Positions 1 to 34,508 of a stretch of 34,508 nucleotides of DNA are shown one piece after another. Source of the DNA: Spirochaetota bacterium (GTDB taxonomy: Bacteria > Spirochaetota > Spirochaetia > ARS1246). Each line of letters begins with the position of its first letter. Position 1 is the first letter of the stretch. Both the position numbers and the translations under genes were made by a program. The stretch spans positions 1 to 34,508 of the forward strand of contig JAJRYZ010000124.1 of the NCBI GenBank assembly GCA_024275515.1. The letters are read 5' to 3'. The notes below the pieces were generated by a model, which was not told where the DNA came from, searched no databases, and worked only from the letters and a program-made list of their open reading frames with translations.

Positions 1-559
1 GCAATCGAATATTGGCAGCCTTGAGATCGAGATAGGTTCTCCCGCATCTGCTCGTCGAGTCCTCGGAGTGAAAAGACGCCGCACGCTCCGGCGGCACGGC
101 GTAACAGCACGGTCCGATTCCCGGACCTATCACGGCCACGACGTCGGCGGGGTCGACCCGGGCCACGCGCCCAAGACGGTCGAGCCCGACGGTCACTATT
201 CCCGTTCCACGCCAACCCGAATGGACGATTCCGAACCCGCCTCCCCGGTCGGCGTACAAGAAGATCGGAAGGCAATCGCCAACGGAAACGGTCAGCACTT
301 TTTCCCCGTCGCGGGTCACCATCCCGTCGGCCTCGGCTCCGGCCGTGTACTCCTCGGGCACCTCCAGCACACGCCGCGAGTGGATCTGCTTCAGAAAGCA
401 CACCCGGCCGGCCGCGACGCCGAGGTGCCGGCGGACGACGTCTCGACGGTCGACACCGGTCAGGAGCGCAAGCGACGGCCGGACGCCGTCGCGGCGCGTT
501 TGCAGTCGAAAGATCCCGTTCTCGTCGGGATGACCCAGGGAGACATGAACGATGCGCAC
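1..559 (-). CDS. pgeF: PgeF/YfiH family (laccase-domain, multicopper polyphenol oxidase-like) protein, 3' truncated by window start
   Basis: Absent from the ORF track because it runs off the window. Reverse-strand translation from GTG at 559: VRIVHVSLGHPDENGIFRLQ...CFLKQIHSRRV...ADGMVT...VGDCLPIFLYA...GIVHSGWRGTG...VIGPGIGPCCYAVPP..., with hallmark YfiH motifs (HS-V, DCLP, HSGWRGT, GPGIGPCCY). Open to position 1. Confidence 0.88.
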   Translation of the reverse strand, partial: MRIVHVSLGHPDENGIFRLQTRRDGVRPSLALLTGVDRRDVVRRHLGVAAGRVCFLKQIHSRRVLEVPEEYTAGAEADGMVTRDGEKVLTVSVGDCLPIFLYADRGGGFGIVHSGWRGTGIVTVGLDRLGRVARVDPADVVAVIGPGIGPCCYAVPPERAASFHSEDSTSRCGRTYLDLKAANIRL

Positions 560-570
560 GCCGTCGTCTC

Positions 571-2262
571 TCAGTCCCGACCGTGTTCGAGATCGAAAAT
601 CAGATGCAGCAACCGCCTGGCCTCGGCAAAAGCGTCGAGCGCTTCTCCCAGCTTCTCTCGGAACGCTCTGCCGTCTCCCGTCCCGAGCTCGTCCAAGTTT
701 GCCAGCGTGTCGTACGCGCCGCCGCTTTGGCCGAAAAGGACGCCCTTGAGGACCTTAACCATTCGCTCGAGATCCTCCATTCCGCGGTGGATGATGCTCT
801 CCATCGACCTGTCGGCCCGCTCCATGACGCTCTTAATCCCCGCGTCGCGCTCAGACTTTTTTGCCGGCCGCGCATCGACATTACGAATCTCGGCGCCGAG
901 TTCTCCGTCGTCCCGCAGCGACGCGTCGACCGAACGTATCGCTTTCGACAGCTCGCCCAAACCGTTGAACGCGTCGGTCATTTCCGCACGATTCTGCGGC
1001 TTGTAAAACTCTCCATGCACAAGAATGTTCTTGAGGACGGCGTTGTGCGTCACCCCAAACAAAACCTCGGCAAGGGTCAGGAGGAAAGCGGCCGTTTTCG
1101 GGTAGCGAAACGGCTGGGCGGCGCCGACCGGCCGTTCGATGTATCTTTCCGGAGCCACATTTCGCCCGAAAAGCCGGGCGGCCTGTTCGTGAAACTCGGC
1201 GAGACGCCGCTCCCGGAGAAAAAGCGATATATTCTTGTCGGCGCGGTCCTCCCAGTACTGTCTGAAAACCGTAAACCATTCCTCTCCGCCTCCGAGTTTG
1301 TCCGGCGTATAGGCGGGGTTGCGGTTCATCAGTCGCAGTATATCGACGAGCGGAACATTCCTGCCGAACCGGGTAATCTCGTCAAGCGCAACGGCGGCCT
1401 TCCGAGTTTCTTCTTCGATCAACCCCGCGTATCCGTCGTCCGAACGTCTGTCCCGGTAATGGAACATGATTACCGTTCCGACAACTTCGTCGGCGGGCCG
1501 TACGCCGAGGGAAAAGATGATGTCGGCGAGATCTCCCAGGTCTTTCCGATGCCGGGCGGCGGGAATCTCTCCCACCGGCCCGCCCTCGACGCCGGCGATC
1601 TTCGAAAAGGGAAAAAGAACGAGCTCGTTCAAAAAAAGAAGTCCGCGATAAACGGCATAGAGCCTGGCGCGCGAGTCCTTTTCGATACGCGAAAGCGCGT
1701 CGCGCGTTCCCACCTGCACCTGCTTTCGAATATCGAATTCCGAACCGTCGGCGTTCAACCCCGGCGATCGCGGGTCGCTTGCGCGTTCAAGCATCTCGTA
1801 TTCCGCCGGCAACAGGACGCTGAGAAGAAAAGCGAGATAATCACGCCTCTCCTCGACTATGGCTTGCCGCAGAGGGGCCGCAAGGATCTGCAACCGCTCT
1901 CCCAATTGAAACAGACTTCGAAGAAGCGCCGGCCCCAGAGTCTCTCGCCGATGGTCATACATGCCGGGATACGCGCGGGCGATTTTCCTGCCGATCCGCG
2001 CCAACATGTCTTCGGCGACGAGATCGAGAATATCCCGCTGTACGATTATGTGTCTTAGCCACAAAAAAAAGCGGCGCAACAGCCCGATGCGGCTGTAAGC
2101 CTCTTCGATCGGTCTCTCGTCGGCCTCGTCGCCTCCGGCAAGCAGCAGCGGCGCCTCTCCGGTCGGCTGAAGACTCACCTTCGCAAGCAGGTCACGTCGT
2201 TCTTGCGGCGAGAGGTCGCGGGCAAGCTTGTAGAAGACTTCCGAACCGGCGTCGCCCGGCAT
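571..2262 (-). CDS. Conserved spirochaete-type hypothetical protein (possibly DUF5312-like)
   Basis: Long ORF 571..2298(-). The TTG at 2298 coincides with a TTGACC -35-like hexamer, so ATG at 2262 (MPGDAGSEVFYKLARDLSPQERRDLL) is preferred. Ends 11 nt before the pgeF GTG. The family assignment is only a guess. Confidence 0.7.
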   Translation of the reverse strand: MPGDAGSEVFYKLARDLSPQERRDLLAKVSLQPTGEAPLLLAGGDEADERPIEEAYSRIGLLRRFFLWLRHIIVQRDILDLVAEDMLARIGRKIARAYPGMYDHRRETLGPALLRSLFQLGERLQILAAPLRQAIVEERRDYLAFLLSVLLPAEYEMLERASDPRSPGLNADGSEFDIRKQVQVGTRDALSRIEKDSRARLYAVYRGLLFLNELVLFPFSKIAGVEGGPVGEIPAARHRKDLGDLADIIFSLGVRPADEVVGTVIMFHYRDRRSDDGYAGLIEEETRKAAVALDEITRFGRNVPLVDILRLMNRNPAYTPDKLGGGEEWFTVFRQYWEDRADKNISLFLRERRLAEFHEQAARLFGRNVAPERYIERPVGAAQPFRYPKTAAFLLTLAEVLFGVTHNAVLKNILVHGEFYKPQNRAEMTDAFNGLGELSKAIRSVDASLRDDGELGAEIRNVDARPAKKSERDAGIKSVMERADRSMESIIHRGMEDLERMVKVLKGVLFGQSGGAYDTLANLDELGTGDGRAFREKLGEALDAFAEARRLLHLIFDLEHGRD

Positions 2263-2268
2263 AGTCGC

Positions 2269-2298
2269 ATTGTAGGGTCTGTAGAATTGGGAGGTCAA
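2269..2298 (-). promoter_or_regulatory. Sigma-70-type promoter for the 571..2262 gene
   Basis: Reverse strand TTGACC (2298-2293), 18-nt spacer, TACAAT (2274-2269), then 6 nt to ATG (2262). Confidence 0.5.
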
Positions 2299-2309
2299 GA
2301 TTCGTTCGC

Positions 2310-2338
2310 TTGACCATTCGCGTCTGTTGGTTTATAAA
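2310..2338 (+). promoter_or_regulatory. Sigma-70-type promoter for the leuA leader
   Basis: TTGACC (2310-2315), 17-nt spacer, TATAAA (2333-2338), immediately upstream of the leader peptide ATG. Confidence 0.65.
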
Positions 2339-2348
2339 TGTAGTCGAC

Positions 2349-2417
2349 ATGAGTTCGTCAACGCTCGGCATCATCATTATTCTACTCACCGCAGACTACG
2401 CGGCCCGAAGGGGATGA
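2349..2417 (+). CDS. Ile/Leu-rich attenuation leader peptide MSSSTLGIIIILLTADYAARRG
   Basis: 22-codon ORF: ATG AGT TCG TCA ACG CTC GGC ATC ATC ATT ATT CTA CTC ACC GCA GAC TAC GCG GCC CGA AGG GGA TGA. Four consecutive Ile and two consecutive Leu codons, followed by an intrinsic terminator, upstream of leuA-cimA. Confidence 0.8.
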   Translation: MSSSTLGIIIILLTADYAARRG

Positions 2418-2443
2418 TCCGAGCGCCATTACCATGGTGACAT

Positions 2444-2477
2444 AAGGCCGTTCCCGCCGGGGACGGCCTTTTTTTTT
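2444..2477 (+). terminator. Intrinsic terminator/attenuator upstream of leuA
   Basis: AAGGCCGTTCCC (2444-2455), short loop, GGGGACGGCCTT (2459-2470), continuing into a run of T; one G-U pair in the stem. Confidence 0.85.
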
Positions 2478-2613
2478 AAGGAGTTAGACGTTATGTGGGT
2501 TATCGACGCCTTTCGAGGCGTGTCGCTGAGGAAAGAAGTCCTACCCGGCCGCACGATGGCCGTACGATTCACCAAGACACGGTTATTTTTATTACGAACA
2601 GGAGTGATATTTC

Positions 2614-4137
2614 ATGGATACATTAGCAGTTTTTGATACGACGCTTCGCGACGGAGAGCAGTCGCCCGGAGCATCGATGAGCATAGAGCAGAAATGCGAA
2701 ATCGCGGCCCAACTCGCGCGGCTCGGCGTCGACGTAATCGAGGCCGGGTTTCCGATTTCCTCTCCGCGTCAGTTCGAGGCGTGTCGGCTTATCGCCGAGC
2801 GCGTGGAAGGTCCGGTGGTCGCCGCTCTCGCGCGAGCGCTCGACGAAGATATCGAGGCCGCCGCGGAGGCGGTTCGAGGCGGGAAGAGGACGCGCATACA
2901 TACCTTCATCGCCACCTCACCGATTCACATGGAGCACAAACTCGGGAAAAAACCGGAGGAGGTGCTTGAAATGACGGTGAGAGCGGTGAAGCTCGCCCGA
3001 TCGTTCACCGACGATGTCGAGTTTTCCCCCGAAGACGCGACGCGAAGCGAAATCGATTTTCTCTGCCGCGTGGTGGAGGCCGCCATCGACGCCGGCGCCG
3101 GCGTTATCAACATTCCCGACACCGTCGGATACGCAGTACCTCACGAGTTCGGCGATTTCATCCGTACTATCAGAGAAAAAGTGCCCAACATCGACAAAGC
3201 GATCATCTCGGTGCATTGCCACAACGACCTCGGTCTCGCGGTCGCGAACACCGTGAGCGCCGTGGAAAACGGCGCCCGGCATGCCGAACTTACCGTCAAC
3301 GGAATCGGCGAGCGCGCGGGGAACGCCGCGCTGGAGGAGTTCGTCATGGCGCTCAAAGTACGTTCCGACATAATGTCGTACCGAACCGGTATCGACACTC
3401 ATCAGATCTACAACACCTCGCGCTTGGTGTCGAACATCATCGGTTTCCCGATCCCGAGAAACAAGCCGGTCGTGGGAGATAATGCTTTCGCCCACGAAGC
3501 GGGAATTCATCAACACGGAGTCATCAAGCGCCGTGAAACCTACGAAATCATGACGCCCGAGTCGGTCGGGCGCGATTTTTCTAACATCGTCCTCGGGCGC
3601 CACTCGGGAATGCACGGATTCAAGAAGCGTCTCGACGAACTCGGCTTGGCGCTTACCGACGACGAGCTTGCCTCGGCATACGCGCGGTTTCTCGAAATCG
3701 CCGATCGCAAAAAGGAGGTTTTCGACGACGACCTCTACGCCATCATAGGCGAAGAGTTGGGTAGACAGGCCGCGCGCTACAGTCTGGAGTATTTCAACAT
3801 CATCTCGGGGAACGTCTCGGTACCTACCGCCACCGTCCGCATTCGGACGGGCGATGAGGTAATCGAAGAGGCAGCGACGGGCGACGGGCCGGTCGACGCC
3901 GTTTTTATCGCGATCGACCGCGCTCTCGGCGTCAAGACCACGCTCAACGAATACACCGTCCAGGCGGTCACGCCCGGGAAGCAGGCGCTCGGAGAGGTGA
4001 CCGTTGTACTTGAAATAGACGGCGAGCACTGCGTCGGCCGAGGATCGTCGACCGACATTCTCGAAGCGAGCGCGAGAGCGTACGTAAACGCACTCAACCG
4101 CTACGAGCTCATCAAGCGCAACGGAGACCGACGATGA
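2614..4137 (+). CDS. leuA: 2-isopropylmalate synthase
   Basis: 507 aa; FDTTLRDGEQSPGASM, HCHNDLGLAVANT, GIGERAGNA, EAGIHQHGV, GRHSG motifs and a LeuA-type C-terminal regulatory domain. SD-like AGGAG upstream. Confidence 0.95.
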   Translation: MDTLAVFDTTLRDGEQSPGASMSIEQKCEIAAQLARLGVDVIEAGFPISSPRQFEACRLIAERVEGPVVAALARALDEDIEAAAEAVRGGKRTRIHTFIATSPIHMEHKLGKKPEEVLEMTVRAVKLARSFTDDVEFSPEDATRSEIDFLCRVVEAAIDAGAGVINIPDTVGYAVPHEFGDFIRTIREKVPNIDKAIISVHCHNDLGLAVANTVSAVENGARHAELTVNGIGERAGNAALEEFVMALKVRSDIMSYRTGIDTHQIYNTSRLVSNIIGFPIPRNKPVVGDNAFAHEAGIHQHGVIKRRETYEIMTPESVGRDFSNIVLGRHSGMHGFKKRLDELGLALTDDELASAYARFLEIADRKKEVFDDDLYAIIGEELGRQAARYSLEYFNIISGNVSVPTATVRIRTGDEVIEEAATGDGPVDAVFIAIDRALGVKTTLNEYTVQAVTPGKQALGEVTVVLEIDGEHCVGRGSSTDILEASARAYVNALNRYELIKRNGDRR

Positions 4138-5735
4138 GCCTGATTACCGTCTACGACACGACGTTGCGCGACGGAATGCAGGGAATCGAGGTCAGCTACA
4201 CGCTTAACGACAAGCTGCAGATCGCGCACAAGCTGGATGAGTTCGGCGTCGACTATATCGAAGGGGGTTTCCCGCTGTCGAACGACAAGGAGGCCGCTTT
4301 TTTTGAACGCGTGCGCCGCGAACGTTTCGATCGGGCGAGAATCGTCGCTTTCGGCTCGACGCGTCGCCCCGGTCGTCGTGCGGCAAACGACGCGCACATC
4401 ACCGCCCTTCTCGAGGCCGAGACGGAAACGGTTACCGTCGTCGGAAAGACCTGGAAGGCTCACGTCACCGAGGTGCTCGGAACGACGCCGGAAGAGAATC
4501 TTGAGATGATCCATGATTCGCTTTCGCATCTAAAAGCCGAGGGTCGCGAAGTTGTTTTCGATCTCGAACATTTTTTCGACGGCTACAAGGACGATCCGGC
4601 GTATGCTCTTCACGTTCTGGAAACCGCGACCGACGCCGGCGCCGACGTTCTCGTTTTGTGCGACACCAACGGAGGCACGCTGCCCGATGAAGCGTCGGCG
4701 ATCATCTCGGCGCTGCCGCAGGAACGATTAAGCAAACTCGGCGTCCATTTTCACAACGATTCCGGAACCGCCGATGCGAACTCGCTGGCCGGCATCCGGT
4801 GCGGCGCCGTCCACATTCAGGGAACCGTCAACGGTTGGGGAGAAAGATGCGGAAACGCGAACCTGTGCGTTCTTGTGCCGAACATCTGCCTGAAGACCGA
4901 CTTCGAAGTTTCGATGGCCGACCGGCTGCGGCACTTGACCTCGCTGTCGCGATTCGTCGCCGAAAAAGCCAACATGATCCCGGAGAAGAGGCAGCCGTAT
5001 GTCGGAGAGGCCGCGTTCAGTCACAAGGCCGGCCAACACGCCGACGTCATCCAGAAGGCGGCGCATTTGATAGAACATATAGACCGGGTGCTCGTCGGCA
5101 ACGAGCGGCGTGTCATCCTTTCCGAGCTCGCGGGTAAATCGACCATCGTCAGAAAGCTCGCCCGCTACGGCGCTTTCGATAAGAACTCGAAGACGGTCGC
5201 CGAGCTGATCGACATTCTGAAAGAAAAGGAACGGCTCGGATACGAGTACGAGGCCGCCGAGGCCTCCTTCGACATCGTCATACGAAAATGCCTCGGACGC
5301 TACCGTCCCCTTTTCGAGCTGGGGAATTACCATCTCGAATCGTACAAAACCGGCGACGTTCCGTCAAAGACGGTGGGGCGTATCTTTCTTTCCTGCGCGG
5401 GAAAGCAGATCATGGGCGCGGGTGTCGGCATCGGCCCGGTCGAAACGCTCGACCGGGCGCTGCGCGACGCGCTCACGCCTTTCGCCGACTTCCTGCAGCG
5501 CATCTCGCTCATCGATTACCGGGTGCGCGTTCTCAATCCGGAGGCCGCATCCGCTTCCAAGGTGCGGGTCTTTATTACTTCTTCCGATCACGAGCACACC
5601 TGGGACACCGTCGGTGTGTCGGAAAACGTGATCGAGGCCTCCTGGGAAGCGATGGTCGACAGCATCGAATACTACTACAACAACTACGTTGTCGAGGATG
5701 CAAAGCCGGGCACAGAGATTAGGCCCGGGGCGTAG
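4134..5735 (+). CDS. cimA: (R)-citramalate synthase
   Basis: 533 aa; YDTTLRDGMQGIEVSYTLNDKLQIAHKLDEFGVDYIEGGFP, HFHNDSGTADANS, GWGERCGNANL: CimA-type member of the LeuA family. ATGA overlap with leuA. Confidence 0.92.
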   Translation: MSLITVYDTTLRDGMQGIEVSYTLNDKLQIAHKLDEFGVDYIEGGFPLSNDKEAAFFERVRRERFDRARIVAFGSTRRPGRRAANDAHITALLEAETETVTVVGKTWKAHVTEVLGTTPEENLEMIHDSLSHLKAEGREVVFDLEHFFDGYKDDPAYALHVLETATDAGADVLVLCDTNGGTLPDEASAIISALPQERLSKLGVHFHNDSGTADANSLAGIRCGAVHIQGTVNGWGERCGNANLCVLVPNICLKTDFEVSMADRLRHLTSLSRFVAEKANMIPEKRQPYVGEAAFSHKAGQHADVIQKAAHLIEHIDRVLVGNERRVILSELAGKSTIVRKLARYGAFDKNSKTVAELIDILKEKERLGYEYEAAEASFDIVIRKCLGRYRPLFELGNYHLESYKTGDVPSKTVGRIFLSCAGKQIMGAGVGIGPVETLDRALRDALTPFADFLQRISLIDYRVRVLNPEAASASKVRVFITSSDHEHTWDTVGVSENVIEASWEAMVDSIEYYYNNYVVEDAKPGTEIRPGA

Positions 5736-8700
5736 CGCGCTCGATCTGCAGGAAACTTTCGTCGTTCGCGAGCGCGCGCACGACGGTCGCGTTGCTTTTG
5801 AGATGTCGAATCCCCTCGACGGCCGCGCGCGCGGCCGATGTCGTCGTCGTGTAGGGAATACGTCTTCGGACCGCCTCGATCCGAATCATCTCATCGCCCT
5901 GCTGCGAGAATCTTCCAAGCGGCGTGTTGATGAGCAGGTGTATCTTCCCCGCGCGCATCTGATCGATAACGTTCGGGTGTCCCTCGTGTATTTTCAGCAC
6001 AACTTCCGGGAAAAGGCCGTGCTCGAAGAGAAACTGCGCCGTCCCGCGAGTCGCGCATATCGCGAACCCGAGCGCCTCGAGATCCTGAACCATCGGCAGG
6101 ATCGTCTCCTTGTCCTCCCTGTGAACCGAGACGAACACCTTACCTTCGGTCGGCAGAACAGTTCCCGCCGCCGCCTCGGCCTTGGCATACGCCTCGCCGA
6201 AAGTGGCGCCGGTGCCGATAACTTCGCCGGTCGATTTCATTTCCGGACCGAGAAGCGGATCGATCACATGGAAGCGTTCGAAACTGAAAACCGCCTCCTT
6301 TACCGCCCATCCGGTTCGACACTTCCCCTGCCCGATTCCGTTGCTCGTTAACCCCTGCGCTTCCAGATCTTCGCCCAGCCATATCCGCACGACGGCGTCG
6401 ACCAGATTCACCCCCGACGCCTTCGACAGGTACGGCACGGTGCGCGAAGCACGTGGATTGACTTCAAGCACGTACAGCTCGCCGGCCTTGACGGCGAACT
6501 GAATATTGAGAAAACCGCGAACACGTATCTCCCCGGCGATCCGAGCGGTGGCCCGGATCATTTCGTCGAGCAGATGAGGATCGGATTTGTACGCGGGGAA
6601 AACGCAGGCCGAGTCTCCGGAGTGAATCCCCGCGGCTTCGATATGCTGCATGATTCCGGCAACGTAGACGTTCTCGCCGTCGGACAACGCATCGAGGTCG
6701 TACTCGAAGGCGTCTTCCAGAAACTGATCCACCAAAACCGGGCGCTCCCGCGACATCCGGATGCCCTTGCCGAGAAAGGTAGTGAGTTCCTCCGGATTGA
6801 AAGCGATGAACATGCTCCGTCCGCCGAGTACAAAGCTGGGTCTCAGCAACACCGGGTAGCCGATTTCCCGCGAGAACTCTTCGACCTCCTCCGGGCTCGA
6901 CGCCATGCGATTCATCGGCTGTCTCAGGCCGACTTTGCGGACGAGATCCGAAAAAAGACCGCGGTCCTCCGCGTCGAGAATGTTCTTCACTTCGGTTCCC
7001 ACCACACGCGCCCCGTGCTCGGTCAAGGTCTCGGCCATGTTCAACGGCGTCTGTCCGCCAAGCTGAACTACCACGTCCCACACGTCTTCCTTCCGCATGA
7101 CCGCCAGAACATCCTCGGGCGTAAGCGGCTCGATATAGAGACGGTCCGATATATTGAAATCGGTCGACACGGTTTCGGGATTTGAGTTGATAATAATCGG
7201 GTGCACACCGTGTCGACGATACGACAGCGAGGCGAGAGTACAGCAGGTGTCGAACTCGAGTCCTTGACCGATCCGGTTCGGCCCACTCGCCAGGATGATC
7301 ACCGCAGGGGGCTCGATTCGCCCGCCTTCGTCTATTTCTCCGAACGTCGAGTAGAAATAGGGCGTGTCTGCGGTAAACTCGCCGGCGCACGTGTCGACGA
7401 AATGGTAGGCCGCGTGGATCTCATTCTCGTCTCTGAGGCCCCGTACGTCGAGCAGCGACGTCTTTCCCAAACGGGCGATTCTGCGGTCCGAAAGGCCGCA
7501 TCGCTTCGCCTCCAACAGCAACCGAGGCGTGAGCGCGCCCGAAGAGATCCGTTGCTCGAGGCGGGTCTGAACGAGCAGCTGATGCAGGAACCACGGGTCA
7601 TATCCGGTTTTTTCACGCAGAGAGTCGAGCGCACGTTCGCCTTCGCGCGAGAGCACCGTGTAGATCGCGAAGAGCCTCATCGGGTGCAGCGTATCGAGCA
7701 TTCGGTCAAGCCCGTCGTAACCGATTTCGAGCTCGGTTACGCCTTCGTACCCGATTTCCACCGCCCGAACGGCCTTATTGAGCGCCTCGATGAAAGTCCG
7801 TCCGAGCGCCAGGGATTCTCCCACGGATTTCATCTGAGTACCGAGCTCTTCGTACGCCGCAGGAAACTTCTCCAGCTCGAACCGGGGAACTTTCACCGCG
7901 CAGTAGTCGAGCGCCGGTTCGAAACACGAAACCGTTTTCCCGGTGATATCGTTGATGATTTCGTCCAGGGTAAAGCCCACGGCGAGCCTCGCCGCACACC
8001 GGGCGATGGGAAATCCGGTCGCCTTGCTCGCGAGTGCGGAGGAGCGCGATACGCGTGGATTCATTTCGATGATGATCATCCGGCCGGACTGCGGATCAAC
8101 GGCGAACTGCACGTTGGACCCTCCGCACTCGACACCGATCGCCCGCAGGACCTCGATCGACGCGCTTCTCATAACCTGGTATTCCCGATCACTCAGGGTC
8201 TGAATCGGCGCGACGGTAATGCTGTCGCCGGTGTGGACCCCCATTGGATCGACGTTCTCGATTGAGCAGATGATAACGGCGTTATCCGCGCTGTCCCGCA
8301 TCACCTCCATCTCGAACTCTTTCCATCCGACGAGCGACTCTTCGATCAACGCCTCGTGAACCGGGCTTTCATCCAGCGCTCGTTCCAGAAGGCTGCGAAA
8401 CTCACCGGCGGTCACGGCGATGCTTCCGCCTTGCCCCCCCAACGTGTAACTCGGTCGGATAACAACGGGCAACCCCACTTCGTCGATAAAGCCGAGCGCC
8501 GCTTCCACCGATTTGGTGGTAATCGAACGAGCCACGTCGAGACCGATCGATCGAGCCACCTCTTTGAACTTTCCCCTGTCCTCGGCCCGCTCTATCGCCT
8601 CGATGCTCGCGCCTATCACCTCGATGCCGTACCGATCCAAAACGCCCTCATGGGCGAGCAGCATCGAGAGGTTCAGGCCGGTCTGCCCCCCCATCGTCGG

Positions 8701-8961
8701 AAGCAGCGCGTCGGGCCGCTCTTCCCGAATGATCGCCTCGACGTACTCGGGCTGCAACGGTTCGAGATAGATGCGGTCGGCAATGCCGGGGGTAGTCATG
8801 ACCGTCGCCGGGTTGGGATTGATCAGTATGACTTCATACCCCTCCTCCCGCAGCGCGCGTACCGCCTGTGTACCCGAGTAGTCGAACTCGCACGCCTGAC
8901 CGATCACGATCGGACCCGACCCGATAACAAGGATTCTGTGTAGATCAGCTCTTGCCGGCAT
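5719..8961 (-). CDS. carB: Carbamoyl-phosphate synthase large subunit
   Basis: 1080 aa; LVIGSGPIVIGQACEFDYSGTQA, MTTPGIADRIYLEPL, repeated ATP-grasp domains, C-terminal MGS-like domain. Convergent 17-bp overlap with cimA. Confidence 0.97.
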   Translation of the reverse strand: MPARADLHRILVIGSGPIVIGQACEFDYSGTQAVRALREEGYEVILINPNPATVMTTPGIADRIYLEPLQPEYVEAIIREERPDALLPTMGGQTGLNLSMLLAHEGVLDRYGIEVIGASIEAIERAEDRGKFKEVARSIGLDVARSITTKSVEAALGFIDEVGLPVVIRPSYTLGGQGGSIAVTAGEFRSLLERALDESPVHEALIEESLVGWKEFEMEVMRDSADNAVIICSIENVDPMGVHTGDSITVAPIQTLSDREYQVMRSASIEVLRAIGVECGGSNVQFAVDPQSGRMIIIEMNPRVSRSSALASKATGFPIARCAARLAVGFTLDEIINDITGKTVSCFEPALDYCAVKVPRFELEKFPAAYEELGTQMKSVGESLALGRTFIEALNKAVRAVEIGYEGVTELEIGYDGLDRMLDTLHPMRLFAIYTVLSREGERALDSLREKTGYDPWFLHQLLVQTRLEQRISSGALTPRLLLEAKRCGLSDRRIARLGKTSLLDVRGLRDENEIHAAYHFVDTCAGEFTADTPYFYSTFGEIDEGGRIEPPAVIILASGPNRIGQGLEFDTCCTLASLSYRRHGVHPIIINSNPETVSTDFNISDRLYIEPLTPEDVLAVMRKEDVWDVVVQLGGQTPLNMAETLTEHGARVVGTEVKNILDAEDRGLFSDLVRKVGLRQPMNRMASSPEEVEEFSREIGYPVLLRPSFVLGGRSMFIAFNPEELTTFLGKGIRMSRERPVLVDQFLEDAFEYDLDALSDGENVYVAGIMQHIEAAGIHSGDSACVFPAYKSDPHLLDEMIRATARIAGEIRVRGFLNIQFAVKAGELYVLEVNPRASRTVPYLSKASGVNLVDAVVRIWLGEDLEAQGLTSNGIGQGKCRTGWAVKEAVFSFERFHVIDPLLGPEMKSTGEVIGTGATFGEAYAKAEAAAGTVLPTEGKVFVSVHREDKETILPMVQDLEALGFAICATRGTAQFLFEHGLFPEVVLKIHEGHPNVIDQMRAGKIHLLINTPLGRFSQQGDEMIRIEAVRRRIPYTTTTSAARAAVEGIRHLKSNATVVRALANDESFLQIERATPRA

Positions 8962-10127
8962 TATCTGCTACTCCCCGTCCGCGCAAGAGCGACGAACTCG
9001 TCGAATATCCAGCTCGAATCCCTCGGACCCGGCGCCGCCTCGGGATGGAACTGCGCGGTCAAGATTGAGCGGTCGTCGATCCTGACACCCTCGATCGTGC
9101 CGTCGTTTGCGTTCTTGAACCAAATCGTCGCTTCCTCCGGAAGACTCGCTTCATCGACATCAAACCCATGATTCTGAGAAGTAACAAAAACGCGACCGGT
9201 CAATTCGTCGCGCACCGGATGGTTGACGCCGTGATGCCCGAATTTCATTTTCCGTGTCCGCGCCCCCACGGCCCGGCAGATCAACTGGTGCCCGAGACAA
9301 ATCCCGAGGACCACGACATTTCCTATGAGCGATTCGATCGTCTCGACGTTCTTGACGAGTTCCGCCGGGTCTCCCGGACCGTTCGAAAAGAGCACGGCGT
9401 CGGGTTTCAGAGCCAGAATCCGGCCCGCATCGAAACCACACGGAACCACGTCGACTCGGCACCCCCGAAGCTCGAACTCCCGCACTATGTTCGCCTTGAC
9501 ACCGCAATCGATGAGAACGAAACGCGGCGCCCCGGACCGGTTAATGACCATCGGATCGTCCGACCCTACCTCCGCTACGAGGTTTCGACCTTCCATCCCG
9601 GGAAAACTCTCCAAGAAATCGCGACAGAGTGAAAGCTCCCGTTTCGAAAGACCTTGGTTCGATTCCGAGGAGACGATAACACCGTTCGCGCTGCCGCCGT
9701 CACGCAGACGAAGCGTCACACCGCGGGTGTCGACCTCATGAATTCCCGGCACGCCTTGCCGCAACAGAAATCGGTCCAAGGTCTCACGACCGGCGGGAAC
9801 AGGGCCGGCGTAAAACGAGCGCACGACGAGTCCCGCGGCCTTGATGACGCTGCGCGTGTCGTTTCCCGGACCGACCTCGTCCCACTCCGCGTCGTCGCCG
9901 TAGTTTCCGATCATCGGATAGGTCATGGTGACGATCTGGCCGGTGTACGACGGATCGGTCAGGATTTCGTGATATCCACACATGCCCGTATTGAACACGA
10001 CTTCACCGGCCGCGCGAAGTGGTTCGGTTCCGGGTTCAAGCGTTTGCGGCGCGGGCGCCGAAGCGCCGCACGCCTCGCCCGGAAATACCGTGCCGTCGTC
10101 CAGTACGAGGAAACGTGGTTCGTTCAT
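8961..10127 (-). CDS. carA: Carbamoyl-phosphate synthase small subunit (glutamine-hydrolysing)
   Basis: 388 aa; GICLGHQLICRAVGA amidotransferase motif, FVTSQNHGFDV, FHPEAAPGPRDSSWIFDEF; TAATG junction with carB; SD AAGGAGG. Confidence 0.96.
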   Translation of the reverse strand: MNEPRFLVLDDGTVFPGEACGASAPAPQTLEPGTEPLRAAGEVVFNTGMCGYHEILTDPSYTGQIVTMTYPMIGNYGDDAEWDEVGPGNDTRSVIKAAGLVVRSFYAGPVPAGRETLDRFLLRQGVPGIHEVDTRGVTLRLRDGGSANGVIVSSESNQGLSKRELSLCRDFLESFPGMEGRNLVAEVGSDDPMVINRSGAPRFVLIDCGVKANIVREFELRGCRVDVVPCGFDAGRILALKPDAVLFSNGPGDPAELVKNVETIESLIGNVVVLGICLGHQLICRAVGARTRKMKFGHHGVNHPVRDELTGRVFVTSQNHGFDVDEASLPEEATIWFKNANDGTIEGVRIDDRSILTAQFHPEAAPGPRDSSWIFDEFVALARTGSSR

Positions 10128-10176
10128 GCGCCCTCCTTAAGCGGAACTTACACAGCGTCGAAGCGAGGATACAAGA

Positions 10177-10199
10177 AAGGCCGGCACTGAGCCGGCCTT
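10177..10199 (-). terminator. Hairpin between tRNA-Glu and carA (probable terminator)
   Basis: Reverse strand AAGGCCGGC-TCAGT-GCCGGCCTT followed by TCTTG; perfect 9-bp stem directly 3' of tRNA-Glu. Confidence 0.55.
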
Positions 10200-10202
10200 G
10201 AG

Positions 10203-10274
10203 TAGTCCCTAGGGGAATCGAACCCCTCTTTGAAGACTGAGAATCTCCCGTCCTAGCCGATAGACGAAGGGACC
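10203..10274 (-). tRNA. tRNA-Glu (CTC)
   Basis: GGTCCCTTCGTCTATCGGCTAGGACGGGAGATTCTCAGTCTTCAAAGAGGGGTTCGATTCCCCTAGGGACTA folds as a cloverleaf; loop TTCTCAG gives anticodon CTC. No encoded CCA. Confidence 0.92.
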
Positions 10275-10282
10275 AGCAACCG

Positions 10283-10353
10283 CTGTCCGGGGAGGACTCG
10301 AACCCCCACAACAAGAGCCAGAATCTTGCGTGCTACCATTACACAACCGGACA
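10283..10353 (-). tRNA. tRNA-Gln (CTG)
   Basis: TGTCCGGTTGTGTAATGGTAGCACGCAAGATTCTGGCTCTTGTTGTGGGGGTTCGAGTCCTCCCCGGACAG; loop TTCTGGC gives anticodon CTG. Confidence 0.93.
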
Positions 10354-10363
10354 ATCCGCGGGC

Positions 10364-10392
10364 AGAATACTAAAAGCGGCGTTGTTTGTCAA
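10364..10392 (-). promoter_or_regulatory. Promoter of the tRNA-Gln/tRNA-Glu unit
   Basis: Reverse strand TTGACA (10392-10387), 17-nt spacer, TATTCT (10369-10364), about 10 nt before the tRNA 5' end. Confidence 0.8.
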
Positions 10393-10491
10393 TAATGGAA
10401 CGATTCTCGACACGGTCCGCCTCGCCGACGGACGCGCGGGCGGTCGTCGGCGGCTCTGCCCGAAGAACGCAACCGCAAAAGGCGCACGATT

Positions 10492-11037
10492 CTACCGAAC
10501 GACGCTCTCGCTTTCATATTCGATCAACGTCCGTACGTCGGCGCCTTTCAACGCCTCGCGATACCCGAGAAACGGAAGCCCGATAACCGCGAACACGGCG
10601 CGGACCGACCCACCCGCCTCGTCGATAAGATCGACCGCGGCTCTCGCGGTGCCGCCCGTGGCGAGCAGGTCGTCGACGAGGAGAACGTTCCACCCACGTC
10701 GTACGTCGCCGGCGTGGATTTCGATCGTGTCGCGTCCGTATTCCAACTCGAAAGACCTGCCGACGGTCGGACCGGGAAGTTTCCCCGCCTTGCGAATCGG
10801 TAGCAGCGGCAGTCGATTCTCGGCGGCAAAAGGCGCGGCGAAAAGAAAACCGCGCGCCTCGATCGCGACAACCGCGTCGATGGCCTCACCGTCGTAGAGC
10901 TGGTGCATTTTGTCGATGCAAAAGCGAAACACGTCTGGGCGCGACAAGACCGAGGTGATGTCGTAAAACAGGATGCCCGGCTTCGGAAAATCGGGCACCC
11001 GGCGAATCGCGTCGTCGAGAAAAGTCCTATCATCCAT
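10492..11037 (-). CDS. apt: Adenine phosphoribosyltransferase
   Basis: 181 aa; RRVPDFPKPGILFYDITSVL, IEARGFLFAAPFA, VLLVDDLLATGGTA (PRPP-binding motif). Confidence 0.96.
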   Translation of the reverse strand: MDDRTFLDDAIRRVPDFPKPGILFYDITSVLSRPDVFRFCIDKMHQLYDGEAIDAVVAIEARGFLFAAPFAAENRLPLLPIRKAGKLPGPTVGRSFELEYGRDTIEIHAGDVRRGWNVLLVDDLLATGGTARAAVDLIDEAGGSVRAVFAVIGLPFLGYREALKGADVRTLIEYESESVVR

Positions 11038-11049
11038 CGGTAATGCTCC

Positions 11050-12060
11050 TTACGGATAACGTCGCCTGAACTCCGGAACGCGCGAGAACGCGTTTTCGTC
11101 AAGTTGCGAAACGCGACTGTGGCGTACGTAGTGGTACCCGAGTCCGGCGATCATCGCGCCGTTGTCGGTGCACAAGCGAAGCGACGGGATGAACGCCTCG
11201 TACTTTTTCCGGACGAGTTCGCGGCGCAGGTAGGTGTTGGCCGCCACTCCGCCTCCGACCACCACCCGCCTCATTCCGGTATCCGCAACGGCGCGATCGA
11301 TTCGCCGAAGGATGATGTCGATTGCGACACGCTCGAACGACGCGGCGATGTTTTCTCGCGTGGGTTCGTATCCGTCGCGGAGGAATCGGTCGAGTTGATT
11401 GACGACCGCGGTCTTCAATCCTGAATACGAGACGTCGTACCGGTGATCGCCTTTGTGAAGCGACGGGTCGGGGAAAGAGAAGGCGTCCGCCTCTCCGTTC
11501 CGTGCCAAATCATCGATCGCTTTTCCACCGGGAAAACCGAAATCGTAATGTTTCGCCACCTTGTCGAAGGCCTCTCCGCAGGCGTCGTCGATCGTCGTCC
11601 CGACGACTTCCATACGAAAAACATCCTCGACGACTCCGATCAACGTGTGCCCGCCCGAAATGATGACGCCGAGATGCGGATAGGGAACGGCCCCCTCGAG
11701 CTGCGGCGCATAGAGGTGCGCTTCGACATGATTGACCGCAACGAAAGGAACGCCCAGCCCGTACGAAAGCGCCTTCGCGTATGAAAGTCCGACGAGAAGC
11801 GAGCCGACGAGTCCCGGTCTATTGGTGACGGCCACCGCATCGACATCGCCGAAAGTCATTTCCGCCCCGGAAACCGCGCGCTCGACGACAGGAACGATTC
11901 GCTCGGTATGCGTCCGCGAGGCGAGCTCGGGCACGACCCCGTAGTAGGGTCTATGCACATCCACCTGGGTGGCAACGACGTGGCTGCGGACTTCCCGCCC
12001 GTCGACGACCACGGCGGCGGAGCATTCGTCGCACGAGCTTTCTATACCTAATACTCTCAC
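11050..12060 (-). CDS. tsaD: tRNA N6-adenosine threonylcarbamoyltransferase TsaD
   Basis: 336 aa; VLGIESSCDECSAAVV, NHVEAHLYAP, ISGGHTLIG, TIDDACGEAFDKVAK, GGGVAANTYLR, CTDNGAMIA motifs. Confidence 0.96.
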   Translation of the reverse strand: MRVLGIESSCDECSAAVVVDGREVRSHVVATQVDVHRPYYGVVPELASRTHTERIVPVVERAVSGAEMTFGDVDAVAVTNRPGLVGSLLVGLSYAKALSYGLGVPFVAVNHVEAHLYAPQLEGAVPYPHLGVIISGGHTLIGVVEDVFRMEVVGTTIDDACGEAFDKVAKHYDFGFPGGKAIDDLARNGEADAFSFPDPSLHKGDHRYDVSYSGLKTAVVNQLDRFLRDGYEPTRENIAASFERVAIDIILRRIDRAVADTGMRRVVVGGGVAANTYLRRELVRKKYEAFIPSLRLCTDNGAMIAGLGYHYVRHSRVSQLDENAFSRVPEFRRRYP

Positions 12061-12962
12061 CTGTCGCTCCGATAGTACTTCTGAAGCGCAGGATACTCGC
12101 TCAGCGGCCTGAAAGAAAAGCCCTGCTCGATTGAGCGGGAGTACTCGCGGCGAAGAACCTCGACCAACGTGTCGCTATGAACATGCCCGATCAACACCGC
12201 CGAACTTTCCCGTCTCGCCCGGTCCAGCCCTTCCGCAAACGCCGATCTTACGACATCGTATTCGGCTTCGTTGTCCAGAAACGGTCCGGTACGTTCGGCA
12301 AACGCCACCTCGTAGACCTCCGCGACCATGCCCGCGACCGACGAATTCGTGGTAACGCTGTCGAGAAAGAACATTCCGCGATTTGAAAGGTAATCCATCA
12401 CGTAGCTCATCGTCTCCGCGTCGGCGGTCACTTTTGAACCCATGTGATTGTTGATTCCGCGAATGCTTTCCAGTCCCGCCAGATTTTCATCAAGGATCGC
12501 ATCGACCTCTTCTCGGCTCATCCCGGCGTACAGCGCACCGACTCCCGGATCGGAGGATCCGACCGGCTCCATCGGCTGATGCAGTATCACCACCTGCCCC
12601 GCGGCGCGGATCCGTTCGACCGCCTCTCTGGTGTAGCGACGACGCGGCATCACGGCGAAAGTGAGAGCAAAGGGAAAATCGAGAAACCGTTCCAACTGTT
12701 CCATGCTGTTGCCCACGTCGTCGATGACGAGATAGAGATCGCCGCCGCGCGGTTCTTCGGGAGCCTCCGGTCGTGGTTCAGGCTTCGGAGCAGCACCGTC
12801 GACTTCGGCCGGCGCGACCGCCGTTGGTGTCGCCGGCCGCCGCGGCGCCTGAAAGAGTAGAAGCACCAGCACGAGACATGTGGCAACGACGGCGAGTAGC
12901 ACGATCGCCGTTCGCACCTTTCGCCGCTGACGCCCGAGGGAGGTTGTTCTTTTGTATGCCAC
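12057..12962 (-). CDS. Divergent polysaccharide deacetylase family protein (YibQ-like), N-terminal membrane anchor
   Basis: 301 aa; YLVIDDVGNSMEQLERFLDFPFALTFAVMP, ILHQPMEP, GINNHMGSKVTAD, FFLDSVTTNSSVA; hydrophobic N-terminus. Confidence 0.88.
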   Translation of the reverse strand: MAYKRTTSLGRQRRKVRTAIVLLAVVATCLVLVLLLFQAPRRPATPTAVAPAEVDGAAPKPEPRPEAPEEPRGGDLYLVIDDVGNSMEQLERFLDFPFALTFAVMPRRRYTREAVERIRAAGQVVILHQPMEPVGSSDPGVGALYAGMSREEVDAILDENLAGLESIRGINNHMGSKVTADAETMSYVMDYLSNRGMFFLDSVTTNSSVAGMVAEVYEVAFAERTGPFLDNEAEYDVVRSAFAEGLDRARRESSAVLIGHVHSDTLVEVLRREYSRSIEQGFSFRPLSEYPALQKYYRSDR

Positions 12963-12993
12963 CGATCCCCATGCCTTGAGTCCGCGGACTCAC

Positions 12994-13836
12994 TCAGTTG
13001 TATACGTAGTCCCTTAATTCATCGGCATGGCGTCGCAGTTTTTTTATGGCGCGCATCTCGATCTGCCGCACCGTTTCGGGAGAAATACCAAGCTTCTCAC
13101 CGACCGACTTCAGCGTGTACTTTTTGCCTCCGTAGAACGCAAAGCGGTACATCAGGATTTGCCGCTCCTTGTCGAGCAGTTGCTCCAGAAACCGCATCGT
13201 CTCCTCACGCATGCTCTTCTGCATCAGGTCCCGATCCGGGTCGAAAGAATCATCTTCGCACAGATCGATCAACCTGCCCGACTGCGTCGTCAGCTCGCTG
13301 TCGAGCGAACTTACCGCCGCCGATGCGTTGAGTATCGCGGACACGTCTTCGGGGTTCATGTTCAGCTCGTCGGCGACTTCCTCTATCGAGGGCTTGCGAA
13401 CAAGCTTCTGATTGAGCAGGTAGAAGGTTTTTTGTATCTTTTTGAGAGCTTCTTCCTTCCTGTGAGGCAATCGAATAGGTCGCCGCTTGTTCGACAGCGC
13501 TCGTACGATTGACTGTTTGATCCACCACGCCGCGTACGTCGAGAACCTGACTTTCTTGCGGTAATCGTACTTCGAAGCCGCTTTGATGAGCCCCAGATTC
13601 CCTTCCTGGATCAGGTCGAGAAACTGCACATCCGGTGTCAGATATCCCTTGGCGATCTTTACCACCAGACGAAGATTCGACTCTATCAGTCGCTGCTTCG
13701 CCGCCTCGTCGCCGCCCTGTATCCGTCTCGAGAGCTCAAGCTCCTCTTCAAAGGAAAGCAGCGGCGTGCTCTTGATCTGATGGAAATACGACTGAAGGGC
13801 GTCGGTTCGCTCACTGTTATCGGTTTTTCCACCCAT
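12994..13836 (-). CDS. RNA polymerase sigma factor, sigma-70 family (group 2/RpoS-like)
   Basis: 280 aa; LIESNLRLVVKIAKGYL, FLDLIQEGNLGLIKAASKYDYRKKVRFSTYAAWWIKQSIVRAL (region 2), region 3, region 4 TLKSVGEKLGISPETVRQIEMRAIKKLR. Confidence 0.93.
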   Translation of the reverse strand: MGGKTDNSERTDALQSYFHQIKSTPLLSFEEELELSRRIQGGDEAAKQRLIESNLRLVVKIAKGYLTPDVQFLDLIQEGNLGLIKAASKYDYRKKVRFSTYAAWWIKQSIVRALSNKRRPIRLPHRKEEALKKIQKTFYLLNQKLVRKPSIEEVADELNMNPEDVSAILNASAAVSSLDSELTTQSGRLIDLCEDDSFDPDRDLMQKSMREETMRFLEQLLDKERQILMYRFAFYGGKKYTLKSVGEKLGISPETVRQIEMRAIKKLRRHADELRDYVYN

Positions 13837-13857
13837 GACTGTCTCCCACGAATAATA

Positions 13858-13874
13858 AGCAATTACCGTGCCAG
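13858..13874 (-). promoter_or_regulatory. Sigma-54 (RpoN) -24/-12 promoter of the sigma factor gene
   Basis: Reverse strand CTGGCACGGTAATTGCT, exact match to YTGGCACGrNNNTTGCW; 21 nt further to the ATG, with SD GGGAGA in between. Confidence 0.82.
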
Positions 13875-14087
13875 GACGCCGAAGAGATAATCATGAAGCG
13901 ATAACTCCCGATGGAATAGTAAATTATCGTCGGCGGGGGAAGTCGCTAGTACAACAAAAAAAAGCGAATGTATGGTTTTCTATAACTCTAGCGATCGGGA
14001 TGTGTATCTTTTTTTGTACAATAGATCCGGTTATCATATGCTCGTCCCGACGACGCGTCCGGGAAACCCGCGCCGCAGGCGTCTCTG

Positions 14088-14402
14088 TTACAGATACCGA
14101 CTCATCTGGTCGTAGAGCATGCGAGCGATGCCGAAATCGGCGGTTCGCGCCATTCGGGACGAATACTCGTCGTACAGCATGTCTTCGTAGATCTTTTCCG
14201 CAAAACCGCCGTCGATCAGCCCTCCCTTGGGCACGGTGCGCCGCATGCTGTCCAGCATCTGCTTGAGAAAAAGCGCTTCGAAGTCGCGTGCCGCTTCCAG
14301 CAAACGGCTCTTCTCCCGAGCTCGTGCCGTCCGCGATGCCTCGTCCATCATCCTGCGCGTCCGCACGTCCGTCGCTTGAAACAAAAGACCGTCTGTATTC
14401 AT
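14088..14402 (-). CDS. flgJ: Rod-binding protein, FlgJ N-terminal domain only
   Basis: 104 aa; EAARDFEALFLKQMLDSMRRTVPKGGLIDGGFAEKIYEDMLYDEYSSRMA; no muramidase domain. Confidence 0.87.
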   Translation of the reverse strand: MNTDGLLFQATDVRTRRMMDEASRTARAREKSRLLEAARDFEALFLKQMLDSMRRTVPKGGLIDGGFAEKIYEDMLYDEYSSRMARTADFGIARMLYDQMSRYL

Positions 14403-14411
14403 CGCGCCGTC

Positions 14412-15446
14412 CTACTCGACAACCAGCGTGCCGTACAATGCTCCCGCCTTGTCGATCAGTTTCAGTATCTCTATCACCGTGTCGGTGTCGACCCCGAGAT
14501 CCTGCAGGAGAAGAACGAAGTCCGAAACACCGGCGCTTCGCTCTATCACGAAAGAGGTTTCCTTCCGCTCCCCGTACACACGCGCCGGCCGTACCTTCAA
14601 ATCGTTATTGCGGTAAGAAATCCCGACCGGTCCAATCCGAACGTTGCCCCCGAGGACCACAACCCCGGCGCGCTGATTGACGACCACCCGAGCCGGAACG
14701 TCCGGCCGGACGGACAATTGTTCGACGGCCGAAATGAGCGAAACCAACTCGCCGTCGTACTCTTCGCTCGGACGCACTTCTATCACGGCCGCATTTATCG
14801 CCCGAACCTCTGCGTCCGAAAAGGCCGACTTCACCGCCTCGGAAACCGCAAAGGCGGTGGAGAAGTCGGGCCGATTGAGAACGAGGACAAGAGTCCGGTC
14901 CCGGAAAAGATCCGAGCTTACCGCGCGCTCGATGATCGCACCTCGCGGTATCGTACCGACGGTCCGGCCCGATCCCTCCGTCGCGTCGGTCGCGATCACT
15001 CCCTGAGCCACCGCGTAGGTATTGCCGTTGGCGGCGCGCAGATTGGTCTGCAGAAGAATCCCCCCGAGCAGATCGGTCGCGTCACCCAGACTGGCGACAT
15101 GCACCGACACGTGATCGCCGGGCGCGGAGAACGCCGGGATTGTTGCGGTGACGGTTACGACGGCCGCGTTTTTCGCGCGTATCTCCTCGGGATCAAACGA
15201 CAGGCCGAAAGCGTCGAGCAGATTCGCCACGCTCCGTTTTGTGATGGCGGAGTTCGTCGAATCTCCCTTTCCCGCCAGGCCCGTAACCAAGCCCACTCCG
15301 ACGAGCTGGTTCTCCCGGACGCCCCGGACCACCGCGATGTCTTTGATGCGAGCGAGACCACCGTCCTGCGCCGTCACCGACGCCGCGAGCACGAAAAGCG
15401 CGACCGCCGGCGCGGCGATTCTCCCCGGTCTAATCGAGAAGGACAT
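14412..15446 (-). CDS. flgI: Flagellar P-ring protein FlgI
   Basis: 344 aa; RIKDIAVVRGVRENQLVGVGLVTGLAGKGDS, GDATDLLGGILLQTNLRAANGNTYAVAQG, VVNQRAGVVVLGGNVRIGPVGIS. Confidence 0.95.
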   Translation of the reverse strand: MSFSIRPGRIAAPAVALFVLAASVTAQDGGLARIKDIAVVRGVRENQLVGVGLVTGLAGKGDSTNSAITKRSVANLLDAFGLSFDPEEIRAKNAAVVTVTATIPAFSAPGDHVSVHVASLGDATDLLGGILLQTNLRAANGNTYAVAQGVIATDATEGSGRTVGTIPRGAIIERAVSSDLFRDRTLVLVLNRPDFSTAFAVSEAVKSAFSDAEVRAINAAVIEVRPSEEYDGELVSLISAVEQLSVRPDVPARVVVNQRAGVVVLGGNVRIGPVGISYRNNDLKVRPARVYGERKETSFVIERSAGVSDFVLLLQDLGVDTDTVIEILKLIDKAGALYGTLVVE

Positions 15447-16338
15447 CCACTCTCCCCCGGTCGGCGACTCTTCCGACGATTCTTGCCCCCGACAGATCTA
15501 TTCGCACGGGAATCGCGTCGCCCATCGCGCCGCCCGACAACGCCGTTCCGTCGAGCTCGACCTCGACCGTGCCTCGCCGCACGGTCACCCGGATCGGTTT
15601 ACCGCGCTCGACGATCTCCACCCGACCGACGTCGTCCCGCCGAATTATCGCGCCGGCCGGGACCGGACGTGAAGGATAGTGGAAAGCCACCCGCACTTCA
15701 TACCACGCGGCTTCCGACAGGACGGGGACTCGCTCGAGATCGTCCCGATCGAACGCCGCCCCCGCATCCAGCTTCCTCACCGCTCGGTACCCCCAATAGT
15801 AGCGTCGCACGGTCGCTTCGAAACGTCGGTATGCAGCAGTACTGTTAGTGCGGAACAATACCGACAGCCTGCGTCCGTCCGGATCGACCGGCCTTATCCG
15901 AACCTCATTCCATCGTTGCGAAACCAGTCGTCCGCCGTTGGGGACTCCCAAGAGGTCGACGCGAATCGCGCCGTGACCGACCAAGCCTTCCAGCTCCTCG
16001 GTCAGGTCGAGGTAGTTCTCCAGAGTGACTCGTGACGGCGGTTCGCCCGGGCAAAAGAGATACCAGAGGGGCTTCTCGCTGTTTTCGGCAAACCGCCCGC
16101 CGACACCCTCACGCACGTAGTCGCGACGCATGATCGAAAGAAAGACGTCCGAGCCCTCCGGATCGACGAACCGACGTGCGCCGGCGGAAGGAAGGCTCAA
16201 GGACTCCGGTGAACCGGACGCAGAGGCCCGATAGTAGAGCTTTTCGGCGTCAAACGCGGCCCGATCGCTCCACGCACCCGCGAGAAACGTCACAAGGAGC
16301 AGAAACATCGACTGAACGCGGAGCGTATTCCGCCGCAT
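15430..16338 (-). CDS. flgA: Flagellar P-ring assembly chaperone FlgA (SAF domain)
   Basis: 302 aa; C-terminal GAAFDRDDLERV...RPVPAGAIIRRDDVGRVEIVERGKPIRVTVRRGTVEVELDGTALSGGAMGDAIPVR; directly upstream of flgI. Confidence 0.85.
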   Translation of the reverse strand: MRRNTLRVQSMFLLLVTFLAGAWSDRAAFDAEKLYYRASASGSPESLSLPSAGARRFVDPEGSDVFLSIMRRDYVREGVGGRFAENSEKPLWYLFCPGEPPSRVTLENYLDLTEELEGLVGHGAIRVDLLGVPNGGRLVSQRWNEVRIRPVDPDGRRLSVLFRTNSTAAYRRFEATVRRYYWGYRAVRKLDAGAAFDRDDLERVPVLSEAAWYEVRVAFHYPSRPVPAGAIIRRDDVGRVEIVERGKPIRVTVRRGTVEVELDGTALSGGAMGDAIPVRIDLSGARIVGRVADRGRVDVLLD

Positions 16339-16342
16339 CGGA

Positions 16343-17137
16343 CTACCGTTTCAGATTGTTGGCGATACCCAGCATACTGTCGGAGGTCTGTATCGCTTTC
16401 GAATTGAGCTCATAGGCTCTTTGCGCGACGATCATATTGACCATCTCGTCCACAACGGAGACGTTCGATTGCTCCAGGAACTTATGCACCAGTTTCCCCA
16501 TCCCGTCGAACGCGGGTCTGCCGGCTATCGCGTCTCCGGAGCCGTTGGTCACCTTGAACAGGTTCTCGCCGATCGCTTGCAGTCCGGCCGGATTGACAAA
16601 CCGGTAGAGCTCCATCCGGCCGACTTCCACCGCCTCGTCGCTTCCCGCGACTTTCACCATGACTCTGCCGTCCTGAGTGATTGTGAGACTCTCTTGAACG
16701 AAATCGTCGGGAAGCACGATTTCAGGCATAACACGATAGCCGTTTGAAGTGACGAATTGCCCGCTTGAATCGACTTTGAAGGATCCGTCGCGCGTATACC
16801 CGTAGGCGCCGTCAATCAACATAACTCGAAAGAAACCTTCTCCCTGGATCGCGAGATCGGAGACGACGCCTGTTTGTTTCAGGGCGCCCTGCGTGAACAT
16901 CTTTTGCGTAGACGCGACGCGCACACCATGCCCGACTTGGATTCCCGTCGGAGCAACGGTCAGCTCGGTAGCGGGAGTACCGGCTATTCGTCTGTTCTGG
17001 TACAACAGATCCTCGAACTCGGCCCTGTTTTTCTTAAACCCGGTGGTGTTTACATTCGACAGGTTGTGTGAAATCGTGTCGATATTGAACTGCTGTCCCG
17101 TCATGCCGGACGCCGCCGTCCACAGTGATCGCATCAT
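16343..17137 (-). CDS. flgG: Flagellar distal rod protein FlgG
   Basis: 264 aa; MMRSLWTAASGMTGQQFNIDTISHNLSNVNTTGFKKNRAEFEDLLYQ ... YELNSKAIQTSDSMLGIANNLKR. Confidence 0.95.
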   Translation of the reverse strand: MMRSLWTAASGMTGQQFNIDTISHNLSNVNTTGFKKNRAEFEDLLYQNRRIAGTPATELTVAPTGIQVGHGVRVASTQKMFTQGALKQTGVVSDLAIQGEGFFRVMLIDGAYGYTRDGSFKVDSSGQFVTSNGYRVMPEIVLPDDFVQESLTITQDGRVMVKVAGSDEAVEVGRMELYRFVNPAGLQAIGENLFKVTNGSGDAIAGRPAFDGMGKLVHKFLEQSNVSVVDEMVNMIVAQRAYELNSKAIQTSDSMLGIANNLKR

Positions 17138-17149
17138 CTCTATGACTCC

Positions 17150-17998
17150 CTAGACTCTGATCGCCCGGTTGATAAGCGTCCCGGCAAGCGAGTCCTGTGT
17201 TTGTATGACTTTTTGATTCGCCTCGTAGGCGCGGTTCACTTCGATCATGTTGACCATCTCACGAACCGGATTGACGTTCGATCCCTCCAGAAAACCCTGG
17301 TAAACCTTCGGGCGTTCGCGCTCGGCGAGCTCGACTGCCGGCCCCGATTCGAATGGCGTCATCCACATCGAATCGCCCTGTTTTTTGAGATACCTCGTCC
17401 GGTCGAAACCGACGATCCGGAGCGTATCGACCAGCTCGAGGTTCTCCCATTCATTCTCTTCCTGCGAAACGAGTCGTTCGGGGTCCGCCGCCAAGGCTGC
17501 GTTCCGCCACACCCGCCCCTGCGAGTCGATGACGAAGTTGTTCTCCTTGATGCGAATGAACCCGTTTTGTCCGAGCACCGGATTGCCTTCCTTCGTCAGG
17601 AGCAGACCTTCGGAACCAAGAACGAAGCTTCCGTTTCTCGTGTATCGTTCGCCGTTGTCCGTGTAAATCGAAAAAAAGCCGTCGCCGTCAAGAGCAAGGT
17701 CGAAAAAGTTCCCGGTCTCCTTCAGGGCGCCCTGGTCGAAAACGGTGTACGACTCATTCAGCTCGACGCCCGTTCCCAGCTTCCCGACGACCGGCCCGAC
17801 CTCGATCGATCCAAAGGGAAAAAGGTATACCCCGTCGTCCGACAGCCGTCGAATAAGCAACTCCGGAAACGCCTTCCGGATAGTCGTGTCGCGTTTGTAC
17901 CCGGTAAGGTCGACGTTCGCGAGATTGTTTGCGAGCGCGTCCATTCGGTGCATCTGCGCAATCATTCCGCTTGCGCCGGTGTAGATTCCCCGAAGCAT
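17150..17998 (-). CDS. flgF: Flagellar rod protein FlgF
   Basis: 282 aa; MLRGIYTGASGMIAQMHRMDALANNLANVDLTGYKRD ... GSNVNPVREMVNMIEVNRAYEANQKVIQTQDSL. Confidence 0.88.
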   Translation of the reverse strand: MLRGIYTGASGMIAQMHRMDALANNLANVDLTGYKRDTTIRKAFPELLIRRLSDDGVYLFPFGSIEVGPVVGKLGTGVELNESYTVFDQGALKETGNFFDLALDGDGFFSIYTDNGERYTRNGSFVLGSEGLLLTKEGNPVLGQNGFIRIKENNFVIDSQGRVWRNAALAADPERLVSQEENEWENLELVDTLRIVGFDRTRYLKKQGDSMWMTPFESGPAVELAERERPKVYQGFLEGSNVNPVREMVNMIEVNRAYEANQKVIQTQDSLAGTLINRAIRV

Positions 17999-18029
17999 TT
18001 TCCCTCCGCGTGTCTCTGTCTACTTCTAC

Positions 18030-18057
18030 ATATCGGAGTGTTGGCTGTTCGGCTTGA
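18030..18057 (-). promoter_or_regulatory. Candidate sigma-28 (FliA)-like promoter for flgFGAIJ
   Basis: Reverse strand TCAA-N16-TCCGATAT, similar to TAAA-N15-GCCGATAA, about 30 nt upstream of the flgF start. Confidence 0.4.
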
Positions 18058-18079
18058 CGCCGGGAAGAAGCGGCCGCGC

Positions 18080-18108
18080 TTGATTATTTGGACGCCTTCG
18101 GATACTTT
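18080..18108 (+). promoter_or_regulatory. Candidate promoter for tRNA-Thr
   Basis: TTGATT (18080-18085), 17 nt, TACTTT (18103-18108), 28 nt before the tRNA. Confidence 0.45.
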
Positions 18109-18136
18109 TTCAACGCCGTCGTCAAACGGACACCGG

Positions 18137-18208
18137 GCCAGAATAGCTCAGTGGCAGAGCAGCTCACTCGTAATGAGCAGGTCATGGGTTCGAGTCCCAT
18201 TTCTGGCT
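18137..18208 (+). tRNA. tRNA-Thr (CGT)
   Basis: GCCAGAATAGCTCAGTGGCAGAGCAGCTCACTCGTAATGAGCAGGTCATGGGTTCGAGTCCCATTTCTGGCT; loop CTCGTAA gives anticodon CGT. Confidence 0.95.
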
Positions 18209-18334
18209 TTCCCGTGATCGGCACGGGACCGCCCCGCCGCGGTAGGCGTGGGGCGGCCCTCCGCCGGCACGTTACGCGCGCCGGAGGGAGAGGCGACCAC
18301 GACGCCTTTTTCACGGCGCACGTTCTCGTCGGGC

Positions 18335-18985
18335 TTATTCACCTTTCTGCGAGTTCCGCCGCGACTGCACGAAGCGGGCGAAGTCGTTGATGTTTTGCAC
18401 GATGATCTTGTCCGGATAGAGTTCGATCCGGCGCTGCGAGGCGAAATGGTTGAGTATTCCCCGGCACGTGTCGGGGGACATTCCCGCCCAGTGGGCGATG
18501 TCGTCGATCGACGACCTGAACTCGCGTACGTTCGACTCGTCGGACCCGGCGGGATTTGTTTCATCGAGCATCAGGAAAACGTCGGCAACTCGCGCCTGGA
18601 TGTCCTCAAGAGTCAGTATCATAAACCGTAGCTTCTGGTCGTATATCCGTTTGGTGAGCAGTTTGAGCAACTTCAAGGCGATCTGCGGGTTGCCCATCAT
18701 TAACACTTCGAAATTCTCGCGGTTGAACTCGAGCGCTTTGACGGCGTCAAGAGCGATGGCCGAAGCGCTTCTCGGCGCCTCCTCGAGAATGGCCATCTCT
18801 CCGAATATCTCGCCGGGGTTCAGAATGTCGATGATCTTCTCGATGTCGTCCATGATCTTAACGATCTGGACGCGACCGGTTTGGATCAGATAGAAAGTGT
18901 CGCCCGGCTCGTATTCACAAAAAACGATATCTCCTGGGTCAAACGTAACCGCAAACCGCTCGAACAGGGACATATCCAACGCCAT
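18335..18985 (-). CDS. Crp/Fnr-like cyclic-nucleotide-binding protein
   Basis: 216 aa; FCEYEPGDTFYLIQTGRVQIVK ... ILNPGEIFGEMAILEEAPRSASAIA (cNMP-binding fold); C-terminal HTH-like SIDDIAHWAGMSPDTCRGILNHFASQRRIEL. Confidence 0.88.
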   Translation of the reverse strand: MALDMSLFERFAVTFDPGDIVFCEYEPGDTFYLIQTGRVQIVKIMDDIEKIIDILNPGEIFGEMAILEEAPRSASAIALDAVKALEFNRENFEVLMMGNPQIALKLLKLLTKRIYDQKLRFMILTLEDIQARVADVFLMLDETNPAGSDESNVREFRSSIDDIAHWAGMSPDTCRGILNHFASQRRIELYPDKIIVQNINDFARFVQSRRNSQKGE

Positions 18986-18995
18986 GCAACTCCGC

Positions 18996-19985
18996 CTATA
19001 GCTTCCGCAACGCTTTCTTCGCTTTCCGGTGCGCAGACGCCTCTTGAGACGTCATGCTCAGAATCTTCGTATAGAAACTCTTCGCCTTCGCCGTATTGCC
19101 GTTTTATTCGTAGCACCTACCGACGTAGAACAACGCATCGGGTAAGTCCGGGTGTTTGGGAAATTTCTGAATCATCGCGGTGAAATGTCTCACACACCCG
19201 TCGTAGTCTTCCAGAGAAAAGAGGCAGCGACCGATCTCGAAAACTGATTTGACCGCGTATTCTTGATCCCCCCCGGAATTAACGATACGCTTGAACTCCG
19301 CGAGAGCTTCCTCGTATTTCTGTTGGCTGAAAAGACTTACGGCGTTGTAGTATTCCTTCGCCGCGTCGGACATCGATGCGCCGCTTTGGCTTGGAGACGC
19401 GCTCGTAGTCCCGCTCGACGCCGCGGCGGGCCGCGACCCTCCGCCGCCCTGAACGTATTTTTCGCACAGCTGTATCGAATCGTTCGCATCTGCGGCGAAT
19501 TTGCCCGAGGGATAGTAGGTAAGATACCTGCGAAAGGCGTACAGCGCCTGGCGATACTTTTTGGTGTTGAGGTAGTATTGCCCGATATTGTAGAGGCCTT
19601 CCTCGGGGCTGACCTGCTCTCCCGTGGCGAGTAGATTCCGAACTTGCTTGTGAATCCTTCTCAGTTGCGTAGAAAAAACCTTGAGCATTTTCACGATAAT
19701 GCGTGTGTTCTTCATCGCGATCTGCTCGAACTCGGGCACGGTGAAAGTGATCATCGAAGAGTCCTGCACGACAACGGCCGTCTCTTCGCGCGGGTATTTT
19801 CCGAGCGCCGATTTCACACCAAAAAACTCGCCGGTCTTGATAACGTCTTGCATCTCCTGGCCGGTCTCGATGTCGTTGTACTTCAAAACCACGCGTCCGC
19901 TCTTGAGTATGTATACGCGCTCGTTGAGATCTCCGCGGAAATAAACGATCGAGTTGGCCTTGTACTGAGCGGCTTTTGGCGACAT
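18996..19985 (-). pseudogene. Cyclic-nucleotide-binding domain + TPR protein, interrupted by in-frame TAA at 19104-19106
   Basis: Track ORF 19104..19985 ends ...DALFYVGRCYE*, but the same frame continues NGNTAKAKSFYTKILSMTSQEASAHRKAKKALRKL* to TAG at 18996-18998, completing a TPR. Only 10 nt then separate it from the next gene. Confidence 0.75.
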
Positions 19986-20017
19986 AACTCCTTCCCGACA
20001 ACCCGTTGTCGAGAATC

Positions 20018-20046
20018 AGAATATCAGAAATCTACATGCGTTACAA
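20018..20046 (-). promoter_or_regulatory. Promoter of the cNMP/TPR gene
   Basis: Reverse strand TTGTAA (20046-20041), 17 nt, TATTCT (20023-20018), 32 nt before the ATG. Confidence 0.5.
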
Positions 20047-20085
20047 TGAATCTTACTCCACGACCATCTGCGTCGTCGTGCGCTC

Positions 20086-20115
20086 GCTCTTTCGGCAAAG
20101 AATTGCCGAAAGAGC
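20086..20115. repeat. Perfect 13-bp inverted repeat in a divergent intergenic region
   Basis: GCTCTTTCGGCAA-AGAA-TTGCCGAAAGAGC; no T-tract on either side. Confidence 0.9.
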
Positions 20116-20138
20116 CGATTCAGAGATAGACTACCTGC

Positions 20139-20567
20139 ATGAGGGCGATCCTGGAGACGATGCTTTTCGGCGTTCGGAAGCTGTATGCGGCGCTACTCTC
20201 GACAATTGCGGTCGCCGGATTGGTCACCGTTGTCGCGTTGATCGTCACCTTTCCCCTGTGGTGGGTCTCGTCTCGCGCTCCCGGGCTTTTTTCGGCGGCC
20301 GTAGTGGGAAGTGCGGTCGTCGCGATAGCGGCGTTCGTCGTGGCTCGCGTTCGCGGCTCGATCAGAACCTCTCCCGGTTCGGCAACCGTCTGGACCGTGG
20401 CGGTGAAGCCCGTGCTGCTTTTTTTTCTTCGGGCTGCGGCCGTGTCGGCCGCTGTCTATCTCACCGCCGGTTCCATTTCAGCCGGCAAAACGCCGGCCGC
20501 ATTGCTCGGAGGCGCGGTGACTGTCGTCCTGCTCTCCTTTCTGCTCGGGCGGCATACACGTGAATAG
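20139..20567 (+). CDS. Small integral membrane protein, function unknown
   Basis: 142 aa with several hydrophobic segments (LYAALLSTIAVAGLVTVVALIVTFPLWWV, AAVVGSAVVAIAAFVVA, VAVKPVLLFFLRAAAVSAAVYLTAG, AALLGGAVTVVLLSFLLG); overlaps the next gene start. Confidence 0.7.
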   Translation: MRAILETMLFGVRKLYAALLSTIAVAGLVTVVALIVTFPLWWVSSRAPGLFSAAVVGSAVVAIAAFVVARVRGSIRTSPGSATVWTVAVKPVLLFFLRAAAVSAAVYLTAGSISAGKTPAALLGGAVTVVLLSFLLGRHTRE

Positions 20568-21474
20568 TTCTCGCTCGTCTGCGGCGGCGATTTTGCTTCT
20601 TCTTTTTCCGTTGTTCTCGATCACGGCCGACCCCTATCCCACGATCGAAACACTTGACTCGAAGGACGCGCTCTATCGTCAACTCCAAAGCGATATCGCG
20701 GATTTCCATATTGCCGCCGCTCGCGGCCGGGTTCCCCGGACCGTTTCGTTTTTTTCATACCATCCTCGGCCCACCGACGACCTGTTCAGCGTCGCCGCGC
20801 GGTTGAACACGGGCATTCAGACGTTGGCGACGGTCAACCGTCTGAGCTCTCCGGACGTTTTCTCGAGCCGAAAGGTCCTCGTGGTACCCAATGTCCCGGG
20901 ACTCTACGTCGCCGAGGAGCCCCGAAACGATCTCGAATACATGCTCAACGCCACGTACGCCGCCGAGTTGGTCGTCGCCGAAAGCGTCATAGCCTACACG
21001 CCGTCTGCGACCCGCTATCGTGTTCTTCCCGGAGTCGAGTTTTCCGGTATGGATACGGCCTTTTTCCTCGACATCCTCTTCAGGTTCCCTCTTCCGTCGG
21101 GGGTGGTTTCGTCGTGGTTCGGAGAACGCGCCGATCCGTTTACGGGAAACATACGTTTTCATAACGGTATCGATATTGCGGCGCCGGCGGGTACCGCGGT
21201 TTACGCGTCGCAATCGGGAACCGTCGCGGAGGCGGGCTACGACGGCGTCCTCGGCCGTTACTGCATTATCGAACATCCGTCGGGCTACCGCACCGTCTAC
21301 GGACACCTGTCGCGGCTCGACGTCGAGCCGCAAGAAGAAGTGGAGTCCGGAAACCTCGTCGGGGCGGTCGGCAGTACGGGACGCTCGACCGGTCCCCATT
21401 TGCACTTCGAAATACGAGGTCCGAACGGAGCAAACAACCCCGCTTCCTTTCTGCGCCTGCCGGAGAATCAATGA
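20560..21474 (+). CDS. LysM-like/M23 peptidase family protein
   Basis: 304 aa; LysM-like segment; intact M23 motifs FHNGIDIAAPAGT, YGHLS, GPHLHFEIR; N-terminal signal-like segment; GTG start. Confidence 0.9.
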   Translation: MNSSRSSAAAILLLLFPLFSITADPYPTIETLDSKDALYRQLQSDIADFHIAAARGRVPRTVSFFSYHPRPTDDLFSVAARLNTGIQTLATVNRLSSPDVFSSRKVLVVPNVPGLYVAEEPRNDLEYMLNATYAAELVVAESVIAYTPSATRYRVLPGVEFSGMDTAFFLDILFRFPLPSGVVSSWFGERADPFTGNIRFHNGIDIAAPAGTAVYASQSGTVAEAGYDGVLGRYCIIEHPSGYRTVYGHLSRLDVEPQEEVESGNLVGAVGSTGRSTGPHLHFEIRGPNGANNPASFLRLPENQ

Positions 21475-22448
21475 AGAGACCACGGCGGATCGGCGCATTA
21501 ATAGTCCTTCTGCTCGCATCCTACGCTCCGGCGGCGTCCGCAGAGCGTGTGCGCGGCCCGGTCGTCGAGAGCCGGACGATAGAAGGACCGGGCGCCGTCG
21601 AAATAGCGCTCAAGGCCAACGATCTCGCGGCGGTCTTTTTGGAGAGCGATCCGCGATTGCTCCTCGGAATCGAGCTTGACGTCGAGATTCCTGCACGAGC
21701 GCGCAGCTTCGGGGCGGCCTTTCTTCTGTCCCTCTATTCGGGGGTTACCCCGTCCCCGTCTTCGGCGCGTATGGATTATCACGCGACGACGAAAAGGTTC
21801 GTCCGGCTGGTTCCCGACCGGACCAACACCATTATTGTGCCGTTCTCATTGCCGGCGTCGGTCGAACGTCGTACGCCGGTTCTTGACGGCGTGTCGTACG
21901 ACGCTTCCCCCTTCCTTCTTTCCGTCGAACCGTTTTCAAAGGCGCTTCCCGACAGCTTGGCGGCCGCAACGTTCCGAATCACCGTGCGCGGAGTTTTCGC
22001 AGACTCAGGCGTGCTGGCGCTCGACCTTCAAACGCCGTCGGGTTCTTTTCCGCCCTTCGAAGTAACACTCGACGGAGAAAAGAAACAATACGAACGGAAC
22101 GGCTACGTGCTCGGCCCCGGTGTCCACACGCTGAAAATCACCGCGGAACCCTCTTTCGAATCGATTCGGAACGTGCTCATCAAGGCGGGGCGCGTCAGTC
22201 GAGTGGTCGTCGTGTTCGAAACGGAGAATCCCACCGTTCGAATCGAAGCTCCCGAAGGGGCGGCGATTTATCTGGACGGACAACGTTATCTGCCGGCGAC
22301 GCACCGAACCGTCGAAGTCGTGCCGGGAGAGCATAGTGTGCTCATTCAACTCGGCGATTATGCGATCAGCCGCCGATTCACCGTAGAAAGCGGAAAAGAC
22401 TACACAATCGAGCTGATTCTTGATATTATTGTTGAAGAAACACGATAA
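21471..22448 (+). CDS. Secreted hypothetical protein with PEGA-like C-terminal domain
   Basis: 325 aa; signal-like N-terminus; VRIEAPEGAAIYLDGQRYLPATHRTVEVVPGEHSVLIQLGDYAISRRFTV resembles PEGA. ATGA overlap with the M23 gene. Confidence 0.6.
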   Translation: MKRPRRIGALIVLLLASYAPAASAERVRGPVVESRTIEGPGAVEIALKANDLAAVFLESDPRLLLGIELDVEIPARARSFGAAFLLSLYSGVTPSPSSARMDYHATTKRFVRLVPDRTNTIIVPFSLPASVERRTPVLDGVSYDASPFLLSVEPFSKALPDSLAAATFRITVRGVFADSGVLALDLQTPSGSFPPFEVTLDGEKKQYERNGYVLGPGVHTLKITAEPSFESIRNVLIKAGRVSRVVVVFETENPTVRIEAPEGAAIYLDGQRYLPATHRTVEVVPGEHSVLIQLGDYAISRRFTVESGKDYTIELILDIIVEETR

Positions 22449-22555
22449 TTCGCGTCAATTTCTGTTTATCTTTTTCGCTTTGACGACGATAATAAACATG
22501 TCGGCATTTTTAATATAGTTCCCCTCCCAGTTTACTATATTATGTACCGGCATTA

Positions 22556-22589
22556 CGGCCGATTCGAAAGAATCGGCCGGCTTTTTTTT
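22556..22589 (+). terminator. Intrinsic terminator downstream of the PEGA-like gene
   Basis: CGGCCGATTC-GAAA-GAATCGGCCG followed by GCTTTTTTTT; perfect 10-bp stem with tetraloop. Confidence 0.88.
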
Positions 22590-22665
22590 CTCGCGCCCGC
22601 CACATCGAGATACGTCATGAGGAATCTTGACAAAGCATCCGGCGAGCCCTACCGTACCCGTGAAC

Positions 22666-25158
22666 ATGAAGAAATCCGTCCGAATCGCCGTCGAACTGCT
22701 TATCGGCTCGTGTCTGTTCATAGCCGTAGCCTTTGGTGTCGCGCTTGGGACGGCGCTGGCCGCAAGCAAGAATCTTGAAATCTCGGGCACGCTCGGCGAG
22801 CAAAGGCTTGCACTCCCGTCTCAGATTCTCGATCGCAACGGAAAGCTCATTACCGAGTATTTCGCCGAAGAGAAACGCGATATCGTGTCGATTGACGAGC
22901 TCCCCGCGCACCTGATCTACGCGATGATCACGGCGGAGGACCGAAATTTCTTTTCTCACCGCGGGATCGACGTTCTGGGTACCGTACGAGCCTTCTGGAA
23001 TAACCTTCGCGGTACGTATTTTTCCGGCGCCTCGTCGATCACGCAGCAGGTCGCCGGCGAGCTTTACACCGACCGAAGCGTTATTTCCTACCGGCGCAAG
23101 CTCATCGAACTTTGGTACGCTTTCCAGATGGAGCGGCAATTAACGAAATACCAGATACTCGAGTTGCACATGAACACCGTCTATCTGGGGCACAACACAC
23201 ACGGTGTCGAAGCGGCTTCTCAATTCTACTTCGGCAAATCGGCCCGAGATATCACCTTGGCGGAGGCGGCGATTCTGGTTGTCCAGCTGCGAAGTCCCGC
23301 ACGATACTCGATGCTCAATCATCCGAACGTCGCCCGGGACCGTCAACGGTTGCTTCTCGATCAAATGGTCGAGCTCGGCTACGTAACACAGGAAGAAGCC
23401 GATCGCTCTTTTGAGCTGTTCTGGGACAGCTATGACGTGACGCGCGCCAATACGGCGACGGCCTATTTCGCCAACCGGAGCAAAGCGCCCTATTTCTCCG
23501 AGTACGTCCGTTTGCAACTCGAAGATATTCTTTACGGGTCGCTCGTGGACATTAACCGGGAAGGTTTTGTCATCCATACGACGCTTGATCTCGATATTCA
23601 ACAGGCCGCCGACGAGCAGATGAAAGACGGAATCTTCGGAATCAACGCCCGATATCGGTCCGATACGGCGGAAAGGCTTGAAGCCGCAGATATTTATCAC
23701 ATGCCCGTCATCAACGCGTTGTCGTTGCTGTTCGACATGGAGCAGATCAACGTGGCCGGCACGAAACGGCGCAGAGACGCGGAGCGGTACTACTACTCCA
23801 CGGTCAACCCTATTCTCGATATTCTCTCGATCGAGCTTGACGACACGCGACTTCGGAACCTTGTCCGGGAGGCGCACGGCAAACGCGAGAGCAAGATAAA
23901 ACAGACGACGGTGGAAGGCGCGCTGATTACGCTTGAGAACGGTACCGGACATATTCTTGCAATGGTCGGCGGGAGCGATTTCGAGACGAAGCAGTACAAC
24001 CGGGCCGTCGACGCAACGGTACAACCCGGGTCGGCCTTCAAGCCGCTCTATTACTCCGCGGCGATTTCGTCGCGAATCTTCACCCCGGCGACAATGATCA
24101 TCGACGCCCCCGTGGTCTTTTTCAACGCCGACGGCGAGAAATACGAGCCGACAAACTATCTGGGCGTCTGGATGGGGCCCGTCCGTCTTCGTTTCGCGCT
24201 CGCCAACTCGATGAATGTTCCTTCGGTCAAAGTTCTCGACGCGATCGGATTCGATATGGCCATCGAGCGAGCATCGAGGCTTCTCGGGATGTACGAGTTG
24301 CGCAACGACGAAAACCTGTTTCCACGAAAATACCCGCTCGCGCTCGGCGTGGTCTCGGTCGCGCCGATCAACATGGCGCGGGCGTTTTCGGTTTTCGCCA
24401 ACCAGGGTCGCGCCGTCGACCCGATTGCCATTCGATATATCGAGGATCGCAAGGGCAATATCATTCTTAGATACGAAGAAGAAATGATAAAGGAGCGGCG
24501 GCGCAAAAGTGAGCAAGAGCTTCAGATCCTGACGCCTCAGGAGGCGTATATCATGGTCAGTCTGCTTCAAAGCGTTGTGCAGGAAGGGACCCTGTACCGA
24601 CGTCGCCTGAGCGTCGGCGGTTTCGACGGAATGCCGATGGCGGGAAAGACCGGCACGAACACCAACTGGGCCGACGCGTGGACCGTCGGCTTCTCTCCTT
24701 ACTACACGACGGCCGTCTGGTTCGGCTTCGATCTGCCGGGAGAGTCGCTTGGACGCTATCAGACGGGTGCGACCGCGGCCGGTCCCGTCTGGGCGAAATA
24801 CATGAAGGAGATACATCAGGGTTTGCCGATTCGGGAGTTCGTAAAGCCGGATTCCGGTCTCATTACGCGGCGGGTATGTGCGGTCTCCGGCCTGCTGCCT
24901 ACCGAGTATTGCGACGACGGAATAATCGAAGAGATTTTCCTTGCCGGAACCGAACCCGATACCTTCTGCGACATCCATCCCTACGAGGCCAAGCGAAACG
25001 CGTTTCTCGAGCAAAAGTTGAAGGATCGACTGCTTCTACAGGATTTCTCGATACCCGCGTTCGATCTTCCTTCGTTCGACCTCGGTGGAACCGAGGGCCC
25101 GTCCGAGACGGATCGTCCCGCGGGCGAATCCGGCCAGGCCAATCCGCTGTTGGACTGA
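22666..25158 (+). CDS. Penicillin-binding protein 1A (transglycosylase/transpeptidase)
   Basis: AEDRNFFSHRGIDVLGTVRAFWNNLRG (GT51), GASSITQQVAGE, GSAFKPLYYSAAI, AGKTGTNTNWADAW (KTG). Track start TTG 22627 coincides with TTGACA; ATG 22666 preferred. Confidence 0.94.
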   Translation: MKKSVRIAVELLIGSCLFIAVAFGVALGTALAASKNLEISGTLGEQRLALPSQILDRNGKLITEYFAEEKRDIVSIDELPAHLIYAMITAEDRNFFSHRGIDVLGTVRAFWNNLRGTYFSGASSITQQVAGELYTDRSVISYRRKLIELWYAFQMERQLTKYQILELHMNTVYLGHNTHGVEAASQFYFGKSARDITLAEAAILVVQLRSPARYSMLNHPNVARDRQRLLLDQMVELGYVTQEEADRSFELFWDSYDVTRANTATAYFANRSKAPYFSEYVRLQLEDILYGSLVDINREGFVIHTTLDLDIQQAADEQMKDGIFGINARYRSDTAERLEAADIYHMPVINALSLLFDMEQINVAGTKRRRDAERYYYSTVNPILDILSIELDDTRLRNLVREAHGKRESKIKQTTVEGALITLENGTGHILAMVGGSDFETKQYNRAVDATVQPGSAFKPLYYSAAISSRIFTPATMIIDAPVVFFNADGEKYEPTNYLGVWMGPVRLRFALANSMNVPSVKVLDAIGFDMAIERASRLLGMYELRNDENLFPRKYPLALGVVSVAPINMARAFSVFANQGRAVDPIAIRYIEDRKGNIILRYEEEMIKERRRKSEQELQILTPQEAYIMVSLLQSVVQEGTLYRRRLSVGGFDGMPMAGKTGTNTNWADAWTVGFSPYYTTAVWFGFDLPGESLGRYQTGATAAGPVWAKYMKEIHQGLPIREFVKPDSGLITRRVCAVSGLLPTEYCDDGIIEEIFLAGTEPDTFCDIHPYEAKRNAFLEQKLKDRLLLQDFSIPAFDLPSFDLGGTEGPSETDRPAGESGQANPLLD

Positions 25159-25173
25159 CGGAGGGAGGAGACG

Positions 25174-25545
25174 ATGACGAAATACTCCGGAGATCATCTC
25201 TGGATACGACAGGAGTCCGACGGCTTTCGCGTAGGTCTCACCGACTATGCCCAAAAGGAACTTGGAGAGATCACCTACGTCGAGCTTCCGGAGACCGGGT
25301 TCCATGTCGACGAGGGGGACGTGTTCGGATCGCTCGACTCGCTAAAATCCTCAAGCGATCTATACGCACCCTTTTCCGGCACGATAGTGGCCGTCAACGA
25401 TAAACTAACCGCCCCGGGAGGCGCCGCCCGAATCAATGCCGACCCGGACGGAGACGGTTGGATCGCGATTATTCGTCCGGACGACCGAACTGTTTTCCTG
25501 AGATTGATGGACGAAAACGAATACACGAACTACGTCGGAGCATAG
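25174..25545 (+). CDS. gcvH: Glycine cleavage system H-like lipoyl protein
   Basis: 123 aa; VGLTDYAQKELGEITYVELPE, lipoyl-lysine region FGSLDSLKSSSDLYAPFSGTIVAVN, INADPDGDGWIAII; SD GGAGGAGA. Confidence 0.9.
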   Translation: MTKYSGDHLWIRQESDGFRVGLTDYAQKELGEITYVELPETGFHVDEGDVFGSLDSLKSSSDLYAPFSGTIVAVNDKLTAPGGAARINADPDGDGWIAIIRPDDRTVFLRLMDENEYTNYVGA

Positions 25546-25547
25546 GC

Positions 25548-25940
25548 GTGCAAGTCCATGTCGACGAAATCATCGTCAAAGACCGGATACGTAAGAATCT
25601 CGGCGACTTGAGTCGATTGATGGCGAGTATGCAGACCCACGGGCTCTTGAATCCGATCATAATCACCTCCGGCTATCGACTGATAGCCGGTCACCGACGT
25701 CTCGAGTCCGCGAAACGTTTGGGCTGGCCGACCGTCGAGGCGGTGGTCATGAACGACATCGGAAAGATCGACGAATTGGAGATTGAGCTGGACGAGAATC
25801 TGTATCGAAAGGCATTGACGCCGGACGAGCTTGCCGACGGCTACGAACGTCTCGAAAAGCTCAAGACACCGCCGTTCGTCGTACGATTCCGGCGGAGCGT
25901 CGTCGCGTTTCTTAAGAGGCTCTTCGGGCGCCGGTCGTGA
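25548..25940 (+). CDS. Short ParB/Srx N-terminal-domain protein with basic amphipathic C-terminus
   Basis: GTG 25548 after the gcvH stop: VQVHVDEIIVKDRIRKNLGDLSRLMASMQTHGLLNPIIITSGYRLIAGHRRLESAKRLGW (ParB boxes). Track start 25458 lies inside gcvH and is less likely. Confidence 0.8.
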   Translation: MQVHVDEIIVKDRIRKNLGDLSRLMASMQTHGLLNPIIITSGYRLIAGHRRLESAKRLGWPTVEAVVMNDIGKIDELEIELDENLYRKALTPDELADGYERLEKLKTPPFVVRFRRSVVAFLKRLFGRRS

Positions 25941-25965
25941 CCGGTCCGTTCGCCCTTCGCTCGAT

Positions 25966-27546
25966 CTACACGTCCCAAATCTCTTCGAACGCGTGAGGTC
26001 TGTCGCAGTATTTGCATACGAAAGTGGAGCTTCCCCGCCGCAGAAATTCCGGTCTGACATGCTGGTGATGCGACGGGTGAGAAACACACGCGTCGTTTTT
26101 GCATGAAATCTCGTCAAAACTGTAGACGCGCGGAGGCATCAAAAGTCGATATTTGTGAACGATACGAGCGTTCTTGATGATATTGAGCGTGCAGCCCGGC
26201 GCAATCGCGCCGAGCATCTTTATCTGCCGTTGATCGAAGGAAAGCACGTCGGGCAGCGAAATAATTCCCTTGTAGACGTTCGGACCTCCCGAATGATAGA
26301 CGCCGTGCGAGCTTCGGCAGTTCAGCCCCATGATCCGACGCACCTTGACGATCTGGTCCCATATCCGTTCGATTTTTCGCCCCTTCCCGATATGATCGAT
26401 GACGATTCCGTTGTCGACGGGTTTGATGCCGACTTTGTATTCCGGCTTGTGAGCCGTGCGCGTCGGCGCCTCCTCGACAAAATCGTCGGGAAACTCCGCC
26501 GCCCTACGAGGTTCGCCGCGGAAATCCTCCCCGAGCGTCCCGGCCACCAACGCGAGCTCGACAATCCGCGTGTAGTATCCGTTGATCGACTGTCCGTCCC
26601 AGCCGTTCATGGGAGTCTCATCGAGAAACGACGGAATCGTCGGATGCTCCCGGTGTCTCGGAAGCGGATGATAAAAGCGTACCCCCCGCGGCACTCCGGC
26701 TCGGAACTCAGGCCTGAAAGTAACCGTTCGTCGGAGATAATCCGCCTTTTCAAGCACGGCTTCTCCCATCCGCTCGAGCTGAAGTCGCGTAAAATACCAG
26801 ATCGGAGCGACATCGCGACCGTCGAGATAAGCCTCGATCGACGGAAAAGTCCTTACCGCGAACCCGTGCTCGGCCATTTTTTGCCTGTAAAAGTCGGGCA
26901 TCGCAAGCTCGGCCGGCGCGATGAGGTCTACGCGGACGTCACCGAATATTCGCAAACCCTCGGCCTTCGTATGCACCGTCCGCCCGTGATGCAAATCGCC
27001 GACCAGGGCGAGATGAATCGAATCGCGTTTCCAACCGAGCCGCTCGAGAAAAGTAAACTGATCGAGATACTCCTGCGTGGGATGCTCATGCTTGCCGTCG
27101 CCGGCGTTGATGAAAGCCGGAGGCTTTCGCCCCAGCGAAGCCGCGTAGGCTCCGAGGGCCGTTTCGAGCCAACGGCAAACGCCTTCGAGCTTCGATCGCA
27201 CGACGAAAACGGAACAATCACCATAGCCGAAAAGCATCTTCACCGTGTCGGTAATGCTCTCCTTCTTGGTGGTTATCGAAGAACTCTGCGCGTGAAAATC
27301 GTTGAGTTTGACACGATGAAATTTCGCCGCGTTTCGGAAGGACTCCTTCGTTCGCGTCGAGTCTTCAAGAAAAACCAGGTAGATCCCCAGCTCCTCACGA
27401 TCGATCCGAAACGCGTCCAGACCGTCGCCGGTGCGAATCGCCTCTTTTAGCCGTCGCGTTTTTTCATAGAGATAGATTTGCTCGTCGGTACTCAGATCTC
27501 CTACGACCGAAATCGTCCTGTTTCGAAAACAACTCTCCGCACACAT
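25966..27546 (-). CDS. pyrB: Aspartate carbamoyltransferase catalytic-regulatory fusion (PyrB-PyrI)
   Basis: N-terminal ATCase catalytic domain (FLEDSTRTKESFRNAAKFH, INAGDGKHEHPTQEYLDQFT); C-terminal PyrI-like domain with Zn-ligand Cys (CKNDAC...CKYC). Start MCAESCF at 27546, 5 nt after the preceding gene's stop. Confidence 0.92.
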   Translation of the reverse strand: MCAESCFRNRTISVVGDLSTDEQIYLYEKTRRLKEAIRTGDGLDAFRIDREELGIYLVFLEDSTRTKESFRNAAKFHRVKLNDFHAQSSSITTKKESITDTVKMLFGYGDCSVFVVRSKLEGVCRWLETALGAYAASLGRKPPAFINAGDGKHEHPTQEYLDQFTFLERLGWKRDSIHLALVGDLHHGRTVHTKAEGLRIFGDVRVDLIAPAELAMPDFYRQKMAEHGFAVRTFPSIEAYLDGRDVAPIWYFTRLQLERMGEAVLEKADYLRRTVTFRPEFRAGVPRGVRFYHPLPRHREHPTIPSFLDETPMNGWDGQSINGYYTRIVELALVAGTLGEDFRGEPRRAAEFPDDFVEEAPTRTAHKPEYKVGIKPVDNGIVIDHIGKGRKIERIWDQIVKVRRIMGLNCRSSHGVYHSGGPNVYKGIISLPDVLSFDQRQIKMLGAIAPGCTLNIIKNARIVHKYRLLMPPRVYSFDEISCKNDACVSHPSHHQHVRPEFLRRGSSTFVCKYCDRPHAFEEIWDV

Positions 27547-27551
27547 CACGA

Positions 27552-29141
27552 CTACTCGGACTTTCGTGTCAGCGCCAATGTCGCCGTCGACAAGGCGATT
27601 ATTCCGCCCTCCGGACTCTGCGTGTACACGACACCGTCTGCAACGCGAAAAACCGCGTAGGGAAGGACCGGTACGGTAGATCGCGTGGTCATGTCGAGGT
27701 TGCCGTCGAAACGGCCGATCCACCACGCGCCTGCGTCCAAGACGACCGCAAGCACGGTGGCGCCGTCCGGCTCCACTTCGATCCAGCTCTCGCCGAACAC
27801 CGGTTGTGTTCCAACGGTACCCGTTTCAAGTTTCTCGACGTCGACCAAAACCAGATGCGCCTCCTCGTCCGGCTCGCCGGCCACGGCGAGAAGCGATTCA
27901 CCGAACGAATAGACGCGACGACCGCGTATCGTGTCGACCGACGACTCGGCGACTATCACGCTCGTAGCCGGATCAAGATAGACGAGTCGTGCCAAAACCA
28001 CGCCCGATTCCACCCGCGTCGACAGCAGCAAGATCGTCCTTGACGCCGCGGACGCGGCGCCCACGCCGGAGACGAGCCCGCTCGGAACTTCCTGTTCCTT
28101 CAGCTTGCGCTCGTCGGCGGCAATCGCCTCGCGCTCCTGCTGAATACGCTCGATGCGCGCGGCTTGCTCCGCCTCCTGCAAAGCCAGTTTCTGCTCCTCG
28201 CGGCGCAGTTCGGCTTCCTGATCGCTCAGCTCCCGATCACGGACGTCGAGTTGCGCTTCACGCGGTTGGCTCGTTTCCCCCGTGTCGCTTTGCGCGGCGC
28301 CCTCCGCCGCCTTTTCCCCGTCCTCCGCAAGCGCGGACCGCTCGGCTTCAACCGCCTCCCGCTCGCGGCGTACGCGCTCCATATCCGCATCTACCCGGGC
28401 GCGTTGTTCCTCTATCCGTTTGAGCTCCTGATCTACTTCTCGTTCCTTAAGTTCGGTGATTTCTTTGCGAACCGGGATGCCGCGGTCTTCCCTGGCGCGC
28501 AACTCCTCGATCACCTCTTTCTCGGTGAGAACATCGCTGTCAAGCGATCCTAAGCCTCCCACGTCGGCTCGTTCGGAGAGAGGTATGACCAGCTGGGTTT
28601 TGCCGGGCCACTCGGAGTATACCGTGTCTATGCCGACGGCGCCCGCGTCGAGATGAGATACCACCGCGGGTTTGTAGCGCTCCTCAAAATACGACAGTCG
28701 ACCACGATATACGGCGTTGTACACGGTAATGAACTCGGAGAGAAGCAACGCGTCGGCCAGAGTGTACGAATACGCCCGTTCCAGGTAGCCTCCGAGAATA
28801 CGGCGCAGGTTCACGACGTGATCGACCTCGGCGGCGGACGTCAGCTCCAGGATGTCCGCGTCAAGCGCTCCGGTCGCGGCGGGATCCACCGCGTGAATAA
28901 TACGATATTTGCCTGCGTAAGTCGCCGTGCCGGAGGCGTTCCCGGCGAGAGAAGCGAGCGCCCTCCCGATGCCGAGAATCTGTTCGATCGTGTCGATCCG
29001 GTCGTGCGGGCCCTCGTAGTTGACAAACTCGACGGAGGTGCCGCCGACGCTCTTGAGCTCCTCTTCGGCGACGTCCAACGTCCACGCCTGCGCCGCAGCC
29101 AGGACCAATGCGACGATTCCCATCTTCCTGCCGGTCTGCAC
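27552..29141 (-). CDS. P83/100-family spirochaete antigen-like protein
   Basis: 529 aa; signal-like N-terminus, conserved N-terminal domain, central Glu/Arg-rich coiled coil (EREVDQELKRIEEQRARVDADMERVRREREAVEAERS), C-terminal beta-rich domain; matches my knowledge of Borrelia p83/100 proteins. Confidence 0.8.
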   Translation of the reverse strand: MQTGRKMGIVALVLAAAQAWTLDVAEEELKSVGGTSVEFVNYEGPHDRIDTIEQILGIGRALASLAGNASGTATYAGKYRIIHAVDPAATGALDADILELTSAAEVDHVVNLRRILGGYLERAYSYTLADALLLSEFITVYNAVYRGRLSYFEERYKPAVVSHLDAGAVGIDTVYSEWPGKTQLVIPLSERADVGGLGSLDSDVLTEKEVIEELRAREDRGIPVRKEITELKEREVDQELKRIEEQRARVDADMERVRREREAVEAERSALAEDGEKAAEGAAQSDTGETSQPREAQLDVRDRELSDQEAELRREEQKLALQEAEQAARIERIQQEREAIAADERKLKEQEVPSGLVSGVGAASAASRTILLLSTRVESGVVLARLVYLDPATSVIVAESSVDTIRGRRVYSFGESLLAVAGEPDEEAHLVLVDVEKLETGTVGTQPVFGESWIEVEPDGATVLAVVLDAGAWWIGRFDGNLDMTTRSTVPVLPYAVFRVADGVVYTQSPEGGIIALSTATLALTRKSE

Positions 29142-29161
29142 GATGGTATACCTCCGTTCAA

Positions 29162-30862
29162 CTAATAGTATCGTATGCTGCGCATCGCATCCAGCGCGGC
29201 TTGTCGAACAGATCGTGGATAATCGCCGCGCAAGATCCCGAGCAGTGCGTCCATTCCCGCAGAGTCGGTCGGAGTGCCGTGATACCGGATGATACCCGCA
29301 AGCCCTTCGACCGCCGCACTCCCGAGCAAGCCGTCGAAGCCCACCGCAGAACCCGCTCCGGCCGCAACGATTCGTGCGATGGCTCTTGTCATCGCGCCGT
29401 CGGGGTCGCTTCCGATTCTTCCGGCGGCGCGCATCATCGCCGCCGTCGCGCTAACGTCGTATTCGTATTTCAGCAATCCGGCGATAAACGCATTCGTCCG
29501 GATGCCCGCGACCGGCGCGATCAGCTCGGCGGCACGCGCACGAATATCGGGGCGATCCGCGCCGGCTCCCGCCGCAACGTCCACGCGCATCGTTCCTTCG
29601 GCCATCAGTCGCTCGAGAAACCACCTGAGATACCGATACCTCCCGGTCGAACCGGCTTCGCCGAGGAGAGAAGCGATCACACTCAAAACCGTCTCCCACT
29701 GATCATGACCGTCCGACGCGAGCAAAGCGTCAAGGAACAAGAAGTCGGGATCTCCGGCGTAGCTATCCCGCATCTTCCGCTCCGTGAGAGCGATATCACG
29801 GCTCGAGTTGTGACGGGAATCCTTTCCGACCTGCGACCAGTCTCCGGCGGGGACCGTCTTGGATCTGAACCCGTAAACACTCCAGTCGTTCGAGCCGACG
29901 ACGACCGTCCCGTCGTCGGCCATCACCGCGCCGGCCGACCCGCCGACGAGAATGAGCGGATCTCCGACGACGCCGCCCGGCCCCACACGGAGAAGCGCAC
30001 CGCCGGCCGTTTCGGCAACTACCCACCCGCTGGAATCGCACACGGGATAACCGACGAAATCGGCGCCGGTCTCCCGGCGCCACACGACGGAACCTTCGAC
30101 GTCAATCCGCAGCGCCGTTCCGCCGTAGGTAAGCGCGACCGCCTCGCCTCCGAAAAGTACCACGGGAAGGAAGCCGCCGCTTTCGATATAGTCCCATAGT
30201 ATCGCACCGCGCGCCGAAATCGCCACCACACTGCCGTAGTCGGTGGCGACGACGAATCCGCCCTTGCTTCTCGCCGCCGCCCGCGAAGGCACGCCGGCGA
30301 GAACGACGTTCCACATGCGTTTCCCGACCGAATCGAAGGCGTATACGTTCCTGTCGACCGACGGGACAAGAATCGTTCCCGCCGCGCTCAGAGTCGGTCC
30401 GTCCGACGGGCGGGCCGGCAACGAACGCTCAAAGCGGTGTTCACCCAGATGAGAAAAAGCATGGAGCGTTCCGTCTTCAGCCGAAACGTATATCGTACCG
30501 TCAAAAGCGACCGCCGGATCGCCGACGATTGCCGCCTCGAGGCGAACCCGCCAGATTTCCATCCCGCCGGGGTTGACCGCGACCAACCAACCACGTCGTG
30601 TGCCGAGGTAAATTGTGCCGTCGGGCCCGACGGACAAGGAACCGTTCGGACGATCCTCGACATAGGTGCGCCACAGCATCTTCCCGCTCTCGACTTCAAG
30701 CGCATAGAGGTGACGGTCTTCGGAAGGTACGTACGCCACCCCACCGGCGACGGCCGGGCGGCCCGGGATCGCGCCGCCGGTGGTAAAACTCCACGCCGGC
30801 TGCGACTCGGTCGAAGACGAGCAAAGAAGAAGCAGAGCCAACAGCATCGCGTGTCGCTTCAT
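29162..30862 (-). CDS. Exported PQQ-like beta-propeller repeat protein with C-terminal HEAT-like region
   Basis: Start MKRHAMLLALLLLCSSSTES at 30862; repeats such as GVAYVPSEDRHLYALEVESGKMLWRTYV, DGTIYLGTRRGWLVAVNPGGMEIWRVRL. The track extension to 31213 runs antisense to coaBC. Confidence 0.82.
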   Translation of the reverse strand: MKRHAMLLALLLLCSSSTESQPAWSFTTGGAIPGRPAVAGGVAYVPSEDRHLYALEVESGKMLWRTYVEDRPNGSLSVGPDGTIYLGTRRGWLVAVNPGGMEIWRVRLEAAIVGDPAVAFDGTIYVSAEDGTLHAFSHLGEHRFERSLPARPSDGPTLSAAGTILVPSVDRNVYAFDSVGKRMWNVVLAGVPSRAAARSKGGFVVATDYGSVVAISARGAILWDYIESGGFLPVVLFGGEAVALTYGGTALRIDVEGSVVWRRETGADFVGYPVCDSSGWVVAETAGGALLRVGPGGVVGDPLILVGGSAGAVMADDGTVVVGSNDWSVYGFRSKTVPAGDWSQVGKDSRHNSSRDIALTERKMRDSYAGDPDFLFLDALLASDGHDQWETVLSVIASLLGEAGSTGRYRYLRWFLERLMAEGTMRVDVAAGAGADRPDIRARAAELIAPVAGIRTNAFIAGLLKYEYDVSATAAMMRAAGRIGSDPDGAMTRAIARIVAAGAGSAVGFDGLLGSAAVEGLAGIIRYHGTPTDSAGMDALLGILRGDYPRSVRQAALDAMRSIRYY

Positions 30863-30985
30863 GTTCCGACGGTAGCATGAAGCCGGCGCGTCGTAAATCA
30901 AAGAATCCGTGGGAGCGGTGTCGGACCAAGCGCCGACCGGACGGTCTCGACGCCGAAAGGCAAGTTGACTTTTACCCGACCGGGT

Positions 30986-32290
30986 ATGATGTTTGATGCA
31001 ATGATTGCACCGGTCAGACAGCATCCGTCGGTCGATATCATCGGCACCGTCGACTCGTCCATGCACGGAGCCCGTATCGCTCTGGGAATATGTGGAAGCG
31101 TCGCGTGCGTGCGTGCGGTCGACATTGCGCGAACGTTGATGCGACGCGGAGCGGAGGTCGTGCCGATCATGACGAAGGCGGCGACCGAATTGATGCACCC
31201 ACGCCTTCTTCACTGGGCAACGGGAGTTTCACCTGTGTGCGAACTCACAGGCGCCGTCGAGCACGTCGCCGTCGCCGGAAACGTCGACGACCGGGCCGAC
31301 GTTGTGCTCATCGCTCCCGCAACGGCCAACACGATAGGCAAAATCGCATCCGGGATCGACGACACGCCCGTAACGACAGTCGTTACCACCGCACTGGGGC
31401 AGCGAATTCCGGTCGTCATCGTTCCCGCGATGCACGAGCCGATGTACCACCATCCGATAGTCCGCGACAACATGCGGCGCCTGCGCGAAATAGGAGTCGA
31501 CTTCGTGACGCCGACGGTCGAGGAAGGCAAAGCGAAGATGGCGCCGATCGAGGAGATCGTGGCGGCCGTGCATGCCCGACTTCTGTATCGCGACCGGGAG
31601 CCGCCGCTTTCGGGTGTAAATGTTTTGATTACCGCGGGCCGAACCGTCGAATACATCGATCCGATTCGGTGCATCACCAACAACAGTAGCGGCAAGATGG
31701 GTATGGCCGTCGCCTCGGCTGCGCTCGCCGCCGGCGCCGCCGTGACGATCGTCTACGGCAAGGGCACGGCGCCGCCGCCCGGTCGCGCAAAAACGATCTA
31801 TGTCGAGACGGCCGAAGAGATGAAGCGGGCCGTGTACGATCGTCTCGCCGAAGAACGCGTGGATGTGTGCATTGCAGCCGCGGCCGTCGGAGACTGGACA
31901 CCCAAATCCAAAGCACGGCGAAAAATCAGCACCGACAAAAACGGCTCGCTTACGATCTAACTCGTCGCGACGCCGAAAATCATCGACGGAATAAAACGTT
32001 TGTCCCCGGGCACTTTTCTGGTCGCCTTTCGCGCTCTCAGCGGGCTGTCCGAGGAGCAACTGATCGACAATGCCTTTCGCCGACTCGAAAAGGCCGGCGC
32101 CGACCTGATCGCCGTCAACGATACGGAGAGGCCGGGCGCCGGATTCGAAGGCGAAACCAACGAGCTCTATCTGATCGACGCCGCACGCAACGTAGAACAT
32201 ATTCCTCTCATGAAAAAGACCGAGGCCGGCGCTTTGCTGATCGACCGCGTGGCGCACTCTATCGCCTCGAATAACGGAGGGAACAGGTGA
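30986..32290 (+). pseudogene. coaBC: CoaBC, archaeal-like type, interrupted by in-frame TAA at 31958-31960
   Basis: HPSVDIIGTVDSSMHGARIALGICGSVA, LIAPATANTIGKIASGIDDTPVTT, VPAMHEPMY (CoaC part); LITAGRTVEYIDPIRCITNNSSGKMG (CoaB). Same frame after TAA: LVATPKIIDGIKRLSPGTFLVAFRALSG...DLIAVNDTERPGAGFEGETNELYLID..., ending in TGA 32288-32290. Confidence 0.85.
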
Positions 32291-33774
32291 AGGACGACAC
32301 GCAGATCAAGTCCGCGCCCAAGGTGGAGCGCAAGGTCATGTCCGCTTTGAAGAACAGCGACCGCGCAGCCACCGTGGCCGACGTCGTCGCGGCGACGTCG
32401 CTTCCTATTCGAGAGGTGGAATCGACGCTCAAGCGAATGCTCGACGAGTACCGCGGCGCCTTGCGAGTTACCGAGACCGGAGAACTCCTCTACTATTTCC
32501 CGCAAGGCTTTCGAAGCGCGTCCACCGGTTTCTTGCCGCGACTCAAGCGCGCCGCCCGCCGCGCCGGCGGCGCCGTGCTTAGGACGGCCCGTTTCCTGTT
32601 CAAAATCTGGATTGTCGTAATGCTGGTGGGATATTTCGCTCTCTTCCTTGCTCTCCTCGTCGCCGCAGTGGTCGCGTCGACCGCAGCCTCGGTCGCCGGC
32701 CGCGGAAACGACTCCCGCTCCCGAGGACGTGGGGGTGGGTTCGGCTTGTTCTATCTCAGCACACGGCTGCTTCAGACTTTTTTCTTCCTGTGGGTGTACA
32801 GCAGCCCCGGCAAGACGCGGAAGCGTCGCGGGCGCCCGTTGCACCAATCGGTCTTCGCGTACGTGTTCGGCGAGGGCGATCCCAACAGGGAGTGGGAAGA
32901 GAACGCACGAAAGGCAATCATCCGCCATATTCAGCGTCACCGTGGAATCGTTACCACGTACGAGGTGGCGTCGATGACCGGGTTGCCGCTCGCCGAGAGT
33001 CAGGCGATGATTCACCGGATGCTGCGCGAATACGACGGAGACCCGGGAGTGACGGACGACGGCACGCTCTACTACGCGTTTCCCGGCCTCATGGCGCGGA
33101 GCGAAACGGAAATCGATCGAGCCCGATCGCACAACGGCGCGCCGAAAAAGCAACTGATGCCGTTCAACCGGAATCCGAAAAAGCTGAACCGTTGGATAGG
33201 ATTCTTCAACGGTTTCAATCTGATTTTCGGCGCGTATTTCCTGACGTTTGCGAACGTGGCCATTCCCCGCGTCGGCGAGCCGGCCGGCATCGGGAGCTTC
33301 GCCTTGATCGTCCGGCAACTCTTAAGTTTTATCCCCAATCCGGTCCTATTCATGTTCTACGGGTTGGGCGTGGTACCCATCGTGTTTTCGGTGTTGTTTT
33401 TTTGTACGACCGCGACGCGCCGGTACCGGGAGCGCGCGAGAAATCGCGCCGCCCGCAACGACAACTTCCGGCGCCGTGTTTTCGCCTCGGTCGTCGATCG
33501 CCCGGAACGTCTGCGGCTCGACTCTATCGTCCCGACCAACGACGATGAGCGCGCCGACGAACCGGACAGAATCAGGGACGAAGTAGTCGTCGAGCTGCAG
33601 ACGTTGGGAGATGTCACCATTTCCGAGGAGCCGAACGGCGCGCTACTCTACGATTTCACCGAGCTCGGTAGGTCTCAGCGGGACATCGCCTCGTTTCGTG
33701 AGTCGATCAACCCACGCGATTTTGATATCGGCTCGGTGATATACGACTCGGGTTCCGACGCGTCGACATCCTAA
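32287..33774 (+). CDS. Membrane protein with three winged-helix-like repeats, function unknown
   Basis: 495 aa; GTGA overlap with the coaBC stop; repeats at the N-terminus, centre and C-terminus separated by hydrophobic segments. Confidence 0.7.
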   Translation: MKDDTQIKSAPKVERKVMSALKNSDRAATVADVVAATSLPIREVESTLKRMLDEYRGALRVTETGELLYYFPQGFRSASTGFLPRLKRAARRAGGAVLRTARFLFKIWIVVMLVGYFALFLALLVAAVVASTAASVAGRGNDSRSRGRGGGFGLFYLSTRLLQTFFFLWVYSSPGKTRKRRGRPLHQSVFAYVFGEGDPNREWEENARKAIIRHIQRHRGIVTTYEVASMTGLPLAESQAMIHRMLREYDGDPGVTDDGTLYYAFPGLMARSETEIDRARSHNGAPKKQLMPFNRNPKKLNRWIGFFNGFNLIFGAYFLTFANVAIPRVGEPAGIGSFALIVRQLLSFIPNPVLFMFYGLGVVPIVFSVLFFCTTATRRYRERARNRAARNDNFRRRVFASVVDRPERLRLDSIVPTNDDERADEPDRIRDEVVVELQTLGDVTISEEPNGALLYDFTELGRSQRDIASFRESINPRDFDIGSVIYDSGSDASTS

Positions 33775-33861
33775 CCGTCGCGTTTTTGGCAGAAGCCACT
33801 GTGGACACGGACCTGAGTCGACGGCGTAGAGAGCCGCGACGGTCGGTCGTGTCGGCCGCCG

Positions 33862-34508
33862 TCATCTGCCGGTTTCGCGCGAAGCGATCACCGATTGCGC
33901 TGCGGCAAGCCGGGCGATCGGAACTCGATACGGGGAACACGATACGTAGTTTAGATTGTTCCGATAACAAAACTCGATCGACGCGGGGTCCCCGCCGTGC
34001 TCGCCGCAGATGCCCATTTTCAGATCGGGTTTGACGCTTCGACCCTTCTCGACGGCGTTCCGGATCAGTTGGCCGACTCCGACCTGATCGAGCGTCTGGA
34101 ACGGATCGTGATCGAGAATGCCCTTCGCCAGATACTCATGAACGAAGCTCCCGACGTCGTCGCGTGAGTATCCGAACGTCATCTGAGTCAGATCGTTCGT
34201 TCCGAAGGAAAAAAAGTCGGCGTACGCCGCGACCTTATCGGCGGTAAGCGCCGCGCGGGGAATCTCAATCATCGTGCCGATTCTGTAGGCAACGCGCGCC
34301 TTTTTCTTCCGGAGGACTTCCCGTGCCGTTTTCTCCGCTTTTTCACGAAGCATCTCGAGCTCACGATGGGTACCGACGAGCGGTATCATAATCTCAGGCA
34401 GAACCTTGGTTCCTTTCGCCGCGACCTCGCAGGCGGCCGAAACGATCGCTTCCACCTGCATGGTGTAGATCTCCGGATATGTTACGCCCAGACGGCATCC
34501 GCGGTGCC
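33862..34508 (-). CDS. ppdK: Pyruvate, phosphate dikinase, C-terminal part (5' end beyond window)
   Basis: Frame is open to the window end: [21 protein letters not shown] ... [13 protein letters not shown] ... [46 protein letters not shown] ... [15 protein letters not shown]. Confidence 0.94.

Follow-up and report, generated by a model that had tools for sequence, protein, structure and literature searches.

A predicted leaderless leader-peptide attenuator upstream of leuA-cimA in a spirochaete and its relatives across the Spirochaetia

The region upstream of leuA and cimA in the window (the whole stretch of DNA that was analysed, a contig of 34,508 nucleotides from a Spirochaetota bacterium) very probably encodes a ribosome-mediated transcription attenuator of both genes that responds to the charging of tRNA-Ile and tRNA-Leu. 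An Ile/Leu leader-peptide attenuator had been proposed at this position in a preliminary description made from the sequence alone. The reading is now strongly supported by the conservation of the element, by the agreement between leader codons and downstream genes among relatives, and by conserved base pairs in the terminator and the antiterminator.

The TTGACC-17-TATAAA promoter, the 22-codon ORF and the terminator of that description are all present (Table 1), and the identities given there to leuA and cimA are borne out by NCBIfam models TIGR00973 and TIGR00977, both of which score above their curated cut-offs. The two genes share 4 nt of overlap. The features expected of a classical attenuator can be recognized in the window: a short ORF in which codons for the amino acids of the pathway follow one another (IIIILL before leuA-cimA), an intrinsic terminator (2444-2477) that separates this ORF from the structural genes, and a mutually exclusive antiterminator freed by stalling, the last of these indicated by a conserved register and by modelling and weak in the window alone. 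A further ORF of 47 codons (2493-2636), preceded by a Shine-Dalgarno site (AAGGAG, 2478-2483), occupies most of the gap that separates leuA from the terminator, and it overlaps the start of leuA. The divergent neighbour on the minus strand (571-2298) encodes a DUF5312 protein, and similar-looking divergent ORFs adjoin leuA in several relatives.

Table 1. Features of the leader region and operon in the window, followed by His and Trp leaders found elsewhere (approximate positions)
Feature	Position	Strand	Details and evidence
Promoter	2310-2338	+	-35 TTGACC 2310-2315, 17-nt spacer, -10 TATAAA 2333-2338; sequence
Leader peptide ORF	ATG 2349, TGA ends 2417	+	22 codons, MSSSTLGIIIILLTADYAARRG; translation; similar leaders in relatives
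Regulatory codons	2370-2387	+	ATC ATC ATT ATT CTA CTC (4 Ile, 2 Leu; IIIILL)
Arm 1 of anti-antiterminator	2362-2375	+	Partner 2413-2425; 13 bp, -18.3 kcal/mol
Arm 2 (ORF end and stop)	2405-2425	+	Arm 1 partner 2413-2425; antiterminator strands 2405-2407 and 2410-2416, partners of the terminator 5' arm and loop
Antiterminator 3' arm	2449-2460	+	CGTTCCCgcCGG; overlaps terminator 5' arm and loop
Intrinsic terminator	2444-2477	+	AAGGCCGTTCCC GCC GGGGACGGCCTT and T7; 12-bp stem at 2444-2470; stem conserved
leuA, 2-isopropylmalate synthase	2614-4137	+	TIGR00973, 741 bits, above cut-off; Shine-Dalgarno AGGAG 2600-2604
cimA, citramalate synthase	4134-5735	+	TIGR00977, 625 bits, above cut-off
L314 His leader	about 60-200	minus	MKNTQLIYRHHHHSLFP; before hisG
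L311 His leader	about 1330-1460		...KHHHTHNT; before hisG
L319 His leader	about 940-1080	minus	...KHHHHTSPFERCMRCR; before hisG
L280 Trp leader	about 1215-1410	minus	MKLNQITTAIHFSGSWWPSV and terminator before trpE; TTGAC 31 nt before ATG

The 136-nt leader of the window is strongly structured (-53.7 kcal/mol compared with -36.4 kcal/mol for shuffled sequences; z = -4.3). Its terminator stem has an energy of -21.6 kcal/mol; across the members of the family 98% of cells are paired, with 55 two-sided cells and two-sided changes in nine of 13 pairs. The proposed stem between CGCTCGG-C-ATCATC (2362-2375) and GATGATCCGAGCG (2413-2425) forms as described, with 13 pairs and one bulge. Pairing between the leader ORF and the arm-2 region of the window is better than in shuffles (z = -2.7); taken singly, only 14 of 36 members have a significant arm1:arm2 stem. 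Three leaders of one family (L005, L122 and L154) have, past the leader stop codon and before the terminator, one more small inverted repeat (TAGTAT...ATACTA).

The antiterminator differs from the one first proposed. GCGGCC (2400-2405) can pair with GGCCGT (2446-2451), as had been suggested, giving six base pairs and -8.0 kcal/mol; it was rejected as the antiterminator because this pairing is weaker than that between 2410-2416 and 2449-2455, which can be extended by 2405-2407/2458-2460 (-11.2 kcal/mol), and lies outside the conserved register. In 31 members the family antiterminator is an eight-pair helix joining the last codons and the stop codon to the 5' arm and loop of the terminator, with 88% of cells paired compared with 55-67% when the partner is slid. 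Its covariation is modest (five pairs with two-sided changes, 18 two-sided cells); the paired percentage was matched in three of 500 shuffles and the two-sided cell count in 19 of 500. In 32 of 36 members the native arms pair better than cross-species arms do on average. Within the window alone, shuffled arms pair just as well as arm 2 and the terminator do (z = -0.26) and the fold with a stalled ribosome is not exceptional (z = -0.7), so that the case for the antiterminator is drawn from the family.

Folding with a stalled ribosome, a check proposed in the preliminary description, places the antiterminator in the minimum-energy fold when the stall is on the Ile or the Leu codons and the 3' arm of the terminator has yet to be made. 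A modelled stall gives the antiterminator in 33 of 36 members, the window included, and a modelled ribosome at the stop codon gives the terminator in all 36. Once the full terminator has been transcribed it prevails in every modelled state; the switch must therefore be kinetic, as it is in classical attenuators.

From these elements and their pairings we infer where transcription starts, that the ORF is translated, that the ribosome can stall in it and that read-through follows in vivo. RNA polymerase would start at about the ATG, and a ribosome would load on the leaderless mRNA and trail the polymerase. When either Ile or Leu is short the ribosome would stall on the IIIILL codons, breaking the arm1:arm2 stem and freeing 2405-2416 to pair with the 5' arm and loop of the terminator; the antiterminator so formed would allow leuA-cimA to be transcribed. 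When both amino acids are plentiful the ribosome would reach the stop codon (2415-2417) and cover arm 2, upon which the terminator would form and transcription would end. If the ribosome is absent, arm 2 would be sequestered by arm 1 and the terminator would likewise form.

The element recurs widely in the class. In searches with leuA, 53 of 60 relatives yielded a match; with a strict cut-off, so did 49 of 398 genomes of the class. That class is taken to be Spirochaetia, as the best-matching named cimA relative belongs to a Spirochaetales genome. In most genomes in which leuA is 62-72% identical, an ORF with branched-chain amino-acid (BCAA) codons and then a terminator precede the gene; where leuA sits in an ilv-leuA-cimA operon, the leader and terminator precede ilvB or ilvD instead. 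No region contained more than one leader (both strands of 30 fetched regions of up to 7.8 kb each). Of the 36 members collected, 31 were used to build a covariance model with the terminator as its sole structure, which matched 94 of 398 Spirochaetia genomes, all but one with a single match. Sixty model matches from outside the training set were fetched, and 50 of the 51 with E values of at most 2e-4 lie directly upstream of leuA, cimA, ilvB or ilvD (the ilvD reference was confirmed with TIGR00110). Matches with E values above 3e-4, except L277, which precedes cimA, had no matching leader and BCAA gene and were taken as chance terminators, as was a second match in genome G043. Among 395 genomes sampled from the phylum, the model matched only members of the window's class, and it found no further copy in the window's genome, where it gives one match only and where no leader precedes that genome's own ilvB. 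Recurrence of the architecture upstream of BCAA genes throughout the class is more than would be expected by chance. The related-genome search called for in the preliminary description, which held that relatives lacking the Ile/Leu codons or the terminator would speak against the attenuator, thus had a favourable outcome, although some leuA relatives are without the element (none is present in the 700 nt upstream of leuA in L011-L016, where identity is about 56-60%).

Across 86 leaders the codon content follows the downstream gene, which extends to the family the match between Ile/Leu codons and leuA-cimA noted originally for the window. Leaders before cimA alone (31 of 86; for example MMWRNASTGIIILIISSP) contain 22% Ile and 6% Leu residues, those before leuA in leuA(-cimA) arrangements (14 of 86) 18% of each, and those before leuA alone (five of 86; for example MISMPAKSATFLLLLLPLFL) 3% Ile and 26% Leu. 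Leu content is higher in leuA(-cimA) leaders than in cimA-alone leaders (p = 3e-7) and Ile content is higher in cimA-alone than in leuA-alone leaders (p = 2e-4), both p values ignoring relatedness. Some ilvB leaders are rich in Val (for example MSVYRFLSKVDVPVVVVVVVVVIVLGGYG); leaders with up to nine consecutive Val residues, together with terminators, were seen before ilvB at L240, L244, L252, L254 and L180. Two of the leuA-alone proteins that were tested fall in another LeuA family (NF002991/TIGR00970) than the window's protein, so the match between codons and genes is more than the inheritance of a single gene. In genome G001, from the window's own family, leuA and cimA lie apart, with a Leu leader (L029) before leuA and an Ile leader (L249) before cimA, whereas in the window both genes are in one operon and both types of codon are in one leader.

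The position of the leader start codon has a bearing on how translation would begin. In the window the ATG lies only 10 nt past the -10 box, too close to accommodate a Shine-Dalgarno site; a leaderless or almost leaderless message is therefore predicted from the sequence, with transcription starting near 2345-2349 and the ATG falling at about +1 to +5. TTGAC occurs 29-34 nt 5' of the start codon in 80 of the 85 family leaders with a promoter in view, a count that is somewhat favoured because, among in-frame alternatives, held-out leaders were assigned the start that fits this geometry (mostly one or two candidate starts per leader); of the ATGs in the fetched DNA as a whole, 0.8% show the same spacing. 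Given ordinary promoter spacing, such an arrangement would place the family's start codons at about +1 to +5. Shine-Dalgarno-like bases precede two of 36 leaders compared with 29 of 30 structural genes, and the leader peptides of the family are accordingly predicted to begin at the very first bases of the message. The same attenuator could instead have a leader with a conventional 5' UTR transcribed from an upstream start site. In L005, L154, L230, L243 and L245 the distance from the -35 element to the ATG is 39-40 nt, leaving about 10 nt of 5' UTR, and all start sites in the family are predictions; set against the TTGAC spacing, so rare at random ATGs, and the scarcity of Shine-Dalgarno-like bases, a conventional 5' UTR appears unlikely.

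The nature of the switch itself could also be read differently. The terminator might be constitutive, or governed by a metabolite or protein (a riboswitch, a T-box or an RNA-binding protein), with the Ile/Leu ORF being incidental; the terminator is indeed highly stable, appearing in every fold of the full RNA, and regulation by the attenuator in vivo is a prediction. An incidental ORF would not, however, be expected to change its codons with the downstream gene across families or to supply the antiterminator arm from its own end, and no Rfam riboswitch or T-box was found in 2300-2620 at the gathering threshold or at E values of up to 10, so that we regard this explanation as very improbable. 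Slightly less probable still is that the leader acts on leuA through translational coupling or re-initiation by way of the 47-codon ORF rather than through termination of transcription. That ORF has a ribosome-binding site of its own and overlaps the leuA start, but it lies outside the conserved element, leuA has its own Shine-Dalgarno site, leuA in L003 comes right after the terminator and what is conserved is an intrinsic terminator with a T tract. Attenuation of transcription by a translated leader remains the preferred reading.

Enterobacterial leu and ilv attenuators, like the family described here, combine a leader containing runs of regulatory codons with an alternative terminator and antiterminator, but there the leader is preceded by a 5' UTR that contains a Shine-Dalgarno site, and cimA is not known to be among their targets. 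No Rfam family reached its gathering threshold in the leader region, including Leu_leader, Thr_leader and other leader families (a weak match to Thr_leader scored 15.9 bits against a cut-off of 55), and there was no match to the Rfam T-box model. The ilvBNC operon of Corynebacterium glutamicum has a BCAA leader peptide, MTIIRLVVVTARRLP, without a ribosome-binding site and with transcription starting one nucleotide from the start codon (PMC11857589, citing Morbach 2000). As judged from its description, it resembles the window in its leader, its leaderless geometry and its terminator and antiterminator, for which a three-hairpin model is given, and differs in belonging to an actinobacterium and in controlling ilvBNC rather than leuA-cimA (PMC11857589). 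Candidate ilvB leaders with terminators have been reported in Actinobacteria (PMC1262725). The trpL leader of Sinorhizobium meliloti is also a leaderless attenuator leader, although with Trp codons, before trpE(G) and in an alphaproteobacterium (PMC7298713). The leucine-rich ilv attenuator of Staphylococcus aureus is likewise cis-acting and leucine-responsive in a BCAA operon; by its description it is set apart as acting in a Firmicute alongside CodY (PMC5794164). The proposed mechanism is already known: it is classical ribosome-mediated attenuation, with leaderless precedents in Corynebacterium ilvBNC and Sinorhizobium trpL.

Among spirochaetes, the only BCAA RNA motif found in the openly searchable literature is WRC-14-1 of Leptospira, with seven representatives, all in Leptospira, which was discussed with riboswitch ligands in mind (PMC8632094). 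It shares with the family described here a spirochaete host and, in its case always, a position before ilvB (PMC8632094), whereas our model finds nothing outside the window's class in the phylum sample. The single openly searchable paper that joins citramalate synthase, leader peptide and attenuation concerns valine production by a methanogen. Rfam contains nothing on the RNA family, its spread through the class or its cimA targets, and no description of them was found in the openly searchable literature; within that literature the earlier remark that such control is little described in spirochaetes holds, and the survey of Lopatovskaya et al. (2010) may contain an earlier prediction.

His-codon leaders with terminators were also observed directly before hisG in other Spirochaetia (L314, L311 and L319), two of the three being compatible with the leaderless promoter geometry (one of these with a GTG start), and a Trp leader was observed before trpE (L280). 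We consider it rather more probable than not that Spirochaetia use leaderless leader-peptide attenuation as a standing control of amino-acid operons, class-wide for BCAAs and with cases for His and Trp, in which one RNA scaffold is kept, the codons are swapped to suit each operon, and the sensor includes 5'-end initiation as a conserved element.

The attenuators described here would give a phylum for which few RNA regulators have been described a class-wide and testable family of RNA sensors, in which the codon content of the leader predicts the amino acid sensed by each operon and helps to distinguish CimA from LeuA homologues. The threonine-independent route to isoleucine provided by cimA would be placed under attenuation. 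The family further implies efficient leaderless initiation in spirochaetes, where initiation has to keep time with RNA polymerase, and draws attention to short genes, as yet unannotated, that are within reach of a single covariance model.

Follow-up and report, generated by a model that had tools for sequence, protein, structure and literature searches.

Does the spirochaete represented by this window (the whole 34,508-nucleotide stretch of DNA that we analysed) place a sigma factor gene under the control of sigma54 (RpoN) as Borrelia burgdorferi does with rpoS, and if so, is it the same gene? In B. burgdorferi, the rpoS transcript starts 14 bp after the GC of its promoter element, and the product is absent in an rpoN mutant (PMC1976401). 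An earlier note, made from the letters of the window alone, had proposed an exact sigma54 promoter, correctly spaced, in front of a gene for a sigma factor with regions 2–4. It suggested a cascade comparable to that of Borrelia with possible reach into the genes downstream, and named rpoN, bEBP-type activators, conservation of the -24/-12 element and the phylogeny of the sigma factor among the points to check. Here we follow up these points by comparison with related genomes. They confirm the promoter element, and they support the proposed cascade and take it further. We arrive at a reading, to which we give a probability of roughly 0.8, in which the window holds the spirochaetal rpoS locus, RpoN drives its sigma gene (paralogue S1), an Rrp2-type activator acts at upstream palindromes, transcription reads through into the following genes, and the whole arrangement is ancestral.

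Table 1. Features of the sigma locus and of variant promoters and RpoN proteins in related genomes; positions are those of the window unless locus identifiers are given.
Feature	Position	Strand	Evidence or remark
flgF-like basal-body rod gene	17150..17998	-	named by position and comparison with relatives
flgG	16343..17137	-	named by position and comparison with relatives
flgA	15430..16338	-	
flgI (P-ring)	14412..15446	-	
flgJ (rod-binding), upstream neighbour of sigma gene	14088..14402	-	PF10135, E 3.6e-16
Candidate enhancer site 1, TGTACAAAAAAAGATACA	14003..14020	-	9/10 of TGTAT-N8-ATACA
Candidate enhancer site 2, GTTATAGAAAACCATACA	13969..13986	-	8/10; position conserved in relatives, ~110 bp before -24
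Sigma54 -24/-12 promoter element, CTGGCACGGTAATTGCT	13858..13874	-	sole match with at most one mismatch in the window; in 107/109 S1 orthologues
Shine-Dalgarno GGGAGA	13842..13847	-	sequence; coincides with predicted +1 (~13847); 11-nt leader
RpoS-like (group 2) sigma factor, paralogue S1, 280 aa	12994..13836	-	Pfam regions 1.2, 2, 3, 4; trees; PHRKE
Divergent polysaccharide deacetylase (PF04748)	12057..12962	-	31 bp after sigma gene; probably co-transcribed
tsaD	11050..12060	-	4-bp overlap with deacetylase gene
apt, adenine phosphoribosyltransferase	10492..11037	-	12 bp after tsaD
Terminator-like hairpin, probable end of sigma-deacetylase-tsaD-apt unit	10177..10199	-	9-bp stem, 7 GC pairs
TTAG-type sigma promoters	L152, L153, L157, L158, L173, L367, L369, L370, L375, L376		
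RpoN of TTAG lineages	L326, L328-L330, L353, L357		

A conserved -24/-12 element precedes the sigma gene

On the reverse strand, CTGGCACGGTAATTGCT agrees with the consensus YTGGCACGRNNNTTGCW at all specified bases, as the earlier note had claimed, and has the form of a sigma54-dependent promoter, TGGCAYR-N4-TTGCW with invariant GG and GC at fixed spacing. It alone in the whole window matches with no more than one mismatch, where 0.05 matches are expected from shuffles; at up to three mismatches there are 12 matches against 11.8 expected, and the remaining 11 are at chance level. The element lies 21 nt upstream of the sigma gene. Its GC doublet occupies 13860-13859, and with C(-12) at 13859 the established sigma54 geometry predicts a transcription start near 13847. 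Because this is the first G of GGGAGA, the Shine-Dalgarno sequence would lie at the 5' end of an 11-nt leader ahead of the ATG at 13836, and the spacing originally proposed holds throughout. Similarly short leaders of ~11–12 nt are conserved among S1 orthologues (median 12 nt), in which the Shine-Dalgarno sequence mostly opens at the predicted start (at +1 to +3 in 58 of the 98 with a recognisable one). No sigma70-type site was found between flgJ and the sigma gene.

A single -24/-12 match taken alone is weak evidence. The host genome (G000), a MAG of 4.2 Mb in 329 contigs and 94.8% complete, contains 21 near-consensus matches (at most one mismatch) against 44 for the reversed control pattern, and because this is no enrichment we rejected the genome-wide count as proof of a sigma54 site. 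The exact matches number five, all of them 10–49 bp before an ATG ORF. Four of the genes behind them were identified: the sigma gene of the window, the gene for Hsp20, one for a GGDEF-EAL response regulator, and glnA, a known sigma54 target with its site 49 bp upstream. A second sigma gene (S2) has a near-exact site, as does a gltB-like gene, named by eye from its N-terminus.

We scored the element in S1 orthologues with weights of our own choice, taken from general knowledge of the sigma54 consensus. At a score of at least 0.84 it is present in 107 of 109 orthologues, which are related sequences and not independent events, compared to 1.7% of dinucleotide-Markov shuffles, and it occupies the same place in the five Borrelia-like genomes scored. 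The GG and GC are 99–100% invariant while the N4 spacer bases vary, which argues for selection on the element itself and not for general conservation. This conservation, together with the placement of all five exact matches before ORFs, puts the window's site beyond chance. An upstream scan of eight RpoD genes found the element in none; weak matches upstream of a few RpoD genes (0.84–0.94) lie inside longer RpoD coding sequence, correspond to the background rate and were set aside. It was present in 2 of 12 genes in a set of E. coli RpoS, Omnitrophota and Verrucomicrobia sequences, and in one of 59 non-spirochaete relatives (Omnitrophota, Verrucomicrobia), indicating that it is not general to group 2 sigma factors.

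RpoN, its activators and a candidate enhancer

The host genome encodes one RpoN (E 9e-60) and ten full-length bEBP domains plus one truncated. One of these activators belongs to an Rrp2 clade with 100% support that has exactly one member in each of the 8 genomes sampled. The Rrp2 of Borrelia-like genomes has one counterpart in each genome examined, at 51–57% identity, and in the Borrelia-like genomes and in G006 the Rrp2-clade member is the sole bEBP. The orthologue in the host genome (L004/L239:9981-11390) has a receiver, an AAA+ domain with GAFTGA and a Fis-type HTH, the recognition-helix core of which, RKTLHxK, recurs in 8 of 9 clade members. Its partner histidine kinase adjoins it (L239:11336-11890, C-terminus only on the contig), so that both the activator and the kinase of an Rrp2-RpoN-RpoS cascade are represented. 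Two rpoN sequences in other genomes are unusual. In the Borrelia-like G019 (L331/L332, G019:C1:472400-472828), several stop codons interrupt the gene in the assembly, which could reflect a fault of the assembly or genuine decay; the rpoS element and Rrp2 of this genome look intact. The RpoN of G027 has an in-frame TAG within its DNA-binding domain match.

Many S1 orthologues also have an 18-bp palindrome, TGTAT-N8-ATACA, ~110 bp upstream of the -24 element. A scan of the window for repeats of at least 7 nt found no inverted repeat, and a generic inverted-repeat score gave a weak signal; k-mer enrichment then exposed the motif. In its extended form, TGTATRA-N4-TYATACA, it occurs at 12/14 or better upstream of 52 of the 109 S1 promoters against 1.0 expected, figures that are exploratory since the promoters used to refine the consensus were also those scored with it. 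Stronger points are its positional clustering, with 48 of the palindromes in the 75 upstream regions scoring at least 11/14 starting in one 20-bp bin 100–120 bp before -24, and its absence from S2, none of whose promoters reaches 12/14. Seven of eight other sigma54 promoters scored in the host genome, including those of glnA and the gltB-like gene, were at background, and one (L022) scored 11/14. We regard the palindrome as a candidate enhancer of S1 promoters; the two candidate sites in the window, both of them imperfect, are 34 bp apart. Two Borrelia-like rpoS promoters scored at background, in agreement with the enhancer independence of the B. burgdorferi rpoS promoter reported in the title of Blevins 2009 (cited in PMC11109971 and PMC2940757).

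S2, a paralogous RpoS-like gene (G000:C91, L239:2186-3058, minus strand), has an element of its own, TTGGCATGCTATTTGCA, 21 bp before its ATG, and we thus rejected the idea that S1 is the sole sigma target of RpoN, which would instead feed two downstream sigma factors. In the host genome the Rrp2 orthologue adjoins S2, not S1: it and the kinase C-terminus lie ~7 kb from S2 on the same contig, and in G008 kinase, Rrp2, a helicase and S2 stand in one stretch. Overall, 18 of 37 S2 genes have a sigma54 element, and a 14-member subclade is without any.

This neighbourhood raises the possibility that the window's promoter is sigma54-dependent but is opened by another bEBP, either an NtrC-like protein encoded near rpoN on contig C328 or a flagellar FleQ/FlrC-type protein, in response to a nitrogen or flagellar-assembly signal and not through Rrp2/HK2. 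The genome has about ten other bEBPs, one of them on the rpoN contig, the sigma gene comes after flagellar rod and P-ring genes, and the Rrp2 orthologue neighbours the very paralogue that lacks the palindrome. We consider this possible, though doubtful. Among the clades sampled, the Rrp2 clade alone has one member in each genome, even where a genome has a single bEBP. In Borrelia, no bEBP other than Rrp2 is present, and it activates rpoS (PMC11109971). The palindrome was not found at the other sigma54 promoters scored, those of glnA and the gltB-like gene among them, L022 alone reaching 11/14. Based on orthology, the Rrp2 orthologue on C91 is most likely the activator of the window's sigma promoter.

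The window probably holds the spirochaetal rpoS locus

The S1 protein has the regions 1.2, 2, 3 and 4 of a group 2 sigma-70-family factor and is without RpoD's long N-terminal part, in line with the original identification. Its best NCBIfam model is TIGR02394 (RpoS) at 251.3 bits, below the equivalog cut-off of 378.7 bits, and its closest relatives are all Spirochaetota MAGs, with identities of 77% and down, from which we take the window to come from a spirochaete. In gamma-proteobacterial RpoS (sigma38), K173 in region 3.0 reads -13C. The aligned residue in S1 is the E of LPHRKEE, which is part of a motif, P-[HY]-R-K-E, that characterizes S1 (R in 107/111, K in 110/111; PHRKE in the window). 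The same site reads PYRKEN in Borrelia-like proteins. S2 has PLNR there, RpoD has PVHMIE, and E. coli RpoS has PIHIVK, which includes K173; the motif is absent from these three.

In trees of 169 proteins (FastTree) and 84 proteins (IQ-TREE), the spirochaete sigma factors form a group (97%) that excludes E. coli RpoS as well as the proteins from Omnitrophota and Verrucomicrobia. They split into S1 (SH-aLRT 98%), with the window's protein and the Borrelia-like RpoS inside, and S2 (99%). The phylogeny that the earlier note had pointed to is thus favourable as regards S1 and equivocal as regards Borrelia, whose RpoS sits on a long branch: AU tests do not reject trees that join it to S2 (p 0.41), nor those that join it to E. 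coli RpoS (p 0.30). Because of this we dropped placement by tree alone and relied on gene order and the region 3.0 signature. A small Treponema-like genome (G076, 1.1 Mb; L356 and L372) keeps rpoN and has only RpoD at the search threshold, with no S1 or S2, which suggests a loss of the cascade.

The order in the window is flgF-flgG-flgA-flgI-flgJ-sigma-deacetylase-tsaD-apt, and flgF-flgG-(flgA-flgI)-sigma-deacetylase-tsaD-apt recurs in Spirochaetota relatives. In the Borrelia-like G019 and G041, which we infer to be Borreliaceae from their sole bEBP and gene order, the locus reads rrp2-hk2-...-tsaD-deacetylase-rpoS-flgJ-flgI, and the deacetylase counterpart (L240:13390-14301) is of the same family (PF04748). 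The B. burgdorferi map likewise has flgI-flgJ-rpoS (PMC1976401), and the neighbourhood of Borrelia rpoS (bb0771), flgI-flgJ-rpoS-(deacetylase)-tsaD, is found in the window. The shared gene order suggests that this is probably the same locus and not merely a "comparable" cascade, a closer relationship than had been claimed. Together with the region 3.0 signature, it indicates that the window's sigma gene is probably the same gene as bb0771, here in a spirochaete classified apart from Borrelia.

Convergence, in which an independently acquired group 2 sigma factor came under RpoN and is analogous, not homologous, to Borrelia RpoS, would fit the long branch of Borrelia RpoS, the alternative placements that the AU tests keep, and a published phylogeny in which RpoS-Bb grouped with diverse proteobacterial homologues (PMC6719511). 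However, it would leave unexplained the flgF-flgG-flgA-flgI-flgJ-sigma-deacetylase-tsaD order that the window has in common with Borrelia-like genomes, the shared region 3.0 motif, the 98% support for S1 with Borrelia inside and the element in the same place, and we think it improbable.

Elsewhere in the window, two adjacent genes beside the flagellar cluster (18335-19985, minus strand) encode cyclic-nucleotide-binding-domain proteins, one CRP-like and one with TPR repeats, and a single ORF (25966-27726, minus strand) combines a match to aspartate carbamoyltransferase (OTCace_N) with matches to the two PyrI domains and so looks like a fusion of PyrB and PyrI.

Variant -24 elements accompany variant RpoN boxes

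The RpoN box contacts the -24 region (PMC7057263). It reads ARRTV or SRRTV in genomes with TTGGCA elements, and AVRTV or ALRTV in genomes with TTAGCA elements (the f24/g25 genomes and G038). Thus, in two lineages, the -24 of the sigma promoters reads TTAG instead of TTGG and the second-position Arg of the box is replaced by Val or Leu. The pattern TTAGCAYNNNNTTTGCW has 15 matches in four TTAG-type genomes and 0 for the reversed control. Strict covariation was rejected, as the S2 copy of G155 keeps GG despite a Val box; in G012, with a Leu box, a GG-type match lies 128 bp upstream of S2 and may not be the S2 promoter. These exceptions point to relaxed or shifted specificity and not to a strict swap. 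That the window's match is due to chance or is vestigial, and that the gene depends on a sigma70 promoter or on long read-through from flgI-flgJ, is very unlikely: such read-through is possible and the pattern is not enriched genome-wide, but the conservation around a free spacer, the eight RpoD genes without the element, its coupling to an RpoN-box residue and the lack of a sigma70-type site between flgJ and the sigma gene all speak against it.

The sigma transcript probably extends into deacetylase, tsaD and apt

The intergenic gaps after the sigma gene are 31, -4 and 12 bp. The sole terminator-like site earlier on the same strand (10594) is inside apt, and none is intergenic before the strong hairpin at 10199; as a class, such sites are not above the shuffle mean. 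The proposed reach of RpoN into these genes is thus plausible, and a transcript from the sigma promoter would probably run on through all three. Passages of a 2025 sigma54 survey (PMC12316311) report that COG0533 (the TsaD family) is enriched among sigma54-regulated genes in Spirochaetia and that COG0568 sigma factors are generally associated with sigma54 regulation; a sigma cascade in spirochaetes is not described in these passages. Read-through of a sigma-deacetylase-tsaD operon would explain the COG0533 enrichment reported there.

Discussion

In the mechanism we propose, sigma54 RNA polymerase would bind the -24/-12 element at 13874-13858, and a phosphorylated NtrC-type activator would open the promoter, giving a short-leader mRNA from near 13847. 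The activator would most likely be the Rrp2 orthologue encoded beside its histidine kinase on C91, and it would bind the two palindromes (14020-14003 and 13986-13969). The product would be a group 2 sigma factor directing its own regulon, with the transcript continuing into deacetylase, tsaD and apt, while RpoN would also feed S2 through that gene's own promoter.

This system resembles Rrp2-RpoN-RpoS of B. burgdorferi in gene order (as seen in G019 and G041) and in having rpoN, a -24/-12 element in front of an RpoS-like target, and an activator of the Rrp2 family paired with a histidine kinase. The window organism differs from Borrelia in its further bEBPs, about ten in number, in a second sigma paralogue with a sigma54 promoter, and in the candidate enhancer palindromes. 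Whereas Borrelia rrp2 is at the end of a putative rpoS operon (PMC1976401), its counterpart here is on another contig beside S2. With gamma-proteobacterial RpoS, S1 shares the group 2 architecture of regions 1.2–4 and the best model, TIGR02394. However, it falls below the 378.7-bit cut-off, is without K173 and lies outside the E. coli RpoS clade (97%), and the upstream region of E. coli rpoS has no such sigma54 element. The EbpA-RpoN pathway of Leptospira is likewise a spirochaete sigma54 system with a bEBP, but the targets reported for it, amtB and lipoprotein genes, do not include a sigma gene, and L. interrogans is described as being without RpoS (PMC12655853).

The switch is at the same chromosomal place in the window spirochaete and in nearly all relatives examined, suggesting that the cascade probably predates parasitism; as an arrangement it appears to go back to the ancestor of the class, and probably to that of the phylum. 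We lean towards a broader view in which the cascade is an ancestral spirochaete design and was not built in Borrelia for tick-mammal life. Both S1 and S2 would have been under sigma54, S1 via TGTAT-N8-ATACA read by an Rrp2-type activator, Borrelia would retain a stripped version without enhancer or S2, and two lineages would have shifted RpoN -24 recognition together with their promoters. The sigma54 promoter of S2, the upstream palindrome and the TTAG/RpoN-box variants are new beyond the earlier note. In the openly accessible literature we found no RpoN-to-RpoS cascade described outside Borrelia, and priority is not certain.

Borrelia is said to have "appropriated" RpoN to transcribe rpoS. 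Our results offer an alternative to this view: the sigma family would be specific to spirochaetes and its sigma54 promoter old and widely conserved, and what the family originally did is open to study in non-Borrelia spirochaetes. It has been doubted whether BB0771 is a true RpoS (PMC6719511, citing Chiang and Schellhorn 2010 and Hengge 2011), and the region 3.0 signature and gene order bear on this doubt. The candidate enhancer sequence, the second sigma54-driven sigma factor and the natural RpoN-box variants are testable parts of this proposal, and the variants, paired with altered -24 elements, bear on how sigma54 promoters are read.
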